Assembly: GCF_013394655.1 (NCBI RefSeq)
Contig: NZ_CP053351.1
Location: forward strand, 2,572,501-2,636,500
Length of the DNA: 64,000 nucleotides
Source: Winogradskyella schleiferi
Lineage (GTDB): Bacteria > Bacteroidota > Bacteroidia > Flavobacteriales > Flavobacteriaceae
Direction of reading: 5' to 3'
Shown here one piece after another: positions 1 through 64,000 of this stretch (positions within the stretch are counted from its first letter, which is position 1; the number at the start of each line of letters is the position of its first letter). Below the pieces are notes generated by a model that saw only the letters and a program-made list of their open reading frames with translations, made no database searches and was not told where the DNA came from. A program made the translations under genes and the position numbers.

Positions 1-1
1 T

Positions 2-703
2 TTTGTCTATAATTTCATAACTAAATGTCTATATAATAAAACAGCATACAAAGCTTACACTAAACTCCTTGACTATAAGAAAACGTTAGAAAACTCAAAG
101 ACCACATTACAAATCACAGATTTTGGCGAAGGCTCTAAAACACTTGACGCTAATGAAAGAAGTATCAGTAAAATGGCCAAAACCTCTAGTAGTTCAAAAA
201 AAGATGCACAACTCTTATTTAGAATTTCAAAATATTTCAACTTTAAAAACAGTTTAGAATTAGGGACTTCTTTAGGTATGGGAACTTACGCCTTGGCATT
301 AGCGAATCCCAATGCTACAATTACAACCCTTGAAGGCTGTTCAAATACTTCTGATTTTGCAAAATCCCAACTTGAAAAACATGGCGTTAAAAATGTTGAA
401 TTTGAAATAGGAAGTTTCAGCGAGAAAATTCCCAGTATAAAAGACGACACCTTCGATTTTATCTTCTTCGATGGTCATCATAATAAACAAGCAACCATTC
501 AATATTTTGAAACTTTATTATCCAAAGCGCACAATGAAACCGTTTTTGTTTTCGATGATATCTATTGGTCCAAAGGCATGACCGAAGCATGGGAACATAT
601 AAAGAACCATAATGCGGTAACCGTAACCGTAGATAGCTTCCATTTAGGCTTTGTTTTTTTCAGAAAAGAACAAAAAAAAGAACATTTTAAAATAAGACTG
701 TAA
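2..703 (+). CDS. SAM-dependent methyltransferase, 5' end outside window
   Basis: The reading frame is open from base 2 with no stop, so the gene begins before the window; the internal ATG at 173 is not the start. The visible part is about 233 residues. A glycine-rich SAM-binding motif (LELGTSLGMGTYALA) is followed by an acidic residue ending the next strand (TTLEGC), and later by DFIFFDGHH and FVFDDIYWSKG, the arrangement of small O-methyltransferase-like class I enzymes. The substrate cannot be told from sequence. The ABC ATPase gene follows 87 bases downstream on the same strand, so cotranscription is possible. Fold assignment is fairly secure; the precise function is unknown. Confidence 0.8.
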   Translation, partial: FVYNFITKCLYNKTAYKAYTKLLDYKKTLENSKTTLQITDFGEGSKTLDANERSISKMAKTSSSSKKDAQLLFRISKYFNFKNSLELGTSLGMGTYALALANPNATITTLEGCSNTSDFAKSQLEKHGVKNVEFEIGSFSEKIPSIKDDTFDFIFFDGHHNKQATIQYFETLLSKAHNETVFVFDDIYWSKGMTEAWEHIKNHNAVTVTVDSFHLGFVFFRKEQKKEHFKIRL

Positions 704-790
704 CAACCTCACAACTTTTACGTCCTATTGTTTCAAGTTATTTAATCCTGTATCTTGCAGGAACATTTCAGCAATCAAGAGACTTTAATT

Positions 791-1480
791 ATGAGCGGCA
801 ACGTCATTGAAATCAGAAATATCATTAGGGACTTTAAATTAGGGCAAGAAATCGTCCATGTTCTAAAAGGCATTGATTTAGACATTAAGCGTGGCGAATA
901 TGTGGCAATTATGGGACCATCTGGTTCTGGAAAATCCACACTAATGAACCTATTAGGGTGTTTAGATACGCCCACGGCTGGCTCTTATAATTTAAACGGA
1001 AATGACGTGAGCCAAATGAGCGATGACGAACTCGCAGACATTAGAAATACAGAGATTGGCTTCGTTTTTCAAACCTTCAATCTATTACCAAGAACCACTG
1101 CTTTAGATAATGTAGCCTTACCTATGGTCTATGCAGGTGCTTCCAAAAAAGAACGTCAAGAAAGAGCGTCTCAGGTTTTAACTGATGTCGGACTAGCAGA
1201 CCGAATGGATCACAAACCCAATCAACTGTCTGGTGGACAAAGACAACGTGTTGCTGTTGGTAGAGCCTTAGTTAACAAACCATCTATCATTCTGGCTGAT
1301 GAGCCAACTGGAAATCTAGATTCTAAAACGGGCCATGAAATCATGCAACTATTCGATGAAATTCATAAATCCGGAAATACAGTAATTATGGTAACGCATG
1401 AAGAAGAAGTCGCGGCTCATGCAAAACGTATTATTCGTTTAAGGGATGGTGTCATTGAGAGTGATACTTTTAATGTATAA
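791..1480 (+). CDS. ABC transporter ATP-binding protein, LolD/MacB type
   Basis: This is a short ATPase subunit of about 229 residues of the LolD/MacB/FtsE group, which powers FtsX-like permeases acting on lipoproteins or exported substrates at the inner membrane. Visible motifs are Walker A (GPSGSGKST), a Q-loop ([11 protein letters not shown]), the signature [15 protein letters not shown], Walker B with catalytic Glu ([12 protein letters not shown]) and the H-loop (VMVTHEEE-like). I start it at the ATG at 791, where homology begins with VIEIRNI; a TTG at 755 would only add a weak leader. No permease is adjacent. A MacB-like permease lies 57 kb away at 58464, but nothing shows the two work together. 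Confidence 0.9.
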
Positions 1481-1590
1481 CAAAGTCATCAGATAGCTGG
1501 CTCCAGTTGGCAGTGACACTAAATATACATTCATATTCTTAGAAAGTCATATTCTAAGAATTAGAACATAACAATAGTTTATACTCAAGT

Positions 1591-1761
1591 CCTAAATTTC
1601 GACAACGTCGAAAAACATCAAAATTCAGAAATAATGAACGAAGAAACGTAAGTGCGAAGCGCAGCTTCAAGCATGAAGTTTCGAAAGAGAATGGTGCTTT
1701 AGCAATTTCCTATATTTTGATTGTGATTTTTTGGTTCGTTTTGTTTCAAGACAAAATGAAT
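1591..1761 (+). repeat. Dispersed structured repeat, family 1, diverged copy
   Basis: This copy fills most of the 445-base gap between the ABC ATPase and cobalamin adenosyltransferase genes, which otherwise shows no gene. It starts with a stem TTTCGAC/GTCGAAA (1597-1613) followed by a CAGAAATAATGA block, and ends with GGTTCGTTTTG...CAAAATGAA. The same two ends recur in the arrays near 9.8-11.8 kb and 32.8-34.4 kb and, inverted, near 60.2 kb. The 5' stem here pairs T with A where most copies pair C with G. Confidence 0.7.
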
Positions 1762-1925
1762 AAATAGACAGAAAAGAGATTCACATGTCCTACGCCCATA
1801 TCAATTGGCAAACAAACTTATAATAAAGCACATTTCCTTATTTTTTCTTTGCAACTCTGCATATTTACGTAAAATTTCCCATCTTAAATTCTTAACTTTG
1901 AATACAATTTTTTAAACCTTAAACC

Positions 1926-2501
1926 TTGAAAATATATACAAAAACAGGAGACAAAGGCACAACAGCACTTTTCGGTGGTACTCGCGTTCCTAAACACCAC
2001 ATAAGAATAGAAAGCTATGGCACCATTGACGAGCTAAACTCGCACATTGGACTCATAAGGGATCAAGACATTGATCAACTTTATAAAAACACTTTGATGC
2101 ATATTCAAGATCGACTATTTACAGTTGGAGCAATATTGGCAACCGATCCCGAAAAAGCAACCTTAAAAAATGGGGAGCAACGTTTAAAAATTCCTAAGAT
2201 ATCCAATGAAGACATTAAAAAACTGGAAAAAGAAATGGATCTCATGGAAGACAGTCTACCTCAGATGACCCACTTTGTTTTACCTGGAGGGCACCAAACC
2301 GTGTCATTCTGTCACATAGCACGTACGGTTTGTCGTAGAGCGGAACGTTTGGCGTCTCATCTTAATGATTTAGAACCGTTTCAGCCCGAAACCCTAATGT
2401 ATATCAATAGACTATCTGACTACCTTTTTGTATTGGCACGGAAGTTGTCACATGATTTGCAGGCTGAAGAGATAAAGTGGATTCCTGAAAAGAATTCTTA
2501 G
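1926..2501 (+). CDS. ATP:cob(I)alamin adenosyltransferase, PduO type
   Basis: This 191-residue enzyme transfers the adenosyl group of ATP to cob(I)alamin to make adenosylcobalamin. The family signature is clear: an N-terminal KIYTKTGDKGTTALFGG loop that binds ATP, GTIDELNSHIG, and the C-terminal block FVLPGG, ARTVCRRAER, and INRLSDYLFVLAR. The start is a TTG at 1926: the preceding in-frame codon but one is a TAA and no ATG lies between, and starting here gives exactly the conserved N-terminus. It lies between the ABC ATPase gene and the DUF2795-like/secA group on the same strand. Length matches the family. Confidence 0.95.
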   Translation: MKIYTKTGDKGTTALFGGTRVPKHHIRIESYGTIDELNSHIGLIRDQDIDQLYKNTLMHIQDRLFTVGAILATDPEKATLKNGEQRLKIPKISNEDIKKLEKEMDLMEDSLPQMTHFVLPGGHQTVSFCHIARTVCRRAERLASHLNDLEPFQPETLMYINRLSDYLFVLARKLSHDLQAEEIKWIPEKNS

Positions 2502-2691
2502 ATCAAAAGCCTTTTAGATGGCGAATAATGCAATATGCCTTCTATATATGTTGAAAATTACACGTTCTTTTTATTAATGAATAAACATTTATAAGTGAAA
2601 TTTGAAGGATTCAAAACACATAACTATAAATGTTCAGCAAGACCGATAAATTAATTTATTTAAGTCATGAGCTAATTAATTTAATTTTTTC

Positions 2692-2721
2692 TTGAATTGT
2701 TCAACTAAAAAATTATTTTTG
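2692..2721 (+). promoter_or_regulatory. Bacteroidetes-type promoter for the DUF2795-like gene
   Basis: A TTG at 2692-2694 and TATTTTTG at 2714-2721 are separated by 19 bases. This matches the flavobacterial -33 TTG and -7 TAnnTTTG consensus. The start codon at 2747 is about 25 bases beyond the -7 box. Confidence 0.7.
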
Positions 2722-2746
2722 CAAAAATTAAATTACACACACAATT

Positions 2747-2968
2747 ATGTATTGGACATTAGAATTAGCATCTTATTTAAGTGATGCACCTTGGCCGGCA
2801 ACAAAAGACGAACTCATTGACTACGCTATTAGAACAGGAGCTCCTCTAGAAGTTGTTGAAAATTTACAAGCAATAGAAGATGAAGGAGATTCTTACGATT
2901 CTATAGAAGAAATTTGGCCAGACTATCCAACTGACGAAGATTACCTCTGGAATGAGGATGAATACTAA
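2747..2968 (+). CDS. Small acidic DUF2795-like protein
   Basis: This is a 73-residue, strongly acidic protein with the features of the short DUF2795 family common in Bacteroidetes: an N-terminal WTLELASYLSDAPWPATKDELIDYA segment (a helix followed by the W-P-A-T turn), then a helix ending in an acidic run (EEIWPDYPTDEDYLW). No enzyme motif is visible and its function is unknown. It has its own promoter at 2692-2721 and its own terminator at 2985-3025, so it is probably a single-gene transcript just upstream of secA. The family name is recalled from similarity and was not searched. Confidence 0.85.
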   Translation: MYWTLELASYLSDAPWPATKDELIDYAIRTGAPLEVVENLQAIEDEGDSYDSIEEIWPDYPTDEDYLWNEDEY

Positions 2969-2984
2969 CATATAAAATTATCAC

Positions 2985-3025
2985 AAAAAAGTCTCTTGCG
3001 TTATCATAACTGGGAGACTTTTTTT
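2985..3025 (+). terminator. Rho-independent terminator after the DUF2795-like gene
   Basis: AAAAAAGTCTC at 2985-2995 can pair with GAGACTTTTTTT at 3014-3025 across an 18-base loop. The stem ends in a T run on the plus strand, as expected for a gene ending at 2968. Confidence 0.7.
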
Positions 3026-3217
3026 ATTTTCAGATGGTTTTTTTATCTGAAATAAAAGATACTTTCATACTGATCACAGTCGAAATGCTACACTACCATC
3101 AAGTACAATTGCGCTTCGTCTACGCTCAGCATGACAAACATGAAAATGTTATACAAACAACTAACTGAAATAACAACTAAGGATTGAAACCATTCAATCC
3201 CTTTCAAAATATATAAT

Positions 3218-6200
3218 ATGACCTTTTTAGACAAAGTACTTAAAGTTTTTGTTGGAGATAAATCCAAACAAGACGTAAGTGCCATTAAGCCCATTGTTGA
3301 AAAAATAAAGACCTTTGAAAAAGCGCTAGAAGCCTTATCACATGATGAACTTAGGGCAAAGACAATCGAATTCAAAACTATAATAGCAGAAGCAAGGCAA
3401 CCGCTAAACACCAAAAAAGAAGAACTTTTAGAAAAAGCTAAAGTCACGGAAGATATTGACGAACGTGAAGATATCTATCTCGAAGTCGATAAAATTGATG
3501 ATGAAATCTATGACGTCACCGAGGGTGTTTTAAACGATATACTTCCTGAGGCCTTTGCCGTTGTAAAAGAAACCGCTAAGCGATTTGTGCACAATACAGA
3601 AATTCCTGTAACGGCAAATGCTTTTGATCGTGAAATTTCTGGAGAAAATGATTATGTAACCTTAGAAGGTGATCAAGCGATTTGGTCGAACTCTTGGGAT
3701 GCAGCCGGAAAACCGATTACTTGGGACATGATTCACTACGATGTGCAGTTAATTGGTGGTGTGGCTATGCACCAAGGAAAAATTGCAGAAATGCAAACTG
3801 GTGAAGGTAAAACTTTGGTCGCAACGCTTCCAGTATATTTAAATGCATTGGCGGAAAAAGGGGTTCACTTGGTAACGGTTAACGATTACTTAGCAAAACG
3901 AGATAGCGCTTGGATGGCGCCTATATTCCAGTTTCATGGTATGAGTATCGATTGTATTGATTACCACACGCCAAATTCTGATGCACGTCGCAAAGCCTAT
4001 AACGCTGACATTACTTACGGAACAAATAACGAATTTGGCTTTGATTATCTACGTGATAACATGGCGCATTCGCCAGACGATTTAGTACAACGTCCACACC
4101 ATTATGCTATTGTTGATGAGGTCGATTCGGTATTGGTTGATGATGCACGTACACCTTTAATTATTTCTGGTCCTGTGCCAAAAGGAGATGAACACGAATT
4201 TGATGCCTTAAAACCAAAAGTTCAGCAAATTGAAGACGTCCAACGTAAATATTTAGTCGGTGTTTTGGCAGAAGCTAAAAAACTGATTGCAGCTGGTGAC
4301 ACTAAAGAAGGTGGTTTCCAGTTATTAAGAGCTTACAGAGGTATTCCTAAAAACAAAGCCTTAATTAAGTATTTAAGTGAGGAAGGCGTTAAGCAATTGC
4401 TTCAAAAAACTGAGAATCATTACATGCAAGACAATAATAGGGAAATGCCTTTAGTAGATGCAGAACTCTATTATGTGATTGATGAAAAAAATAATCAAGT
4501 TGAATTAACCGATAAAGGTGTCGAATTTCTTTCGGGTGAAGATGATCCAGATTTCTTCGTTATGCCAGAAATGGGAACTGAAATCGCTAAGATTGAAAAC
4601 AAAGGCTTATCGTCTGAAGAAGAGGCGAACCTTAAAGAAGATTTATTTAGGGATTTTGGTGTTAAGTCGGAACGTATTCATACACTGAACCAATTATTAA
4701 AAGCTTACGCTCTTTTCGAAAAAGATAACCAGTATGTGGTTATGGAGAATAAAGTGATGATTGTCGATGAACAAACGGGTCGTATTATGGATGGTCGTCG
4801 ATATTCTGATGGTTTACATCAAGCGATTGAGGCTAAAGAAAATGTAAAGATTGAAGCAGCAACACAAACATTCGCCACAGTAACACTTCAAAATTATTTC
4901 AGAATGTATCGTAAATTGTCTGGTATGACAGGTACTGCGGTTACTGAAGCTGGTGAACTTTGGGAAATCTATAAATTGGATGTGGTTGAAATACCTACCA
5001 ACAAACCAATCGCTAGAGATGATAGAGACGATTTAGTGTATAAAACAAAGCGTGAAAAATACAATGCGGTTATCGATGAAGTGACAGAGTTGTCACGAGC
5101 AGGAAGACCAGTGCTTATTGGTACAACCAACGTTGAGATTTCAGAGCTTTTAGGTAAAATGTTGAGTATTCGTAAAATAGACCATAACGTCTTAAATGCG
5201 AAACAACATAAAAAAGAAGCTGAAATAGTAGCACAAGCTGGTAATGCTGGCCAAGTGACTATTGCCACAAACATGGCTGGTCGTGGTACAGATATAAAGC
5301 TGAGTGACGAAGTAAAAGCCGCAGGTGGTTTGGCCATTGTTGGTACAGAGCGTCACGATTCGCGTCGTGTCGATAGACAGTTGCGTGGTAGAGCTGGTCG
5401 TCAAGGAGATCCAGGAAGTTCACAGTTCTATGTGTCTTTGGAAGATAACCTAATGCGTTTGTTTGGTTCTGAACGTATCGCTAAGATGATGGACAGAATG
5501 GGATTGAAGGAAGGTGAAGTCATCCAACACGGCATGATTTCCAAGTCTATTGAACGTGCGCAGAAAAAGGTAGAGGAAAACAACTTTGGTGTTCGTAAGC
5601 GTTTATTGGAATATGATGATGTCATGAATGCCCAGCGTGAAGTAGTTTACAAGCGTCGTCGTAATGCCTTACATGGTGAACGTTTGAGAGTTGATTTAGC
5701 CAACATGATTTACGATACTTCTGAAGGTATTGCACTAAACAACAAAAACGCTAACGATTATAAAAACTTTGAGTTCGAATTGATCCGTTACTTCTCAATG
5801 GAATCACCTCTTTCTGAAGCTGAATTTGGAAAAAAGAGTGCTCAGGAGATTGCTGGCATCATTTATAAAGCCGCCTTTAAGCACTACAGGGAAAAAATGC
5901 AACGCGCAGCGGATTTAGCATTTCCTGTAATTGAAAATGTATATAACACACAGCGCGATAAGTTTAAACGTATCGTCGTACCATTTACAGATGGCGTAAA
6001 AAATCTTCAGGTGGTGACAGACTTGGAAAAAGCCTATGAAACCAAAGGGACGCAGCTGATCAATGATTTTGAAAAGAACATTACATTAGCGATTGTGGAT
6101 GATGCTTGGAAAACGCATTTACGTAAAATGGATGAATTAAAACAATCCGTTCAGCTGGCTGTTCACGAACAGAAAGATCCATTATTAATTTATAAATTCG

Positions 6201-6577
6201 AATCTTTTGAGCTGTTTAAGTTGATGATTGATCAAGTTAATAAAGATGTGATCTCATTCTTATTTAAAGGTGAAATTCCACAAGAAACAGCAAATACCAT
6301 TCAAGAAGCCAGAGCTCGTAAGCAAGAAAAGTTGGAAACGCAGAAAGACGAGATTCCAAATATGGACGAGCGTGCTGCCCAAAACAGACAAGCTGGTGAA
6401 GGTGCCTCGCGTCAACAACAGCAAGTGGTTGAGACCATTGTTAGGGAACAACCAAAAATTGGACGTAACGATCGTGTGACTATTAAACATGTCATGAGCG
6501 GTGAAGCTAAAGAAGTAAAATACAAGCAAGCGATTCCGTTGATAGACAAAGGGGAATGGGTTTTGGTGAATGACTAA
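3218..6577 (+). CDS. secA: Preprotein translocase ATPase SecA
   Basis: SecA is the motor ATPase that pushes unfolded preproteins through SecYEG. At 1119 residues it is much longer than the roughly 900-residue E. coli protein, because of an extra block between the DEAD motif region and the segment beginning LFRDFGVKSERIHTLNQLL. That extension is known in Bacteroidetes SecA. Walker A (MQTGEGKTLVATLP), the DEVDSVLVDDARTPLIISGP block, MVDEQTGR-like and MAGRGTDIKL motifs, and RQLRGRAGRQGDPG are all present. The C-terminus ends in GEWVLVND and lacks the Cys-rich zinc-binding tail. A strong terminator follows at 6617-6650, so it is probably transcribed alone. Confidence 0.98.
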   Translation: MTFLDKVLKVFVGDKSKQDVSAIKPIVEKIKTFEKALEALSHDELRAKTIEFKTIIAEARQPLNTKKEELLEKAKVTEDIDEREDIYLEVDKIDDEIYDVTEGVLNDILPEAFAVVKETAKRFVHNTEIPVTANAFDREISGENDYVTLEGDQAIWSNSWDAAGKPITWDMIHYDVQLIGGVAMHQGKIAEMQTGEGKTLVATLPVYLNALAEKGVHLVTVNDYLAKRDSAWMAPIFQFHGMSIDCIDYHTPNSDARRKAYNADITYGTNNEFGFDYLRDNMAHSPDDLVQRPHHYAIVDEVDSVLVDDARTPLIISGPVPKGDEHEFDALKPKVQQIEDVQRKYLVGVLAEAKKLIAAGDTKEGGFQLLRAYRGIPKNKALIKYLSEEGVKQLLQKTENHYMQDNNREMPLVDAELYYVIDEKNNQVELTDKGVEFLSGEDDPDFFVMPEMGTEIAKIENKGLSSEEEANLKEDLFRDFGVKSERIHTLNQLLKAYALFEKDNQYVVMENKVMIVDEQTGRIMDGRRYSDGLHQAIEAKENVKIEAATQTFATVTLQNYFRMYRKLSGMTGTAVTEAGELWEIYKLDVVEIPTNKPIARDDRDDLVYKTKREKYNAVIDEVTELSRAGRPVLIGTTNVEISELLGKMLSIRKIDHNVLNAKQHKKEAEIVAQAGNAGQVTIATNMAGRGTDIKLSDEVKAAGGLAIVGTERHDSRRVDRQLRGRAGRQGDPGSSQFYVSLEDNLMRLFGSERIAKMMDRMGLKEGEVIQHGMISKSIERAQKKVEENNFGVRKRLLEYDDVMNAQREVVYKRRRNALHGERLRVDLANMIYDTSEGIALNNKNANDYKNFEFELIRYFSMESPLSEAEFGKKSAQEIAGIIYKAAFKHYREKMQRAADLAFPVIENVYNTQRDKFKRIVVPFTDGVKNLQVVTDLEKAYETKGTQLINDFEKNITLAIVDDAWKTHLRKMDELKQSVQLAVHEQKDPLLIYKFESFELFKLMIDQVNKDVISFLFKGEIPQETANTIQEARARKQEKLETQKDEIPNMDERAAQNRQAGEGASRQQQQVVETIVREQPKIGRNDRVTIKHVMSGEAKEVKYKQAIPLIDKGEWVLVND

Positions 6578-6581
6578 CCCA

Positions 6582-6650
6582 ATTCCTGCGAAGGCAGGAA
6601 TCCTGTGATAGAACCTAAAAATCCTGATGCAACCCATCAGGATTTTTTTT
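6582..6650 (+). terminator. secA terminator with an adjacent repeat hairpin
   Basis: ATTCCTGC-GAAG-GCAGGAAT (6582-6601) forms a perfect small hairpin, and an almost identical one recurs just upstream of hisS at about 58254-58270. It is followed by a stronger terminator, AAATCCTGATG/CATCAGGATTT with a T8 tract ending at 6650. Confidence 0.8.
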
Positions 6651-6704
6651 ATGATGACATTTTAAGCTCACTGCGATTATAAGATAGAACCAAAACTTAT
6701 AATC

Positions 6705-7313
6705 ATGAAAAATCAAGCATTAAGCATTACATTCTTCCTTTTTACATTAGTTACAATCACCGCACAAGACATCAATTTTGGAGCCAAAGCCGGAGTTAAC
6801 ATTGCCAGTATTAAATTTGAAGACAAGGACTATAGCACTTCACCTCGTATTGGTGCCCATGTTGGCGGATTTGTCAATTACGAAATCAATGAAAAACTAA
6901 GCGGACAATTGGAAGTCTTTTACAGTATGGGTGGAAATAAATGGGATTATGATAATGGTGACACTACAGGAAAGGTAAAAACCAGTATGATTAGCATCCC
7001 TTTATTGGCACAATATGAAGTTATAGAGCACCTATCTGCAGAAGCCGGAATACAATACAATTTTTTACTCTCCGTTAAGCAAAAAATTGATGATGTGGAC
7101 GATAGTTTTGAGGACCTAAGTAAATACTATAAAACGGGTTCTTTTGGTTTTGCTTTAGGTGCTTTATACCAATTAGACATGTTGGTTCCAGGTTTGGCTG
7201 CGGGTTTAAGGTACACTAGGGATCTTACCAAACTGAACAATAGCGACGTCGATGCAGGCAAGATAAAACAAGGTATCCTTCAAATTAACTTTGTATATAC
7301 GTTGTCAAATTAA
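6705..7313 (+). CDS. Outer-membrane beta-barrel protein, PorT-like family
   Basis: A 202-residue exported protein. Residues 1-20 form a signal peptide with a hydrophobic core ending in TAQ. The mature part has alternating strands typical of small eight-stranded Bacteroidetes barrels: FGAKAGVNIASIKF near the start, GAHVGGFVNYEI, LSGQLEVFYSMGG, SAEAGIQYNFLL, GALYQL, AAGLRYTRDLTKL, and a final strand ILQINFVYTL ending near an aromatic residue. Members of this outer-membrane beta-barrel group often have no assigned role. It stands alone between the secA terminator and a repeat block. The fold call is good; the function is unknown. Confidence 0.8.
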   Translation: MKNQALSITFFLFTLVTITAQDINFGAKAGVNIASIKFEDKDYSTSPRIGAHVGGFVNYEINEKLSGQLEVFYSMGGNKWDYDNGDTTGKVKTSMISIPLLAQYEVIEHLSAEAGIQYNFLLSVKQKIDDVDDSFEDLSKYYKTGSFGFALGALYQLDMLVPGLAAGLRYTRDLTKLNNSDVDAGKIKQGILQINFVYTLSN

Positions 7314-7388
7314 GATAATCTTTACATGAATGCATAGCGTCACGTCATAAAACAACCCATATTGCAATAACATTGAAGTAGTAAAATT

Positions 7389-7505
7389 CGTCACTTCGAG
7401 TAACATTCCTTTTTTGGAATTTTGTATCGAGAAGAGTTGGATTAAATTGGTTCTCGATACAATCTGCTCATACCTCACAAATCACTCAAACTGACGGTAA
7501 GGGTT
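7389..7505. repeat. Palindromic repeat family 2, copy left of the GIY-YIG gene
   Basis: The block begins CGTCACTTCGAGT, has a stem ATTCC-T6-GGAAT (7405-7420) and an outer dyad TTGTATCGAGAA (7422-7433) with TTCTCGATACAA (7451-7462), and ends ATCACTCAAACTGACGG. Its last part, from GGTTCTCGATA to GACGGTAAGGGTTA, is repeated directly at 7829-7905 on the other side of the nuclease gene. Confidence 0.75.
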
Positions 7506-7506
7506 A

Positions 7507-7797
7507 TTAGTGAAATCTCTTTTTAGCCAAATTCGGTAATTTATCAAAATCTCCATTAATTAAAGCTTCCTTTTTTGCCCTAGACCATTTTTTTATCTGT
7601 TTCTCGCTTTTAATAGCTAAATTTATATCTGTAAACTCCGCATAAAAAACCAATTCCAATGGTCGTCTTTTATAGGTATAACTATCCTTATATGTTCCTA
7701 TTTGGTGTTCTGAAAATCTTTTGGCTAAGCGAGATGTCACACCAGTATAATAAGAATCGTCCGAACATTTTAAGATATATACATAAGATGGTTTCAT
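7507..7797 (-). CDS. GIY-YIG nuclease family protein
   Basis: This is a single-domain GIY-YIG protein of 96 residues. The first strand carries YVYILKCSDDSYYTGVT, where the usual GIY and YIG triads appear as VYI and YTG, followed by the helix with RLAKRFSEHQIG and the Y-rich segment PLELVFYAEF. A glutamate-lysine helix (AIKSEKQIKKWSRAKKEALI) provides the metal-binding Glu region. These small proteins occur in Bacteroidetes and other bacteria without assigned roles. Both gene ends abut copies of a palindromic repeat (left copy ends 2 bases away; right copy begins 25 bases away), which suggests nuclease and repeat may form one unit. Confidence 0.88.
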   Translation of the reverse strand: MKPSYVYILKCSDDSYYTGVTSRLAKRFSEHQIGTYKDSYTYKRRPLELVFYAEFTDINLAIKSEKQIKKWSRAKKEALINGDFDKLPNLAKKRFH

Positions 7798-7821
7798 GGT
7801 ATAAAGATATAAAGTTCCTTA

Positions 7822-7974
7822 TTTAATTGGTTCTCAATAGTTCTACTGAACGCAGTCGAAGTACAGCGTTCGTACCTCAAAGATCACTCGAACTGACGGT
7901 AAAGGTTACACTGGAAAACCATCGTCACTTCGAGTGAAATTTTCGTTTTTTAGAAAATTTTGTATCGAGAAGCT
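7822..7974. repeat. Palindromic repeat family 2, copy right of the GIY-YIG gene
   Basis: This copy contains TTAATTGGTTCTCAATAG, a direct match to the last part of the left copy, then ATCACTCGAACTGACGG, an A-rich joint, and TCGTCACTTCGAGTGAA with a stem AAATTTTC/GAAAATTT (7937-7960) followed by TTGTATCGAGAAGC. The hairpin stem differs in sequence from the left copy but still pairs. Confidence 0.75.
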
Positions 7975-8057
7975 ATTTAAACTAAATATCCATAGTACCT
8001 CTCATGGAATAACGCCTGAATTTTAGTAACTTTAAAACTCACAAAAGCGCATCACCC

Positions 8058-8786
8058 ATGACATCAAAGATTCACAAACTCCGTAAAAATAATAATAGCA
8101 AGGTGAGTAAACATCTCATCACAGCGTTCATTTTTACAGGACTATTATTATCATGCAACTCAACCGACAATACTAAAACAACGGTAGAAGCATCCTCTGA
8201 AATAGAAATTACAGAAAAAAGCACTACAACGGATAAGTCTAAAAATTTAAAACCAATTGATTCTGACGAAGCTTTAATCGCCACCGCATTAATGGCTGCT
8301 CCTGAAGCCAGCAGATCGGGATGCAAAGTGATTGGACATAATATGGCTGGCGAATTTGTAACGCTAAAAGAAGGCAGCAACGAATTTATCGTACTGGCGG
8401 ACGATCCTAAAAAAGATGGCTTTAGCGCAGCATGTTACCATAAAGACCTTGAACCGTTTATGGCAAGAGGACGAGCCTTAAAAGCCGAAGGCAAAAAACA
8501 CCAAGAGATATTTGATATCCGTGAAGAAGAAGTTAAATCGGGTCAACTTAAAATGCCTACAGGAGCAACCTTACACGTCTATTCTGGACCAAATACCCAA
8601 TACGATCCTAATACTTCAAAAGTCGATGGCGCACAACGTCGTTATGTGGTGTATTTGCCATTTGCTACGGCTGAAGCCACAGGTCTACCAGAAGCTCCAG
8701 TAGCATCCAACCATCCTTGGATTATGAATCCTGGAACCCATAGAGCACATATTATGATTTCGCCTTTGCCTGAGGGTGAAGATTAG
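8058..8786 (+). CDS. Predicted lipoprotein of unknown function
   Basis: This 242-residue protein has a lysine-rich N-terminus, a hydrophobic stretch (LITAFIFTGLLL) and a lipobox-like LLLSC, so the Cys near residue 33 is probably lipidated. A Thr/Ser/Glu-rich linker follows. The C-terminal two thirds is a single soluble domain with VIGHNMAGEFVTLKEG, EFIVLADDP, AACYHKDLEPFMARG, LHVYSGP and a closing HRAHIMISP. I do not recognise a family. The motif pattern hints at a ligand-binding or periplasmic domain, but this is only an impression. Family 2 repeat copies lie on both sides, so it is in an accessory neighbourhood. Confidence 0.8.
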   Translation: MTSKIHKLRKNNNSKVSKHLITAFIFTGLLLSCNSTDNTKTTVEASSEIEITEKSTTTDKSKNLKPIDSDEALIATALMAAPEASRSGCKVIGHNMAGEFVTLKEGSNEFIVLADDPKKDGFSAACYHKDLEPFMARGRALKAEGKKHQEIFDIREEEVKSGQLKMPTGATLHVYSGPNTQYDPNTSKVDGAQRRYVVYLPFATAEATGLPEAPVASNHPWIMNPGTHRAHIMISPLPEGED

Positions 8787-8808
8787 GAATTTAAGTAATA
8801 ACTTCTAT

Positions 8809-8855
8809 ATCAGTTCGAATGAAATTCTTTTTTTTAGAATTTTGAACCGATAAGC
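8809..8855. repeat. Palindromic repeat family 2, short remnant
   Basis: ATCAGTTCGAATGAAATTC, T-run, AGAATTTTGAACCGATAAGC aligns with the second half of the copy at 7921-7974. The small stem is AAATTCT/AGAATTT (8822-8842), a third sequence version of the same hairpin. Confidence 0.6.
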
Positions 8856-8869
8856 TTACTTGTCTTTTG

Positions 8870-9045
8870 ATGATGCTGGACGAAGGAACCATACGCCTGC
8901 CCTTTCCCATCGTAAAACCCAACTCGAAAGTGTGGTGATGCAAGGGCATCAATTAGACATTAGCGATTTAAAAACAACCACAGAAGGGCTGCAGGAATAC
9001 TGGATCCAATGGAAGCACAAACACATCCAAGCAGCATGTAAGTAA
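8870..9045 (+). pseudogene. Frameshifted remnant of a short gene
   Basis: From the ATG at 8870 the frame reads MMLDEGTIRLPFPIVKPNSKV and stops at a TGA at about 8936. The next frame stays open through VMQGHQLDISDLK to EYWIQWKHKHIQAACK and a stop at 9045. Joining the two at 8934, by ignoring an apparent extra TG dinucleotide in GTGTGGTG, gives a smooth protein of about 57 residues, so a 2-base insertion probably broke a small gene. The product is not recognised. Alternatively the second half could be a separate ORF from the TTG at 8860, which I consider less likely. Confidence 0.4.
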
Positions 9046-9072
9046 ACTATAAACCTCTTAAAGCTAACTATA

Positions 9073-9495
9073 TTACTGTTGCATTTTTAAATACTTATCC
9101 ACCGAATGCTTACCCGAACCGTAGAACAAAAAGAACAGACATACTAATAATACTGACGACGATAACAAGAGGTTCGTCGTGTTCATCTCGCCAATAAAGT
9201 TAATAACTACAGCACCAATTAGTATTGGTAATTGTACTAGGATAGCCCAACGTGTCAATAATCCGAAAATAATTAATAGCCCACCTACAAAATGTGCTGG
9301 TGCAATATAATGCACTAATAACACATTACCCGTTAAAAATTCTATGGGCTCATAAAGTTCTATTAAATACGGTAAGTTAGACATAAAGTAAACGCCCTGG
9401 TAAAACAAAAATATGCCGAGCGCAATTCGAAGTAGATCAAGTGGGTAATACGTGTGAGCATTAGCCCATTTGTTCAGTGATTTTATATAACCCAT
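9073..9495 (-). CDS. DoxX family membrane protein
   Basis: This 140-residue integral membrane protein has four hydrophobic segments, at about residues 20-38, 65-84, 88-105 and 108-126. The family's first-helix pattern (LDLLRIALGIFLFYQGVYF) is present, with a later FVGGLLIIFGLLTRWAILVQ segment. DoxX-like proteins are small four-helix membrane proteins with loosely defined roles in redox or respiration-linked functions. It faces no obvious partner: decayed and repeat DNA lies on one side and a 195-base gap without genes on the other, before the NYN-tail repeat array. Confidence 0.85.
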   Translation of the reverse strand: MGYIKSLNKWANAHTYYPLDLLRIALGIFLFYQGVYFMSNLPYLIELYEPIEFLTGNVLLVHYIAPAHFVGGLLIIFGLLTRWAILVQLPILIGAVVINFIGEMNTTNLLLSSSVLLVCLFFLFYGSGKHSVDKYLKMQQ

Positions 9496-9690
9496 AATAG
9501 TACTGATATTGATTCAACTACTCTAAAGTTACAAATTTTTACTGAGAAATTAATTCGTTCTTGATTAAAATCTGAGTATCAGATTTCAAACAACCCACTG
9601 ATAACCAGTGTTTTTGTGTGACATTTCTGAACATCCCTATGGTTGAAACGATAGGTATTTACACTCTTGCTTTTTAATATTCAGCTCATA

Positions 9691-9829
9691 AATCCTCACG
9701 GCGTTCAATTTCAAAACGCAGGACTAGAAATAATCAAAGGCGTTAATTTCTGAAAACTATAATGACAAGAAAGCTACAAACAAAAACAAAGCAAACTCAA
9801 GCCCTTACATTGCACACAAGCAACACCCA
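9691..9829 (-). pseudogene. Degenerate copy 1 of the NYN gene's 3' part
   Basis: The block AATCCTCACGGCGTTCAATTTC through AATAATCAAAGGCGTTAATTTCTGAAA matches the 3' part of the NYN/OST-HTH gene at 11830-11895. It has lost the extreme tail and carries small changes, so it is the most decayed of three partial copies. It joins directly to the start of a family 1 repeat. The 195 bases before it, from 9496, show no gene. Confidence 0.6.
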
Positions 9830-10073
9830 TATTCCGACAAGGTCGGAACCAACGATTTTCAGAAATAACGAGCCATAAGTAATGTTTTGAAATTCAATTG
9901 AGGATTGGAACAATAATGTAATTCAAATCCTAGAACATACATGCATTAGCGAGTGGTGCTTGCCAAATGCGATAGCATTCACGAAGTCCATTTTAAAAAA
10001 ATAAAAATATAAGAGTAATTCCTAATAAATCGTTTTGATCTTTTGGTTCGTTTTGCATCAAGGCAAAATGAAC
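9830..10073 (+). repeat. Dispersed structured repeat, family 1, copy A1
   Basis: This full copy of about 244 bases has a 5' end CAACACCCATATTCCGACAAGG with stem TTCCGAC/GTCGGAA, then ACGATTTTCAGAAATAACGAGC. The middle contains AATGC-GATA-GCATT, and the 3' end is AAATCGTTTTGATC, then GGTTCGTTTTG-CATCAAGG-CAAAATGAAC. The middle is almost identical to copy A3. Confidence 0.85.
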
Positions 10074-10111
10074 GTAATACAAAATAAAAGCATTAATCAC
10101 AATACTAAACC

Positions 10112-10319
10112 CTAACGTTTTTTCCCCTTAGAACCCTCCTCCTTCATTTTCACAAAAATAGGCTTCTTATGCCCTTTGGAATCCTCACGGCGTTCAATCT
10201 CAAAAGCAGGAATGGAATTAGTCAAAGGCATTAATATCCGAAAACTAAAATGACAAGAAAGGAACAAACAAAAACGAAGACAAAAACAAAGCAAACTCAA
10301 GCCCTAACATTACAAACAA
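10112..10319 (-). pseudogene. Copy 2 of the NYN gene's 3' part
   Basis: On the minus strand the block encodes the last roughly 40 residues of the NYN/OST-HTH protein (LTNSIPAFEIERREDSKG to KEEGSKGKKR), closed by a TAG at 10112-10114. Upstream of this the homology ends and the sequence runs into repeat DNA (acaagaaaggaacaaac), so there is no proper start or catalytic domain. It is a gene fragment, not a gene. Confidence 0.75.
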
Positions 10320-10597
10320 GCAACACCCATATTCCAACATAGTCGGAACCAACGATTTTCAGAAATAATGAGCAAGACATGGTGTAATTTAGAATATCAG
10401 GGATTGGAATCCAATTTTATTAAATACCTTCGAGTATTAATGCATTAGCGAGTGGCGCCTTAGCGAAATGCGATAGCATTCACGAATTCCCATTTAAAAA
10501 ATAACAATCCATGAGTAATTCCTAATAAATCGTTTTGTCCCGACACTGTGGGATTAGTTTGCATTTATATTTAAATGTCTCACTAAAACAAACCAGA
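10320..10597 (+). repeat. Dispersed structured repeat, family 1, copy A2, with altered 3' end
   Basis: The copy has the usual CAACACCCATATTCC start, though its first stem is partly broken (CCAACATAGTCGG), and a middle with CATTAGCGAGTGGCGC. After AAATCGTTTTG the usual GGTTCG hairpin is replaced by TCCCGACACTGTGGGATTAG and a second dyad around ATTTATATTTAAAT. Copy A4 shows the same replacement. Confidence 0.8.
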
Positions 10598-10643
10598 TTG
10601 AAAATAAAAAAGACAACAAGCGCAAGCCCGAAAATCGCAAATT

Positions 10644-10890
10644 AGCAACACCCAAATTCCGACAAGGTCGGAACCAACGATTTTCAGAAATAACGAGCCA
10701 TAAGTAATGTTTTGAAATTCAATTGAGGATTGGAACAATAATGTAATTCAAATCCTAGAACATACATGCATTAGCGAGTGGTGCTCGGCAAATGCGATAG
10801 CATTCACGAAGTCCATTTTAAAAAAATAAAAATATAAGAGTAATTCCTAATAAATCGTTTTGACTTTCCTGCCTGCCAGCAGGCAGGTTG
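10644..10890 (+). repeat. Dispersed structured repeat, family 1, copy A3, with altered 3' end
   Basis: The body is nearly identical to copy A1. After the conserved AAATCGTTTTG the 3' hairpin is replaced by a different palindrome, CCTGCCTGC-CA-GCAGGCAGG, at about 10866-10886. Confidence 0.8.
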
Positions 10891-11027
10891 GTTATGTATT
10901 CATCTTAAAATGTCTACTAGACATTTCAAGCTAAATAGTGTGTCAAGACAAATGCGATAGCATTCATGACTACCGATTTAATAAAATAGAAACCATAGGA
11001 ACTAAAATGAATAGAACAAAAGAACCC

Positions 11028-11229
11028 TAACGTTTTTTTCCCCTTAGAACCTTCCTCATTGATTTTTACAAAAATAAGCTTCTCATGCCCTTTGGAATCT
11101 TCACGGCGTTCAATTTCAAACGCAGGAATGGAATTAATCAAAGGCGTTAATTTCTGAAAACTATAATGACAAGAAAGCAACAAACAAAGACAAAAACAAA
11201 GCAAACTCAAGCCCTAACATTACAAACAA
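11028..11229 (-). pseudogene. Copy 3 of the NYN gene's 3' part, homopolymer-shifted
   Basis: This minus-strand block encodes LINSIPAFEIERREDSKG and KINEEGSKGKK like the parent gene. It has seven T where copy 2 has six just before CCCCTTAG, so the last codons shift frame and the normal stop is lost. It has no catalytic domain or start and fuses on its 5' side to repeat DNA exactly as copy 2 does. Confidence 0.75.
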
Positions 11230-11505
11230 GCAACACCCATATTCCGACAAGGTCGGAACCAACGATTTTCAGAAATAACGAGCAAGACATGGTGTTAATT
11301 TAGAATCTCAAGGATTAGAAACCAATTTTATTAAATACCTTCGAGTATTAATGCATTAGCGAGTGGCGCATTAGCGAAATGCGATAGCATTCACGAATTC
11401 CCATTTAAAAAATAACAATCCATGAGTAATTCCTAATAAATCGTTTTGTCCCGACACTGTGAGATTAGTTTGCATTTATATTTAAATGTCCCACTAAAAC
11501 AAACC
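11230..11505 (+). repeat. Dispersed structured repeat, family 1, copy A4
   Basis: This is nearly identical to copy A2 over its whole length, including the TCCCGACACTGTGAGATTAG replacement of the 3' hairpin. It has an intact 5' stem (TTCCGACAAGGTCGGAA). Copies A2 and A4 each follow an NYN-tail fragment, so fragment plus repeat was amplified as a unit. Confidence 0.8.
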
Positions 11506-11553
11506 AGATTGAAAATAAAAAAGACAACAAGCGCAAGCACGAAAATCGCAAAT

Positions 11554-11757
11554 TAGCAACACCCAAATTCCGACAACGTCGGAACCAACGATTTTCAGAA
11601 ATAACGAGCAAGACATGGTATTAATTTAGAATATCAAGGATTAGAAACCACTTTTATTAAATACCTTCGAGTATTAATATATTAGCGAGTGGTGCTCGCA
11701 ATTTCCTAATAAATCGTTTTGATCTTTTGGTTCGTTTTGCATCAAGGCAAAATGAAC
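11554..11757 (+). repeat. Dispersed structured repeat, family 1, copy A5
   Basis: A shorter copy that lacks the AATGCGATAGCATT middle hairpin but has both ends: TTCCGAC-AAC-GTCGGAA at the start and GGTTCGTTTTG-CATCAAGG-CAAAATGAAC at the end. It stops 5 bases before the stop codon of the intact NYN gene, so the array is directly 3' of that gene. Confidence 0.8.
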
Positions 11758-11762
11758 AACAC

Positions 11763-12524
11763 TTACCGTTTCTTCCCCTTAGAACCCTCCTCCTTCAACT
11801 TTACAAAAATAAGCTTCTTGTGCCCTTTGGAATCCTCACGGCGTTCAATCTCAAAAGCAGGAATGGAATTAATCAACGGCGTTAATTTCTGAAAGCCATA
11901 ATTCCGGGAATCAAAATTAGGCTGTTTTTTTTGCAACAAACTCCCAACATCTCCCAAAAACGCCCAACCATCATCATCGGCAACATCATCTATGGTCGTG
12001 GCTATGAATTTAATATCTTTAGAGGTAATATTATCATACTTACTTTTGGTCACTACCGATTTTGTACTGGAGTTAGAAGCCGACTCTTCCGTTTCACTTT
12101 TAAGAATTTCTATATATATAAACTTATCGCAAGCCACAATAAACGGATTCGGTGTTTTCTTTTCGCCAATACCATAGACTTTCATGCCAGCTTCACGCAA
12201 ACGCGTTGCTAAACGGGTAAAATCACTGTCGCTAGACACCAAACAAAACCCATCTACTTTCTCCGAATACAAAATATCCATCGCATCGATAATCATGGCG
12301 GAATCCGTAGCATTTTTTCCTGTGGTATAACCGTATTGTTGTATGGGTGTTATAGCATTTTCCAAGAGCATGTTTTTCCATTTGGATAAATGCGGCTTGG
12401 TCCAATCGCCATAAATCCGTTTAATGGTGGGATTGCCGTATTTGGCGATTTCCTCCATCATTTCTTTAACGTAGGCTGATGGGATATTATCACCATCGAT
12501 GAGCACGGCTAGTTTTATGTCCAT
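11763..12524 (-). CDS. NYN domain ribonuclease-like protein with OST-HTH domain
   Basis: This 253-residue protein combines an N-terminal NYN (PIN-like) domain with a C-terminal OST-HTH/LOTUS RNA-binding domain, as in LabA/DUF88-like proteins. Acidic residues expected at the metal site are visible: D10 and D12 in LIDGDN, D74 and D80 in ATDSAMIID, D99 and D101 in SSDSD. Residues about 165-240 (ISTIDDVADDDGWAFLGDVG-like to FEIERRED) form the OST-HTH part, and the end is basic (KGKKR). The role is probably RNA cleavage or binding. Three partial copies of its last 120-170 bases lie downstream, mixed with family 1 repeats, which is unusual. Confidence 0.88.
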   Translation of the reverse strand: MDIKLAVLIDGDNIPSAYVKEMMEEIAKYGNPTIKRIYGDWTKPHLSKWKNMLLENAITPIQQYGYTTGKNATDSAMIIDAMDILYSEKVDGFCLVSSDSDFTRLATRLREAGMKVYGIGEKKTPNPFIVACDKFIYIEILKSETEESASNSSTKSVVTKSKYDNITSKDIKFIATTIDDVADDDGWAFLGDVGSLLQKKQPNFDSRNYGFQKLTPLINSIPAFEIERREDSKGHKKLIFVKLKEEGSKGKKR

Positions 12525-12747
12525 TTGGTTTAGGTTGTTTTGTGAGGGTTAAAGGTAGTGGGATTATTTTAGAAATGGTATTGAATAGGCTAAGGTTTTA
12601 AAAGAGTGTACCAACATGGTGTAAGGTCATCTCATGTTTCTATGACGTAATTTCTAAATCAACAACCAAGTGTAGGTCTATGGCGCTCTACGATATTTTC
12701 ATTAGAAACTGTAAAGAAAAAAGAAACTTTTTCGTGCTGCTTCTTAA

Positions 12748-13533
12748 CTAGTCATTGTCATCTTCCCGATCACAATCCGCCAATTGCTTCATGTAATTAG
12801 AGGTCAAACTCTTAATAAGTCCTATGACAGATCCCTTAATTTCATGTATGGATTTTGCTTTTAGTTGCTCTTTTTCAACCGTAGCTTTTAAAGTTTCGGT
12901 ACTACAATCACAAGCTTCCAAGGCATTATTAAACGTATCTACATTCTGAGTAACCAAAGATTCTAATTTTGCAATCAGATGCTCTTTCTGTAAAAGTAAT
13001 TCTTCGTTTTGCTTTTCAGCTATTTTCACCTGTAATTCGGCTTGTTGGCGTTCAAGTTCTTGCTGCCGTTGTAATAACTGATTTTGTGAGGCGTCTAATG
13101 AAGCCTGTTCGTCGGTAGCGTCAAGAGTTTCCATAACTATCGCTTCGACTATTGGTGTTTCTGCGGCAATGGTACAGTCATCTAACTGCGCTATGGTGGC
13201 ATTGGCTAGTTTTTTACCCTTATGGGCATAGTAGTAAGCATCTTCTAAGGTTGTTGAATTTTTGGCTTTAGATAAATAGTTTATGGCGTCATAAACGGTA
13301 TCATCTACTGTATCACATTCGCAATCACTTATAGATTTTTGCACTTTTATAAAGGCCTCTTTAGCACGCTTTGCGAAATGCTTGGCATGGGTCACATTAT
13401 TAGCTTCTAAAGCAGATTCTGAATGTGATAAGGCATATACAATGTGCGCATAAGCTGTTGAACAGTCGGATTGTGCATTAGCATTTAAATACGTTGCACA
13501 ACAAAGGGATAGAAAAATGTAGGTTTTTTTCAA
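12748..13533 (-). CDS. Secreted coiled-coil protein of unknown function
   Basis: A 261-residue protein with a signal peptide (residues 1-21, ending NANAQ). Six or more Cys follow in two groups, including DCSTAYAH, SDCECDTVDD and EACDCSTETL, and a strongly predicted coiled coil (about residues 145-190, rich in Q and E: LLQRQQELERQQAELQVK). The C-terminus is acidic (DREDDND). The repeated helical spacing with Cys pairs suggests a periplasmic helical protein, but I recognise no family. A 222-base gap separates it from the NYN gene on the same strand, so there is no clear operon link. Confidence 0.75.
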   Translation of the reverse strand: MKKTYIFLSLCCATYLNANAQSDCSTAYAHIVYALSHSESALEANNVTHAKHFAKRAKEAFIKVQKSISDCECDTVDDTVYDAINYLSKAKNSTTLEDAYYYAHKGKKLANATIAQLDDCTIAAETPIVEAIVMETLDATDEQASLDASQNQLLQRQQELERQQAELQVKIAEKQNEELLLQKEHLIAKLESLVTQNVDTFNNALEACDCSTETLKATVEKEQLKAKSIHEIKGSVIGLIKSLTSNYMKQLADCDREDDND

Positions 13534-13710
13534 GTCGATTTGGGTTATTTTAGTTTAAGTAGGTGGGCTAAAATAACTAAATTTTGCGACCAGAATGTAC
13601 TTTTTCGAAAGGAATTAAATTTATGGGCAATAAAATCTTAGTAGTCTTTGGTTGTCATGTTGCCTTCAGATTGACCTCTTTTAGAGCTCTAAAGTGTACT
13701 TACTTGGTCA

Positions 13711-14010
13711 TCAGTTTAGCTTCGAACTAGAATTTAAGGCTATATGGTTATCAGAAATTACACCATTAGCGTCTTTTGTACCATCATTGTGAAAACCTAA
13801 GACAAGCCACCTACTCAAAGATGTTTCAATGCTTAATGCTTTCGCCGTGTCTTCTTAACCACAGACCTATATAAACATAATAGTATCCTCGTCCTTAGTA
13901 AACCTTGTTATTAACGTTTTGGCTTTAGAGTCCTTGCCATTGGCATTGTTTGTTTGCGTTGCAGGCTTCAACTTAAATAGGCGTTGTATCAATTCTTTAA
14001 AATGTGTCAT
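13711..14010 (-). pseudogene. Decayed gene of about 100 codons with two in-frame stops
   Basis: On the minus strand an ATG at 14008-14010 opens a 47-codon frame (MTHFKELIQRLFKLK to KDEDTIMFI) that ends in a TAG at 13867-13869. The same frame continues past a TAA at 13855-13857 with TAKALSIETSLSRWLVLGFH and ends in a TGA at 13711-13713. Codon use looks coding on both sides of the stops. A TAACTTTG box lies at 14033-14040 on this strand, about 23 bases before the ATG. Either the first 47 codons are still expressed or the whole is dead. No family is recognised. The bases 13534-13710 show nothing else. Confidence 0.45.
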
Positions 14011-14252
14011 CGCATGTAGTGTTTGATGTTACCAAAGTTACGAAGCTAATCTGACTTTGGATGTCGGCAACACCCGTAAATCGACTAAATATCAAAGATT
14101 TAGCGTTAATTTAACACTTGGGTAGTGGTTTGGTAAAGTTGGTTGGTTTTGTTGTTTGGGCCTTTTTTGTAGTTGTTTGTATCTCATTTGGTAAGATTGA
14201 TTCGTTAGTCTCGCGATGGCGTAAAAAACAACTCCGACCTAAATACCAGAAT

Positions 14253-14633
<381 letters not shown>

Positions 14634-14680
14634 TTATATTTTTAATGTGGTATAATATCCCCAAAAATACTTAAAAAACA

Positions 14681-14713
14681 AATCTCGTTAAACAACATTT
14701 GCTTAACGAGATT
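14681..14713 (-). terminator. Hairpin after the tiny gene pair
   Basis: AATCTCGTTAA (14681-14691) pairs perfectly with TTAACGAGATT (14703-14713) over an 11-base loop. A-rich sequence on both sides gives T runs in either direction, so it may act as a bidirectional terminator between the 14.7 kb tiny genes and the 14.3-14.6 kb gene. Confidence 0.6.
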
Positions 14714-14731
14714 CTGACAAAAAAACTAATT

Positions 14732-14839
14732 TTAATTACCTTCTCTTGAATGATGATATTCATCATTATTAGGATTTAATTGATTGGCATGATTGTCGTT
14801 GTCTGCTTGAATTTGATCTTCATCTCTGTCTGATTTCAT
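14732..14839 (-). CDS. Tiny acidic hydrophilic protein (35 aa)
   Basis: The minus-strand frame starts at ATG 14837-14839 and ends with TAA at 14732-14734. It encodes a 35-residue polar protein with MKSDRDEDQIQ, then DNHANQLNPNNDEYHHSRE. The core NHANQLNPNN(D/E)EY resembles, from memory, a tiny conserved hydrophilic protein seen in several Bacteroidetes. It has no hydrophobic core and is probably disordered. It lies 55 bases downstream of the SMP-like gene on the same strand and upstream of the hairpin at 14681-14713, so the two are probably one short transcript. Function is unknown; a stress-related role is a guess. Confidence 0.65.
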   Translation of the reverse strand: MKSDRDEDQIQADNDNHANQLNPNNDEYHHSREGN

Positions 14840-14894
14840 AATAATTGAATTTAAAAATTAATAATTTAATTGTTTAACTAAAATAGCTGTATCA

Positions 14895-15032
14895 CTATTT
14901 CTTTTTTGCAGCACTGCGTTGCGCTCTAGATGCAAAACTTTTTTCTGATACGCCTCCTGTGCTTGATTTTTTCGCCGTAGCCCTTTGAATTCTCGAAGCA
15001 GCTTTTGTTGTCATTGATTTTGATTTACTCAT
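14895..15032 (-). CDS. Tiny basic SMP-domain-like protein (45 aa)
   Basis: An ATG at 15030-15032 opens a 45-residue frame ending in TAG at 14895-14897. The product is very basic and alanine/serine-rich. The pattern ASRIQ(R)A...GG(V)...SFASRAQRSAAKKK closely resembles the repeat of the seed-maturation-protein (SMP, LEA-like) family known in plants and fungi and seen as single repeats in some bacteria. It probably stays soluble and disordered and may protect cells in desiccation or stress, which is inference from the family. It is likely cotranscribed with the tiny acidic protein gene downstream. Confidence 0.65.
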   Translation of the reverse strand: MSKSKSMTTKAASRIQRATAKKSSTGGVSEKSFASRAQRSAAKKK

Positions 15033-15218
15033 AATTATTGGTTTAAAATTAATGTTATTGAAGGTTAGTAGCTTACTTTCCCTTCCGTTTATAATTCAAA
15101 GGTCATAATTATTTAATGTATTTTTTTTCATTTGGGATGTACAAGCTATATTTGGGATATGAACTAGAAATTTTGTGACAAAATCACAAAAACGCCTTAA
15201 TGATACCAAACCAATTGC

Positions 15219-16259
15219 ATGAATTATTATTACAAGTACTTAGAAGCACTAGAAGAAATTGACATATTAGAATCATTTATTTTTATACTTTTTTGCGTAT
15301 TAGTTTTAGTGGTAATTAGAAATTGGTACAACCTTTACAAAAAGCGTAATTTCAGAAAAAAGAATAGACAACTAAAAGCACAGTTAGAAGCTAGCCAATT
15401 AGGTATTGCTAACTTCGATAAAGAATTACAAAAAATTGCCTCATTAGAAAACGCATTAGCCAACAAACACAGTGAGATTTTTCAGTTACAACAAGAGATA
15501 GAAGACTACAAACAAAAATTCTTTGCGACTTTAAGTGAAAAGGACAAAGAAATTGCAAAACAAAAAGAAACGAACAACCACCAGCAAAAAGCTTACGAAC
15601 GCTATGTAAACTACAAAAATGTAGAAGCAAACAATACCAGACTTGGTGCGCATTTTATTAAAAATGTAATTAGCCAGATATACGAAGACTTGGAAGAAAC
15701 TGAAGAAAGTTATAAATCCTTTTTAGGCATTTCTTATAAAACCAACACTGCAAAAAGTAAATTACCATCCTTAAAAGCTTTAAAAAGCATTTTTAAACTA
15801 TTAGATTATAATGTTTCTGCTCTTAATACGGAAAAAACAAGTATTGATGACGAGTTAATGCATATAAAAATGTTCTTAGATTTAATTAAATACCTAAAAC
15901 CAAACACCAAAATTGAATTAAAAAATAGGTTAACCGAGGCACAACTAAATCGAATAGAAATAAAACCTACCCTATTTTTTCCATTCGTTGAAAATGCTTT
16001 AAAACATGGAAGCCTAAACGAAGAAGCCTCTTTTATTAGCATCGTATTAAAAGAAAACACAGATAAACAATTAAGCTATTGCTTAGTAAATAGTGCCGAA
16101 CAACGCATAGAACAGGAAGATAAAATAACACAAACTTCAAATTTTGGATTAAATGCCTTACAACAATTATTAAATGCTTACTACCCAAATAGTTCCTTAG
16201 AACATAAAACACTACCAAATAACCAATATTTATCCGAACTAACATTAAGCCTCAATTAA
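15219..16259 (+). CDS. LytS-like sensor histidine kinase with atypical H-box
   Basis: This 346-residue protein has one membrane segment (about residues 18-36), a long coiled coil (about 45-130) and a cytoplasmic kinase part. The phospho-acceptor region reads GAHFIKNVISQIYEDLEE with His at about 145, in the place of the family's QPHFLFN. An intermediate helix (IDDELMHIKMFLDLIK) and an N-box (PTLFFPFVENALKHGS, about 250-265) fit a His_kinase/HATPase pair. The response-regulator gene follows with no gap (TAA then ATG), so they form a two-component pair. The missing glutamine/phenylalanine/leucine around the His is unusual. The signal it senses is unknown; there is no extracellular domain to speak of. 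Confidence 0.82.
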   Translation: MNYYYKYLEALEEIDILESFIFILFCVLVLVVIRNWYNLYKKRNFRKKNRQLKAQLEASQLGIANFDKELQKIASLENALANKHSEIFQLQQEIEDYKQKFFATLSEKDKEIAKQKETNNHQQKAYERYVNYKNVEANNTRLGAHFIKNVISQIYEDLEETEESYKSFLGISYKTNTAKSKLPSLKALKSIFKLLDYNVSALNTEKTSIDDELMHIKMFLDLIKYLKPNTKIELKNRLTEAQLNRIEIKPTLFFPFVENALKHGSLNEEASFISIVLKENTDKQLSYCLVNSAEQRIEQEDKITQTSNFGLNALQQLLNAYYPNSSLEHKTLPNNQYLSELTLSLN

Positions 16260-17003
16260 ATGATACGCTATATACTTGTTGATGATGAACCCAAGATTTT
16301 AGAAAGAGTAAAAGCTAAAATAGATAGCATTGCTAAAGATTATGAACTAAAGCACATAGCGAGCTATTCTAGTTCTAAGAAAGCTTTTGAAGAAGTACAG
16401 GAAGACACATATGATTTATTGATTGTAGATTATCAAATGCCCGTTTATAAAGGCATTGAACTAGCACAAAAAATTGCAACTAACAAAAAAATCATCTTTT
16501 TAACATCAACTACAAATAATGAAAAAAAAGTCATTAATAGTCTAGATATTTCTGGTTATTTAAGTAAACCTTTTGATATTGAGGAATTTGAAGAGATCCT
16601 TAAACATAAGGTTATTGGTAAACTCCAAACAAATATCGCCTATAATCAAGGTGATTTAGTAACCATAGCCACTGGTGTAACTCAAGATATTGGCTTTTAC
16701 CCAAACAAGATCTATTACATTACAAGTTCTAAAACGAAAAATGGAGAAAAAGCTAGTAAAAACTGTGTCCATTTTTTTGGAGCACAAGACGAGGTCATTG
16801 CTCCAAATGTTAGATTGACTGTTGCACAACTCTCTATAAAATTAAAACCTTATGGTTTCGAAAAGATAAACCAAAGTACTTTAATCAACTTAAACATGTT
16901 TGACAAGCGCTTTAATAAAGAACTGCATTTAAAACATTGTGAGGAAACCTTTAATATTGGAGAAAGTGAAAAAGAAGCTATTATTAGCAAATTACGTTCT
17001 TAA
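16260..17003 (+). CDS. LytTR-family response regulator
   Basis: A 247-residue regulator with an N-terminal receiver and a C-terminal LytTR DNA-binding domain. The receiver has acidic residues at LVDDEP near the start, the phospho-acceptor Asp in LLIVDYQMPVYKG (about residue 57), and the conserved Lys in GYLSKPFD. The LytTR part includes KIYYITSSKTKNG, LSIKLKPYGFEKINQSTLINLNMFD and a C-terminal basic tail. It begins at the base after the stop of the atypical LytS-like kinase and is clearly its partner. Target genes are not visible in the window. Confidence 0.88.
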   Translation: MIRYILVDDEPKILERVKAKIDSIAKDYELKHIASYSSSKKAFEEVQEDTYDLLIVDYQMPVYKGIELAQKIATNKKIIFLTSTTNNEKKVINSLDISGYLSKPFDIEEFEEILKHKVIGKLQTNIAYNQGDLVTIATGVTQDIGFYPNKIYYITSSKTKNGEKASKNCVHFFGAQDEVIAPNVRLTVAQLSIKLKPYGFEKINQSTLINLNMFDKRFNKELHLKHCEETFNIGESEKEAIISKLRS

Positions 17004-17163
17004 TCTGATTGCGCATTAATTCGAACTTGCAAAAAAACAGCCAAATTTTCACTTTGGACTAAAATCTTATACTTTTAAAATGATTTAATTTGTTTGTTTA
17101 ATTAAACATCTATGTATTTTAGAGCCTAACCTAATTTTCTAAAATAGGTTTTGCCATACTAGT

Positions 17164-18045
17164 TTAGCCATTTGAAGGCTCTCCTGTTTTATGGCAATAC
17201 TTTTCAGGGAATTCATAGTTTTCAAACTTCACCCAAGACTTGTATGCTTTATAACAAAATGGGCGCTCAGGGTTAAAAGCAATCTCTTCTCCTGTCCTTA
17301 TACAATACCCTTTTTCTTTATATTTAGATACAATATTTTCTTTCTTAGTTTCTTTCTTTTTCGGAACCTCAGGTTTTTGGTTTTGTTCTAATCTTTTTTC
17401 CGATCTAGTTTTTAATTCAGGAATAACCTCTTTATCATCTAAACTTACAACATCTATATCTTGATAAACAACCCGTTCATAACCATCTTTATTAGGATCA
17501 AAGGATTCAAATATATCTAATAAGACTTCTGACCTTAAATAATTTCTACTCAAGCCTAATAACGCTTTTTTAAATACAGGACGTTTTATATAAACGCAGT
17601 GTGCACTATTTTCTAGCAAATCAAAATGATGATTTTCATGTTCTTGATACACTTTCTCCGTTAAAGTAATTTTAGAAAATGCTACTCCATATTCTACATT
17701 ATTCTCAGCTGAATAATCGTATAAATTCATGGATGTAATAATCCCCTCAGATTCATTAACATAACTTTTAGCATGAAGTCTTGGCTCGTAAATAATAGAG
17801 ACGTTCGGGAAAGCTTTAAAATAATCTAGGTCTTCACTTCTCATGCTGCGGTAAAAATTGGCTTCATTTTTACCAAATATGACTTGTAGATAAATATTGG
17901 GATTATTTTTTATTAAATCAAATCGTTCTTTATAATGTGCGTCTAGTTTTATATACGGTGAAGTAATATAAATAAACTTTTTAGCATTGGTAATAATGTC
18001 ATCAATGGCGTTATTAAGATTATCGCCAGTTAAAAATGTACTCAT
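17164..18045 (-). CDS. PLD-like nuclease/phosphatase-fold protein with C-terminal Cys-rich segment
   Basis: This 293-residue protein has one HKD motif: H91 and K93 in LHAKSYVNESEG, followed by S105 and N107 in TSMNLYD and an acidic residue in the ENNVEYG segment. This matches single-motif phospholipase D-superfamily proteins that act as dimers, several of them nucleases. The middle is charged and KKE-rich. The C-terminus has Cys residues at CIRTGEE, FCYKAYKSW and YCHKTGE, like a zinc ribbon whose first and last knuckles have lost a Cys. It lies 175 bases downstream of hsdM on the same strand and is probably the last gene of the restriction island. Confidence 0.8.
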   Translation of the reverse strand: MSTFLTGDNLNNAIDDIITNAKKFIYITSPYIKLDAHYKERFDLIKNNPNIYLQVIFGKNEANFYRSMRSEDLDYFKAFPNVSIIYEPRLHAKSYVNESEGIITSMNLYDYSAENNVEYGVAFSKITLTEKVYQEHENHHFDLLENSAHCVYIKRPVFKKALLGLSRNYLRSEVLLDIFESFDPNKDGYERVVYQDIDVVSLDDKEVIPELKTRSEKRLEQNQKPEVPKKKETKKENIVSKYKEKGYCIRTGEEIAFNPERPFCYKAYKSWVKFENYEFPEKYCHKTGEPSNG

Positions 18046-18220
18046 TGTAGGTAAATAATTTAATTTGGTTTATATAATTTTGTTGTTTTGTTTAAACATT
18101 CTTCTTAAGAGAATCTATAGTCAGTAAGTCTTGAATAGAAACATATTTTATGCTGTTTTTACTTCTCTGACCTTCTTTGAACCGTCAACACGAGGACGAA
18201 GGACGTAGCAATCTTTTTTT

Positions 18221-19741
18221 TTATTGTTCAGAATTTAAGGTCTCCATTATTTCCTTAAAACTACTTAAACCCGATTCTATATTTTCAATAATTTCATTTG
18301 CTAAAATGTCTGGGTCTGGCAGATTGTCTAAATCGGTTAAGCTTTTGTCTTTTAGCCAAAAAATATCTAAGCTCGTTTTGTCTCGCGTAATGATTTCATT
18401 ATATCCATATTTTCTCCATCTTCCTTCTTCATTGTCTTCACTCCAGGTTTCTTTTCGTTTGTTGATGTTTTCACCATTGTAAAGTTCAATAAATTCTGAA
18501 AGATGCTCTTGACGCATTGGGTTCTTCTTTGGTGTATGATGCACATTGGTTCTGTAATCATAAAACCAAATGTCTTTTGTCCAAGGGTCTTTACTTGCCG
18601 GTTTATTGTTAAAGAACAACACATTTGCCTTAACACCTTGTGCATAAAAAATACCTGTCGGTAATCTGAGTATGGTATGCAGTTCTGTGGTTTTTAATAA
18701 TTGTTTGCGCACTTCTTCTCCTGCACCACCCTCAAACAAGATATTGTCTGGTAAAACTACTGCCGCTTCCCCGTTAATTTTTAGTTGCGTTTTAATGTGT
18801 TGTAAGAAGTTAAGTTGCTTGTTTGAGGTTGTTTCCCAAAAATCTTGACGGTTATAACTTAAATCTTCTTTTACAATATCGCCTTGCTCATTGGTAAAGG
18901 TCATGCTGCTCTTTTTACCAAATGGTGGATTCGCTAATACATAATCATAGCGTTGTCCGTCGTCGGCAATTAAAGCATCATTTGGATTGATAAAGGATTC
19001 CCCATCTATTTCACCAATGTTGTGTAAATACATATTCATTAAGCACATGCGACGCGTATTAGCAACAATCTCGTTGCCATAAAAGGTTTTATTCTTTAAA
19101 AACTCTTTTTCTTCTCTATCTAGCTTATGCGTATCAACAATCCAATCATAAGCCGCTAAAAAGAAACCACCTGTACCACAAGCTGGGTCTGAAATGGTTT
19201 TCATTGGTTGAGGCTGCACGCAGGCTACCATTGTTTTAATTAAAGAACGTGGTGTGAAATATTGACCTGCGCCACTTTTGGTGTCTTCTGCATTTTTCTC
19301 TAGCAATCCTTCATAGATTTTACCTTTGATGTCTGCTCCCATTAGAGACCAATCTTCTTTATCTATAAGATTAATCACTTTCAGCAATTTGGCTGGGTCT
19401 TGTATTTTATTTTGACTCTTGGTAAATATTTGTCCTAGCGTGCCTTTTTCTGTGGACAATGAGCGCAGTAATTGACTATAAAAAGATTCTAATTCTGCCC
19501 CGCGTTTACCTGACAATGTTTCCCAATTACATACCTCAGCATCTGCAATCTCATTACCTTCTGTATCTTTTAGTTTAGGAAACACCAAACCTTTGTTGTA
19601 AGGTGGTTTGTTTAGTTCATCTGCCATTTTTAAGAATAGCAAATAAGTGATTTGTTCTAAATAATCTCCATAACCAACGCCATCATCACGTAGTACATTA
19701 GCAAGGTTCCAGATTTTTGATATTATTGTTGAGTCTGTCAT
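18221..19741 (-). CDS. hsdM: Type I restriction-modification DNA methyltransferase subunit HsdM
   Basis: HsdM is the N6-adenine methyltransferase subunit that with HsdS modifies the recognition site. The 506-residue protein has the N-terminal helical HsdM domain (GYGDYLEQITYLLFLKMADE), SAM motif I DPACGTGGF (185-193), and motif IV NPPFG (271-275), which marks amino-methylation of adenine. Its start overlaps the stop of the DUF3883 gene upstream (ATGA, 19738-19741), so it is translationally coupled. In the direction of transcription it comes last of the three core subunits (hsdR, hsdS, hsdM). Confidence 0.97.
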   Translation of the reverse strand: MTDSTIISKIWNLANVLRDDGVGYGDYLEQITYLLFLKMADELNKPPYNKGLVFPKLKDTEGNEIADAEVCNWETLSGKRGAELESFYSQLLRSLSTEKGTLGQIFTKSQNKIQDPAKLLKVINLIDKEDWSLMGADIKGKIYEGLLEKNAEDTKSGAGQYFTPRSLIKTMVACVQPQPMKTISDPACGTGGFFLAAYDWIVDTHKLDREEKEFLKNKTFYGNEIVANTRRMCLMNMYLHNIGEIDGESFINPNDALIADDGQRYDYVLANPPFGKKSSMTFTNEQGDIVKEDLSYNRQDFWETTSNKQLNFLQHIKTQLKINGEAAVVLPDNILFEGGAGEEVRKQLLKTTELHTILRLPTGIFYAQGVKANVLFFNNKPASKDPWTKDIWFYDYRTNVHHTPKKNPMRQEHLSEFIELYNGENINKRKETWSEDNEEGRWRKYGYNEIITRDKTSLDIFWLKDKSLTDLDNLPDPDILANEIIENIESGLSSFKEIMETLNSEQ

Positions 19742-21036
19742 TTTTGAGTGCTTTTAGAAACTTCAAAATTAGTAGGTAGTAAATCAAATGTATACAACTC
19801 CTTTCCACTAACTTTATAAATCTTCGCTGTTTTATTTTGATAATTATAATTATGTAACCTATATATCATATACTTATCCCTGTTTAAATCACAAAATACT
19901 TTTTCATTTATTGAAAGATAAAATGGTTCATCAGAATTGCCTGTGGTTGTTTTAACTTCGATGTATATTTCATTTTCATTTTCGTCAAAACTTAAAATAT
20001 CGTATCCCTCACCATCGAGCTTTTTTTCTACTTTTTCAGCTTTATCGGTCAAACCAATTTTCTCCAACTTTTTTCTTTCTATATGAATTACCAATTCCTC
20101 ACCGAGTAAACCTAATTTACTTGAAACAACTTGTTTCTTGCTCCAATTTGTTTTCTGACCTTTAAAACTTCTCTGTCGATTTACATAAGACTTTGTTTCA
20201 TCAGGTATATTACTTGGAAATAATGTAAATTGTTGCTTCGTTGCTGTTAAATCAATGGTTTTAATTAATGACTCTAGTTCATCATATAATGAAGCATAAT
20301 CATAAAAATAGTTTTGAGTAAATTCTATTAATGTTTCCCAATTATAATTTTTTAATATTTCAGGCGTTATATACTTTGGTGAATAGTCAGCGTCATTTAA
20401 ATAAGAATCAAAATTATTTATAAGATGTTGAGGTAGCGCTTTCGTTTTACCTCCTGTATGATTAGATCTTTGACAATTTAAATGAATGGAAAGATTACCA
20501 TCCTCATTAATTCCTAAAACAAAATATACTTTTTTACTACCGCCCTTTCTATATATTCTAATCCATAAGTAAGATTTAAAAGTTCCCGACCACTGCCAAT
20601 GATTGTCTTTCTGTGCATAAAAGTCCTCAATCAACGAATTTGCTGCCCAAAAATTTATCTTCTTTACATTTGGCAGAATCAATTTGCTATATCTAACATT
20701 TTCATCATTTGATTTTCTATATTTTAAACCAGCAACTTTATTATAATCTTCAATTTCATAACCTTTAAAGAAGTTTAAGTTTTGCGGGTAAAACTTAATT
20801 TTAAAACCTAAACCCTCTACATAATCTCTATATGGCTTTGTGGATTGAAAGTCTAAATCTTCTTTAGTGTTATTGGCTAACTTATAAGCTTCATTAGTTA
20901 GATATTTAAAAGGGTATTCTCTTTTGCCAACTTTAACCCAATATTTATTATTAATAGAGTTATGCTGAATACCTGAAAAATCAATTTCCTTGGCTGCTAG
21001 CTTAATATGGGAATCTGTAATACCTGCAAGTTTCAT
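19738..21036 (-). CDS. DUF3883 domain protein, PD-(D/E)XK-like C-terminus
   Basis: A 432-residue protein. The C-terminal third matches the DUF3883 pattern: GLLGEELVIHIERKKL (E313/E314), GEGYDILSF (D346), and IYIEVKTTTG (E360 and K362), which is the PD-(D/E)XK nuclease core. The N-terminal 280 residues are not recognised and probably bind DNA or a partner. DUF3883 proteins occur as accessory genes in restriction and other defence loci. It overlaps hsdM by 4 bases (ATGA) and follows an hsdS 3' remnant, so it belongs to the same operon. Nuclease activity is inferred from the motif. Confidence 0.8.
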   Translation of the reverse strand: MKLAGITDSHIKLAAKEIDFSGIQHNSINNKYWVKVGKREYPFKYLTNEAYKLANNTKEDLDFQSTKPYRDYVEGLGFKIKFYPQNLNFFKGYEIEDYNKVAGLKYRKSNDENVRYSKLILPNVKKINFWAANSLIEDFYAQKDNHWQWSGTFKSYLWIRIYRKGGSKKVYFVLGINEDGNLSIHLNCQRSNHTGGKTKALPQHLINNFDSYLNDADYSPKYITPEILKNYNWETLIEFTQNYFYDYASLYDELESLIKTIDLTATKQQFTLFPSNIPDETKSYVNRQRSFKGQKTNWSKKQVVSSKLGLLGEELVIHIERKKLEKIGLTDKAEKVEKKLDGEGYDILSFDENENEIYIEVKTTTGNSDEPFYLSINEKVFCDLNRDKYMIYRLHNYNYQNKTAKIYKVSGKELYTFDLLPTNFEVSKSTQK

Positions 21037-21039
21037 TAT

Positions 21040-21280
21040 TTATTTGTTTAATTTCTCTTTATTAATCCTCTTTAACATAACACTAGCAGGCTCATAATCC
21101 TTATCTGCTTTGCATTTAGTAATTTCTTCTTTACTTAATAATGTACCCTCAAATGCTTTTTTAAGGATGCTTTGGCGTAAGGCTTGGGCTTTTTCTAAAC
21201 TTTCTTTTATGCTTTCTTCTACTTTATAACATACTGATAAATGACTTTATATTTCTTGAACGATTTGGTGTTGTTCGTTT
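21040..21280 (-). pseudogene. Partial second copy of the hsdS 3' end
   Basis: The minus strand encodes KAQALRQSILKKAFEGTLL, then CKADKDYEPASV, and a lysine-rich end followed by TAA at 21040-21042. It matches the last 75 or so residues of the intact hsdS, with about 80% nucleotide identity by eye. A TAA at 21247-21249 replaces the Glu that follows IVQEI, so the fragment cannot be a functional HsdS. It lies directly before the DUF3883 gene (ATG 21034-21036), the position hsdS itself would hold if the NUC1 gene were absent. Confidence 0.85.
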
Positions 21281-21340
21281 AATAATTTAATTTCTAATTA
21301 AATATTATTATATTTTGAAAACAGATGTCCAAATTAGATA

Positions 21341-22417
21341 TTACAGACTTTTAATAAATTCTAAATCATTAAAATCTTTCTCTGGTTGAAAACTATACTC
21401 CATTAACTTAATACTTTTTCTAATATCTTCATCCACGTCTTTAAAATAGAATTTTTCTTGTTTCCTATTTATGTCAACATGATTTAGTCCAAAATCTAAT
21501 CCTGTTTTTTCCTCAATTAAACTAATTTTAACCTGATACCTTCTTACATTTCTTGTATTCCAGTATTTTGTTATATCTGCAGGAGTTAAACTTGACGGTT
21601 TTCTCCCTTCCTTAAGCAATTCAGCATGCTCTAGCAAACTTATTTTATACTTATTAAAAACAACTTTTTGACTCATCAAAAAACCTACAGCTTCCAGTTT
21701 ATTTTGTTCATTAATATATGCTAACACCTTCCAATATGTCACAGGTATATTTAAAGTATCTGTTTCAAAAATCCCATTAAATACCGGGCCAGCAAATATT
21801 GAGATTTTTTCGGTTTTAAATACTGCCTTTACCATTGAATAATTCTCTAGATCTAACCATTTTCCTGTATTAAAACCAGCTACTTGTGGACAACAATTGG
21901 TGTAATAAAAAGTATCACCAATAGCTGTTTTTTGAATTATTTCTGTTTCTCCCCAAGCAGGATCGTAATATCTAACTATATGACCTCTGTGAAAACCAGA
22001 CTTATAATAGTCCTCATCATCGAATTGAAAATTATCGTTAGCTATTTTAATTCTATCATCTTGATCCCAAATATCACCCGACCTAGAATCATGATCCATA
22101 GCTAAATAATTTTTGACTCCATAATTGTTAACAGCCGTTATATATGGTAATTTCAATTTTTTATTATGCATTATACTAAAATGCAAATAATCAAGATAGT
22201 TTTTGCCATTTTCTGAAGGTCTTTGATTTATGGCAATATCTCCAAAATTTAATTTAATTAGAGTTGGAAGTTTAACTACATTGTCACCATCTCCTAAAAA
22301 CTTGGAATCATATCCTTTCCTATTGGATAAATTATCATCTTTTATAGCCTCTAGAATTACTTCTTCAACTAGATAGTCATTTTGTAGTTTTAATTTAAAA
22401 GTATTCATATCCATCAT
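21341..22417 (-). CDS. DNA/RNA non-specific endonuclease-like protein (NUC1 superfamily)
   Basis: This 358-residue protein contains the NUC1-type ββα-metal core. The DRGH motif appears as HRGHI (143-147), with the general-base His at 146, and YYTNCCPQVAGFNTGKWLDLE (172-191) carries the Asn and Glu of the metal site. The family hydrolyses both DNA and RNA without sequence specificity; an Asp-to-His change at the first position is atypical. There is no signal peptide, so a cytoplasmic role such as defence is likely. Its start overlaps the hsdS stop (ATGA, 22414-22417), and it is bracketed by intact hsdS and an hsdS 3' remnant. Confidence 0.85.
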   Translation of the reverse strand: MMDMNTFKLKLQNDYLVEEVILEAIKDDNLSNRKGYDSKFLGDGDNVVKLPTLIKLNFGDIAINQRPSENGKNYLDYLHFSIMHNKKLKLPYITAVNNYGVKNYLAMDHDSRSGDIWDQDDRIKIANDNFQFDDEDYYKSGFHRGHIVRYYDPAWGETEIIQKTAIGDTFYYTNCCPQVAGFNTGKWLDLENYSMVKAVFKTEKISIFAGPVFNGIFETDTLNIPVTYWKVLAYINEQNKLEAVGFLMSQKVVFNKYKISLLEHAELLKEGRKPSSLTPADITKYWNTRNVRRYQVKISLIEEKTGLDFGLNHVDINRKQEKFYFKDVDEDIRKSIKLMEYSFQPEKDFNDLEFIKSL

Positions 22418-23694
22418 TTTTTATTTTTCTTCTTTTTAATCCTCTCCAACAAAACACTAGCAGGCTCATAATCCTTATCTGCTTTACATTTAGCAATTTC
22501 TGCCTCACCTAACAATGTACCCTCAAATGCTTTTTTAAGAATACTTTGGCGTAAAGCTTGTGCTTTATCTAAACTGCCTGCAATGTCTTTTTCTACTGTA
22601 TCACAAACCGATAAACGACTTTCAATTTCTTGAACAATTTTTTTGTGTTCATCTTTATCTTCATAAATTGGAATCTCCATTTTTCCAATTACACTCGTGT
22701 TAAGGTTTGGTTGCGCTGCACCTTGATTTAAATTTCTCAAATAAACTGTTTTGCTACACCAATAATAGTAGTGATAACGCAAATCATCATCTAAATATAG
22801 AAAAGCTGCAATACCATCATTGAAAGTTGTATTTATAGTTGTAATAGCTGGAATGCCAAGCGTTGCTCCACTATTTGTTAGCAAAAGTGTATTAGCATCT
22901 ACAAATCTTGTTTTCTTTAATCCAGCTTCTTTTATTGAATGTTCTGCATTATCAACATAGATTCCAATATTTCTACTAATATCTCTTACTTTCATAAAAG
23001 GAATATCTCCATTATAAAACCTCTCATCACCTGCAGGTCTTGGTGAGCCACCTCTAACTACTTCACACAGAGTATCGATTGTAACAATTTTATATTCTTT
23101 GTCTGAATATGCTCCCTCAAAAGCCTTTTTTAAAACCGCTTGTCTGTAAATAACCAATTGGCCCTGTGCTTTTTTTAGGTCTGCAATGCCGCTATCTAAA
23201 CTGCTAAAGAGTTCTTCTATTTTATTGACTATTGCTTTCTGTTCTACTAATGGTGCAATAGAAATATTTAACTTTTTTAATATTGTTTGGCTGATATTTG
23301 GCTGTGCTCCACCAATACCTTGTTGAATTAAAAAGTTTTTTTGAGAAAACAAAAAGTTATATAAATATTCAGAATTAAAAACATCACTTTTATAAATTCC
23401 ACAAATTGCCTGATTTGTAGCTGCATCAACTCCTAGAGTCGCCATTTTTCCTATTGTTGCTCCATACAGAGCGAAAAGCAATGTACCTTTAGGAAATATT
23501 TTTGCACTTGACTTTTTGATTGCTTCTTCTGAAATATGTTCTTCAGAATCATAGATTATACCTTTATCTAATTCACCAGATTTTATCCAAGGTATATTAC
23601 CTTTATAAAAGTCTTTGTTTTGCCTACTGGGTGTTCCTCCTGAAGTAGTAAAGCAAACTTCGCCCAATGTACATTCAATCCAATCTTCTCTCAT
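22414..23694 (-). CDS. hsdS: Type I restriction-modification specificity subunit HsdS
   Basis: HsdS recognises the DNA site and joins HsdM and HsdR into the complex. The 426-residue protein has two target-recognition domains: TRD1 from about residue 1 (DWIECTLGEVC) and TRD2 from about residue 200 (TIDTLCEVVRGGSPRPAGD). Each is followed by a conserved helix region (IDLKKAQGQLV-like and AGSLDKAQALRQSILKKAFEG). The start overlaps the stop of the PD-(D/E)XK gene upstream by 4 bases. The 3' 230 bases are present again, diverged, at 21040-21280. Confidence 0.96.
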   Translation of the reverse strand: MREDWIECTLGEVCFTTSGGTPSRQNKDFYKGNIPWIKSGELDKGIIYDSEEHISEEAIKKSSAKIFPKGTLLFALYGATIGKMATLGVDAATNQAICGIYKSDVFNSEYLYNFLFSQKNFLIQQGIGGAQPNISQTILKKLNISIAPLVEQKAIVNKIEELFSSLDSGIADLKKAQGQLVIYRQAVLKKAFEGAYSDKEYKIVTIDTLCEVVRGGSPRPAGDERFYNGDIPFMKVRDISRNIGIYVDNAEHSIKEAGLKKTRFVDANTLLLTNSGATLGIPAITTINTTFNDGIAAFLYLDDDLRYHYYYWCSKTVYLRNLNQGAAQPNLNTSVIGKMEIPIYEDKDEHKKIVQEIESRLSVCDTVEKDIAGSLDKAQALRQSILKKAFEGTLLGEAEIAKCKADKDYEPASVLLERIKKKKNKK

Positions 23695-25331
23695 TCTTCG
23701 CTTTTCATTTTTTGTTTTCTAAAAAAAGGATGCTTAATTTCTTCACCATCATGTTTAATGGACAGTAAATTATATTTATAATTTCCATCTAAATAATCTG
23801 GAATTTGGCTTAATGTTATGGCTTTATAATCACCATTAAACATATAAAAAGTAGGTGTATTAATAAAAAATACTGTCTCCACTTCATATCCTTTAACATC
23901 AATACTCTCATCTTGATATATGATTTGAAAATGGTCATTGACAACAGTTATATTATTCAATACCCAATTATGTTTCTTAAGCATTTTTGGCTCATATTTA
24001 GTTTTAAAATTGGTATCATCTGTCCTGTAGCCAACCGCTTCATAGCGTGCTTTATTATATTTACAGTCTACAACTAACAGCTTTTTGAGCTTTGTGTTTA
24101 TAATTAAAAAATCGATTTCACCGCAGATTGCATTATCAATATTCACATTGATTTTGGATTTTTGCTTAAATGACTTAACATTTCTTATAAATCGTGTTTT
24201 CTTTTCTATCAAAATCTTTTCAACTTCATCTTCCAACAGCTTGTCATGCTCATTTCCTTTTAGTTGCATAAATACTTTCATACAATCATTTTGCAACCAT
24301 TCTTTTGGTAGGGTATTCCACTTTAAAGCATTCGTAGCTAAAACCATAACGCTTTCCGGATATTTTTCTTCTCCGACTAAAGCTCTTTCTACACCATCTA
24401 TTTCATAAACTAAAATTGGTCGGTACATAAATCTATCCATAGAATATGGCTTTAAAATTAAATCTTCTAAAGACATTTTATTCTCTCTAGAAATAGTTAA
24501 ACCATCATAGAATAGCTTAGCATCATCTTCAGTTATTCCAAATTGCATCGCAAGGTTTTTTGGCAAAATATAAGGCTCAATTGTTTGCAATGTGGAATCT
24601 TTAGAATTATGATGTTTTTTAATTTCGTAGATAATGGCACCAGCCCAGTCGTAGTCAATTTTAAAGCACTCATTAATTTTCTGCTTTAATTCATGAACAA
24701 TTTCTAGTTCAAATGCTCCTCTTTCATATTCTTCTCCAATTGCAGGAAACAATTTGTGGTATGCTGTTCCATAATGATGTTGAAAATCTATCGATATATA
24801 ATCATTTTCATCAAATTGAATAAAATTACACTCTTCAATCATTTTTTGATAAGCAATTTGGTCTGCGAAATGATAAAGCCATGTACCAGCATATAATAAG
24901 TGTTGAATTTTTTCATCAAATCTATTTAATTCATTAGAATCTTTTGGAAATTCTCCCCATTTCAAATCTATATCACATCCTTGCTCTAAAACAGCCTTTA
25001 GGATTCGTCTAGACCTAGCAAATTCATTTTCATCAATTGGATGTAGACTAGCACCTTGATTATATTGTAAATATATCTTTAATGATTCTTCATGCAACCA
25101 AAAGACGTACATGTAAAAAGTAAAACTGTTTTCAGAAAACACTATTTCTTTAAACTTTACTATAAAGTATTGAAAACAAAAAAGCAAAATTTCTTCTACT
25201 TCAACATTATCAGTAAAGACTTTCTTCCCAAATTTATTAATTACTTTTTCAGACATTTCTGACCAATAGACATGTCTTAAATCGTATTCGTAGCTAATAA
25301 AAGCGTGTCCTAAAATTTGTAATCTTGCCAT
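23691..25331 (-). CDS. PD-(D/E)XK nuclease-like protein embedded between hsdR and hsdS
   Basis: This 546-residue protein of otherwise unknown family carries a clear PD-(D/E)XK core in its C-terminal part: an upstream Glu helix (LLEDEVEKILIEK), GEIDFLI with D407, and LLVVDCKYNKARY with D422 and K424. The N-terminal 380 residues are helix-rich (FCFQYFIVKFKE, VFWLHEESLKIYLQY) and unlike any family I know. DUF2357- or LlaJI/McrC-type restriction proteins have a similar layout, so a restriction-like role is plausible. Its ATG overlaps the TAA of the hsdR-tail mini-gene (TAATG) and its stop overlaps hsdS (ATGA): both ends are translationally coupled. Confidence 0.75.
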   Translation of the reverse strand: MARLQILGHAFISYEYDLRHVYWSEMSEKVINKFGKKVFTDNVEVEEILLFCFQYFIVKFKEIVFSENSFTFYMYVFWLHEESLKIYLQYNQGASLHPIDENEFARSRRILKAVLEQGCDIDLKWGEFPKDSNELNRFDEKIQHLLYAGTWLYHFADQIAYQKMIEECNFIQFDENDYISIDFQHHYGTAYHKLFPAIGEEYERGAFELEIVHELKQKINECFKIDYDWAGAIIYEIKKHHNSKDSTLQTIEPYILPKNLAMQFGITEDDAKLFYDGLTISRENKMSLEDLILKPYSMDRFMYRPILVYEIDGVERALVGEEKYPESVMVLATNALKWNTLPKEWLQNDCMKVFMQLKGNEHDKLLEDEVEKILIEKKTRFIRNVKSFKQKSKINVNIDNAICGEIDFLIINTKLKKLLVVDCKYNKARYEAVGYRTDDTNFKTKYEPKMLKKHNWVLNNITVVNDHFQIIYQDESIDVKGYEVETVFFINTPTFYMFNGDYKAITLSQIPDYLDGNYKYNLLSIKHDGEEIKHPFFRKQKMKSEE

Positions 25332-25492
25332 TACGCCGCCATCACTTCATTAAGTTCATTGATAATATCATTAATTTGATTACCAAATAATTGATACATT
25401 TTTCCTTTTCCTCCTTTGGCATCAAAAGGTGTATATTCTAAATCGTCTATTTCTATATGGTAACTGCTCACTACGTGGTCTTTTAAAATCAT
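25331..25492 (-). pseudogene. Partial second copy of the hsdR 3' end, still an open 53-codon frame
   Basis: The minus-strand frame starts at ATG 25490-25492, which overlaps the stop of the DUF6161-like gene, and ends with TAA at 25331-25333, which overlaps the next gene's ATG. It encodes MILKDHVVSSYHIEIDDLEY to INDIINELNEVMAA, which is nearly the last 53 residues of HsdR. Nucleotide identity to the intact hsdR end is about 89% by eye, and most changes are synonymous. It has retained its frame, unlike the hsdS remnant. It may be expressed through coupling, but a peptide this small without the rest of HsdR is probably non-functional. Confidence 0.85.
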
Positions 25493-26757
25493 TTATTACC
25501 TCCCATTAATTTTTCAATCATACTTCCGCCAGGCATAGTTGGCGATGCATCGTCTTTTAGCAAACCAGAATCTGCACGGCTAAATAATGATTGCATTATT
25601 AAATGTTGCTCGGTTGGGTCTATGTTTTTTTCTTTTTTAAGAGCTAAAAACACGTAGGCTAATTGCTCACGTTCTTCCGCATCTCTCACCAAGTGGTAAG
25701 AGCTAAAGGTTAGTTTAGAAAATATCCGAATGGCAAATGCTAAAAATGATACAAAGGTTATAAAAACAATGGACCAACGTATTGCACTTGCAGAGGTTGC
25801 AAACAAGTCTTTTATTGTACCGTCTGATATAAAGTATAGCACAGCACTTAAAGACAAAATAGCAATTACTGAGCAAGTTATTAACGCTATTAACCATTTT
25901 CGTCCTTCAGCTTTTAACTTAACTGCTCTATCGTTCCAATATTTAGCTGGTGCTTCTAGTTTTAGTTTTTCTTTATAGATGACTTCTAAATCTTTAAAGG
26001 CTTTATCAGAGTCAGATAGAAAATCTGAAAACTTATTTTGGCTATCAGTTTTCCATTTTTCATATTCAGTATTCTTTTTTCGAATTAATCGGGAAATTGC
26101 TTTTTCTTTTTCAATATATTCATTTTCTTTTTCGGCAATATGGTCACTAACATTTTTATCATTTTGCTCAAGATTTTTGACATATTCTGACCGTATTCTA
26201 CTTAAAGTTTGGCGCTCATTATTTCGTCTTTTTACTAAATCCGAATCTTGAGTAAAAAACTCATACGCACGTTGCCAACCAATGAAATAGTTTTTATCTG
26301 AACGGCTATAATCAAAGTTTTGGTTTGTAAAGAAATCAAAAGCACCAATAGATGCACCTTTGAATTCACTATCTAATTTAATCAGGAAATCTGTTGTTTC
26401 AGACTCTTTATTGAAATATCGTTCTGCACTGTTGCCTGTATTAGTAAGTTCTTTTTTTAAGGTACTCCATTCACCTTCTTTGTGCGACCTTTGATTAATA
26501 ACATTTACAGTTACAAAAGTTTCAATCTTAGTCTTGCAGTGACTGAAATATCTTTTACTCGGCTTTAAGGTTTCTGGTAAAGGCTCATTATTTTCAAAAA
26601 AATCTAATTGATTTTTAAAAAATTGAAATATGATATCGATACCAACTAAATCAATTTCGAAATTGGCAAATTTAAAATCAAGATGCACCTCTAACGAATT
26701 ATACCAAGCTTTATGCTCTGATTGCCTTATGGCTTTTCTTATTTCTGTTACGTTCAT
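25489..26757 (-). CDS. DUF6161-like membrane-anchored coiled-coil protein
   Basis: The 422-residue protein has a long coiled coil (about residues 175-265; KNLEQNDKNVSDHIAEKENEY and similar), two hydrophobic segments (about 290-312 and 328-348) and a C-terminal domain with FSSYHLVRDAEEREQLAYVF and QHLIMQSLFSRADSG. This end matches my memory of DUF6161, a poorly studied family; I could not check it. The topology suggests an inner-membrane protein with both ends in the cytoplasm. It starts 1 base after the hsdR stop and lies between hsdR and a second copy of the hsdR end. A defence-linked effector or sensor role is inference. Confidence 0.7.
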   Translation of the reverse strand: MNVTEIRKAIRQSEHKAWYNSLEVHLDFKFANFEIDLVGIDIIFQFFKNQLDFFENNEPLPETLKPSKRYFSHCKTKIETFVTVNVINQRSHKEGEWSTLKKELTNTGNSAERYFNKESETTDFLIKLDSEFKGASIGAFDFFTNQNFDYSRSDKNYFIGWQRAYEFFTQDSDLVKRRNNERQTLSRIRSEYVKNLEQNDKNVSDHIAEKENEYIEKEKAISRLIRKKNTEYEKWKTDSQNKFSDFLSDSDKAFKDLEVIYKEKLKLEAPAKYWNDRAVKLKAEGRKWLIALITCSVIAILSLSAVLYFISDGTIKDLFATSASAIRWSIVFITFVSFLAFAIRIFSKLTFSSYHLVRDAEEREQLAYVFLALKKEKNIDPTEQHLIMQSLFSRADSGLLKDDASPTMPGGSMIEKLMGGNK

Positions 26758-26758
26758 G

Positions 26759-29566
26759 TTAGGCCGCTAATACTTCATTGAGTTCGTTAATAATATCATT
26801 CATTTGATTACCAAATAATTGGTACATTTTTCCTTTTCCACCTTTGGCATCAAAAGGGGTGTACTCTAAATCATCTATTTCTATATGGTAACTACTAACT
26901 ACATGGTCTTTTATCATTCGTAGCCAGTCTAACTGTTCTTTTGTAAAACGGTTGTGTTGTCCTGCGTTTTGCTTAAAAATCCAGGTTTTAAAATTGTTTT
27001 CAATGGTTTTGTCGTAGGCTTTTAATTCGCTGTCTATGCCACAAGCTCTTCTAATTAAAGAAACCAAAGCAGTTAATTCGTCTTTTGGTTGTTTGCTTTT
27101 TACTTCTTCTAAAGTTGAATAAGCATCCCAAACATAATCAGGTGCTAACAATGGTTTTTCTAATTGTAGTTTTTCCATCACATCTTTTATCATTTTAAAC
27201 GTAATGTCTCTACGATTATACGGTTGATTATAAAAAATACTCAAAGCTTTGATTTCGTCTTTGTTTGCTTCTAAATATTCGGTAAAATCTTTTACAATTT
27301 CTGTTGCTTTATCTACAGAAGTAATTTCCCATTCGCTTTTTGTAACGGTATCTATATTTACACTATCAATAATTTGTTCGTGTTGTTTACGTACATTGTC
27401 TAGATAATCGTTTAATTCTCCGTTAAACGTTTTACTAGCTTCTAAAATCAATTTTTCTTGTGCATTCTTTTTTGCATCTTCAATTAAAGCTGGTGTTTGG
27501 TCTTGAACAGGAATTTTGTCAATTTCAATTTGTACTTTCGTTTCAATTTCGTCTTGGTCAAAAGCAGTAATTAATTCTTTGGTAATTTGTTTTAAGTTTT
27601 TACCATTAGAAAACTCCAATAATTTGTCTTTTTCCTTTTCTGTAATTTGTTTCTCTAAACGAATTAATCGGTTTGCTAAAGACAAAAACAAATCTTCGTC
27701 TGCAACTCCCATTGTTACTGCTCCTAATAAATCTTTCATTGGAACAGATGGTTTACGTTCTAAAGGTCTGCTGTCCGTTTTTTTAGATTTTGTTGCACCC
27801 ACAGCATCTACAATTACGAAATGCGTTTTTGTTTTAGCTGTTTTAGTTACTAATTGCAAAGAATCACTATTTATAGTTCGTGTTCCACGACCTTTCATTT
27901 GTTCAAAATAGTTGATGCTTTTTACATCTCGCATAAACAATAAAACTTCTAAAGGTTTTACGTCTGTTCCTGTTGCAATCATATCAACTGTAACTGCAAT
28001 TCGAGGATAATAGGAATTTCTAAAACGGTTTAAAATAGATTTTGGGTCTTCCTCAATTTTGTAAGTTACTTTTTTGCAAAAGTCGTTTCCTTCGTCAAAT
28101 TCTTCTCGAATGATTTTTATAATATCGTCTGCGTGACTATCGGTTTTTGCAAACACTAATGTTTTTGGCACTTCATATTCTCCATTTTCGTCAATACGAT
28201 TTGGGTAGATAGTCGTTTTTAAAGCTCTTTTGTATTCACGAATGATATTTCTTATTTGACTTGGATTGACAACTTTTTTATCTAAATCGTTCCGTTTGTA
28301 GTCTGTATCTTCATCTTCTTGTTGCCAACGTTTTTTACGTGTTAGTTTATCTCGTCTGTCCACAAACCAACCTGCTTTTATAGTTTCTCCATTTTGAGAA
28401 ATTTCTGTTTCAATGGTATAAACATCATAAGGTACATTTACACCATCTGTTACAGATTCTTCATACGTATATTGGCTCACTACGTTTTCATTAAAAAAAC
28501 CAAAGGTTCTTTTGTCTGGTGTTGCAGTTAAACCAATTAAAAACGCATCAAAATAATCCAATACCTGTTTCCATAAATTATAAATAGAACGGTGCGCTTC
28601 GTCAATGACTATAAAATCAAATTGTTCAATGGGTACTTTTGGGGTGTACTCAACAGGAACAGCTTTGTTTTTAGCCATTTTGTTCTGTAACCACGAGTTT
28701 TCATTTGGGTTATCCAGTTCGGCACTTTCGTCTAAGTCTTCTCCTTTTAAAATAGAATACAGACGTTGTATGGTTGAAATACAAACTTGACTATCTGAAG
28801 CGATATAACTGGAAGATAAACGCTGCACATTGTACAATTCTGTGAATTTTCGGTTATCGTCATTAGGCTGAAAGGTCATAAATTCCTGTTCTGCCTGTTC
28901 ACCCAAGTTTTTGGTATCCACTAAAAACAGAATACGTTTTGCATCTGCGTGTTTTAGTAAACGATACACAAAAGTTGCTGCTGTAAACGTTTTTCCCGCT
29001 CCAGTCGCCATTTGAATTAAGGCTTTTGGTCTGTTCTTTTTAAAAGAATGTTCCAAGTTATTAATGGCTACAATTTGAGCCGGACGCAAACCTGTATCAT
29101 CTAAAGGAGGCATTGATAATAAGCGGTCTCTTAGACTCTTCCCTTTTTTTAACCACTGCGCAATGGTACTTGGTTTATGAAAACTAAAAACATTTCTACC
29201 TCTCGGTTTTGGATCTCGATAATCTGTAAAACGTGTAATAGTTCCTGTGCTTTCGTACACGAAAGGCAAGGGGTCATTGTTCAAGTACTTTAGTTTTGCT
29301 GAAGCATATCCTTTAGATTGTTCCTCAACAACTGTAAGTCTGTGTCCTTCGTCTTCCCGTTTTGCTTCTATAATCCCGACGGGTTTTCGGTCTGCAAACA
29401 GCACATAATCGGCTGGCCCAACATCAGTTTGGTATTCACGCACTGCAACTCCCTTTCCAACAGATAAGTCAACTTTCTTTTTAGACTGAACCAACCATCC
29501 AGCCTCTCGAAGCATAGTATCGATTTTATCACGAGCTAATTGTTCTGGGTTTTGGTTGATTGACAT
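26759..29566 (-). CDS. hsdR: Type I restriction-modification endonuclease/translocase subunit HsdR
   Basis: HsdR cuts and translocates DNA when the site is unmodified. The 935-residue EcoEI-like protein has an N-terminal PD-(D/E)XK nuclease part (D53 in GPADYVLF, E67-A-K69 in GIIEAKR), the helicase Walker A MATGAGKTF (186-194), DEAH box (VIDEAHRSI), GLTATPD, and motif VI region (MKGRGTRT). The C-terminus (EYTPFDAKGGKGKMYQLFG to NEVLAA) is the part duplicated at 25331-25492. It is the first gene of the island in transcription order, 74 bases from the gene upstream on the same strand. Confidence 0.97.
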   Translation of the reverse strand: MSINQNPEQLARDKIDTMLREAGWLVQSKKKVDLSVGKGVAVREYQTDVGPADYVLFADRKPVGIIEAKREDEGHRLTVVEEQSKGYASAKLKYLNNDPLPFVYESTGTITRFTDYRDPKPRGRNVFSFHKPSTIAQWLKKGKSLRDRLLSMPPLDDTGLRPAQIVAINNLEHSFKKNRPKALIQMATGAGKTFTAATFVYRLLKHADAKRILFLVDTKNLGEQAEQEFMTFQPNDDNRKFTELYNVQRLSSSYIASDSQVCISTIQRLYSILKGEDLDESAELDNPNENSWLQNKMAKNKAVPVEYTPKVPIEQFDFIVIDEAHRSIYNLWKQVLDYFDAFLIGLTATPDKRTFGFFNENVVSQYTYEESVTDGVNVPYDVYTIETEISQNGETIKAGWFVDRRDKLTRKKRWQQEDEDTDYKRNDLDKKVVNPSQIRNIIREYKRALKTTIYPNRIDENGEYEVPKTLVFAKTDSHADDIIKIIREEFDEGNDFCKKVTYKIEEDPKSILNRFRNSYYPRIAVTVDMIATGTDVKPLEVLLFMRDVKSINYFEQMKGRGTRTINSDSLQLVTKTAKTKTHFVIVDAVGATKSKKTDSRPLERKPSVPMKDLLGAVTMGVADEDLFLSLANRLIRLEKQITEKEKDKLLEFSNGKNLKQITKELITAFDQDEIETKVQIEIDKIPVQDQTPALIEDAKKNAQEKLILEASKTFNGELNDYLDNVRKQHEQIIDSVNIDTVTKSEWEITSVDKATEIVKDFTEYLEANKDEIKALSIFYNQPYNRRDITFKMIKDVMEKLQLEKPLLAPDYVWDAYSTLEEVKSKQPKDELTALVSLIRRACGIDSELKAYDKTIENNFKTWIFKQNAGQHNRFTKEQLDWLRMIKDHVVSSYHIEIDDLEYTPFDAKGGKGKMYQLFGNQMNDIINELNEVLAA

Positions 29567-29640
29567 TTATATATAAGTTAACTATAAAAGTTTAAAAATA
29601 GGAATCTTTTGTATAGTAAAGCAAATTCAATTTAAAAGTA

Positions 29641-31167
29641 TCAATTAAAATTAATAGGTAGCCCTATTCCTAATCCAAATCTCAAATCATTGTCTTCGCT
29701 ATTTGGACTTAGATTTAAATCTGTCCTATCGATAAATGCTTGTATTGTAATCAACGGTTTATTTTTTTCTTTGTTTGCTAAGCTAAAAAGCATACCTAAA
29801 CGCATAGGGTACAATTCCTTATCATCTATTAAACTATTTCTGTTAAATACGATACGTTCATAACCTAATATTCCAAAAATACCAACGGGTAGTGAAAATG
29901 GATAATAATAAGCATCGAAAACAAACTTTCGGCCAAAACCAAACTCATATATACTATCTCCTATAAATGCACTATCGGTATTAGTAAAAGTAACGGGATT
30001 ACCATTTACATCATTTCCAACAGGTGTAGTAATATCCAAAGTACTATTTTTAAAACTAGAAATATTTGAAGTTCTGCTTACAGATGCAGAAAGTCTTAAG
30101 AATAAACTTTCGGGCTTATATATGTTTCTTGAGCCTTTTCCTTTTTCTAAACTATAATTCAGAGAGAAAGTAAGCCCATAGGTGTTTCCTCTTTCCTTGA
30201 CAAACATCTTCTGAAAAGTCTGAGTACTATCGTATGTAAATCTGTTAAAACTTTGTCGTTCGTAAAATGGATTAATACCCACAAAGAAGATGTGATTTCC
30301 TGCCCATTGAGCTTCGACCGTTTTTAATTCTATTTTGTTAATACTATCCTCGAGACGCTTTATTATAAATTCACGTTTGGCAGCATAGTCTTGAAGTAAT
30401 TTGGTAAGCTTAAGTCCATTTCCATTTTCAATGATAATTTTTGAATTCTTACCATTATTTATTTCAATTATTTCATCACTGCTTGTTGGCTTATTTTGTT
30501 TGAAATCAGTTGCTTTCTCTTTTATAAAATAAGGAGCTTCATCTATTTTTTCCTCTTTAATTCTATCGAAACCTTTTGAATCAATCGAATTTATATATTT
30601 ATCAATAATTTCTCTTAACACTTTGTATGCATCATCTGCTCCATCATCTTTTTCATAAATATAAATAGATTCATTATTTTTATTATGAATATTAATACTA
30701 TCCATTAATTTACGTAACCCTTCGTATTCATTTTTAGTTTTAGTAATTAAATCAAGAATTTGTAAATTAGCAGTAACCTTTGTAAGGTTATCAACTTTAT
30801 AATACTCTGACCATCTCTTAATTGGACGATAATAATTAAATGTTATTTTCCCTTTTTCACTACCTTTTTCTTGATCGAAAAAATAGATACCATTACTTGA
30901 ACTAAGATCCGCTTCTACGGATAGTACTCCACTGCTCCTCGCATACAATAGTCCGCTAAGTTTAATATTACTTTTAGCGTCATTCAGTGTGGCACTAATA
31001 CCTTGTTGAGGTGAGTTTTCGCCTAAAATCAGATAATTAAAGTCTGTTGCAATCTTTTTGCTGTAAGCTTTACTACTTACTAATCCATTCTTTTTTTCAA
31101 ATTCTACTTGCGCAAAAGAAATCATAGATAAAATCAGTGACAGAACAAAAAATATTTGAGTTTTCAT
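29641..31167 (-). CDS. Exported beta-barrel-like protein of unknown function
   Basis: This 508-residue protein has a signal peptide (residues 1-20, ending SFAQ). The N-terminal half is mixed alpha/beta with a charged linker. The C-terminal half has many alternating strands (YGLTFSLNYSLE, LFLRLSASVSR, FGFGRKFVFDAYYYPFSLPVG, LRFGLGIGLPINFN), as in an outer-membrane barrel ending in an aromatic residue. No family is recognised. It is on the same strand 74 bases upstream of hsdR, and the gap holds only a weak promoter-like sequence, so whether it belongs to the restriction operon is unclear. Confidence 0.7.
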   Translation of the reverse strand: MKTQIFFVLSLILSMISFAQVEFEKKNGLVSSKAYSKKIATDFNYLILGENSPQQGISATLNDAKSNIKLSGLLYARSSGVLSVEADLSSSNGIYFFDQEKGSEKGKITFNYYRPIKRWSEYYKVDNLTKVTANLQILDLITKTKNEYEGLRKLMDSINIHNKNNESIYIYEKDDGADDAYKVLREIIDKYINSIDSKGFDRIKEEKIDEAPYFIKEKATDFKQNKPTSSDEIIEINNGKNSKIIIENGNGLKLTKLLQDYAAKREFIIKRLEDSINKIELKTVEAQWAGNHIFFVGINPFYERQSFNRFTYDSTQTFQKMFVKERGNTYGLTFSLNYSLEKGKGSRNIYKPESLFLRLSASVSRTSNISSFKNSTLDITTPVGNDVNGNPVTFTNTDSAFIGDSIYEFGFGRKFVFDAYYYPFSLPVGIFGILGYERIVFNRNSLIDDKELYPMRLGMLFSLANKEKNKPLITIQAFIDRTDLNLSPNSEDNDLRFGLGIGLPINFN

Positions 31168-31245
31168 AATCCATATAGTTTAGTTGGTTAATAGTTAAAA
31201 TTACCTAGAAGCCCCACAGCAAACCATACCCAACAAAAGGTATAT

Positions 31246-32301
31246 TTACACCAAAGCAGTTTCAGTCAAAGTCAAAGACACAGGCCTATGATCACTAGTG
31301 CGAGTTTTCCTATTAGAACCGGCATTAGCACGCTCAAAAATCTCGTGCTCTACCTTACCCGCTTTGGCATTCACCTCCAACGGAAAGCTACCATCACAAA
31401 GCGGTTGACTCATTAATATATGGTCTATAAGCAGTGGGTTGTCGTTGGCAGAAAGGCCGAGAATGGCGTCTCTATATTTAGCCGTCCATCTTAGGTCAGC
31501 AGCATAATCAAACAAGCCATGGTTAAAATACTGCTCAGCCAACATCACATCGCCCTGCAGATTTTGTATCAGGTCAAAAAAGAGGTATTGGGTTTCAAAA
31601 AAGTCTTGTCCTGGGCCATCATTACAATCCCCAAGAATAATAATACCAGGCGCTTCCAACTGGTTAAACTTAGCATTCACATAATGCCTTATGTTTCGGG
31701 CTTGGGTCGCCAATTTCACACGTGCTTTTAATGCCGTCTCTATATACTTACCGGTAAGGTTACCATGGGCATCTCTTGTAATACGATTCAGGTTGATTTT
31801 AGATTTAAGATGCACGCCAATACACTCTATCTCTTGGCCGTTATCACATTGATAGACCAATACTTGCGGATGACGATAGTGTTTGTAGTTTTCGGGTACA
31901 ATTTTACCCCAATAATTCACACGCCAGCGATCGGCATTGACAAAAGACTGCCAAACAGAAGCGGCTTGCAAACGGCATTTGGCGGCAATAGCTGGTTTAA
32001 CTAAAAACCAAAGCCATTGCGTCCCACCCATATGATTACCATAATCCCGATCGCAATCACCAATCTGGTCGTTCGCGCCTTTCAGCAATACAGGCAACCA
32101 TTGATTTTGGAGAACTAGGTCACAAAATTTAAGGATATCAGCTTCCCCTCGTGGCCCTTCAACCATTAAAAGAATATCTGGATCAATGCTTTGTATGGTA
32201 TCATGCACACGTCCAATCCGATCCGCAACAGCGGAGGATGGCTGATCTACAGTTAAGGCTTTAGCGTGTTCTACATTCCAAGTGGAAATCTTTAACGGCA
32301 T
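31246..32301 (-). CDS. Endonuclease/exonuclease/phosphatase (EEP) family protein
   Basis: This 351-residue protein has the EEP fold: STWNVEH at the start (Asn of the metal site), a second strand LLMVEGPRG, the central GDCNDGPGQD with two Asp and an Asn, and the C-terminal SDHRPVSLTL with the catalytic Asp-His. The fold is shared by DNase I, exonuclease III and phosphodiesterases. No signal peptide is seen. It sits at the edge of the second repeat array and shares strand with the island but has its own 78-base gap. The substrate is not deducible. Confidence 0.85.
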   Translation of the reverse strand: MPLKISTWNVEHAKALTVDQPSSAVADRIGRVHDTIQSIDPDILLMVEGPRGEADILKFCDLVLQNQWLPVLLKGANDQIGDCDRDYGNHMGGTQWLWFLVKPAIAAKCRLQAASVWQSFVNADRWRVNYWGKIVPENYKHYRHPQVLVYQCDNGQEIECIGVHLKSKINLNRITRDAHGNLTGKYIETALKARVKLATQARNIRHYVNAKFNQLEAPGIIILGDCNDGPGQDFFETQYLFFDLIQNLQGDVMLAEQYFNHGLFDYAADLRWTAKYRDAILGLSANDNPLLIDHILMSQPLCDGSFPLEVNAKAGKVEHEIFERANAGSNRKTRTSDHRPVSLTLTETALV

Positions 32302-32583
32302 AATTCAGTTGCTTGTTAATTAGTTTAAATCAATAGCTACACATACCCTGTTACGGGTATTTACAACTATCGTATATCAACAACGAATTATTTAGTTCAG
32401 CACCTTAAGGGTTAGGCACTTAGGAATCGAGAATAAGTTATACTATTTATAATGAGATCTATAAAAAAATCAGTTGAAATGTTAAAATTAACTATAAAGT
32501 GTAGTTTTAAAATCAAAAACACACCACCAACCAAACAAACAACCCCTTAAATTTCAACACCATAATCCCAATTTCACCAAATA

Positions 32584-32661
<78 letters not shown>

Positions 32662-32678
32662 TAAGAAACCAAAAAAGA

Positions 32679-32722
32679 AACACCCCTAAAGTCCCCTCAA
32701 GGGGACATCCCTAACAAATCAA
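32679..32722. repeat. Short palindromic repeat (family 3), CCCCT...GGGGAC type
   Basis: AACACCCCTAAAGTCCCCTCAAGGGGACATCC forms GTCCCCT-CA-AGGGGAC. The same motif, in more or less altered form, begins the tandem units at 33391, 33717 and 34087, each time upstream of a family 1 repeat start. Confidence 0.65.
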
Positions 32723-32798
32723 CATAATTATTCCAATGTCAAGCGCTTAAGAATGAAGAAAAGAAAAGATAAGTCAAGATAACAAAACCAATAAAATA

Positions 32799-33053
32799 CG
32801 CAACACCCACATTCCGACAACGTCGGAAACCACGACCTCCTATTATTTAGCGTAAAACATGCAGTGAAGCGTAGGATTAAGCAAAAATCGATGGTAAAAA
32901 AATCAATCTAAACTCCAATCAGCTAATTGGTAAATCAAATTATCAAAAAAACCACTGACCATCATTTTTGTGCCGAAGCGAACAATATGTTTAGCTAAAA
33001 AATCGGAAGTCTTGATTTTTTTGGTTCGTTTTTTTATCAAGAAAAAAATGAAC
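32799..33053 (+). repeat. Dispersed structured repeat, family 1, copy B1
   Basis: The 5' stem is TTCCGAC-AAC-GTCGGAA and the 3' end is GGTTCGTTTTTTT-ATCAAG-AAAAAAATGAAC, a longer pure A/T version of the usual 3' hairpin that still pairs. The middle differs from the A copies. Confidence 0.75.
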
Positions 33054-33064
33054 ATATATAAAGA

Positions 33065-33381
33065 ATACCCACATTTCGACAACGTCGGAACCAACGATTT
33101 TCAGAAATAATGAGCAATAAATAAAGTTAAACTACTAAATCTAGGATTGGAAAGATGAATAACATAAATCAAACTTAATACTAATGTATCAGCGAATGGT
33201 GCTTGACAAATGCGATAGCATTCACGAATTCCGTTTTAAAACAATAAAAATCCATAAGTAATTTCCTAACAAATCGTTTTGTCCCGATAGCTATCGGGAT
33301 TGGTTCGTTTTGCATCAAGGCAACTGCGAAGCACATCATGAGTTCCTATATAAACAATAAGAATAGACGAATAAAATGAAC
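33065..33381 (+). repeat. Dispersed structured repeat, family 1, copy B2, with two interruptions
   Basis: The 5' stem TTTCGAC/GTCGGAA holds a G-T pair. After AAATCGTTTTG the palindrome TCCCGATAGCTATCGGGA is inserted before GGTTCGTTTTG. The closing strand of the 3' hairpin is then split by about 48 extra bases between CAAGGCAA and AAAATGAAC. Confidence 0.75.
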
Positions 33382-33390
33382 ATATATAAA

Positions 33391-34163
33391 AAACACCCCT
33401 AAAGTCCTCTCAAGGGGACATCACTAACAACTCAACATAATTATTCCAATGTGAAGAGCTTAAGAATGAAGAAAAAGTAGAAGAGATAAGTCAAGATAAC
33501 AAAACAAAAAAAACACGCAGTACCCGCATTCCGACAACGTCGGAAACCGCTGTCGGCAGTATAGATAATTAAAATCCGTAAAAAATAGCTGAAGCCTTGG
33601 AAGCTATTTAGGATTTTGATTATGGTTTTTATAGCTTTTAAAGGCTATAAAAAATACCTTCGACAGCAAAGGACTTTTTGGTTCGTTTTTGGTCCTTCAA
33701 AAATGAATCAGGAAACAAACACCCCTAACAGCTACGCTAGCTAATTTCCAAACCAAACATATTTTGTTTCTCATTAATCCTCAAGGGGACATCACTAACA
33801 ACTCAATATAATCATTCCAATGTCATGCGCTTAAGAATGAAGAAAAAGAAGAAGAGATAAGTCAAGATAACAAAACCAAAAAAATAAGCAACACCCAAAT
33901 TCCGACAACGTCGGAAACCGCTGTCGGCAGTATAGATAATTAAAATCCGTAAAAAATAGCTGAAGCCTTGGAAGCTATTTAGGATTTTGATTATGGTTTT
34001 TATAGCTTTTAAAGGCTATAAAAAATACCTTCGACAGCAAAGGACTTTTTGGTTCGTTTTTGGTCCTTCAAAAATGAATCAGGAAACAAACACCCCTAAC
34101 AGCTACGCTAGCTAATTTCCAAACAAAACATATTTTGTTTCTCATTAATCCTCAAGGGGACAA
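33391..34163 (+). repeat. Tandem array of two long units plus a partial third
   Basis: Units begin at 33391, 33717 and 34087. Each starts with the family 3 motif (CCCCT...CAAGGGGACA). The first two continue through an AG-rich stretch to a diverged family 1 copy: start at 33518 and 33888, a middle with GAAGCCTTGGAAGC and TATAGC-TTTTAAAG-GCTATA, and an end GGTTCGTTTTTG-GTCCTT-CAAAAATGAA. The two long units are almost identical over the family 1 part, so the duplication is recent. Confidence 0.85.
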
Positions 34164-34237
34164 TCCTAAATATTCAACCCTATAATTCCAATTTAAGCTC
34201 TAATAAAAGAAGAAAAGAAACCAGAAGCAACCAAATA

Positions 34238-34444
34238 AGCAAAACCCAAATTTCGACAACGTCGGAACCAACGATTTTCAGAAATAATGAGCCATAAATA
34301 AAGTTAAACTACTAAATCTAGGATTGGAAAGATGAATAACATAAATTAAACTTAATACTAATGTATCAGCGAATGGTACCTTAGGTAATTTCCTAATAAA
34401 TCGTTTTGATTTTTTGGTTCGTTTTGCATCAAGGCAAAATGAAC
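34238..34444 (+). repeat. Dispersed structured repeat, family 1, copy B5
   Basis: The copy has TTTCGAC/GTCGGAA at the start, the CGATTTTCAGAAATAATGAGC block, and a complete GGTTCGTTTTG-CATCAAGG-CAAAATGAAC end. It closely resembles the first part of copy B2. The remaining 131 bases to the next gene show no gene. Confidence 0.8.
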
Positions 34445-34575
34445 ATAAAACAAAAACACACAAACCCAAGCACAAATCACAATTCAAGTATCATAACCAA
34501 AAAAAATCCCGTAAAGGACAAACCAATACGGGATTCAAACAGCCAAAACCTAAGGCCTAAGGCTAGCAGCCAAAA

Positions 34576-35376
34576 TCAACCACCAACAGCAATTTTCATA
34601 CTATGACCTTGAGCCAATTCATAAAGCTCACCATTCACCATTTGAAAAAACACAATAGCGGTAGCGCCAAACAAAGCCGTAGTAGCAGGGATCGGTGCAT
34701 AAGCCGTTAAATCTGCGGTAAGATTCGTGGCAGTGCCAACCATACCTCCTATAGCAATGGCATCACTATAAGTAACCACACCAATTCCATTAGGAACGTC
34801 CTCCACAGGCACATAGCTCTTAGTCGCAGTCTCCCACTCATAGTTACTCGTATAACCTGCAGCCAACGCTAGCTTAAAATGCGTAGCACCTTCGGGCTTT
34901 CGTACATAAGTATCGGTACTAAAATCGGGAATATCCCAAGTCACAGTATCTCTACCGGCATTAATAACCGGACCGTCAGACGGCGCATTAAAATTAGCAT
35001 CGAAAAGCTTATCGATATTAAAATTAAAGCCTATAAATTGCGTCACATGATCCACAATATTATACAAACGCTCTCCACGCAAGCCTGTACCATTTCCAAC
35101 GATACTTCTAAACTTCCCTGTAATACGTGAACTCACATAAGAATCAGAAACCAATCGCGTAATGGCAGCAAAGGCTTCTCTTAGAGCTTTACTACACTTG
35201 GCAGCACCTCCAAATTCTTGCATGTTTTCACGAGTCCTCGCATAAGCAGGATCGTTCATTATGCGGTTTTTACTAACACGGTTCTTCGTCTTTACAAAAG
35301 ACTCTCCGTTTTTTCTGTAAAAGGTCAACCCATCCAGGGTACCTTCTAATCTGATAAATGAATTATTTCGTGCCAT
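34576..35376 (-). CDS. Conserved protein of unknown function with basic N-terminus
   Basis: A 266-residue protein without signal peptide or membrane segment. The N-terminus is basic and patterned (RLEGTLDGLTFYRKNGESFVKTKNRV), followed by a helical stretch (ARTRENMQEFGGAAKCSKALREAF) and a C-terminal beta-rich part (DTVTWDIPDFS, HFKLALAAGY, IPATTALFGATAIVFFQMVNGE). Similar proteins exist in Flavobacteriia from memory, but I know no function. It lies between the repeat array and a long gene-free interval, in single-gene context. Sure it is a gene, unsure of its role. Confidence 0.75.
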   Translation of the reverse strand: MARNNSFIRLEGTLDGLTFYRKNGESFVKTKNRVSKNRIMNDPAYARTRENMQEFGGAAKCSKALREAFAAITRLVSDSYVSSRITGKFRSIVGNGTGLRGERLYNIVDHVTQFIGFNFNIDKLFDANFNAPSDGPVINAGRDTVTWDIPDFSTDTYVRKPEGATHFKLALAAGYTSNYEWETATKSYVPVEDVPNGIGVVTYSDAIAIGGMVGTATNLTADLTAYAPIPATTALFGATAIVFFQMVNGELYELAQGHSMKIAVGG

Positions 35377-36154
35377 ATTTCAAGTTTTATGATAGGTGAA
35401 GCTAATGGCATAGAAGCCACACCATATCTGGTTAAGTTTTGTCCAAACGATTTGGACATTATATATAAAAGGGGTAATCATACAGTTGCAAACAATTCCG
35501 GTAATTGTTTAAGTGCAAATGATCAATTTACTAAACAACTGTTTGTCAAACATATACAAAATATTTTAATTGCTAAGTAACTCATTTTTAAGTTTTTACA
35601 ATAAATACGGCCATTTGTTAAAAATCTTGTATTTCAGCCATGTATTTTAATACTATAATTTAAGTATTCACAGCCCAACCCGAATACCAATTAAGAATGT
35701 CATAAAAATGTATTTACACAAAAATTAAAATTCACAAAACTTTAATTATCAGCTGTTTATACCCGAAGAAACAATACGAAATTATATAAACAAACGAAGT
35801 GATGCCACTAAACAAAGCAAGTAAAACAGAACAATGACATCAAAATAATCCGTTTTCAATGGCATGTTTCAGTAAAGCAAGAGACAATGTCATACCCGTA
35901 GCATTACCGTATCATAGTCGGGTCATAAGCGTATCATAAGCGGGTTAGCTATAGTTTATTCCTACAAAAAAAGACAGTAGCGAAATAAATAAACCATAAT
36001 CAGAAAATTAAAGCATCCTATACAAAGGACAACATCTAAAGTACTAAATGCATTTTTTTATTTACATCCAAAACCTAATACCAATGCAATAGAATACAAT
36101 AGTGTACCACTAGCTTTTTTTAGCTTTAAAATTGAAGATATGTTATATAGATAC
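35377..36154. other. Gene-free interval between two minus-strand genes
   Basis: The 778 bases hold no convincing gene. A 63-codon frame at 35389-35580 on the plus strand has no promoter or recognisable product and overlaps the leader of the minus-strand gene. The only structure of note is the dyad at 35441-35457. Short direct repeats of GTATCATA with CGGGT occur near 35910-35945. Confidence 0.6.
35441..35457. promoter_or_regulatory. Perfect short palindrome upstream of the 34576-35376 gene
   Basis: GTCCAAA-CGA-TTTGGAC has seven-base arms around three bases. It lies 64 bases upstream of the start codon at 35376 on the minus strand, in the right place for an operator. No matching regulator is seen nearby. 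Confidence 0.3.
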
Positions 36155-37267
36155 TCAAAGTGTATCCAAAGGAATCCTAATCAAGGTCCGTACACCTGTG
36201 CCATCAGCGTTGTTACTAATTTCAAAAAAGTAATCCTTCCCATAGAGATTGCTAAGACGATCCTTAATATTAGCGAGACCCATCCCCTTTTTTAACAGTG
36301 CGGCATGATCTACCATTAACAGTGCACCATTGTTTTCTACGGTGATCACTAGGTAATTCCCTTCAGACGTAATGGTAATGTGGACTTCCAAATCCGTATG
36401 ATCATAGGAATAGCCATGTTTAATGGAGTTTTCTAAAATAGGCTGCAGCAATAAGGCTGGTACTTGTTTGGAAAGTAAGGTGTCGTCAATGGTTTTCTTA
36501 ATAACCAGATGATCGGAAAACCGTACGTTAAGGATGTTGAGATAATATTCCAACACCCTGAGTTCCTTTTCGAGGCTTATGGTGTTGCTATCATTGTCAT
36601 AAAGTATTTCCCTTAGAAAATCGCTGAGATCTGCAATGGTATCCTTCGCCTTACTGACATCGATATCGGTCAACACGGCAATGGAATTGAGCGTATTGAA
36701 CAAAAAATGCGGTTGTAGCTGCGATGAAAGCATTTTCATTCTGGCATTAACCAGCTGTGTTTGCAGTTTATTTTGCTTCTTTTCAGCCTCTTTAACCACC
36801 TTTATATAATAATAGGCATAGATGATGGACACCATGGCGAAATAAATGAGGAAGTTTAAATCGATAACAGTCATAAAGCGGCGAAAACTGGTCTGAATAT
36901 TGTATTCCTGAAACGTTATCATGCCTGTAACCAAGCCATGTAAATCAATAATTAACCGAATCACCATACCAATTAACAGGGAGAAAATGATATGTATGGA
37001 AATTATTTTGACCCAGGAATAGTTTTTATTCAGAAACCGTTTGGTACTTATGGCAATCAAGGTCATAAAAGTGACCACAATGACATAATCGAAGAGGATA
37101 TTATACACCAAGAAATCATACCATGAGAAGTACCCTTTTTCATATCCAAAAGACTGCATATACAGGATTTTGGAAATTAGCACCACATCGAATAGGGCAT
37201 AAAATCCTGCCAAGACCAACACCAATTTGGTATCTATATAGTTCTTTTTGTTTTTAAAAAAGCTCAT
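36155..37267 (-). CDS. LytS-like sensor histidine kinase
   Basis: This 370-residue kinase has four membrane helices (about residues 12-30, 46-67, 80-103, 132-152), a short coil and a canonical cytoplasmic domain: LQPHFLFNTLNSIAVL with the phospho-acceptor His, ELRVLEYYLNILNVRF, an N-box LLLQPILENSIKHG, and a G-box GMGLANIKDRLSNLYG. It therefore belongs to the His_kinase/HATPase group paired with LytTR regulators. Its start overlaps the regulator gene's stop by 4 bases (37264-37267, ATGA), so the two are coupled and cotranscribed, with the regulator first. Confidence 0.93.
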   Translation of the reverse strand: MSFFKNKKNYIDTKLVLVLAGFYALFDVVLISKILYMQSFGYEKGYFSWYDFLVYNILFDYVIVVTFMTLIAISTKRFLNKNYSWVKIISIHIIFSLLIGMVIRLIIDLHGLVTGMITFQEYNIQTSFRRFMTVIDLNFLIYFAMVSIIYAYYYIKVVKEAEKKQNKLQTQLVNARMKMLSSQLQPHFLFNTLNSIAVLTDIDVSKAKDTIADLSDFLREILYDNDSNTISLEKELRVLEYYLNILNVRFSDHLVIKKTIDDTLLSKQVPALLLQPILENSIKHGYSYDHTDLEVHITITSEGNYLVITVENNGALLMVDHAALLKKGMGLANIKDRLSNLYGKDYFFEISNNADGTGVRTLIRIPLDTL

Positions 37268-38031
37268 TGAATTCCTATTTTTTCGAGAAAATCCTGCTTA
37301 TGGGATTTACTGATATGCAACAATTGATGATCAGTCATTCGGGCATCGATCTCAGAGAAATCTGAATGCACAATTTCCTTCACATGGTTGAGATTGACAA
37401 TGGTAGATCTATGGATTCTTAAAAAGACTTGCTTATCTAAATTGTCGCAAAGATTGCTCAAGGTCTCGCGCATCACATACTTTTTGTCTTTAACAAACAA
37501 CTCGGCATAACAGCCTGAAGCGGTAATGTACATGATATCCATTGGATCGAGTAGAATTGTTTTCTTGCCCTGTTTTATGAGGAGTTTTTGGGTTAATTCT
37601 TGTTCTCCGGATTTCGATTGGTATAGATTAAACAATTCCAAAATGCGCTTTTCGAAATTAGCATCTGCTTCCGAGGTTGAAATCCGCAATACTTTATCTA
37701 TGGTGCGAAAAAAACGCTGATCCTTAAAGGGTTTTAAGAGAAAATCAAAGGCATCGACATCAAAGGCTTTTAAGGCGTAATTATCATAAGCGGTCACAAA
37801 GATGACAATGGGTTTGGGCGAAATCTTCACCTTTTGAAGTACCTCAAAACCGTTCATATCTTTCATGTTAATATCCAAAAAAACGAGATCGGGTTGCAGT
37901 CCGTTAATGCTTTCAATGGCTTGTTTCCCATTGGGACACTCACCGATGACCTCAATTTCGGGTACGGTTTCCAACAAATTCAAAACCCGTTTTCGGGCCA
38001 ATTCCTCATCATCTATTACAAGTGCTTTCAT
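37264..38031 (-). CDS. LytTR-family response regulator
   Basis: The 255-residue regulator has a receiver domain with acidic DDEE near the start, the phospho-acceptor Asp in LVFLDINMKDMNGFE, and Lys in FLLKPFKDQ. A LytTR domain follows (DIMYITASGCYAELFVKDK, FLRIHRSTIVNLNHV). It is the first gene of the pair with the kinase at 36155 and partly overlaps it. Its target genes are not visible here. Confidence 0.95.
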   Translation of the reverse strand: MKALVIDDEELARKRVLNLLETVPEIEVIGECPNGKQAIESINGLQPDLVFLDINMKDMNGFEVLQKVKISPKPIVIFVTAYDNYALKAFDVDAFDFLLKPFKDQRFFRTIDKVLRISTSEADANFEKRILELFNLYQSKSGEQELTQKLLIKQGKKTILLDPMDIMYITASGCYAELFVKDKKYVMRETLSNLCDNLDKQVFLRIHRSTIVNLNHVKEIVHSDFSEIDARMTDHQLLHISKSHKQDFLEKIGIQ

Positions 38032-38155
38032 GGTTCAAAAAAAATGACAATTATAAGGGTTGATTATAAAAATACGATTGTCTTTTTAAAGTTATTCAAT
38101 TTATGATGTCTTTTTTATCATTAGGTTCGCCATACTGGGTTGTGCCTATTCTGAC

Positions 38156-38193
38156 AAAGAGGTCATCAAAATGTAGTATTTTGATGACCTTTT
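38156..38193. terminator. Bidirectional terminator hairpin
   Basis: GGTCATCAAAA (38161-38171) and TTTTGATGACC (38179-38189) form a perfect 11-base-pair stem over a 7-base loop. A short T run follows on the plus strand, and A-rich sequence precedes it for the minus strand. It sits between the secreted-protein gene (38220) and the LytTR operon, both on the minus strand. Confidence 0.7.
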
Positions 38194-38219
38194 AGCTTGC
38201 CTTTAAAACTGTTCGTTTT

Positions 38220-38771
38220 TCAATTGCTCGCCAGACTAATTCCTTGATTGTTACCGGCGATTTTAATGCGTTGCTTGCGGTCGCCTTTTTGCAAAGTGAT
38301 TTTAAAGGTTTCGTCAGTAATGACCTTTCCTTTGGTTTTTGCACGATACTTGTTCTTCGTCATGGTCCAACCTTTATAGTTTTTGTAAACTTCGCGTCGT
38401 TGGGCCAATGGCAATAACACATCTTTAAAATTTTGATGTGTGGACATCAAATTGCCCTTTGTGTCAAAAAAGGCGACCATTGAACCACGGCTGCATTCCA
38501 ATGACACTTCATAATTGCTATAGCGATCATTGTCTAATGCCGCAATGAAATTTTCAATATCAAAATTGTCATACATAAAACCAATGGGATTGCTCGTGAA
38601 CTCAATAGAACGCACCTTATCGATGACGAATGTGAAGCCATTTGGTGTTTTAATGATTTCTGTGTTGATTGGTGCAAAGCCGACTTTGACTTCTCCCAAA
38701 CGTGTGACTTCCTGTGCCTGACTGAATGTCGTCGTTGCAACGACAAATAAAAAAATGATTAGAGTTTTCAT
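38220..38771 (-). CDS. Exported protein of unknown function
   Basis: A 183-residue protein with a signal peptide (residues 1-19, ending SQAQ). The mature part is beta-rich and polar: EVTRLGEVKVGFAPINTEI, TFVIDKVRSIEFTSNP, YSNYEVSLECSRGSMVAFFD, then a basic C-terminal region (KNKYRAKTKGKV, FKITLQKGDRKQRIKI). I recognise no family. It is alone between two terminator hairpins (38156-38193 and 39027-39064), so it is probably a single-gene transcript. Periplasmic or surface location is inferred from the signal peptide. Confidence 0.7.
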   Translation of the reverse strand: MKTLIIFLFVVATTTFSQAQEVTRLGEVKVGFAPINTEIIKTPNGFTFVIDKVRSIEFTSNPIGFMYDNFDIENFIAALDNDRYSNYEVSLECSRGSMVAFFDTKGNLMSTHQNFKDVLLPLAQRREVYKNYKGWTMTKNKYRAKTKGKVITDETFKITLQKGDRKQRIKIAGNNQGISLASN

Positions 38772-39026
38772 GATTGATGAATTTTAGATTAATGAATGTT
38801 TTTTTAATTGTAAACCACTGGTTTGTTTTATTTTACATCCACTAAATTACAGCAAGAGCTCCGTTTTTTTGATGGAATGATGTGAATGGCTAAATTTTGG
38901 TATTGAAATGGGTTGTTTTTGAATTAAAGAAAACCCAAAACATCCAGAAACCGGCTGTTCAATGGTTCTAAAGTCCGTTTCGGGTTTATGAGTGCATTAC
39001 CTTTGGATTGTCCTTGCAAGAAAACA

Positions 39027-39064
39027 CAAAAAAGCCTTCGATAGTTCATACCGAAGGCTTTTAA
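39027..39064 (-). terminator. Terminator after the 39083-40543 gene
   Basis: AAAAGCCTTCGGTATG and its partner CGAAGGCTTTTTT (minus-strand view) form a strong stem around a 10-base loop followed by six T. It lies 19 bases beyond the stop codon at 39083. The rest of the 311-base gap 38772-39082 shows nothing further. Confidence 0.75.
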
Positions 39065-39082
39065 TTAGATTTAGCAAAGTAT

Positions 39083-40543
39083 TTAGTTCACTATTAAATT
39101 GTAAGAAGTCACTAAAAATTGTTCATCACTCAAAGATGTTTTTCTTACATAGATTTCTATATAATCATTCTTCTCCACATTAACGGTTCCAATAATTGAA
39201 GCCGATTGTCTAGCGTTGGTTTGAATCACATCGACTATAGTTTCTGTTCCTGTCACTTTAGCACCGTTTTTATAGATAGAGAATCCTAATCGAGTGTCAG
39301 CAGTCGCTGTGAAAGAGATTGTTGCAAAAATATTTAGAGATCGTCTTGTTTCACCTTCATATACAATACGGTTATCACTATTTGCGCCTGTACCTTCTGC
39401 CATTCTAAAAAGTCTAATCGCCTCTGTATATACAGGAAGTTTAAAAGGTGTTGCATTGGTAATGTTAACTATAGGAGCACCATTATCCTCATCATAGTAT
39501 AAGTTACCAGAGCTGGCGTCATCATTTTCCCTTGGGATACCAGGTGCACTTACAGACCAATCATTATTAAAATTATAATCGAGATAAGCCCCTGTGGTAT
39601 AGCCTTTGATATATCCTGAAGGTGCTGTTGTCGTTCCTGTAAATACGGTTCCCTGCAAAATACCAGTCCCAACGTTAAGACTGCCACTGCTGACATCTAT
39701 AGCTATATCGGATCCATTTACCCTACTAAAACCACTAACTTTTTCTATTAACCCGAAGTTACCAGAGAAGGTTTCGAAAGTGCCATTGTTACTGCTTAAC
39801 CATGCTTGATTATTCAATAACAAATTGCCAATGTCAGAATAGGTTATTCCATTCGTATTATTTATGAATTGAATGATATTACCAAAAAATAATCCCAATC
39901 CTGAAACGCTTCCTACACTTGAAGTCATTCCATCGATTAATACATTTTGAACTATAAGCGTTGCAGACGTTGCCAAACCTGGACCTGTAATTTCAAATGC
40001 CTTAGTGCCTTTTAAAGTCAAATTTCTAACACTTCCACCTGTACTGCCTTCAAAAACAACACCAGTTGCTGAAAGTACATCTTCAAAAGCATCTAGGCCC
40101 GAAATATAGGCGTTGTTTAAATCAATAGGCGCCGATAAGGTAATAGTCCCATTGATTTCATAATAGGTGTTTTCGTCCAGTTGATAACTCGTTCCGCCTC
40201 CTGCAGTTAATTCTGGACCTAAATCGTCGGCAGATTTGATAAGTTTGTAATTATTTCTTTTAACGGCGTTGCTATTTGCTAATTCTACCCAAGTGCTAGT
40301 GGTGGAATTATAATAATAAAACGCCTCTACGTCCGTGTCAAAAACCAATAGGCTTTCTGCAGGACTAATAATGGCTTCGCGTTCTAAGGTAGTCATGCGC
40401 GGTGCTAACAAACCTTTAGAGTTCGAATTTAAATCCAAAAGCGACGACGCATCTGGTTGATCTGTACCGATTCCTACTTGTGCAGTAGCTAATCCGGTAA
40501 TGGTAAGTAATAAACTAAAAAGTAAGGTTTTAAAATGTCTCAT
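39083..40543 (-). CDS. Secreted surface protein with C-terminal jelly-roll-like domain
   Basis: A 486-residue protein with a signal peptide (residues 1-21, ending ATAQ). The segment VGIGTDQPDASSLLDLNSNSKGL is the tail-fibre-like motif seen at the start of many Flavobacteriia surface proteins. A long central region (about residues 100-370) is rich in Gly, Ser and Asn with repeated ILNGTSSVGS-like strands. The C-terminal 130 residues (LFRMAEGTGANSDNRIVYEG to VTSYNLIVN) have the strand spacing of TNF/C1q-like jelly-roll domains. No sorting domain is visible. It likely acts at the cell surface. The exact fold is inference. Confidence 0.7.
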   Translation of the reverse strand: MRHFKTLLFSLLLTITGLATAQVGIGTDQPDASSLLDLNSNSKGLLAPRMTTLEREAIISPAESLLVFDTDVEAFYYYNSTTSTWVELANSNAVKRNNYKLIKSADDLGPELTAGGGTSYQLDENTYYEINGTITLSAPIDLNNAYISGLDAFEDVLSATGVVFEGSTGGSVRNLTLKGTKAFEITGPGLATSATLIVQNVLIDGMTSSVGSVSGLGLFFGNIIQFINNTNGITYSDIGNLLLNNQAWLSSNNGTFETFSGNFGLIEKVSGFSRVNGSDIAIDVSSGSLNVGTGILQGTVFTGTTTAPSGYIKGYTTGAYLDYNFNNDWSVSAPGIPRENDDASSGNLYYDEDNGAPIVNITNATPFKLPVYTEAIRLFRMAEGTGANSDNRIVYEGETRRSLNIFATISFTATADTRLGFSIYKNGAKVTGTETIVDVIQTNARQSASIIGTVNVEKNDYIEIYVRKTSLSDEQFLVTSYNLIVN

Positions 40544-40783
40544 AAAATTAGGGGTGTGAGTTTAATATATATTTGGGGTAAATGAATGGTGATCATCTTG
40601 AATGATCGTTTTTATTATTGTTTTGAGTACGTATTCATAATGAAGTATCGATTGAAAGTGGTCTTAAAACCAACAGGCTTAGTTCTGTTTTTATTTGCAG
40701 TGTTCGACCACAGTTTTAGTAATCTTTCCTAATATGGCGTGTCTTTTGCGATATCTAAAGTGACTAAAACCGTGAATTACAAC

Positions 40784-42355
40784 TTAGTTAATAATCACTT
40801 TTTTGGATTGCTGTTGTACTTTATTATTTAACTTAACGACGTAAATGCCTTGGCTTAAACTCGCCGTATCTATGGTGTTTTTGTCCGATGCTTCTTTTAA
40901 AACGGAAGAAAGCACTAAACGTCCTTGAATATCGTAAACCGAGACGTCCGTATCTGCTAGAAGTAGTCCGTTGATAAAAAGGGTCTGCTGGCTTGCAAAG
41001 ATTTGTAAGTTTTCGCTTTTTAAGTCTGAAATTGATAGCGACGTGTTTTCAAATCTCAGGAAAAAGCGTCCAGTACCAGAAATAGCGTTGTTTGCGGTAA
41101 ATGAATAGCTATTAGCATTCAATAAGGTAAAGGTATTGGTTTGGGCATCTTCTAAATAAACGTCAACCTCATTTGGCAAGGTAGAGGCTTCAATACTGAA
41201 TGTAATTTGCTGTCCTTGCGCTGTTTTTAGTCCTAGAGGAATACTAACATCGTTTTGTGTATGAAGTCCTAGACTTTGAATAGCCATATTATTGCCTTGG
41301 TTATTGTCAACCAAATGAGAATAAACCATCAAATTATTACCACCTCCGTAAAGCATGGCATCGTATCCAGGATCTAAACCTGCAGTTGAATTCGCATTAA
41401 AGTAAATTTCTGTTGCAAAATTTTCGGTACCATTTTCAACTTGAAGGCGTAACATTTGATTTTGATTGGCGCTTCTACCTAATATAAAATCATCCGTTCC
41501 ATCAAAACTTCTCATAGCTGTAGTAAAGCTTATTTGGTTTGTTGGTTCCACAGGATCATTTGCGACTAAGAAGCCCTGACCTGGCGCAATATTGATGTCT
41601 GTATTAGTAAGTGCATTAATAATGGTAAAATTACCAAAGGTTCCAGCACCTGTATCGGTATTCGTGCCACTATTATAAGCATATATAGCTTGTGCGTTAG
41701 GGTCTAAGACGGCAGCATTTGCAGATAGAAAAGCTTGCGAATCTATATAGGTTGGGTAGGGATTACCTACGGAGTTCCATCGGTTATTATTTGTAGATAT
41801 GTCAACAGTTTCTGATACCGTAGATACTGTACCCGTAAATCTCACGGTCTGTCCACTATAACTTCCAGCTCTGTAACCTACGGCTCTCTCAAGTATAACA
41901 CCACCATCTGTCGCTGTATTATAATTGGTGTAGGATTGGTTTGTGTTATTATAAGGTCCAAAAGCAAATAGCGTTGGGATAGATGGTGCATTTGGAATAA
42001 TAGCTGAATTGGCGTTTGTACCATCAGTATACTCTAAAAAATCAGCAAACGTAACGTCCGCTGTGGTCTTTACGGGTAAAGAAATAAGATCGTTTCCATA
42101 TTGGCTTGACGAACCTATTTGGTTAACATAACGATCATAATTCACAACGATAGAAGCCTCTAAATCGTCGTTTAGAAACAAGCATGCAAAGCGGTCTGAT
42201 GTAGATTTAAGGTTGACTTCTGATGCTGAAAGTTTGGTGTCTGATGACACGATTACTGAAGTACCTGCACTGATATGCATCGTACGAGAGGAGTCTTGTG
42301 CTTTTGTAACATAACAAAAAGCCACAGCAAATGCTGTAAGGTAAAATAGTTTCAT
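40784..42355 (-). CDS. T9SS type A sorting domain surface protein
   Basis: The 523-residue protein has a signal peptide (residues 1-19, ending TKAQ), a long beta-rich body without a recognised catalytic domain, and a C-terminal type A sorting domain of about 75 residues. In that domain LQIFASQQTLFINGLLLAD, VSVYDIQGRLVLSS and ISLSQGIYVVKL-like GIYVVKLNNK leads to a basic K-rich end. T9SS substrates with this tail are secreted across the outer membrane and attached to the surface. It is alone, divergent from the DASS transporter, with a 266-base gap. Confidence 0.85.
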   Translation of the reverse strand: MKLFYLTAFAVAFCYVTKAQDSSRTMHISAGTSVIVSSDTKLSASEVNLKSTSDRFACLFLNDDLEASIVVNYDRYVNQIGSSSQYGNDLISLPVKTTADVTFADFLEYTDGTNANSAIIPNAPSIPTLFAFGPYNNTNQSYTNYNTATDGGVILERAVGYRAGSYSGQTVRFTGTVSTVSETVDISTNNNRWNSVGNPYPTYIDSQAFLSANAAVLDPNAQAIYAYNSGTNTDTGAGTFGNFTIINALTNTDINIAPGQGFLVANDPVEPTNQISFTTAMRSFDGTDDFILGRSANQNQMLRLQVENGTENFATEIYFNANSTAGLDPGYDAMLYGGGNNLMVYSHLVDNNQGNNMAIQSLGLHTQNDVSIPLGLKTAQGQQITFSIEASTLPNEVDVYLEDAQTNTFTLLNANSYSFTANNAISGTGRFFLRFENTSLSISDLKSENLQIFASQQTLFINGLLLADTDVSVYDIQGRLVLSSVLKEASDKNTIDTASLSQGIYVVKLNNKVQQQSKKVIIN

Positions 42356-42621
42356 TTTTAGTAGTTTTGGGATTACAAAAAAACAGAACTAACAATAATT
42401 ATTAGAATTAAATTTAAAAAGTTATTAACATTTTATACCTGTATTTCCAGAGACTTAAGCTTGAAAAGTAAGAAAAATTACAGATTTCACCTAAGCTCTT
42501 AAATTGATATGTCGAGTTAATACAATATCTTGAGGGAGAAATATACTTGAAAATGAGAATCCATAATAAATAGGAAAAAGATTACTATATAATAACACTA
42601 ACCTTTCGTTTAAAAAACTTA

Positions 42622-44064
42622 ATGAAAACAACCAAACAAATCATAGGCCTCTTTTTAGGCCCACTTTTATTTATTGGCATTAAAGTATTTTTTCATCCTG
42701 AAGGTTTGAATGATGCGGCCAATGCCATTTTAGCATCAACCGCCTGGATTGCTGTTTGGTGGATTACCGAGGCTATTTCCATATCAGTCACGGCTTTACT
42801 GCCTATTGTTTTATTCCCTTTATCTGGTGGTATTTCCATAGGTGAAACTACGGCGTCTTATGGGCACAAATATATCTTTCTATTTCTCGGCGGTTTTATA
42901 CTCGCCATCGACATTGAAAAATGGAACTTGCACAAACGCATCGCCTTAAATATCATTAAACTGGTGGGCACCAATGTAAGCCGAATTATCCTCGGCTTTA
43001 TGATTGCCACTGCTTTGTTATCCATGTGGATTTCCAACACGGCTACGGCTGTTATGATTTTGCCTGTAGGTATTGCTATTGTATTGCAACTTCAGGATAA
43101 TCCCAATACCAAGGCCAATGAAAATCTAATCTTCGGAAAAGCATTGATGTTGGCTATTGCCTATAGTGCTTCCATTGGAGGTATGGCCACCCTTATTGGA
43201 ACACCTCCAAATTTAGTTTTGGCTGGTGTGGTGGAAAGCACCTATAATACCGAAATCACTTTTTCACAATGGTTTATGTTTGGGTTTCCCATCAGTATAG
43301 TGCTGTTATTCATATGTTGGTTTTACTTAACCCGATTTGCTTTTAAGTTTGAACAAAAAGAGTTTCCTGGAGGCCGAAAAGAAATTGAAAAACAACTCAA
43401 TGCTTTAGGCAAAATGGCTTATGAAGAGAAAGCGGTGTTAGTGGTATTTATTAGCGCTGTTATCGCGTGGATTGGTAGATCGTTTATACTCTCTAAATGG
43501 TTACCTGCCATTGATGATACTATTATTGCGATAATGGCGTCCTTGGTATTATTTTTAATTCCAAACCGTAAAAAAACCGATGCACTGATATCATGGTCAG
43601 ATGCTGTAAAGTTACCTTGGGGCATACTATTGTTATTTGGTGGTGGTATGGCATTAGCCACCGGTTTTGAGACTAGTGGATTAGCGGCCTGGCTTGGCAA
43701 TCAATTAACCTCTTTGATTGGCGTTTCCGTTTTTATATTACTATTGGTATTGATTGTTTCCGTAAACTTTTTAACCGAAATAACCTCCAACATGGCAACG
43801 ACGGCCATGCTTTTACCAGTGTTGGTGGCCTTAGCTGCAGTGCTCAATATTCACCCTTATATATTATTGGTCAGTGCCACCTTAGCTGCTTCTTGCGCCT
43901 TTATGCTTCCGGTAGCTACACCGCCTAATGCTGTGGTATTTGGTTCAGGCTATTTGAAAATAGAAGATATGGTGAAGAAAGGGATTTGGATGAATGTGAT
44001 TTCGATAATCCTGGTTACGCTAATTGTTTATTTTGTTTTGCCTTTGGTTTGGGATTTGGGGTAG
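42622..44064 (+). CDS. DASS (SLC13) family sodium-dicarboxylate/sulfate symporter
   Basis: An inner-membrane transporter of 480 residues with about 11-12 hydrophobic segments. The family's two sodium/substrate motifs are seen: SNTATAVMILPVG (first, SNT-like), GTPPNLVLAGVV, and later SNMATTAMLLPVL and ATPPNAVVFGSGY. The DASS family imports di- or tricarboxylates or sulfate with sodium. The precise substrate is not predictable. An IS3-family element ends the downstream intergenic region only 10 bases after its stop codon, so its native terminator may have been displaced. Confidence 0.93.
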   Translation: MKTTKQIIGLFLGPLLFIGIKVFFHPEGLNDAANAILASTAWIAVWWITEAISISVTALLPIVLFPLSGGISIGETTASYGHKYIFLFLGGFILAIDIEKWNLHKRIALNIIKLVGTNVSRIILGFMIATALLSMWISNTATAVMILPVGIAIVLQLQDNPNTKANENLIFGKALMLAIAYSASIGGMATLIGTPPNLVLAGVVESTYNTEITFSQWFMFGFPISIVLLFICWFYLTRFAFKFEQKEFPGGRKEIEKQLNALGKMAYEEKAVLVVFISAVIAWIGRSFILSKWLPAIDDTIIAIMASLVLFLIPNRKKTDALISWSDAVKLPWGILLLFGGGMALATGFETSGLAAWLGNQLTSLIGVSVFILLLVLIVSVNFLTEITSNMATTAMLLPVLVALAAVLNIHPYILLVSATLAASCAFMLPVATPPNAVVFGSGYLKIEDMVKKGIWMNVISIILVTLIVYFVLPLVWDLG

Positions 44065-44103
44065 TTCTCAGTCTGTACTTCCCTGAATAGAGTTGACCGT
44101 TTT

Positions 44104-44940
44104 TTAGTTATTTACTTCATTGTTAAAAATAGTCATTATGGGTCTATTTTTTGGTTTTAAGGTTGACCAATATTTCTCAAAATTGTCTGGGCTCATTTTT
44201 GGTAAACTTTTATGTGTTCTTTTTTCATTATAATTCTTAACTGCTTTTGCTACACATTTTTTTAATTGAAAGAAGGTTTCTGGTTTCCAATAATCTAAAT
44301 ATTCTTCTTTTATAGTTCTATTGATTCGTTCTGCATATGCATTGTCCAGTCCACTTAAAGACATACTTATCTTAGTGCCATTGCTTACCAGTAAGTCTAT
44401 GTATTTACTGTAAGTGTATTGGCTTCCCCTGTCCGAGTTATGGATCTCGGGTGCATTATTTTCCTTGATTGCCATTTTAAGTGCTTCTACATTCGCTTGC
44501 GCTCTCATGTTATCAGATACGATAAACCCAACAATCTTTTTTGTATAAACATCTATTATAAACACAGCGTAATAGTGTTTTCCGTTGAGCGGCAGATAGG
44601 TTATGTCCGATTGCCATACCACGTTTGGTGCGTTTACCCTTAGACCTTTTATTAGGTTGGGATAAAACTTTTTACCTGCTATTGTTGTGCGTTTATAATT
44701 CCTTTTCTTTTTAATTCTGTAACCAAGACCCATCATGGTTTCTATAAAACGGTCTCGACCTATAAAATCCGGATCTAATATATTGTACATCTTTTCTACT
44801 CCACAACCAGGATGATCCTCCCGAAGATCATCTGCCTCTAATATTAATTGAGACACTCGACTATCGAAAACCGCTTGCCGCTTTGCATACTGGTTAACGG
44901 CTTGTTTACTGATGCCTATGGTTTTATAAAGCTGGTTCAT
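44104..44940 (-). CDS. IS3-family transposase OrfB, DDE domain
   Basis: The 278-residue OrfB carries the helix-turn-helix/rve DDE catalytic domain: VVWQSDITYLP with the first Asp, IHNSDRGSQYTY with the second, and the Glu in ERINRTIKEEYLDYW-like LDNAYAERINRTIKEE. A short N-terminal part has Cys/His spacing (DHPGCGVEKMYNIL). With OrfA it forms the transposase, likely as an OrfAB fusion made by frameshifting. The gene begins 8 bases after the orfA stop in another frame. Confidence 0.95.
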   Translation of the reverse strand: MNQLYKTIGISKQAVNQYAKRQAVFDSRVSQLILEADDLREDHPGCGVEKMYNILDPDFIGRDRFIETMMGLGYRIKKKRNYKRTTIAGKKFYPNLIKGLRVNAPNVVWQSDITYLPLNGKHYYAVFIIDVYTKKIVGFIVSDNMRAQANVEALKMAIKENNAPEIHNSDRGSQYTYSKYIDLLVSNGTKISMSLSGLDNAYAERINRTIKEEYLDYWKPETFFQLKKCVAKAVKNYNEKRTHKSLPKMSPDNFEKYWSTLKPKNRPIMTIFNNEVNN

Positions 44941-44948
44941 ACTAAAAC

Positions 44949-45347
44949 TTAGTGTTTCTTTATGTGTTCTGAACCAGTTGATTGCGGAGTGTTGGAATTT
45001 TTTTTGATATCTATACTTAAATCGTCTTCTGCAATATCAATTAGCTTCTCCAAATAATCTATCTTTATCTGTTTACGCCCAACTATGGCTTCAAGCTCTT
45101 TTATTCGGGCTTGTTGTTCTTTCATCTTTTGGGCACTACTGTTTTTCATCTCTACAACTCTTGAACCTTTTTCGTTAAAGGTAGAAAATTTATGGATCCA
45201 ACTGTAAATTGATGTATTGCTTATGTTGTGTAATTTTTCCAATTGAGGCACGCTAAATTGACCAGATTCAAAATCTTTTACGATTTGTCGTTTAAATTCT
45301 TCAGAATAAATTCGTTTCTTTTTTAATAGTTTAATGTTTGCTTTCAT
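44949..45347 (-). CDS. IS3-family transposase OrfA, HTH and leucine-zipper-like
   Basis: The 132-residue OrfA has a basic helix-turn-helix (RIYSEEFKRQIVKDFESGQFS, then VPQLEKLHNISNTSIYSWIHKF) and a coiled-coil second half (SSAQKMKEQQARIKELEAIV). It binds the inverted repeats and dimerises. A run of eight A in the coding strand (plus-strand T8 at 44998-45005) lies near its 3' end. From it a -1 shift enters the OrfB frame without any stop before the orfB ATG. Confidence 0.93.
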   Translation of the reverse strand: MKANIKLLKKKRIYSEEFKRQIVKDFESGQFSVPQLEKLHNISNTSIYSWIHKFSTFNEKGSRVVEMKNSSAQKMKEQQARIKELEAIVGRKQIKIDYLEKLIDIAEDDLSIDIKKNSNTPQSTGSEHIKKH

Positions 45348-45394
45348 AAGTTTACACTTTGTTTAAAGTGGTCAACCTATACTAGGGACATACA

Positions 45395-45558
45395 GTCTTC
45401 ACTGTTCGGTGTTCAGTATGCAGTGATCAGTCTTCCGTCTTCCATCTGTCTTCAGTCTTACATCATCAGCATAAAGTGTAAAGTGTAGGTCGTAATGTAT
45501 TATTTTGAATTCAGTTTTCAATACTCAGTCTCCCCTCTCACCTCTCACCCACTTCTTT
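45395..45558. repeat. Degenerate CAGTCTTC/TCAGT and CTCACC repeat tract
   Basis: The 164 bases right of the IS are made of imperfect CAGT, TCTTC and TTCAGT units, ending in CTCACCTCTCACC. Similar tracts lie at 56470-56600 and 60440-60480, all between genes. No gene is seen. The IS has inserted into the edge of this tract. Confidence 0.6.
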
Positions 45559-46563
45559 TTACCGCTTTCGATTACGATTCGTTGGGCAGCTTCTACAGCG
45601 CGACATATAGGTTAGTGAGAACTCATACACGCCATTGGTATTTCCGATTTTTGAAATATTGGCATCGTAGGATAAGCCGAATCTAAAATTGGTGTATTCC
45701 AAGCCTAGAAAACCATTTAGTGAGGTGACCAAATGACTGTTATTATCATTTCGAGCTGGATTTGTAGCCGCAGTAACACCCAATAAAAACTGATTCACCT
45801 GAAACAGCGTACCCACATCCAAACGATTATACTGGCCTTGCTGCATGTAGTTGAACGTCATCATCATATTATAATCAATCATGAACGGAAAACGGTAATT
45901 AGCATGAATGGAATAGAATATATCCAATGGTACATTTTGATCCCTTAAGAAGGAAATATTCGGTCGGTTGAGGTGTTTGGCGGAAATTCCAAACCAATAA
46001 GTGTCACCATTGTAACCTTGTTTTTCAAACACAAATCCTGACGACACATCAAAAAAGAATACATTTTCGGTATTGCCACTAAAGGGATCTACAGATACTG
46101 GTGCAATAACGCCTGTATTAATATTAATTTGATCGGCAAGCGTTAAACTTTTAAAGCCGATATCCTTAAAGCCAAAGCCCACCTCAAGTGCTGGTCTAAA
46201 AAACCATCCGCCATTAAGATTCACACGATGCATGTAATTGACATTCGCCTGATAAAAATTATAATTGCTGAAAGATTCATTTTGCCAGAGCGCACTAAAT
46301 CCTATCCCTGAACCTGAACTGTTTCTGTTTTCGTAGGATTTATTGATATAGAAATATTGTGTACTCACCCTTAAATCTAAATTGGGCCATTGCGTACGTG
46401 TTAGGATGCCGGCACTGATTCTGTCATTATCCTCAAAGCCTGAAAACCCAGGATTTATCGTTTCTTGTATATAGTTCGATTGCGTAAATATAGGATCTTG
46501 GGCCTTAGCATTCAACCCTAATAAAACCGCTATAATAATTGTGATCTGTGTTCTGATTGTCAT
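45559..46563 (-). CDS. PorP/SprF-family type IX secretion membrane protein
   Basis: A 334-residue outer-membrane-barrel protein of the PorP/SprF family, found next to large SprB-like adhesins and needed for their secretion or stability. I start it at the ATG at 46561-46563, which gives a signal peptide MTIRTQITIIIAVLLGLNAKA ending before QDPIFTQ. An upstream start would add 36 residues overlapping the next gene and lacks such a signal. Family marks are DPIFTQSNYIQETINPGFSGF and RFRLSYDANISK-like FRFGLSYDANISKIG. The giant adhesin gene ends 8 bases upstream, so the two are an operon. SprF needs a T9SS, whose core is not in this window. Confidence 0.9.
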   Translation of the reverse strand: MTIRTQITIIIAVLLGLNAKAQDPIFTQSNYIQETINPGFSGFEDNDRISAGILTRTQWPNLDLRVSTQYFYINKSYENRNSSGSGIGFSALWQNESFSNYNFYQANVNYMHRVNLNGGWFFRPALEVGFGFKDIGFKSLTLADQININTGVIAPVSVDPFSGNTENVFFFDVSSGFVFEKQGYNGDTYWFGISAKHLNRPNISFLRDQNVPLDIFYSIHANYRFPFMIDYNMMMTFNYMQQGQYNRLDVGTLFQVNQFLLGVTAATNPARNDNNSHLVTSLNGFLGLEYTNFRFGLSYDANISKIGNTNGVYEFSLTYMSRCRSCPTNRNRKR

Positions 46564-46570
46564 GTTGGTT

Positions 46571-49500
46571 TTATTTGATAAATACAAAAGCGCCTTGTTT
46601 TTTAACATCGTTTCCGTAGAAGGTCTTGGCCGTAAATGTGTAATAGTAATTACCGTTTTCAGCTTCTTCATCCTTTACTTTGCCGTCCCAACCTCTAATG
46701 GCATCTCCAGTTTCATTATAAATGAGGCTTCCCCAAGTGTCGTACACATTCATTTCCAAATTACTAAGGCCAATGGAAACAGGTCCGAAGAAATCATTGA
46801 TACCATCTTCATTCGGTGTAAATGCATCTGGCATTACCAATTTATAACCTTCCTCAATGATGAGTGTTATTGTCCTTTCGTACACACAACCATAAGGATA
46901 CGTGACCGTTTGCTTTACGACATAGCTGCCAGGTGTAAAATAGGTATGAAATGGATTTTCTTCTCCTGAAAAACTGCCATCGCCAAAGTCCCAAAGGATG
47001 GTTTCGTAATTTCCTGTTGCCGCATTGATGAATTCAATAGGATCTTGAATCGCATATACACCATAGTTTAAATAGCCGAAGGACGTCGTTTCAAAATCGG
47101 CATCGCCTAAAATGGTTAATTCTACATTAAAGGTATAATTTGTTGAACAACCAAAACTGTCGGTCACATCTAAAACCACTAAACCATTTTCGTCAGTGGT
47201 CATAAATTCATTATTAAGACCGCTTACGGTTCCGTTGGACCAATTATATTGGAATGGTGGCACACCGCCACTTGCAATGGCTACAAAAGTCTGCTCAATA
47301 GTTTTGGTATCACAATTCACATCCACTTGCTCTTCAACATTTAAAACCAAAGGTTCAAAACGGGTTACTTCCCAACTGCCTTCAATCATACAACCATTGG
47401 CATCCGTAACCGTGGCGATATAGGTGTTTGGTGGAATATCGATTAAATCTTCCGTAAGCGCTCCATTGGACCAAACCACATCAAAAGGAGGCGTGCCTCC
47501 TTGTATTAGCAAATTAATCGCTCCACTATTGGTGTCTTCACAATCCAAAGCATTGGTAATGGTTGCAGAAACCGCTAATGGTAAGACATTGTTAATGGTA
47601 AAACTTTCTTGAATAACGCAAGGCACACCATCCGTTATGGTTACGGTATATGTTCCTGGCGCTAAATTATTTCGTTCTGTACCTGCTGTAGCATCATCGT
47701 CCCAAACAAGTGTTACAGGATCAATGCCACCGACAAAATTCAAGGTGATACTCGCATCATTTTCGCCTGCACAAGACATTTGTGTGATTTCAGGGTCGAT
47801 TAAAAATACAGGAGGTTCATCAATAATCACTGGAAACTGCCGTTCACAATTTTCAGCATCTGTTATGGTTATTGTATAAGTCCCACCCGATAAATTCGTC
47901 TGACTATTTCCAGTGCCTAAATTGCTCCAGCCTATCGTATAAGGCGCCACACCTCCCGAAATTGAATTAATTGTTATGGAGCCATCATTATCTCCATAAC
48001 AAAAAATTTGGTTCACACTAAGATCTATTTCGATTTCGTCATTTTGCAGGATTTCCACTTCTAAAGTATCTGTACAGCCCGAATTATCGGTAACGGTAAG
48101 GTTATAAATCCCTGCAATTAAGGTATCAATATTCTGATTATTACTTGAAAAACTATTTGGTCCAGTCCAAGCAAAACTATAAGCGGTTCGGCCGCCTATG
48201 ACATTTACATTTATTAGTCCTGTGGCATCGCCAAAACAAAGGACATCAGTTTTAGTATCTAGCGTAACTTCCAATTCGTCTGGCTCTTGAATGCCGAAAC
48301 TGATTTGTATAGGGCCGCAATTATTAGCATCAGTTACTACGATTGTATAGATTCCGGGTCCTAAATCCGCTAAATCTTCATCCGTCGAAAATGGTACGCC
48401 ATCTAAAGTCCAATTATAGACATAAGGAGGTGTTCCTCCAGCAATATCAATTCCTATTTCCCCATCATCTGCTTGAAAACAAGAAATGGTTTCAGGGTTA
48501 AAATCCACGCTACTGAATACAAGCTCATCAGGTTCGGTAATGGTTATATTTTCTGAATATGGACAACCACCATCGTCTTCAATATTTAAGGTGTATTCAC
48601 CAGCTTCAAGATTAAAAATATCTTCGTCATTACTCATGAAACCATTAGGTCCTGACCAAGTGATGTTATAAGCATTTCCTGTTGTAAAAGGCACGCCACC
48701 AACAATACTGATGTCTATGGATGCCGTATTGACTTGATAACATAAATTCTGGGTGACAGAAGACGTTACAGAAATGGAAGGGTTAACCGTTACCACCACT
48801 TCAAAATCCAACCCTGGACAGTTTCCTGAGATTGGCGTTACCGTATACGTTACCGTCGCTGGACTCGTAGTTGTATTCTCTAAAAATTGAGACACCGTAG
48901 CTATTGGTGTCAACTGTTCAGTTGCGCCTGTAATGCTTCCTGCAGGACTCACTACTGGAGTCGTCCATGTGTATAACGTATTTAAAGGCACAATATCACC
49001 CGTATTAGTTGTATCTGGTACAAATTCGAAGGTATTTCCACTACAAATCAACGCTGCTGAATCCTCAATAATCGGCGTTTCATTGACTATGATTTCTGCT
49101 GTATTGGATATTATTTCGGTACAACCGCCAGAACTAAAGGTAATAATCGCATAATAATATAAAGTTCCTGTCACATTGACCTCAGGATTATACGTATCTG
49201 ATGTTGCGCCTGCAATAGGCGTTCCGGTTGTGGTATCATTTGCAGGATTCAGATACCACTGGTATGCCGCTGTTCCTGTACCGTTAGTATAAGCTACATT
49301 CAATGCAACCGTAGTTTCTCCCAAACATAATTCATCTGAAATAGGTTGTGCGCTAAATTGAGCACCAGCGCTAATCTCAACCTCAGCAATGGCACTTGTA
49401 ACTTCACAACCTGAAACATCTTGTGTAATGATACAGTAATAATAAAGTGTTCCGACGGTAGTTCCTGGAGGCGTATAGGTACTTGAAATCGCTCCAGCAA

Positions 49501-52324
49501 TCAACGTTCCAGAGGTTGTATTATTTGACGTATTTGCATACCATTGGTAAGATAGCGTACCTAACCCATCTGCAATTATAACTTCTAAATCCTGAACCGT
49601 TGAATTCTGACATAAACTTTGAAAATCTAAGGGTTGTGTAGTTACCACTGGGTCATCAACCACCTCAATTTCTGAAACGTCACTTACAAGTGCTGAACAG
49701 CCATTGGAAACAAAAGAAATTTCAACATAATAATAAAAGGTCCCGACAGTATTGAATGCAGGAGGTGTATAAGTTGAAGCTGTAGCTCCCGAAATTAGTG
49801 TACCTCCAGAATTACTATTTGTGGCATTACTAAACCATTGGTATGAAGCCGTTCCTGATCCTCCAGAAACGCTAACAGATAGGTCTTCTGAACTTCCTCC
49901 CTCACAAATCGATTGTGCAGCTAATGGCTGCGTGTCAATTTGTGGCGCATTGGCAACTTCAATTTCTGCGGTATCAGATAAAATCTGATTACAACCACCT
50001 GAAGAAAACGTTATAATCACATAATAATAAGTGATGCCCACTGTATCTGTTGGTGGTGAGAATGTTGCAGACATTGCTCCCACAATCGCCGTTCCGGATG
50101 TGGTATCGTTAACCGAGTTTTCATACCATTGATATACCGGAGTTCCAGTGCCTTGGTAAGCCACTGATAAATCAGCTGTGGTCCCATTTTGGCAAACACC
50201 ATCTGATATCGGTTGCATAGTTATCAAAGGCGCAGGTTCTACAATAATAAGAAAATCGACTGGCATGCCTTCACATCCATCAATCTCTGGTGTCACTGTA
50301 TATGCTAAGGTAATTTGATTCGTTGTCGTATTAATTATGGTTCGCGCCGGAATGGTGTTTGACGTTCCGTTTGGTGCATAACCTGTAAGTCCTGCAGGCG
50401 CATTAGATACCCAACTAAATGTGGTGCTGGCATCATCTGAAGTCAAATTGATAGCTGTTGTGGATGCCCCTGAACAAATGGTTTGGGACGTATCCGTATT
50501 TGTAATGGTAGGAGAATTGTTAATAGAAAACATTTCTGTTTCCGTAGTTGTTCCGCAGTTATTGGTTACACTGAAGGTGATGGTATAATCTCCGACAGTG
50601 GTGTATGCTATGATTCCAGGATCCAATTGATCTGAAGTGGCCGGCGAACCTCCAGGAAACGACCAACTATAGGTTACGGTATCTGAAGCAGGTGAACAGG
50701 TATCCACAACGGCAACTGGATTAAACGTAAGCGAACCGCAGGCATCTTCAATAGGATCTAATGTTACGGTTGGTGGTTGTTTTACTTCTATAAATTGAGA
50801 GGTTGAAAAGTCGCCACATGAATTTGTAGCGGTCATGATAAGTTCGTATGTTCCTGCGGTGTCAAATTGGAAAGAAGGATTCTTTGAGTTTTCGTCCGTA
50901 CCATTTGTAAAACTCCAAGTTTCAGACGTCCCACAGAATTCAGAGGTGTAGATGACTTCCCATAGATAAGTTGGTACTATACAACTGACAGATTCATCTG
51001 TAGCGTTTGTCGTCGTAACGGATAATGGCGAACAGCCCTCATCTACATCTGTGGAGAAAACAGGGTTTAGCGGTCCTTCGATACATATTTGTTGGGTGAC
51101 TGGATCTGTTTCACCGCAATAATTCTCAGCATATAATGAAATGGTAAAAGTTCCTGATGTTGTATAGGTGTGTACTGGTTCAAAAACCGTATACGTCGTC
51201 CCATCTCCCATATCCCAAAACCAGTTGGCATCTGTTGTACAGTTAATATTGAATCCGCTTGTAGATGTGTTCGTAATTGGAACATTTACATTTATACACG
51301 CACTTGGATCGATATCAAAGCTCACATCTGGTTTTTTATAAACCGTAATAGGACCTGCCGTTAAATTAGACGTTCCACATGATGTTATAATATCTAAAAG
51401 AATGGTATAACTAAAGTTTGGACAATTAGATTCCGTATAAGTGTGTGGAATAGGAAAATTGTCTGATGCAGCCGGATTTGCGCTATTGTAATATATTGAA
51501 GATTCTAAATCGTCTTGAGTTAAAATAAATGTTGTACCATCACCAAAATCAATATCATATAATGTATCAGGTGGATTTTCTCCCCAAGTACTAATTTCAA
51601 ATTGCAATGGATTTACGGGCAAACATAAATCTACTGTGCTTCCAGGCGTTATGATTCCTCCTGTAGGATTACTTGAGTTTCTTACCAGATATGCTTTATT
51701 GGTCACACATCCATTAGTCCCTGTTGCACTAATTACCATATTAAATGAGCCTAACACTTGGTAGGTATGTGAAATAGGAAATGTTATATTACTTTCTGAA
51801 TTTCCATCGCCCCAATTTATCGAATACGATGCCACGCAGCTACTTGAAGCTGGATCTAACTCAACTGTCATCGCATAATCCACAGCGGTAGCATTACAAT
51901 TTTCAAAAGGTGTTCCAAAATTAGCATCAGGATCTATAAAATCAATAGAGGGTCTTCGTTTTATTGTTATGGTTTCGGAAGTTGTGCTTACCTCTCCATT
52001 GTCATCTGTTACGGTAAGTGATACATTAAAATTTTGGCTTCCACACCCAAAAGCTTGAAAGGCATGATTTGGATTGGCTTGCGTAGAAGTGCCTCCATCA
52101 CCAAAATTCCATGCATATTGAAACGGGCCATCTCCAGTTACTGTAGAATTAAAGGATACACTTTGACCAGAACAGACATTGTTATTGTTAAAAACAAAAC
52201 TCACATCTGGTGGTGCTGCATAAGTTCCGATGTTTTTAGTCGCCATGGTTTTATTCAAAGCGATGGCAGAACTAATGATAAGGAAAAAAACAATTAAAAA
52301 GTGGATGTGTTTAGTATGCTTCAT
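46571..52324 (-). CDS. Giant SprB-like adhesin with T9SS type B sorting domain
   Basis: A cell-surface protein of 1917 residues, starting at the ATG at 52322-52324 with a signal peptide (HTKHIHFLIVFFLIISSAIAL). The N-terminal third has PKD-type domains (FGDGGTSTQANPNHAF and similar). A run of about five Ig-like units follows (QYQWY...TYYYVII type, about residues 690-1090), then about seven SprB-type repeats (SGGVAPYTIGWSNLGTG, AGGTPPYVYNWTLDG and similar), a last PKD domain (ILWDFGDGSFSGEENPFHTYF), and a CHU_C/type B sorting tail (MPDAFTPNEDGINDFFGPV). It likely supports adhesion or gliding. The SprF-family partner follows downstream. Confidence 0.93.
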   Translation of the reverse strand: MKHTKHIHFLIVFFLIISSAIALNKTMATKNIGTYAAPPDVSFVFNNNNVCSGQSVSFNSTVTGDGPFQYAWNFGDGGTSTQANPNHAFQAFGCGSQNFNVSLTVTDDNGEVSTTSETITIKRRPSIDFIDPDANFGTPFENCNATAVDYAMTVELDPASSSCVASYSINWGDGNSESNITFPISHTYQVLGSFNMVISATGTNGCVTNKAYLVRNSSNPTGGIITPGSTVDLCLPVNPLQFEISTWGENPPDTLYDIDFGDGTTFILTQDDLESSIYYNSANPAASDNFPIPHTYTESNCPNFSYTILLDIITSCGTSNLTAGPITVYKKPDVSFDIDPSACINVNVPITNTSTSGFNINCTTDANWFWDMGDGTTYTVFEPVHTYTTSGTFTISLYAENYCGETDPVTQQICIEGPLNPVFSTDVDEGCSPLSVTTTNATDESVSCIVPTYLWEVIYTSEFCGTSETWSFTNGTDENSKNPSFQFDTAGTYELIMTATNSCGDFSTSQFIEVKQPPTVTLDPIEDACGSLTFNPVAVVDTCSPASDTVTYSWSFPGGSPATSDQLDPGIIAYTTVGDYTITFSVTNNCGTTTETEMFSINNSPTITNTDTSQTICSGASTTAINLTSDDASTTFSWVSNAPAGLTGYAPNGTSNTIPARTIINTTTNQITLAYTVTPEIDGCEGMPVDFLIIVEPAPLITMQPISDGVCQNGTTADLSVAYQGTGTPVYQWYENSVNDTTSGTAIVGAMSATFSPPTDTVGITYYYVIITFSSGGCNQILSDTAEIEVANAPQIDTQPLAAQSICEGGSSEDLSVSVSGGSGTASYQWFSNATNSNSGGTLISGATASTYTPPAFNTVGTFYYYVEISFVSNGCSALVSDVSEIEVVDDPVVTTQPLDFQSLCQNSTVQDLEVIIADGLGTLSYQWYANTSNNTTSGTLIAGAISSTYTPPGTTVGTLYYYCIITQDVSGCEVTSAIAEVEISAGAQFSAQPISDELCLGETTVALNVAYTNGTGTAAYQWYLNPANDTTTGTPIAGATSDTYNPEVNVTGTLYYYAIITFSSGGCTEIISNTAEIIVNETPIIEDSAALICSGNTFEFVPDTTNTGDIVPLNTLYTWTTPVVSPAGSITGATEQLTPIATVSQFLENTTTSPATVTYTVTPISGNCPGLDFEVVVTVNPSISVTSSVTQNLCYQVNTASIDISIVGGVPFTTGNAYNITWSGPNGFMSNDEDIFNLEAGEYTLNIEDDGGCPYSENITITEPDELVFSSVDFNPETISCFQADDGEIGIDIAGGTPPYVYNWTLDGVPFSTDEDLADLGPGIYTIVVTDANNCGPIQISFGIQEPDELEVTLDTKTDVLCFGDATGLINVNVIGGRTAYSFAWTGPNSFSSNNQNIDTLIAGIYNLTVTDNSGCTDTLEVEILQNDEIEIDLSVNQIFCYGDNDGSITINSISGGVAPYTIGWSNLGTGNSQTNLSGGTYTITITDAENCERQFPVIIDEPPVFLIDPEITQMSCAGENDASITLNFVGGIDPVTLVWDDDATAGTERNNLAPGTYTVTITDGVPCVIQESFTINNVLPLAVSATITNALDCEDTNSGAINLLIQGGTPPFDVVWSNGALTEDLIDIPPNTYIATVTDANGCMIEGSWEVTRFEPLVLNVEEQVDVNCDTKTIEQTFVAIASGGVPPFQYNWSNGTVSGLNNEFMTTDENGLVVLDVTDSFGCSTNYTFNVELTILGDADFETTSFGYLNYGVYAIQDPIEFINAATGNYETILWDFGDGSFSGEENPFHTYFTPGSYVVKQTVTYPYGCVYERTITLIIEEGYKLVMPDAFTPNEDGINDFFGPVSIGLSNLEMNVYDTWGSLIYNETGDAIRGWDGKVKDEEAENGNYYYTFTAKTFYGNDVKKQGAFVFIK

Positions 52325-52625
52325 AATACAATAATGAGCTTGCAATTGGTTGGTTATTTCTTAACAGTGTCAATTTTATTAGCCATCAAGTTTTTGTGCA
52401 GAATACTATAAAAAAGACCAATGCTCAACAGCAGGCCATATTGAATTTTCCCCATAAATATGTAATAGCTAATTACTTAAAGATTTTCAAAATAGTTAAA
52501 TTCTTGTTAATCTAATCTTGAATTTTTTATCTTTTCGATAAGATTATACTTATACTCCTTGAATTGCACATTACAACTCAAAAAAGTAGATGATTTTGTA
52601 AATTACCTATTTTAAATCCAGTTTT

Positions 52626-52649
52626 AAAATACCTAATACTAGGTATTTT
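52626..52649. promoter_or_regulatory. Perfect dyad between divergent genes
   Basis: AAAATACCTA-ATAC-TAGGTATTTT has ten-base arms and a four-base loop. It lies between the divergent starts at 52324 and 52706, 57 bases before the latter. TATTTTG within the right arm resembles a -7 box, so it may be an operator. The rest of the 381-base gap shows no gene. Confidence 0.4.
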
Positions 52650-52705
52650 GATACCTTTAGAACAGTAATAATCCAGACTTAGTTAACCAATTAAAACTTA
52701 AAATA

Positions 52706-53440
52706 ATGCCTATTCAAGATCTTCAGCATTCCGATTATAGAATTCGCAAGCTTATTGGTTCGTTAGGTTTGGCGCTTCCTATTTTGCTTCCTATAGCTTC
52801 AAATCAATTTTTAGCTTCCATTAGTCATTATTACTATTCAACATTATCCTCGTTGTTATTTATAATTATTCTTTCGGCTTTTGGTTTGTTCCTAATTTCT
52901 TATAAAGGCTATAAAAAGGATATTGAAACCGAAACTATTAGTGATGACTTTTTAACCAACATCGGCGGATTTGCCGCTTTAATTGTCGTTTTCATACCTA
53001 CCGTTTGCGAGGAGAGTATGAGCACTTACATTTCATTACTTTGTGAAAATGAGAATTTACCGCTTTTTGGTCACAACAATCCAACCTTAGGCACTATTCA
53101 CTTGGTAAGTGCAGGTGTTTTTATCTTCTGTATGGGTTGGATGTCGAAATATAAATTTACCAGAGGGCGTAACACCAAATTCAACACCCTATACAGACGT
53201 TGCGGAACTATCGTTTTTATCGCTGTGGCACTTATTATAGTTGGTGTTATTCTGGAAAAATTACATATTGATTTTTTCATTAACAATTATTATGTTTTTA
53301 TTTTCGAAACTGTTGCTGTCTTTGCTTTTGGCGTGTCTTGGTTAGTAAAAGGTAAAGCCATTGAAAATATTGTGGCCTTTAAAAACGAGGTCGTGGGCAC
53401 ATCGGAAAATGATAATACCGAAAACAAAGAAGATTCATAA
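52706..53440 (+). CDS. Six-helix membrane protein of unknown function
   Basis: A 244-residue integral membrane protein with about six hydrophobic segments (about residues 17-35, 44-66, 85-101, 129-148, 166-186, 192-214) and a polar, acidic C-terminal tail (SENDNTENKEDS). The N-terminal motif HSDYRIRKLIGSLGLALPILLP precedes the first helix. DUF998-like proteins have a similar topology, but I could not place it in a family. It is transcribed away from the giant adhesin from a shared 381-base regulatory gap with a strong dyad. Confidence 0.75.
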   Translation: MPIQDLQHSDYRIRKLIGSLGLALPILLPIASNQFLASISHYYYSTLSSLLFIIILSAFGLFLISYKGYKKDIETETISDDFLTNIGGFAALIVVFIPTVCEESMSTYISLLCENENLPLFGHNNPTLGTIHLVSAGVFIFCMGWMSKYKFTRGRNTKFNTLYRRCGTIVFIAVALIIVGVILEKLHIDFFINNYYVFIFETVAVFAFGVSWLVKGKAIENIVAFKNEVVGTSENDNTENKEDS

Positions 53441-53594
53441 ACTTACTTCCAAACAGCCACTGAAAACAATACCAATTTTAACTTCTTACTAAAATTATTT
53501 GTTTGATCATACAAATCATTGATTACTGATATCGGTTGATTGGTGTATACCAAACTATAAATATTTACAAAAAATTACATTTAATCCGATTTAT

Positions 53595-53625
53595 TTGCAT
53601 TTTATAGATAATTTATATATGTTTG
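53595..53625 (+). promoter_or_regulatory. Bacteroidetes-type promoter for the LamG-type surface protein
   Basis: TTG at 53595-53597 and TATGTTTG at 53618-53625 are separated by 20 bases, matching TTG-N17-23-TAnnTTTG. The start codon at 53662 is 36 bases further on. Confidence 0.7.
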
Positions 53626-53661
53626 TCGGGTAATTTAGTCCCAAACTAAAAAAACCTACTT

Positions 53662-56376
53662 ATGAGAGCTTTAACCAACCATGCTCAAAGACTGTATATA
53701 TTTTATGGTGTATTCTTTTTGTTTACAAGCTTCTCGTTTGCACAAAACTTTTTTAACACCACTGATGCTTCAAACAGGTTTGATTCAAGCACCACTTTAG
53801 ACGGAAAATTCCAGCTTTATTTTGACGGCATTGATGATTATGTTGAAGATGAATCATTACTAAGCGGATTAACAGAAGTTTCGCTAATGGGATGGATAAA
53901 AATTGATCGAACAGGTTTGGGAAATCAAATTCTATTTGGACAAGACAATTTCTCCTTTAGAATACGGGGTAATAGACGTTTATTGATCAAAGCAAATAAC
54001 ACAAGTTTATTACACAATATCACCTTACCCACAAGTCAATGGATTCATATTGGTGCCACTTATAGTGACTCATCAAATAGTCTTAAACTTTACATTAATG
54101 GAAAAGAAGTCAACAGCACAACTATCGATGGAGCTTTAGTTACCGATTCCACACCTTTTTATCTTGGTAGAAAACATTATGGATTGGATTATTGGCATTT
54201 TAAAGGTCATATGGATGAAGTACGACTTTTTAACAAAGCACTTACAAGTGACGACATTCAAAAAATCGTATATCAAGAAATTGAAAACAATGGAGACGTT
54301 CGCGGTACAGAAATCCCAAGAGACATCAATAATCTGTCTTGGTCCAATCTTATTAAATACTATCGTCTAGATAGTTATAGAGGAAATATAACCGATAACT
54401 TAACCACACCAGACATTGATTTTTTTACAGGAGCAACCCTTCACAATATGGATCTCACTCAAATTGAGCCACAATCCGCACCAATGCCATTTATTACACA
54501 ACGTAGTGGGAATCTTCAAACAGCATTAACCAATTCAGCAAACGGTGTTAATGGAAATGATGCTGTGACCTACGATTGGTCTATTGTTAGGATTGTGCAC
54601 AATGATGTTTCTTTCGATTCCAGACAAAAGCATTTAGGTTTATTTGTAAATGAAATCGATACCAATTCCAATCCTATAGAATATCATGTTACTAATGACT
54701 CTGAACTTAATGTGTCTTGGTATTTAAAACTTGATGGTTTTATTGATCTCGAAGGGGAATCACAATTGGTACAATGCGACGATAGCATCCTAGAACCTAC
54801 AAGCATTGGTAAAATTGAATGCGACCAGCAAGGCACTGCAGATACTTTTACATATAATTATTGGTCTTCTCCCGTAAAAATTCAAAATTCAACTTCCGAT
54901 AATTTTCGGATTAGGGATGTGATGAGAGACGGTTCAGAGCCTGATAACCCTGTTGATATTAACTTTTCATCTTCAGGATATAATGGATCCGCTACCACAC
55001 CAATAAAGATTGCAGATTATTGGATTTGGAAATATGCTAATTTTCCAGCAGGAACCTATTCAGCTTGGCAACATTTAAGACGAACAGGAACCATTCTTCC
55101 TGGAGAAGGCTATACCATGAAAGGTCCAGGAACAGGCGGTATAGGAGAACATCAAAATTACGTTTTTGAAGGCCTACCAAATAATGGCGATATCAATCTC
55201 ACCTTGGCAACGGATAGTGATTATCTGGTTGGAAACCCTTATCCATCTGCTATAGATGCGGATCAATTTATTAAAGATAATGGTCCGGAATTGGGCTACG
55301 ACAACAGACCCTTAGCAGGTTCTACGCCTTTAATTAGTGGTACACTTTATTTCTGGGAACATTGGGGCGGAGGATCGCATATGCTACAAGATTACCAAGG
55401 TGGTTATTCCACATATAACTTATCTGGCGCTGTAAAGGCAGCTTACAAAAGTAGCCTCAACCCAAATGATGCAGCAGACGGCTTTCTAACAAAACGACCA
55501 GGACGCTATATTCCTGTTGGTCAAGGCTTCTTTGTTACTGGAAATGACTCAGGCGTTATAAATTTCAACAATAGACAACGTGTTTTCAAAAGAGAAAATA
55601 GTTCTTCAGTATTTATGCGTAATTCTGTGAATCCGACTTCTGAAAACAGTGAAGACTCCGAAGACCAACCTTTAGAAGAAGACCTTAGAATGAAATTCAG
55701 AATAGGATTCAAGTCTGTTAATACCATTCGTCGCCAACTTTTATTAACCATAGATGAAAATACCACACCAGATGTCGACTGGGCTTATGATGGTGAAATA
55801 AATGAAAACCAAATTGATGACATGTATTGGCTCATAAACGATGACGCTTATATAATTCAAGCGAGTAATGAAGCCGAAATTTCTACGGTTTATCCTTTAG
55901 GACTTAAATCGGACAGCGATGGCACCAACACCATAATGCTTGAAGCGTTAGAGCACGTGCCTGATGATCTGAATGTTTATTTACACGACATCGATTTAGA
56001 CCTCTATCATGACTTAAGAGCGAGTAATTATGATATTTTCTTAAATGCCGGTCAATATCATAATCGCTTTGAAATTACATTCGGTACGTCTGAAGACATA
56101 TTAGGTATCGAAGACCAAACTTCAAATAGCATTGATGTATTGTATTCTAATAGCCTTGAAAAAATTGTAGTGGTTAATCCTAATCAAGTTGATCTTAAAT
56201 CCATGACTTTGTTCAATATGTTAGGTCAATCCGTTTACAGAATTGATAAGCTAGAACAACGTAATTACTCAGAATACAAAATACATAATCTCAGTGCAGG
56301 AACATATATCATCAAATTACAAACCGCAACGGATGCTGCCATAAGTAAAAAGATAATGCTACCAATTAAACTTTAA
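53662..56376 (+). CDS. LamG/concanavalin-like surface protein with T9SS type A sorting domain
   Basis: A 904-residue secreted protein with a signal peptide (residues about 10-28, ending SFAQ), then a LamG/concanavalin A-like lectin domain (about 45-190: LYFDGIDDYVEDESLL, WIHIGATYSDSSNSLKLYINGK, HMDEVRLFNKALTSDDI). A large central part with Trp- and Gly-rich segments includes GNPYPSAIDADQFI, a motif common before sorting domains. The C-terminal type A domain has SMTLFNMLGQSVYRID, and SAGTYIIKLQTA near the end. It is probably a surface adhesin or carbohydrate-binding protein. A terminator at 56418-56456 follows. Confidence 0.88.
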   Translation: MRALTNHAQRLYIFYGVFFLFTSFSFAQNFFNTTDASNRFDSSTTLDGKFQLYFDGIDDYVEDESLLSGLTEVSLMGWIKIDRTGLGNQILFGQDNFSFRIRGNRRLLIKANNTSLLHNITLPTSQWIHIGATYSDSSNSLKLYINGKEVNSTTIDGALVTDSTPFYLGRKHYGLDYWHFKGHMDEVRLFNKALTSDDIQKIVYQEIENNGDVRGTEIPRDINNLSWSNLIKYYRLDSYRGNITDNLTTPDIDFFTGATLHNMDLTQIEPQSAPMPFITQRSGNLQTALTNSANGVNGNDAVTYDWSIVRIVHNDVSFDSRQKHLGLFVNEIDTNSNPIEYHVTNDSELNVSWYLKLDGFIDLEGESQLVQCDDSILEPTSIGKIECDQQGTADTFTYNYWSSPVKIQNSTSDNFRIRDVMRDGSEPDNPVDINFSSSGYNGSATTPIKIADYWIWKYANFPAGTYSAWQHLRRTGTILPGEGYTMKGPGTGGIGEHQNYVFEGLPNNGDINLTLATDSDYLVGNPYPSAIDADQFIKDNGPELGYDNRPLAGSTPLISGTLYFWEHWGGGSHMLQDYQGGYSTYNLSGAVKAAYKSSLNPNDAADGFLTKRPGRYIPVGQGFFVTGNDSGVINFNNRQRVFKRENSSSVFMRNSVNPTSENSEDSEDQPLEEDLRMKFRIGFKSVNTIRRQLLLTIDENTTPDVDWAYDGEINENQIDDMYWLINDDAYIIQASNEAEISTVYPLGLKSDSDGTNTIMLEALEHVPDDLNVYLHDIDLDLYHDLRASNYDIFLNAGQYHNRFEITFGTSEDILGIEDQTSNSIDVLYSNSLEKIVVVNPNQVDLKSMTLFNMLGQSVYRIDKLEQRNYSEYKIHNLSAGTYIIKLQTATDAAISKKIMLPIKL

Positions 56377-56417
56377 ATTGGTAAAATGAATTAGTTGATT
56401 GTTTTTAGTTAGTGATT

Positions 56418-56456
56418 AGAAAGTCTCAGTTTCTCATATTTGCTGAGACTTTCTTT
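56418..56456 (+). terminator. Terminator after the LamG-type gene
   Basis: AGAAAGTCTCAG pairs with CTGAGACTTTCT over a 13-base loop, followed by TTTATTG. It lies 42 bases after the stop codon at 56376. Confidence 0.75.
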
Positions 56457-56469
56457 ATTGGAGATGTTT

Positions 56470-56600
56470 TAGTCCTTAGTTTTCAGTCTTAAGTGTTCAA
56501 TGTTCAGTTGGCAGTTTTCAGTTTGTGTTATAGCTTTTAGATAGCGTCTAGATATTAGTCTTCGGTTTGTACTTTCTCACCTCTCACCTCTCATCTCTAA
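56470..56600. repeat. Degenerate TTCAGT/CTCACCTCT repeat tract
   Basis: The interval before hisS contains TTTTCAGTCTTAAGTGTTCAATGTTCAG, GGCAGTTTTCAG and then CTCACCTCTCACCTCTCATCTCT, the same style as the tract at 45395-45558. No gene is seen. Confidence 0.55.
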
Positions 56601-56604
56601 AAAC

Positions 56605-58245
56605 CTAATTCCCCAACAATTCCACCAACGCAGGAAACTCAACTTTATGTTGTTCGCCTGAAGCCATATTCTTTAAAGTAAAGACACCAGATTTCAGTTC
56701 CTCTTCTCCAACCAAAACCACAAACGGAATGTTACGACGGTTCGCGTAATTCATCTGTTTTTTCATTTTAGCTGCATCCGGATATAATTCTGCTTTGACA
56801 CCTGCTTGTCTCAATTTTGTAACGGCTTGCAAACAGGCCATCGCTTCTTTCTCTCCAAAATTGATAAAGATCACTTTAGTTGATTCTGCTATGGTTGCTG
56901 GAAATAAATCCAACTCTTCCAAAACCAAATAAATACGGTCCAGTCCAAAACTGATTCCAACGCCACTCATATCATTGAGACCAAAGATTCCGGTCAAATC
57001 ATCATAGCGACCGCCTCCACCAATAGAGCCCATTTTTACACCTTCTGGTGCTGAGACTTCAAAAATGGCACCAGTATAATAGTTTAGACCTCTTGCTAAA
57101 GTCACGTCTAGTTGTAAGGTTGCTGTTTTAAGTTTTAATGTTGAAATTGCCGTATTTATAAATTCGAGCTCTTCGATGCCTTTTAACCCAATTTCAGATG
57201 AACCCAGAATTCCTTTTAGACTTTCAATTTGGTTTGTAAAATCTCCTTTAAGTGTAAATAACGGTTGAAGCTTAGAAATACCTTCTTCGGAAATACCTTT
57301 GCTTCGCATTTCTTCTTTTACCTTCTCCTCGCCTATTTTATCCAATTTATCTAAAGCGACCGTAAAATCAATCAATTTATCTTGTGCACCAATCACTTCG
57401 GCGATGCCAGAAAGGATTTTACGATTGTTGATTTTGATGGTCACCCCTTCTAATTTTAAAGCTGAAAACACCGCATCATAAAGCTGAACAAATTCCACTT
57501 CTTGAAACAAGGATTTTGAACCGACCACATCAGCATCACATTGAAAAAACTCTCTAAAACGTCCTTTTTGCGGACGGTCTGCACGCCAAACCGGTTGAAT
57601 TTGGTAGCGCTTGAATGGGAATTCAATTTCGTTTTGGTGTTGGACAACGTAGCGAGCGAAAGGGACTGTGAGGTCGTAACGCAGGGCTTTTTCTGAGATT
57701 ATAGAAGTTACATCTTTAGATTTGATATTCAAAAGTTGGTTAGCATAAATCATACCCAAGGACCTATTTCTTTCTTCTTCATCTATTTCTTTATAACTAG
57801 CATGAATTAGGGAAAACACATTTTGTAACACCTCATCAGAAGGTAAGTTATTTAAAAGCTTATTATTACCTTCAGACTTTATTGCGTCCTTAAACTTTTC
57901 TACAAATTCAAACCTAGAGTTTCTAGAATTCCATTCAGTTCTATCTTCTTCTTTTTCTGAGATTGCACGATAAAAGACTTCACCACCTCTTATTGCAGTA
58001 TCAATTCCTTTTCTTACATCATCAAAATATTCACCACTATTCAAAATCTTAAAAATCAACCGATCACCTTCATCTCCATATTTTCCCATTAAGGTGTCAG
58101 AGTTTTCAAAGCTTGGTGTTTCAATAGGTTGAAATCCATAGACCTGAAACTGTTCCTTAATCGTTTCCATGATATAAGAACGCTTTGCCACTTCTTCTGC
58201 GTTAAAATCTCTTGTGCCTTTTGGTATGCTTGGTTTTTGTGCCAT
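56605..58245 (-). CDS. hisS: Histidyl-tRNA synthetase with internal insertion
   Basis: HisRS charges tRNA-His. Motifs are clear: IPKGTRDF and [20 protein letters not shown] (motif 1 region), [43 protein letters not shown] (motif 2), [12 protein letters not shown], and GGGRYDDL with GISFGLDRI (motif 3). The protein is 546 residues, whereas I recall about 450-460 in this group. The extra roughly 100 residues lie at 75-182 ([19 protein letters not shown] to [10 protein letters not shown]) between motif 1 and the ALRYDL block. This does not disturb other motifs, so the enzyme is probably active. The C-terminal anticodon-binding domain is complete. Confidence 0.96.
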
Positions 58246-58463
58246 ATTATTTCCTGCGAAGGCAGGAATCTTATTAATGAAACTTTAGTTAAAAATTGAA
58301 CTCAACTGTCATACTGAGCGCAGAAACTCTGGGTTTCTATTATTTGGTCACAAAAATATTATAATTTTTAGAGGTCTGACTAAGATAATTGGATTTTATA
58401 GTAACTTTATCGTGTTTAGGTAGTCTTATGTTTTAAACCACCCAACAAACTTGAAATAAAACT

Positions 58464-59705
58464 ATGTTTTCATTAGCTAGAGAAAATATTAGAATTGCCT
58501 TCGATTCTATAAAAAGCCAATTGCTACGTACCATTTTAACGATTTTAATTATCGCCATTGGTATTATGGCTTTGGTCGGCATTTTGAGTGGTGTATCTGC
58601 TTTAGAAAACACGATTACCAGTAACTTCTCTTCCATGGGTTCCAATACTTTTAATGTTCAACGTTACGAATTCACAAACCAACGCCAGAGCAGTCGAGAG
58701 CGCCAAAAAATTAATCCTGTAATCGATTATCGAAATGTGAAGGATTTTGAGGACAATTATAATTTTCCGTTTACAAAAGTGGCTGTGTCTTTCACGGGAA
58801 CAATGACTGCCGAAGTAAAGTATGAAAACAAAAAAACAGATCCTGAAGTTGGTGTTTTTGGAGTTAATGAATTTTACATTGAAAACTCAGGATTGGAAAT
58901 TGAAAACGGTCGTTCTCTAAATGTATTTGATGTTGATAATAGCAATGCCGTTTGTGTCATTGGTAGTGATTTGCAAAAAGCACTGTTTCCTGTTGAGAAT
59001 CCGGTTGGAAAAACCATAAGTATTCGTGGCGCTAAATTTAAGGTGGTTGGCGTGTTGAAGGAAAAGGGTTCGACGTTTGGGAACAATCAAGATTTGCGTG
59101 TGTTTATGCCTATTCAAAAAGCACGTTCCATGTTTACCAATCCTAATATTAATTACAGCTTAAGTGTAAAAGTGGATAAGACTGATATGCTGGAAGCTGC
59201 ACAAGAAGATGCCATCTTAACGTTTCGAAATATTAGAGGTCTCAATCCTATTGAAGATAATGATTTTGGTATTGAGCGTAGTGAAGATTTGCTCAACCAA
59301 GTCGCGCAAAATACGGCAGCACTTTATGTGGCAGCTTGGATTATTAGTATTATTACCATTTTTGGTTCTACCATTGCCTTAATGAATATTATGCTGGTTT
59401 CGGTAAGCGAACGTACAAGGGAAATTGGCGTCCGTAAAGCACTTGGCGCGAAGAGCAAGACCATAGCATTTCAATTTTTTATGGAAACCATAATTATAGG
59501 TCAACTTGGCGGTATTTTAGGGACTATTCTAGGGATTTTAATTGGTCTGGCCGTTGCCAAAGGCTTTGATCTTGAATTTTCCACACCTTGGGTCGCGATG
59601 ATTTGGGCGACGAGTATTGCCTTTATTGTGGCTGTGGTTTCTGGGCTTTATCCTGCTACTAAAGCTGCTCGATTAGATCCTATTGAGAGTTTGCGATATG
59701 AATAA
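58464..59705 (+). CDS. MacB/FtsX-type ABC transporter permease
   Basis: This 413-residue permease has one N-terminal membrane helix (about 22-40), a large periplasmic domain with MacB-type core features (ALENTITSNFSSMGSNTFNV, ENGRSLNVFDVDNSNAVCVIG, NPVGKTISIRGAKFKVVGV) and three C-terminal helices (about 284-304, 332-358, 370-390). The motif VSVSERTREIGVRKALGAKSKTIAFQFF follows the first C-terminal helix and is typical of FtsX permeases. It exports or extracts lipoproteins, peptides or small compounds together with a LolD/MacB-type ATPase, but no ATPase is adjacent. Confidence 0.92.
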   Translation: MFSLARENIRIAFDSIKSQLLRTILTILIIAIGIMALVGILSGVSALENTITSNFSSMGSNTFNVQRYEFTNQRQSSRERQKINPVIDYRNVKDFEDNYNFPFTKVAVSFTGTMTAEVKYENKKTDPEVGVFGVNEFYIENSGLEIENGRSLNVFDVDNSNAVCVIGSDLQKALFPVENPVGKTISIRGAKFKVVGVLKEKGSTFGNNQDLRVFMPIQKARSMFTNPNINYSLSVKVDKTDMLEAAQEDAILTFRNIRGLNPIEDNDFGIERSEDLLNQVAQNTAALYVAAWIISIITIFGSTIALMNIMLVSVSERTREIGVRKALGAKSKTIAFQFFMETIIIGQLGGILGTILGILIGLAVAKGFDLEFSTPWVAMIWATSIAFIVAVVSGLYPATKAARLDPIESLRYE

Positions 59706-59748
59706 CAAGAATTTCTTTGGAAAAAGGAATCTACTAATGCGTGTTTTC

Positions 59749-59973
59749 TTAAACGCACTTCAAATTTACCAACGGCATATATCTCGTTTCATCTTGATAC
59801 AATAAAGAGTAATCTGATATTTTTAATGTTTTTATTAGCCTTTTATGCAGTTCTTTACTTGACATACCTTCAAATTCGAGAATTTCTTCAAAATAGACAC
59901 TCTCGTTTTCATCAAGTTTATAACTTTTGTCTTGTGCTGACAATCCTGAAAAAACCAATAACATAAATATCAT
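59749..59973 (-). CDS. Short exported DUF4468-like fragment
   Basis: A 74-residue frame with a hydrophobic N-terminus (MIFMLLVFSGLSAQ) that resembles a shortened signal peptide. The mature region (YKLDENESVYFEEILEFEGM, then SSKELHKRLIKTLK and SDYSLLYQDETR) resembles the first half of DUF4468 proteins as I remember them. It then stops at YMPLVNLKCV, where that domain normally continues. The gene is probably truncated at the 3' end and may lack a full signal peptide, so it could be a decaying gene. It is convergent with the MacB permease. Confidence 0.45.
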   Translation of the reverse strand: MIFMLLVFSGLSAQDKSYKLDENESVYFEEILEFEGMSSKELHKRLIKTLKISDYSLLYQDETRYMPLVNLKCV

Positions 59974-60215
59974 TATCGAAATACTCTTTATATCAATTCA
60001 TTTAATTATTTGATTTCAAATATATTGAAAATATTTTATCCGAATTATTGCTAACAAATTCCTTTTAGCTTTACTAAACTTTACAACCATGCAGGCAAGA
60101 CTATTGATGATCAAATTCCAGTACTATTCCAGATTTAATTAATTATTGTGCAATAGTAAAAGTTATTAATTTAATTCTACAAACTTAAATAGACTTAATT
60201 TTATCATTTTCAATG

Positions 60216-60380
60216 TTCATTTTGTGTTGATACAAAACGAACCAAAAAATCATTTTGAAATGAGGAATTTTCTATCCCTTAAAAGGAATAAAAACTAAAA
60301 ATAAAATCTAAATTTTCTCCAAGGCTTCAAAAATTCTTAACGATTTTATTTTTATATTCTCCATTTCAAAGGTCAATGAA
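60216..60380 (-). repeat. Dispersed structured repeat, family 1, inverted diverged copy
   Basis: On the minus strand the copy ends GGTTCGTTTTGTATCAACACAAAATGAAC (60216-60244), with the stem extended by one pair relative to other copies. The body keeps GAAGCCTTGG and a TATTCC-TTTTAA-GGGATA hairpin as in units B3/B4. A 5' TTCCGAC stem is not found. The bases 59974-60215 and 60381-60497 show no genes. Confidence 0.6.
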
Positions 60381-60497
60381 ACATTGATATAGGACTTGAA
60401 TTTTTACTTGAAGCCGTATAAATCCGAAAGATTTTCACTTATTTTCCGTCTTCCGTCTTTCGTCTTCCGTCTTTTCCCAATCTTCTTTCTCTTTTCT

Positions 60498-60971
60498 TTA
60501 CCCTTTTACTAAATTAGCAAAATACTCAAACAACTCGCCTTTAGTGATATTTGCGCCAGATTGGATCATTTTGAAAATATCTAAATGCTTATCATCTGAA
60601 TACTCTTTTTTCGCATTGAAGAATTCAACGGAATCCGACAGCAAATTATCCCGTAACCAATTGAAACCTTCTTTGGTTGTCAAATCCACGGTTTCTTTAT
60701 CTATTCTTAAGGCAATTAATCGCATGTGTTTTTCATTGCATTGAAAAAGATGGATTTGTTGTGGCGAAATATGTTCTAAATACTCAACCTTGCCCAAAAC
60801 ACCGAGCCAAACTAAATCGCTGAATACGTCTAATTCTTGTTCAGCTACTTCTGGTTTGTTCTTCTTTATGTCTTCCCACTCATCAGCTGTAATAGATTGT
60901 GTGGCTAAAAAATTGATGAATTCTTTGTGTAATTCTTCAAATTGTTCTTTTGTTAATCTTGAATATTTCAT
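60498..60971 (-). CDS. DUF6495-like protein
   Basis: This 157-residue soluble protein begins MKYSRLTKEQFEELHKEFINFLATQSITADEWEDIK and has an acidic, helix-rich N-terminal half followed by LDVFSDLVWLGVLGKVEYLEH and GFNWLRDNLLSDSVEFF. This pattern matches, from memory, DUF6495, a family limited to Bacteroidetes with no known function. No catalytic motif or signal peptide is visible. It lies 25 bases downstream of the GDPD lipoprotein gene on the same strand and may be cotranscribed with it. Confidence 0.75.
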   Translation of the reverse strand: MKYSRLTKEQFEELHKEFINFLATQSITADEWEDIKKNKPEVAEQELDVFSDLVWLGVLGKVEYLEHISPQQIHLFQCNEKHMRLIALRIDKETVDLTTKEGFNWLRDNLLSDSVEFFNAKKEYSDDKHLDIFKMIQSGANITKGELFEYFANLVKG

Positions 60972-60996
60972 GTTTAGTAAATTATTCTTTTTAAAA

Positions 60997-61866
60997 TTAA
61001 TTTATGGCTTTGAAAGCTTCGAATGGCCTATCGGTTGCTATAATGTCAGCACCATTGGTTTTCCATTTGCGGTATAACTTGTCTCCCCTAGCTTCTGCAC
61101 GTTTATCTAAGTTGCCTAAAGTTCCTAGCATACACACCACATTGTTATGATGTAATCGCTTAAAAAGTGACGCTTCTGATAACCGTGTCCCTGTAAACGC
61201 TAACATATTTTGCGTTGGAATTCCTGATTTTAAGAGTCGGTCAAATTCATCATTATTTCTCGCTGCAACAGAAATTAATAACTCTGGTGCTAATTTATAA
61301 GCCGATTTTGCCTGTTTAATATCATAGGTAATGATGATACTGATATCTTCCGCTTTTGCTTCCCTAATTGTATTTATAACCGTTTCCTGACTCACGCTTT
61401 TTTTGATATCTATGGTTAAAATAACATTGTTTTTTTTACACCATGCTAATACTTCCGAAAATAACGGAACTTTAAACTCAGTTTCATTTCCGAAATCATC
61501 CAGTAAATTAAACTGCTTCAATTCATTATAAGTTAAGTCGCTTACTTTTCCGTTTCCTGCTGTGGTTCTATCAATTGAATTATCGTGTAACAATACGAGT
61601 TGACCATCTTTAGTTTGTGCGACATCAACTTCGTAGATTGCAAAGATACTATCATTAATATACTCTAGAGTTTCTAAACAATTTTCAGGATAATTAACTA
61701 GTCCTTTGCCGCCACGATGTACACTAATATTTGGATAATCGGACCGTGAAGGCTTGAATAGCTCAATTAGTTTGGACTCTTGAACTTCGGTCGATGTGTG
61801 TTGTGGTTTTGATTGTTTACAACCAACAATAGCACAAAGTGTAATAATTAAAAGCAAATGTTTCAT
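60997..61866 (-). CDS. Lipoprotein glycerophosphodiester phosphodiesterase
   Basis: The enzyme hydrolyses glycerophosphodiesters to glycerol-3-phosphate and an alcohol. I start it at ATG 61864-61866: the sequence MKHLLLIITLCAIVGCKQS is then a lipobox (IVGC), so the protein is probably anchored at a membrane. The GDPD fold marks are SVHRGGKGL with the His, PENCLETLEYIN with the Glu, VDVAQTKDGQLVLLHDNSIDRTT with a metal-binding Asp/His, and LTIDIKK in the barrel. The mature enzyme is about 270 residues. A start 13 residues earlier would lose the lipobox position at the N-terminus. Confidence 0.92.
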   Translation of the reverse strand: MKHLLLIITLCAIVGCKQSKPQHTSTEVQESKLIELFKPSRSDYPNISVHRGGKGLVNYPENCLETLEYINDSIFAIYEVDVAQTKDGQLVLLHDNSIDRTTAGNGKVSDLTYNELKQFNLLDDFGNETEFKVPLFSEVLAWCKKNNVILTIDIKKSVSQETVINTIREAKAEDISIIITYDIKQAKSAYKLAPELLISVAARNNDEFDRLLKSGIPTQNMLAFTGTRLSEASLFKRLHHNNVVCMLGTLGNLDKRAEARGDKLYRKWKTNGADIIATDRPFEAFKAIN

Positions 61867-61955
61867 TTGGGGAACTTTAAAAACTTGTTCAGGTTTAGCA
61901 GACATAAAGGATTGTATCTGTAACCTAAATTATATCTTTTTAAAAAAAGTTTAAT

Positions 61956-61986
61956 AAAAAAACCGCTTAGAAAACTAAACGGCTTT
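61956..61986 (-). terminator. Terminator of the rpsF-rpsR-rplI operon
   Basis: On the minus strand GCCGTTTAG-TTTT-CTAAGCGG is followed by seven T. It lies 22 bases past the rplI stop. Confidence 0.8.
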
Positions 61987-62007
61987 TAAAAATTATCTTA
62001 ATTAAGA

Positions 62008-62469
62008 TTACGCTTCAGCAATAACATCAAAAGTTAAATTCTCTGTTACAGATCTGTGTAATCTAATTGTAGCTTCGTACTGACCTAAACGCTTAATGTT
62101 ACCACCTGTGATAGCGATAAATTTCTTGTCAACTTCGTGACCAGCGTCTTTAAGAGCAGCAGCCAAATCCAACTTGGTAATAGAACCAAATAACTTGTCT
62201 CCAGCAGTAGCACCTGTACCAGCTTTAGCGGTAATTTTAATATCTAAACCTTTTAAAGCTTCAGCAGTTTTTTCAGCCTCAGCGATAATAGTTTTTTCTT
62301 TGTATTCTCTTTGCTTTAACGTCTCTGCCAATACTTTTTTAGCAGAAGATGTAGCCATAACGGCTTGTCCTTGAGGAATTAAAAAGTTTCTACCATAACC
62401 GTTCTTAACAGATACAATATCGTCTTTAAATCCTAAATTATCAACGTCTTGTTTTAATATAAGTTCCAT
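62008..62469 (-). CDS. rplI: 50S ribosomal protein L9
   Basis: This is a 153-residue ribosomal protein. The N-terminal domain has ELILKQDVDNLGFKDDIVSVKNGYGRNFLIPQGQAV (the L9 signature), then a long connecting helix (KVLAETLKQREYKEK) and the C-terminal domain (ITAKAGTGATAGDKLFGSIT, HEVDKKFIAITGG). L9 binds 23S rRNA at the base of the L1 stalk. It is the last gene of the S6-S18-L9 operon, 12 bases after rpsR. Confidence 0.98.
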   Translation of the reverse strand: MELILKQDVDNLGFKDDIVSVKNGYGRNFLIPQGQAVMATSSAKKVLAETLKQREYKEKTIIAEAEKTAEALKGLDIKITAKAGTGATAGDKLFGSITKLDLAAALKDAGHEVDKKFIAITGGNIKRLGQYEATIRLHRSVTENLTFDVIAEA

Positions 62470-62481
62470 TGTTATGATATT

Positions 62482-62778
62482 TTATTTTAATAAATCAGCA
62501 ACATATGGCATTAAGGCTAAATGTCTAGCTCTTTTTACGGCCACAGATACTTTTCTTTGATACTTTAAAGACGTTCCTGTTAAACGTCTTGGCAATAATT
62601 TACCTTGTTCGTTTACAAAACCTAATAACCAATCTGCATCTTTATAATCGACATACTTGATTCCAGATTTTTGAAAACGACAATATTTTTTAGTCTTAGA
62701 CGTCTCAATATTTAACGGTGTTAAATATCTAATTTCGCCGTCTTTTTTTCCTTTTGCTTGTTGTTCTATTGATGACAT
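62482..62778 (-). CDS. rpsR: 30S ribosomal protein S18
   Basis: This is a 98-residue protein, longer at the N-terminus than the roughly 75-residue E. coli S18, which is common in Bacteroidetes. The core is [48 protein letters not shown] and the tail ends in [17 protein letters not shown]18 binds S6 on the small-subunit platform. It lies 2 bases after the rpsF stop. Confidence 0.98.
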
Positions 62779-62780
62779 AA

Positions 62781-63131
62781 TTACGCTTTTGCTTTTGCTT
62801 TAACTTTCAATTTTTCTCTTCTTCTCTCAGCCCATGAAATCGCATGTTTGTCTAATTTCACAGTTAAGTAACGCATAAAACGCTCATCACGTCTAAACTC
62901 TAGCTCTAAAGGTTCTATAACCTCACCAGCAACCTGGTATTCAAATAAATGGTAAAAACCACTCTTTTTGTTTTGGATTGGGTAAGCTAACTTTTTTAGT
63001 CCCCAATCTTCTTTGGCAATCATCTTAGCACCTTTAGATACGAGCATATCCTCGTATTTCTTTACTGTCTCCTTTATCTGTTCATCAGATAAAACGGGAT
63101 TTAAGATGAAAACAGTTTCATAATGATTCAT
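62781..63131 (-). CDS. rpsF: 30S ribosomal protein S6
   Basis: This 116-residue protein has the S6 fold: [21 protein letters not shown] at the start, [24 protein letters not shown], and [18 protein letters not shown]. The C-terminus is lysine-rich ([10 protein letters not shown]), a common S6 tail. It is the first gene of the operon and lies 33 bases after the promoter at 63165-63195. Confidence 0.98.
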
Positions 63132-63164
63132 AATAAATAATTTTGTTTATTGTTAAAACGGCTG

Positions 63165-63195
63165 CAAAAATACACATTTATTCTATATTTGACAA
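63165..63195 (-). promoter_or_regulatory. Bacteroidetes-type promoter of the rpsF operon
   Basis: On the minus strand TTG (63195-63193) and TATTTTTG (63172-63165) are 20 bases apart, a near-perfect match to the flavobacterial consensus. Confidence 0.8.
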
Positions 63196-63333
63196 CGTTT
63201 TTTAGAAGTAAAAATAGTAATGTTTCTATTACCTAAAAATTATGTTAAATTTTACGGTTTGTCGGTAATATTTGTTTTTTAACCGAATTTATCGTACTAT
63301 TGTCGATATCTTAACCTAAAATTATATAATGTT

Positions 63334-64000
63334 ATGACTTTAAACTGTGTAGTTGTTGATGATTCCGCGATTCAGCGCCTCTCTATAGTTAAGTTAATTG
63401 AGAATCATTCCTCACTTAATCTTATTGCAGAGTACAGTAGTGCGTTAGAAACAAAAAACGGTCTTAATACCCATAAAGTAGATCTTATCTTCTTAGATAT
63501 AGAGATGCCTGTATTAAACGGTTTTGAATTACTTGATGTACTCAACAACAAACCCCAAATTATTTTTGTTACCGGTAAAACCGAGTATGCTTTTAAAGCA
63601 TTTAATTACGATGCCACCGATTATCTTCAGAAACCAATCACTAAAGAACGTTTTAATACTGCCGTAGAAAAAGCTATTGAGCAGCACAAATTGAAACTGG
63701 ACTTTAACGAAACTGATGGTGAGCATATCTTTGTAAAAAGTAACCTTAAAAAACGTAAAGTTTATATTAAGGATATTAAATGGATTGAAGCCCTTGGTGA
63801 TTACGTAAAAGTGGTTACAGAAGAAAACAGCTTGGTAGTATTATCTACGATGAAAGCTTTTGAACAAGAGTTACCAGAAGGTAAATTTTTAAGAATCCAC
63901 AAGTCCTATATTGTGAACCTCGATAAAATTGACCGATTTAACAGTAAAAATGTTGAAGTTGGAGCTTATGAAATTCCATTGAGTCGAAATAAAAAGACGC
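63334..64000 (+). CDS. LytTR-family response regulator, 3' end outside window
   Basis: From ATG 63334 the frame is open to the end of the window (222 codons). It has a receiver domain (CVVVDDSAIQRLS, LIFLDIEMPVLNGFELL with the phospho-acceptor Asp, DYLQKPITK) and the start of a LytTR domain (KKRKVYIKDIKWIEALGDYV, FLRIHKSYIVNLDKI). It is divergent from the rpsF operon with a shared gap of 202 bases. The partner kinase is not visible and may lie beyond the window. Confidence 0.9.
   Translation, partial: MTLNCVVVDDSAIQRLSIVKLIENHSSLNLIAEYSSALETKNGLNTHKVDLIFLDIEMPVLNGFELLDVLNNKPQIIFVTGKTEYAFKAFNYDATDYLQKPITKERFNTAVEKAIEQHKLKLDFNETDGEHIFVKSNLKKRKVYIKDIKWIEALGDYVKVVTEENSLVVLSTMKAFEQELPEGKFLRIHKSYIVNLDKIDRFNSKNVEVGAYEIPLSRNKKT

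Follow-up and report, generated by a model that had tools for sequence, protein, structure and literature searches.

Second copies of hsdR and hsdS gene ends behind cargo genes in a Winogradskyella type I restriction operon as probable traces of allele displacement

INTRODUCTION

Type I restriction loci of Campylobacter contain the rlo and mlo intervening genes (Miller 2005, cited in PMC5183652), and tgvAB is embedded in the VPI-2 type I operon of V. cholerae (PMC11411939). In the available portions of these two accounts, as in the operon described here, accessory genes that include defence genes lie among hsdR, hsdS and hsdM; neither duplicated tails nor remnants at the edges of the cargo are mentioned in the same portions (PMC5183652, PMC11411939).

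A parallel for such remnants is effector displacement in the V. cholerae T6SS, for which the authors propose, in the part of the paper at hand, a mechanism resembling homology-facilitated illegitimate recombination (PMC5361080). What that part describes resembles the present case in its conserved upstream anchor, its non-homologous downstream join and the displacement of an immunity gene, or of the end of an older gene, to a place behind the incoming module. The T6SS leftovers named there are immunity genes and an effector 3' end, whereas those described below are the ends of genes for enzyme subunits in a type I restriction operon; here, moreover, the upstream gene remains intact, and the sequence context for the start of the following gene can lie in the leftover. 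Homology-facilitated illegitimate recombination itself, as outlined in the available part of PMC3240628, likewise combines homology at one end with an illegitimate join at the other, but our case for it comes from footprints in natural operons rather than from a transformation or conjugation experiment.

The kind of event is known from T6SS and Rhs displacement; the setting is new. Rhs displacement exchanges the protein's own end, whereas here genes are added behind an unchanged protein. The two are alike in that old 3' ends are strung behind a new one (for Rhs C-terminal displacement, as cited in the available part of PMC5361080). Remnants of this kind would be a readable record of the entry of extra genes into restriction operons, with a direction (the older allele lies downstream) and sometimes with both parental layouts in view. 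The entry of embedded defence genes into type I operons becomes directly testable, and newly loaded cargo of unknown function would have a simple marker, in that the tail of the core gene upstream of it occurs twice.

MATERIALS AND METHODS

The window is the whole stretch of DNA that was analysed, 64,000 nt of Winogradskyella schleiferi (GCF_013394655.1, NZ_CP053351.1, 2,572,501-2,636,500, forward strand; labelled WIN). It was compared with related loci, of which L152-L245 are 94 stretches hand-picked among the matches listed, a few of them from an order-wide search with the hsdR C-terminus. The main scan for extra hsdR tails covers 112 loci. Left out of these are L036, L038, L040, L041 and L064 (hsdR unaligned at its last residue), L152 (hsdR end ambiguous), L206 and L208 (too short), L065 (<200 nt downstream) and L244-L245. 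Two further sets, L186-L205 (another HsdR group) and L209-L239 with L243 (mostly another HsdR group), were also left out and scanned separately; L213 and L214 appear closer to the HsdR type studied here, and L237 repeats L180. Three of the loci retained call for caution: on the contigs of L240 and L242 only the end of hsdR is present, and the hsdR of L241 seems to lack an internal part. Cargo was scanned, for part of the proteins in each case, at WIN, L034, L051, L063, L070, L079, L155, L159, L166, L167, L174 and L241.

RESULTS

The operon and its two duplicated gene ends

By Pfam matches in the window, hsdR, hsdM and hsdS stand together in one unit, a type I restriction-modification operon (Table 1). 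The C-terminal half of the DUF6161 protein resembles AbiZ of PADLOC (E 1.5e-25), and the start of the nuclease gene overlaps the hsdS stop.

Table 1. Features of the operon, with positions in the window
Feature	Position	Strand	Evidence
hsdR, intact, 935 aa	26759..29566	-	Pfam ResIII, EcoEI_R_C, weak HSDR_N
Cargo 1, DUF6161 protein, 422 aa	25489..26757	-	PF19658, E 1.5e-59
hsdR-tail remnant, open 53-codon frame	25331..25492	-	Repeat search, ORF reading
X2, 546 aa	23691..25331	-	PDDEXK_11 match under the curated cut-off
hsdS, intact, 426 aa, two Methylase_S stretches	22414..23694	-	PF01420
Cargo 2, DNA/RNA non-specific endonuclease (Endonuclease_NS), 358 aa	21341..22417	-	PF01223, E 1.9e-34
hsdS-tail remnant, decayed	21042..21293	-	Repeat search; extent by blastn against other hsdS tails
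NOV_C-domain protein, 432 aa	19738..21036	-	PF13020; PADLOC PDC-S36 / PD-T4-1
hsdM, 506 aa	18221..19741	-	N6_Mtase, HsdM_N

The original prediction, made by eye, was of two duplicated 3' ends with about 89% (hsdR) and about 80% (hsdS) identity, and a repeat search of the window confirms both: 25331-25485 matches 26759-26913 over 155 nt with 89% identity (hsdR), and 21042-21276 matches 22416-22650 over 235 nt with 82% identity (hsdS). When the HsdR protein is used to search its own genome (E <=0.001), two places are returned, the intact gene and the remnant, the latter with E 2.8e-26. Given the two repeat pairs and this E value, chance similarity is excluded. An assembly artefact is equally hard to credit in a single-contig genome of 4.56 Mb, and recurrence in 15 other loci (below) refutes both; nothing was found in favour of either, and together we give them practically no weight.

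In the window, the end of the DUF6161 gene abuts the hsdR tail. The hsdR remnant shares bases with both neighbours: its ATG with the stop codon of DUF6161 (ATGA), and its stop codon with the start of X2 (TAATG). In the original prediction the downstream gene is coupled to the remnant or adjoins it. X2 is coupled; the hsdS remnant is not translationally coupled, and its own stop lies 3 nt upstream of the ATG of the NOV_C gene. Of the 17 differences between the two hsdR tails over 150 nt, 14 are synonymous, as seen between intact alleles.

Recurrence among related loci

Of the 112 related loci scanned, 16 have a further hsdR tail behind the gene itself (score >=38), the window and 15 others; a control with shuffled tails gave none in 2240 scans at 35 or above. 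The pairs L159/L170, L078/L079 and L174/L207 look related, and so the independent events number at most 13. In the other HsdR groups, no tail copy was found in the 20 loci L186-L205, nor any score >=30 among L209-L239 and L243. The order-wide search with the hsdR C-terminus (E 0.1) matched 42 of 395 genomes, seven of which, including our own, hold close full-length relatives; a tail copy was seen only in the genome of the window, short tails falling below the cut of this search.

The hsdR-hsdS gap exceeds 150 nt in 57 of 98 loci with a placeable hsdS, and the hsdS-hsdM gap does so in 63 of 89. No remnant is detectable in 44 of the 57 loci with cargo between hsdR and hsdS, where very short remnants would escape detection. 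The bracketed cargo has no integrase or transposase in common; a Y1_Tnp domain occurs in two of the 12 remnant loci scanned (L051, where the match is weak and below the cut-off, and L167). With many remnant-free cargo loci, no fixed boundary and no shared recombinase, the idea of a dedicated system for gaining cargo is not upheld.

Some remnants elsewhere are out of frame or decayed, and the shortest has 27 nt. This weighs against a reading in which the 53-codon remnant is a functional small protein, a C-terminal piece of HsdR in competition with the whole protein for the methylase complex. Its open frame, ATG start, overlap with both neighbours and few amino-acid changes would fit such a role, but the open frame can also be explained by young age and coupling, and we regard the reading as very unlikely. 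Equally improbable in our view is a broader one, that these operons of Bacteroidota are standing acceptors of defence cargo, layered by old tails, some of them translated to temper restriction. Coupled gene ends that bear the next start would then allow foreign subunit-cargo blocks to be stacked, and some tails, such as that in the window, might be kept as small HsdR pieces once a new block arrives.

Parental layouts and the joins

Operons with fewer cargo genes, which the original prediction had suggested looking for, do exist. X2 adjoins hsdR directly in L007 (Tenacibaculum adriaticum; X2 counterpart 85% identical in aa), and DUF6161 does so in L008 (Aquimarina muelleri) and L069. The flank that follows the hsdR remnant of the window aligns at offset 0 with the flank after hsdR in L007 (83% over 248 nt), and the flank after the intact hsdR aligns at offset 0 with that in L008 (80% over ~62 nt). 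Upstream there is a homologous anchor, 84.8% identical to L007 over 2799 nt of hsdR and 82.1% identical to L008 over 4099 nt of hsdR and DUF6161. Sliding identity along hsdR and hsdM gave no clear break point. The post-remnant flank of L159/L170 behaves similarly, matching at offset 0 the flank after full-length hsdR in L175 and L163 (78-80%); it aligns at offset 0 also with the flank after the hsdR end of L242 (95%), a contig that begins inside hsdR.

We consider it likely that a foreign hsdR-cargo segment displaced the tail of a former resident hsdR; the hsdS remnant may derive in the same manner from a former hsdS. The hsdR remnants are most likely the ends of once-resident hsdR alleles. 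A donor segment with its own hsdR and DUF6161 would have entered by way of homology in hsdR, its right end being joined without homology into the resident hsdR tail at a variable point, and the resident tail and X2 would have been shifted downstream. For the hsdS remnant, the equivalent step would have had hsdS and the nuclease as the incoming block. The route may have been a single step, by homology-facilitated illegitimate recombination, or two, in which a tandem copy arose and was then partly deleted; for the window, we infer both the order of events and the exact join. Recombination with a donor operon, as originally predicted, is thus the best account of the hsdR remnants, but the right-hand join is apparently illegitimate, not homologous through the tail. 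It looks as though cargo, or the head of an hsdS, from the donor runs into the recipient hsdR tail, and this would hold for the window too.

Joins of this kind are visible elsewhere. In L013 and L051, an hsdS head is fused to the hsdR tail, a non-homologous join that is partly backed by blastn, and L063 has the same fusion as judged by eye; about 10 nt at the join in L051 are common to its own hsdR tail (read by eye). One locus, L153, has a remnant of an hsdM head. The start region of X2 (TAATG) lies within the old hsdR tail, and joins removing the tail would harm the operon, which would explain why it is retained; we infer selection for this coupling as the cause.

A variant in two steps, compatible with displacement, places a whole second hsdR-cargo unit upstream of the resident hsdR. 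Of the two hsdR genes then in tandem, the resident one is redundant and later loses all but its tail, with the deletion halting at the sequence needed for the start of the following gene. L159 and L170 keep both head and tail of a second hsdR and suggest a tandem stage; in L246/L241, two further pieces of the tail come after an hsdR that seems to have lost an internal part, and in L251 the full gene is preceded by a fragment of hsdR. All remnants are short even though hsdR has 935 codons, which also speaks for this variant. On the other hand, no adjacent second full hsdR was found by hsdR search of 80 loci and the window, many of these contigs being short and the later loci mostly read downstream of hsdR only. 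Further, no head of hsdR remains in L013, L051, L063 and L078/L079, where the tail is joined to cargo or to the head of an hsdS. The two-step variant is a tentative possibility for the route.

Allele matches and local duplication

If the remnants are displaced alleles, some should resemble the hsdR of other strains more than the intact gene beside them. The remnant of L170 matches L242 at 27/27 positions and its own hsdR at 20/27; L034 matches L005 and L001 at 63/69 and its own at 54/69, with 12 of the 15 differences to its own tail non-synonymous; L155 matches L171 at 70/84 and its own at 60/84. These three of the 16 remnants are clearly nearer a foreign tail (by 7-10 nt) and L079 is nearer by 4 nt, in a comparison that choosing the best of ~112 tails biases toward foreign ones. 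For the other 12, including the window, the best foreign tail gains at most 3 nt; the L078 remnant is 1 nt nearer its own. The better fit to foreign alleles, which the original prediction proposed to test for both remnants of the window, holds in L034, L155 and L170 but not in the window itself, where the hsdR remnant matches its own hsdR at 133/150 and L008 at 135/150, and the hsdS remnant matches its two best partners equally (below). Tail identity alone is not decisive between an own and a foreign origin of the window's hsdR remnant.

At L051, the tail is much nearer its own hsdR (111/120, against 97/120 for the best foreign tail), in keeping with duplication in place or with a donor that was very closely related. 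Local duplication could be proposed more generally: insertion of cargo, for instance by a Y1 transposase or in staggered-break repair, would have copied the end of the target gene. In L167, a Y1_Tnp gene and tail copies occupy the slot behind hsdR, and a copy of the hsdS tail sits behind a gene that resembles another Y1 transposase (by eye rather than by profile scan). L051 adds its weak Y1_Tnp match, and the cargo of L155, without a Pfam match, presumably resembles a Y1 transposase as well. Against this, the remnants range from 27 to 152 nt with starts and edges that differ among loci, Y1_Tnp matched in two of the 12 remnant loci with scanned cargo, and the hsdS heads at the joins are left unexplained. 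Since L034, L155 and L170 match foreign alleles, local duplication cannot account for all remnants, and as a general origin it is unlikely. Site-specific integration with a target-site duplication is rejected for the lack of a fixed length or edge. Displacement of resident alleles remains our preferred reading.

The hsdS remnant

The original prediction had cargo added twice by the same route. For hsdR, recombination with a donor operon is the best account; on the hsdS side no close parental form was found, the remnant is decayed and a single other locus (L167) has a comparable copy. The hsdS remnant, which begins ~50-65 nt past the nuclease stop and contains an in-frame stop, is most likely the 3' end of an earlier hsdS, by analogy with hsdR. 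By blastn it fits L004 and its own hsdS equally (84% each), and none of the other hsdS alleles fits it better than its own.

Neither a close donor nor a close recipient was located for the hsdS remnant. The nuclease was found in one of 296 genomes, its own, with no parental form, and a comparison with plasmids gave 40 records, all with <60% identity. The NOV_C protein occurs in nine of 299 genomes including its own, the best other match having 35%; the nearest hsdS-NOV_C-hsdM layout, in L043, is 29% alike.

Copies of the hsdS tail are present in two of the 63 loci with hsdS-hsdM cargo, the window and L167. In a suffix scan with hsdS tails the window alone stood out (score 153), a reversed control reaching up to 50 in one locus (L044). 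L167 lies outside that scan and its copy comes from a separate one; at about 95% identity at the protein level, it could be a plain duplication.

The operon and its two gene-end remnants

The minus-strand operon reads hsdR, DUF6161 (AbiZ-like), a remnant of the hsdR 3' end (R remnant), a gene here called X2 with weak PDDEXK_11 similarity, hsdS, Endonuclease_NS, a remnant of the hsdS 3' end (S remnant), a NOV_C protein gene and hsdM. The original prediction had proposed a second copy of each of two gene ends, and a repeat search confirmed both: the R pair covers 155 nt at 89% identity and the S pair 235 nt at 82%. The R remnant is an open frame of 53 codons that overlaps both neighbours, through ATGA on one side and TAATG on the other; the S remnant is interrupted by an in-frame stop, and a short gap separates it from the nuclease stop. 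When the hsdR protein was used to search its own genome (one contig of 4.56 Mb), only hsdR and the R remnant matched.

Recurrence in related loci

One scan of genome contigs supplied 80 related hsd loci (numbered L007 and so on). A further 94 stretches downstream of hsdR were chosen from the matches listed in a PF08463 search of the phylum, which had matches in 136 of 395 genomes, and from a few hsdR C-terminus matches. The joint scan covered 112 loci, among them the window (WIN), whose HsdR proteins are broadly of one type. In 16 of them a stop-terminated copy of the locus's own hsdR tail lies downstream of hsdR. Their scores range from 38 to 68; the best real score below these is 27, and a control with shuffled tails reached a maximum of 33 in 2240 scans. 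No tail copies were found in the scanned loci of other HsdR groups.

With cargo defined as a gap of >150 nt between core genes, 57 of 113 loci carry cargo in the hsdR-hsdS gap, 13 of these 57 with an R remnant; 41 have no cargo there, and hsdS is not placeable in 15, three of them with an R remnant. A copy of the hsdS tail precedes hsdM in 2 of the 63 loci with cargo at that position (the window and L167), and a third, weak match, in L029, lies within a seemingly frame-broken hsdS.

Features of the window, its genome and related loci
Feature	Locus	Position	Remarks
hsdR-tail copy	WIN, L013, L034, L051, L063, L070, L078, L079, L155, L159, L166, L167, L170, L174, L207, L241		
PLD-like gene	WIN	17164-18045	downstream of hsdM; weak DrmC similarity; 33% match over a short stretch, placed downstream of hsdM in L043
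S remnant start	WIN	near 21293	blastn against other hsdS tails
X2 family, about 550 aa	WIN	23691-25331	no Pfam family over cut-off
X2 family	L007	12799-14439	no Pfam family over cut-off
X2 family	L010	12798-14456	no Pfam family over cut-off
Frame mostly of phenylalanine codons	WIN	32513-32683	nearly homopolymeric sequence
Second, different type I hsdM/hsdS pair	window's genome (G000:C1)	about 2124767-2126966	~2.12 Mb
hsdM-head remnant	L153	about 6725-6778 (oriented)	upstream of intact hsdM
Multiple hsdR-tail copies, one hsdS-tail copy	L167	573-2293 and 5730-6915 (oriented)	some with short repeat-like insertions; adjoin a Y1_Tnp gene (hsdR-hsdS gap) and a Y1_Tnp-resembling gene (hsdS-hsdM gap)
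DUF559 gene between hsdR and tail copy	L174	634-1476 (oriented)	Pfam match; arrays of CCCCCTTTTTCAAAGGGGGG-like repeats between hsdR and tail copy
DUF559 gene between hsdR and tail copy	L207	655-1539 (oriented)	arrays of CCCCCTTTTTCAAAGGGGGG-like repeats, as in L174
Second hsdR cut down to head and tail	L159	about 1311-1546 (oriented)	between ParE-like toxin gene (Pfam match) and next cargo gene
Second hsdR cut down to head and tail	L170	about 2757-2996 (oriented)	between ParE-like toxin gene and next cargo gene

Single-cargo layouts and joins

In L007 (T. adriaticum) the sequence behind hsdR aligns at offset 0 with the 248 nt that follow the R remnant in the window (83%), and the X2 counterpart there has 85% protein identity to that of the window. 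Behind the window's intact hsdR, the sequence matches L008 (A. muelleri) at offset 0; the layout there is hsdR-DUF6161-hsdS, shared by L069 (Salegentibacter). Both single-cargo layouts therefore exist, and the window combines them. The X2 family stands directly after hsdR in L007 and L010, and after the R remnant in the window. The remnant flank in L159 and L170 likewise aligns at offset 0 to the sequence behind full-length hsdR in L175 and L163 (78-80%); at the same offset it matches the sequence behind the hsdR end at 94.8% and 95.2% in L242, and the L240 flank matches that behind the L170 hsdR at 95%, both L242 and L240 being contigs that start inside hsdR, so that its wholeness is not assertable there.

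In L013 and L051 the remnant opens with an hsdS start fused to the hsdR tail (blastn supports the hsdS heads over 29 nt at 100% and 23 nt at 91%), as expected if a donor segment of the form hsdR-cargo-hsdS had been linked, from a point within its hsdS, to the recipient hsdR tail. A fusion of this kind in L063, with a stop inside, is seen by eye only, without blastn support. The DUF1016 cargo gene of L079 and its relative in L078 both end inside the hsdR tail. The remnant stop overlaps the start of the next gene in the window, L034, L159, L166 and L170 (ATG) and in L174 and L207 (GTG); in L063, L070 and L155 there is no such overlap, the next frame listed starting further on.

The best supported explanation is recombination anchored in the conserved hsdR, in which the right end would be joined non-homologously and the old hsdR tail left behind; its single-step version would be homology-facilitated illegitimate recombination. 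The tail would be kept because the start of the next gene overlaps its stop, a reason for retention that we infer. The original prediction, that cargo was added for example by homologous recombination through the gene tail with a donor operon, holds in outline, but the second join was probably non-homologous. A tandem stage, with a second hsdR beside the first and later reduced, is also suggested: L159 and L170 retain a second hsdR in the form of its head and tail, hsdR is apparently internally deleted in L246/L241, and in L251 a piece of hsdR precedes the full-length gene. For the window, either one step or a tandem stage may apply.

Own and foreign tails

Three remnants are clearly nearer to a foreign hsdR end than to their own: L170 (27/27 to L242 versus 20/27), L034 (63/69 to L005 and L001 versus 54/69) and L155 (70/84 to L171 versus 60/84). 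For L079 the best foreign tail gains 4 nt over its own. The remaining 12, window included, are undecisive by tail, the foreign gain being at most 3 nt where there is any; the L078 remnant is 1 nt nearer to its own hsdR, and that of L051 far nearer (111/120 versus 97/120).

Between the window's two hsdR tails 14 substitutions are synonymous and 3 non-synonymous, a non-synonymous share of 0.18 versus an average of 0.23 in 122 intact pairs of similar identity; the tails thus differ in the way that two functional alleles do. Non-synonymous changes are more numerous in other remnants (for example, 12/15 in L034), and also in intact pairs that are more distant.

For the S remnant displacement is likely, at a strength below that for the R remnants. 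The hsdS-NOV_C-hsdM layout is present in L043, but the two NOV_C proteins are just 29% alike, and the window nuclease is a rare one, present in 1 of 296 genomes. Among hsdS tails the S remnant is 84.4% identical to L004 and 83.8% to its own, no foreign tail being a better fit. The proposal that both cargoes arrived by the same route is likely but unproven on the S side; the S pair is real and the story fits. L167, the other locus with an hsdS-tail copy before hsdM, may be a local duplication: it has tail copies in both gaps and a Y1_Tnp gene between hsdR and hsdS, and its hsdS-tail copy is about 95% identical at the protein level.

Known systems and cargo families

That genes can lie between hsdR, hsdS and hsdM has precedent in PMC5183652 (the rlo/mlo genes) and PMC11411939 (tgvAB). 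For the V. cholerae T6SS, passages of PMC5361080 report displacement that leaves old ends behind and propose a similar mechanism. A term search within a review of type I enzymes (PMC3874165) returned nothing, and we found no description of hsd tail remnants at cargo boundaries among the titles and abstracts listed by searches of the open-licence literature. The remnants would represent a known kind of displacement, in a variant form that we did not find described.

By family, DUF6161 (AbiZ-like) and the NOV_C protein (PDC-S36/PD-T4-1 models) resemble PADLOC defence proteins. Among the PADLOC models there was no match for the window nuclease, the DUF433 proteins of L013 and L063 or the X2 relative in L010. 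Cargo of related loci with PADLOC matches includes DUF1016 (PDC-S02) and a DUF2326 protein (PDC-M68B).
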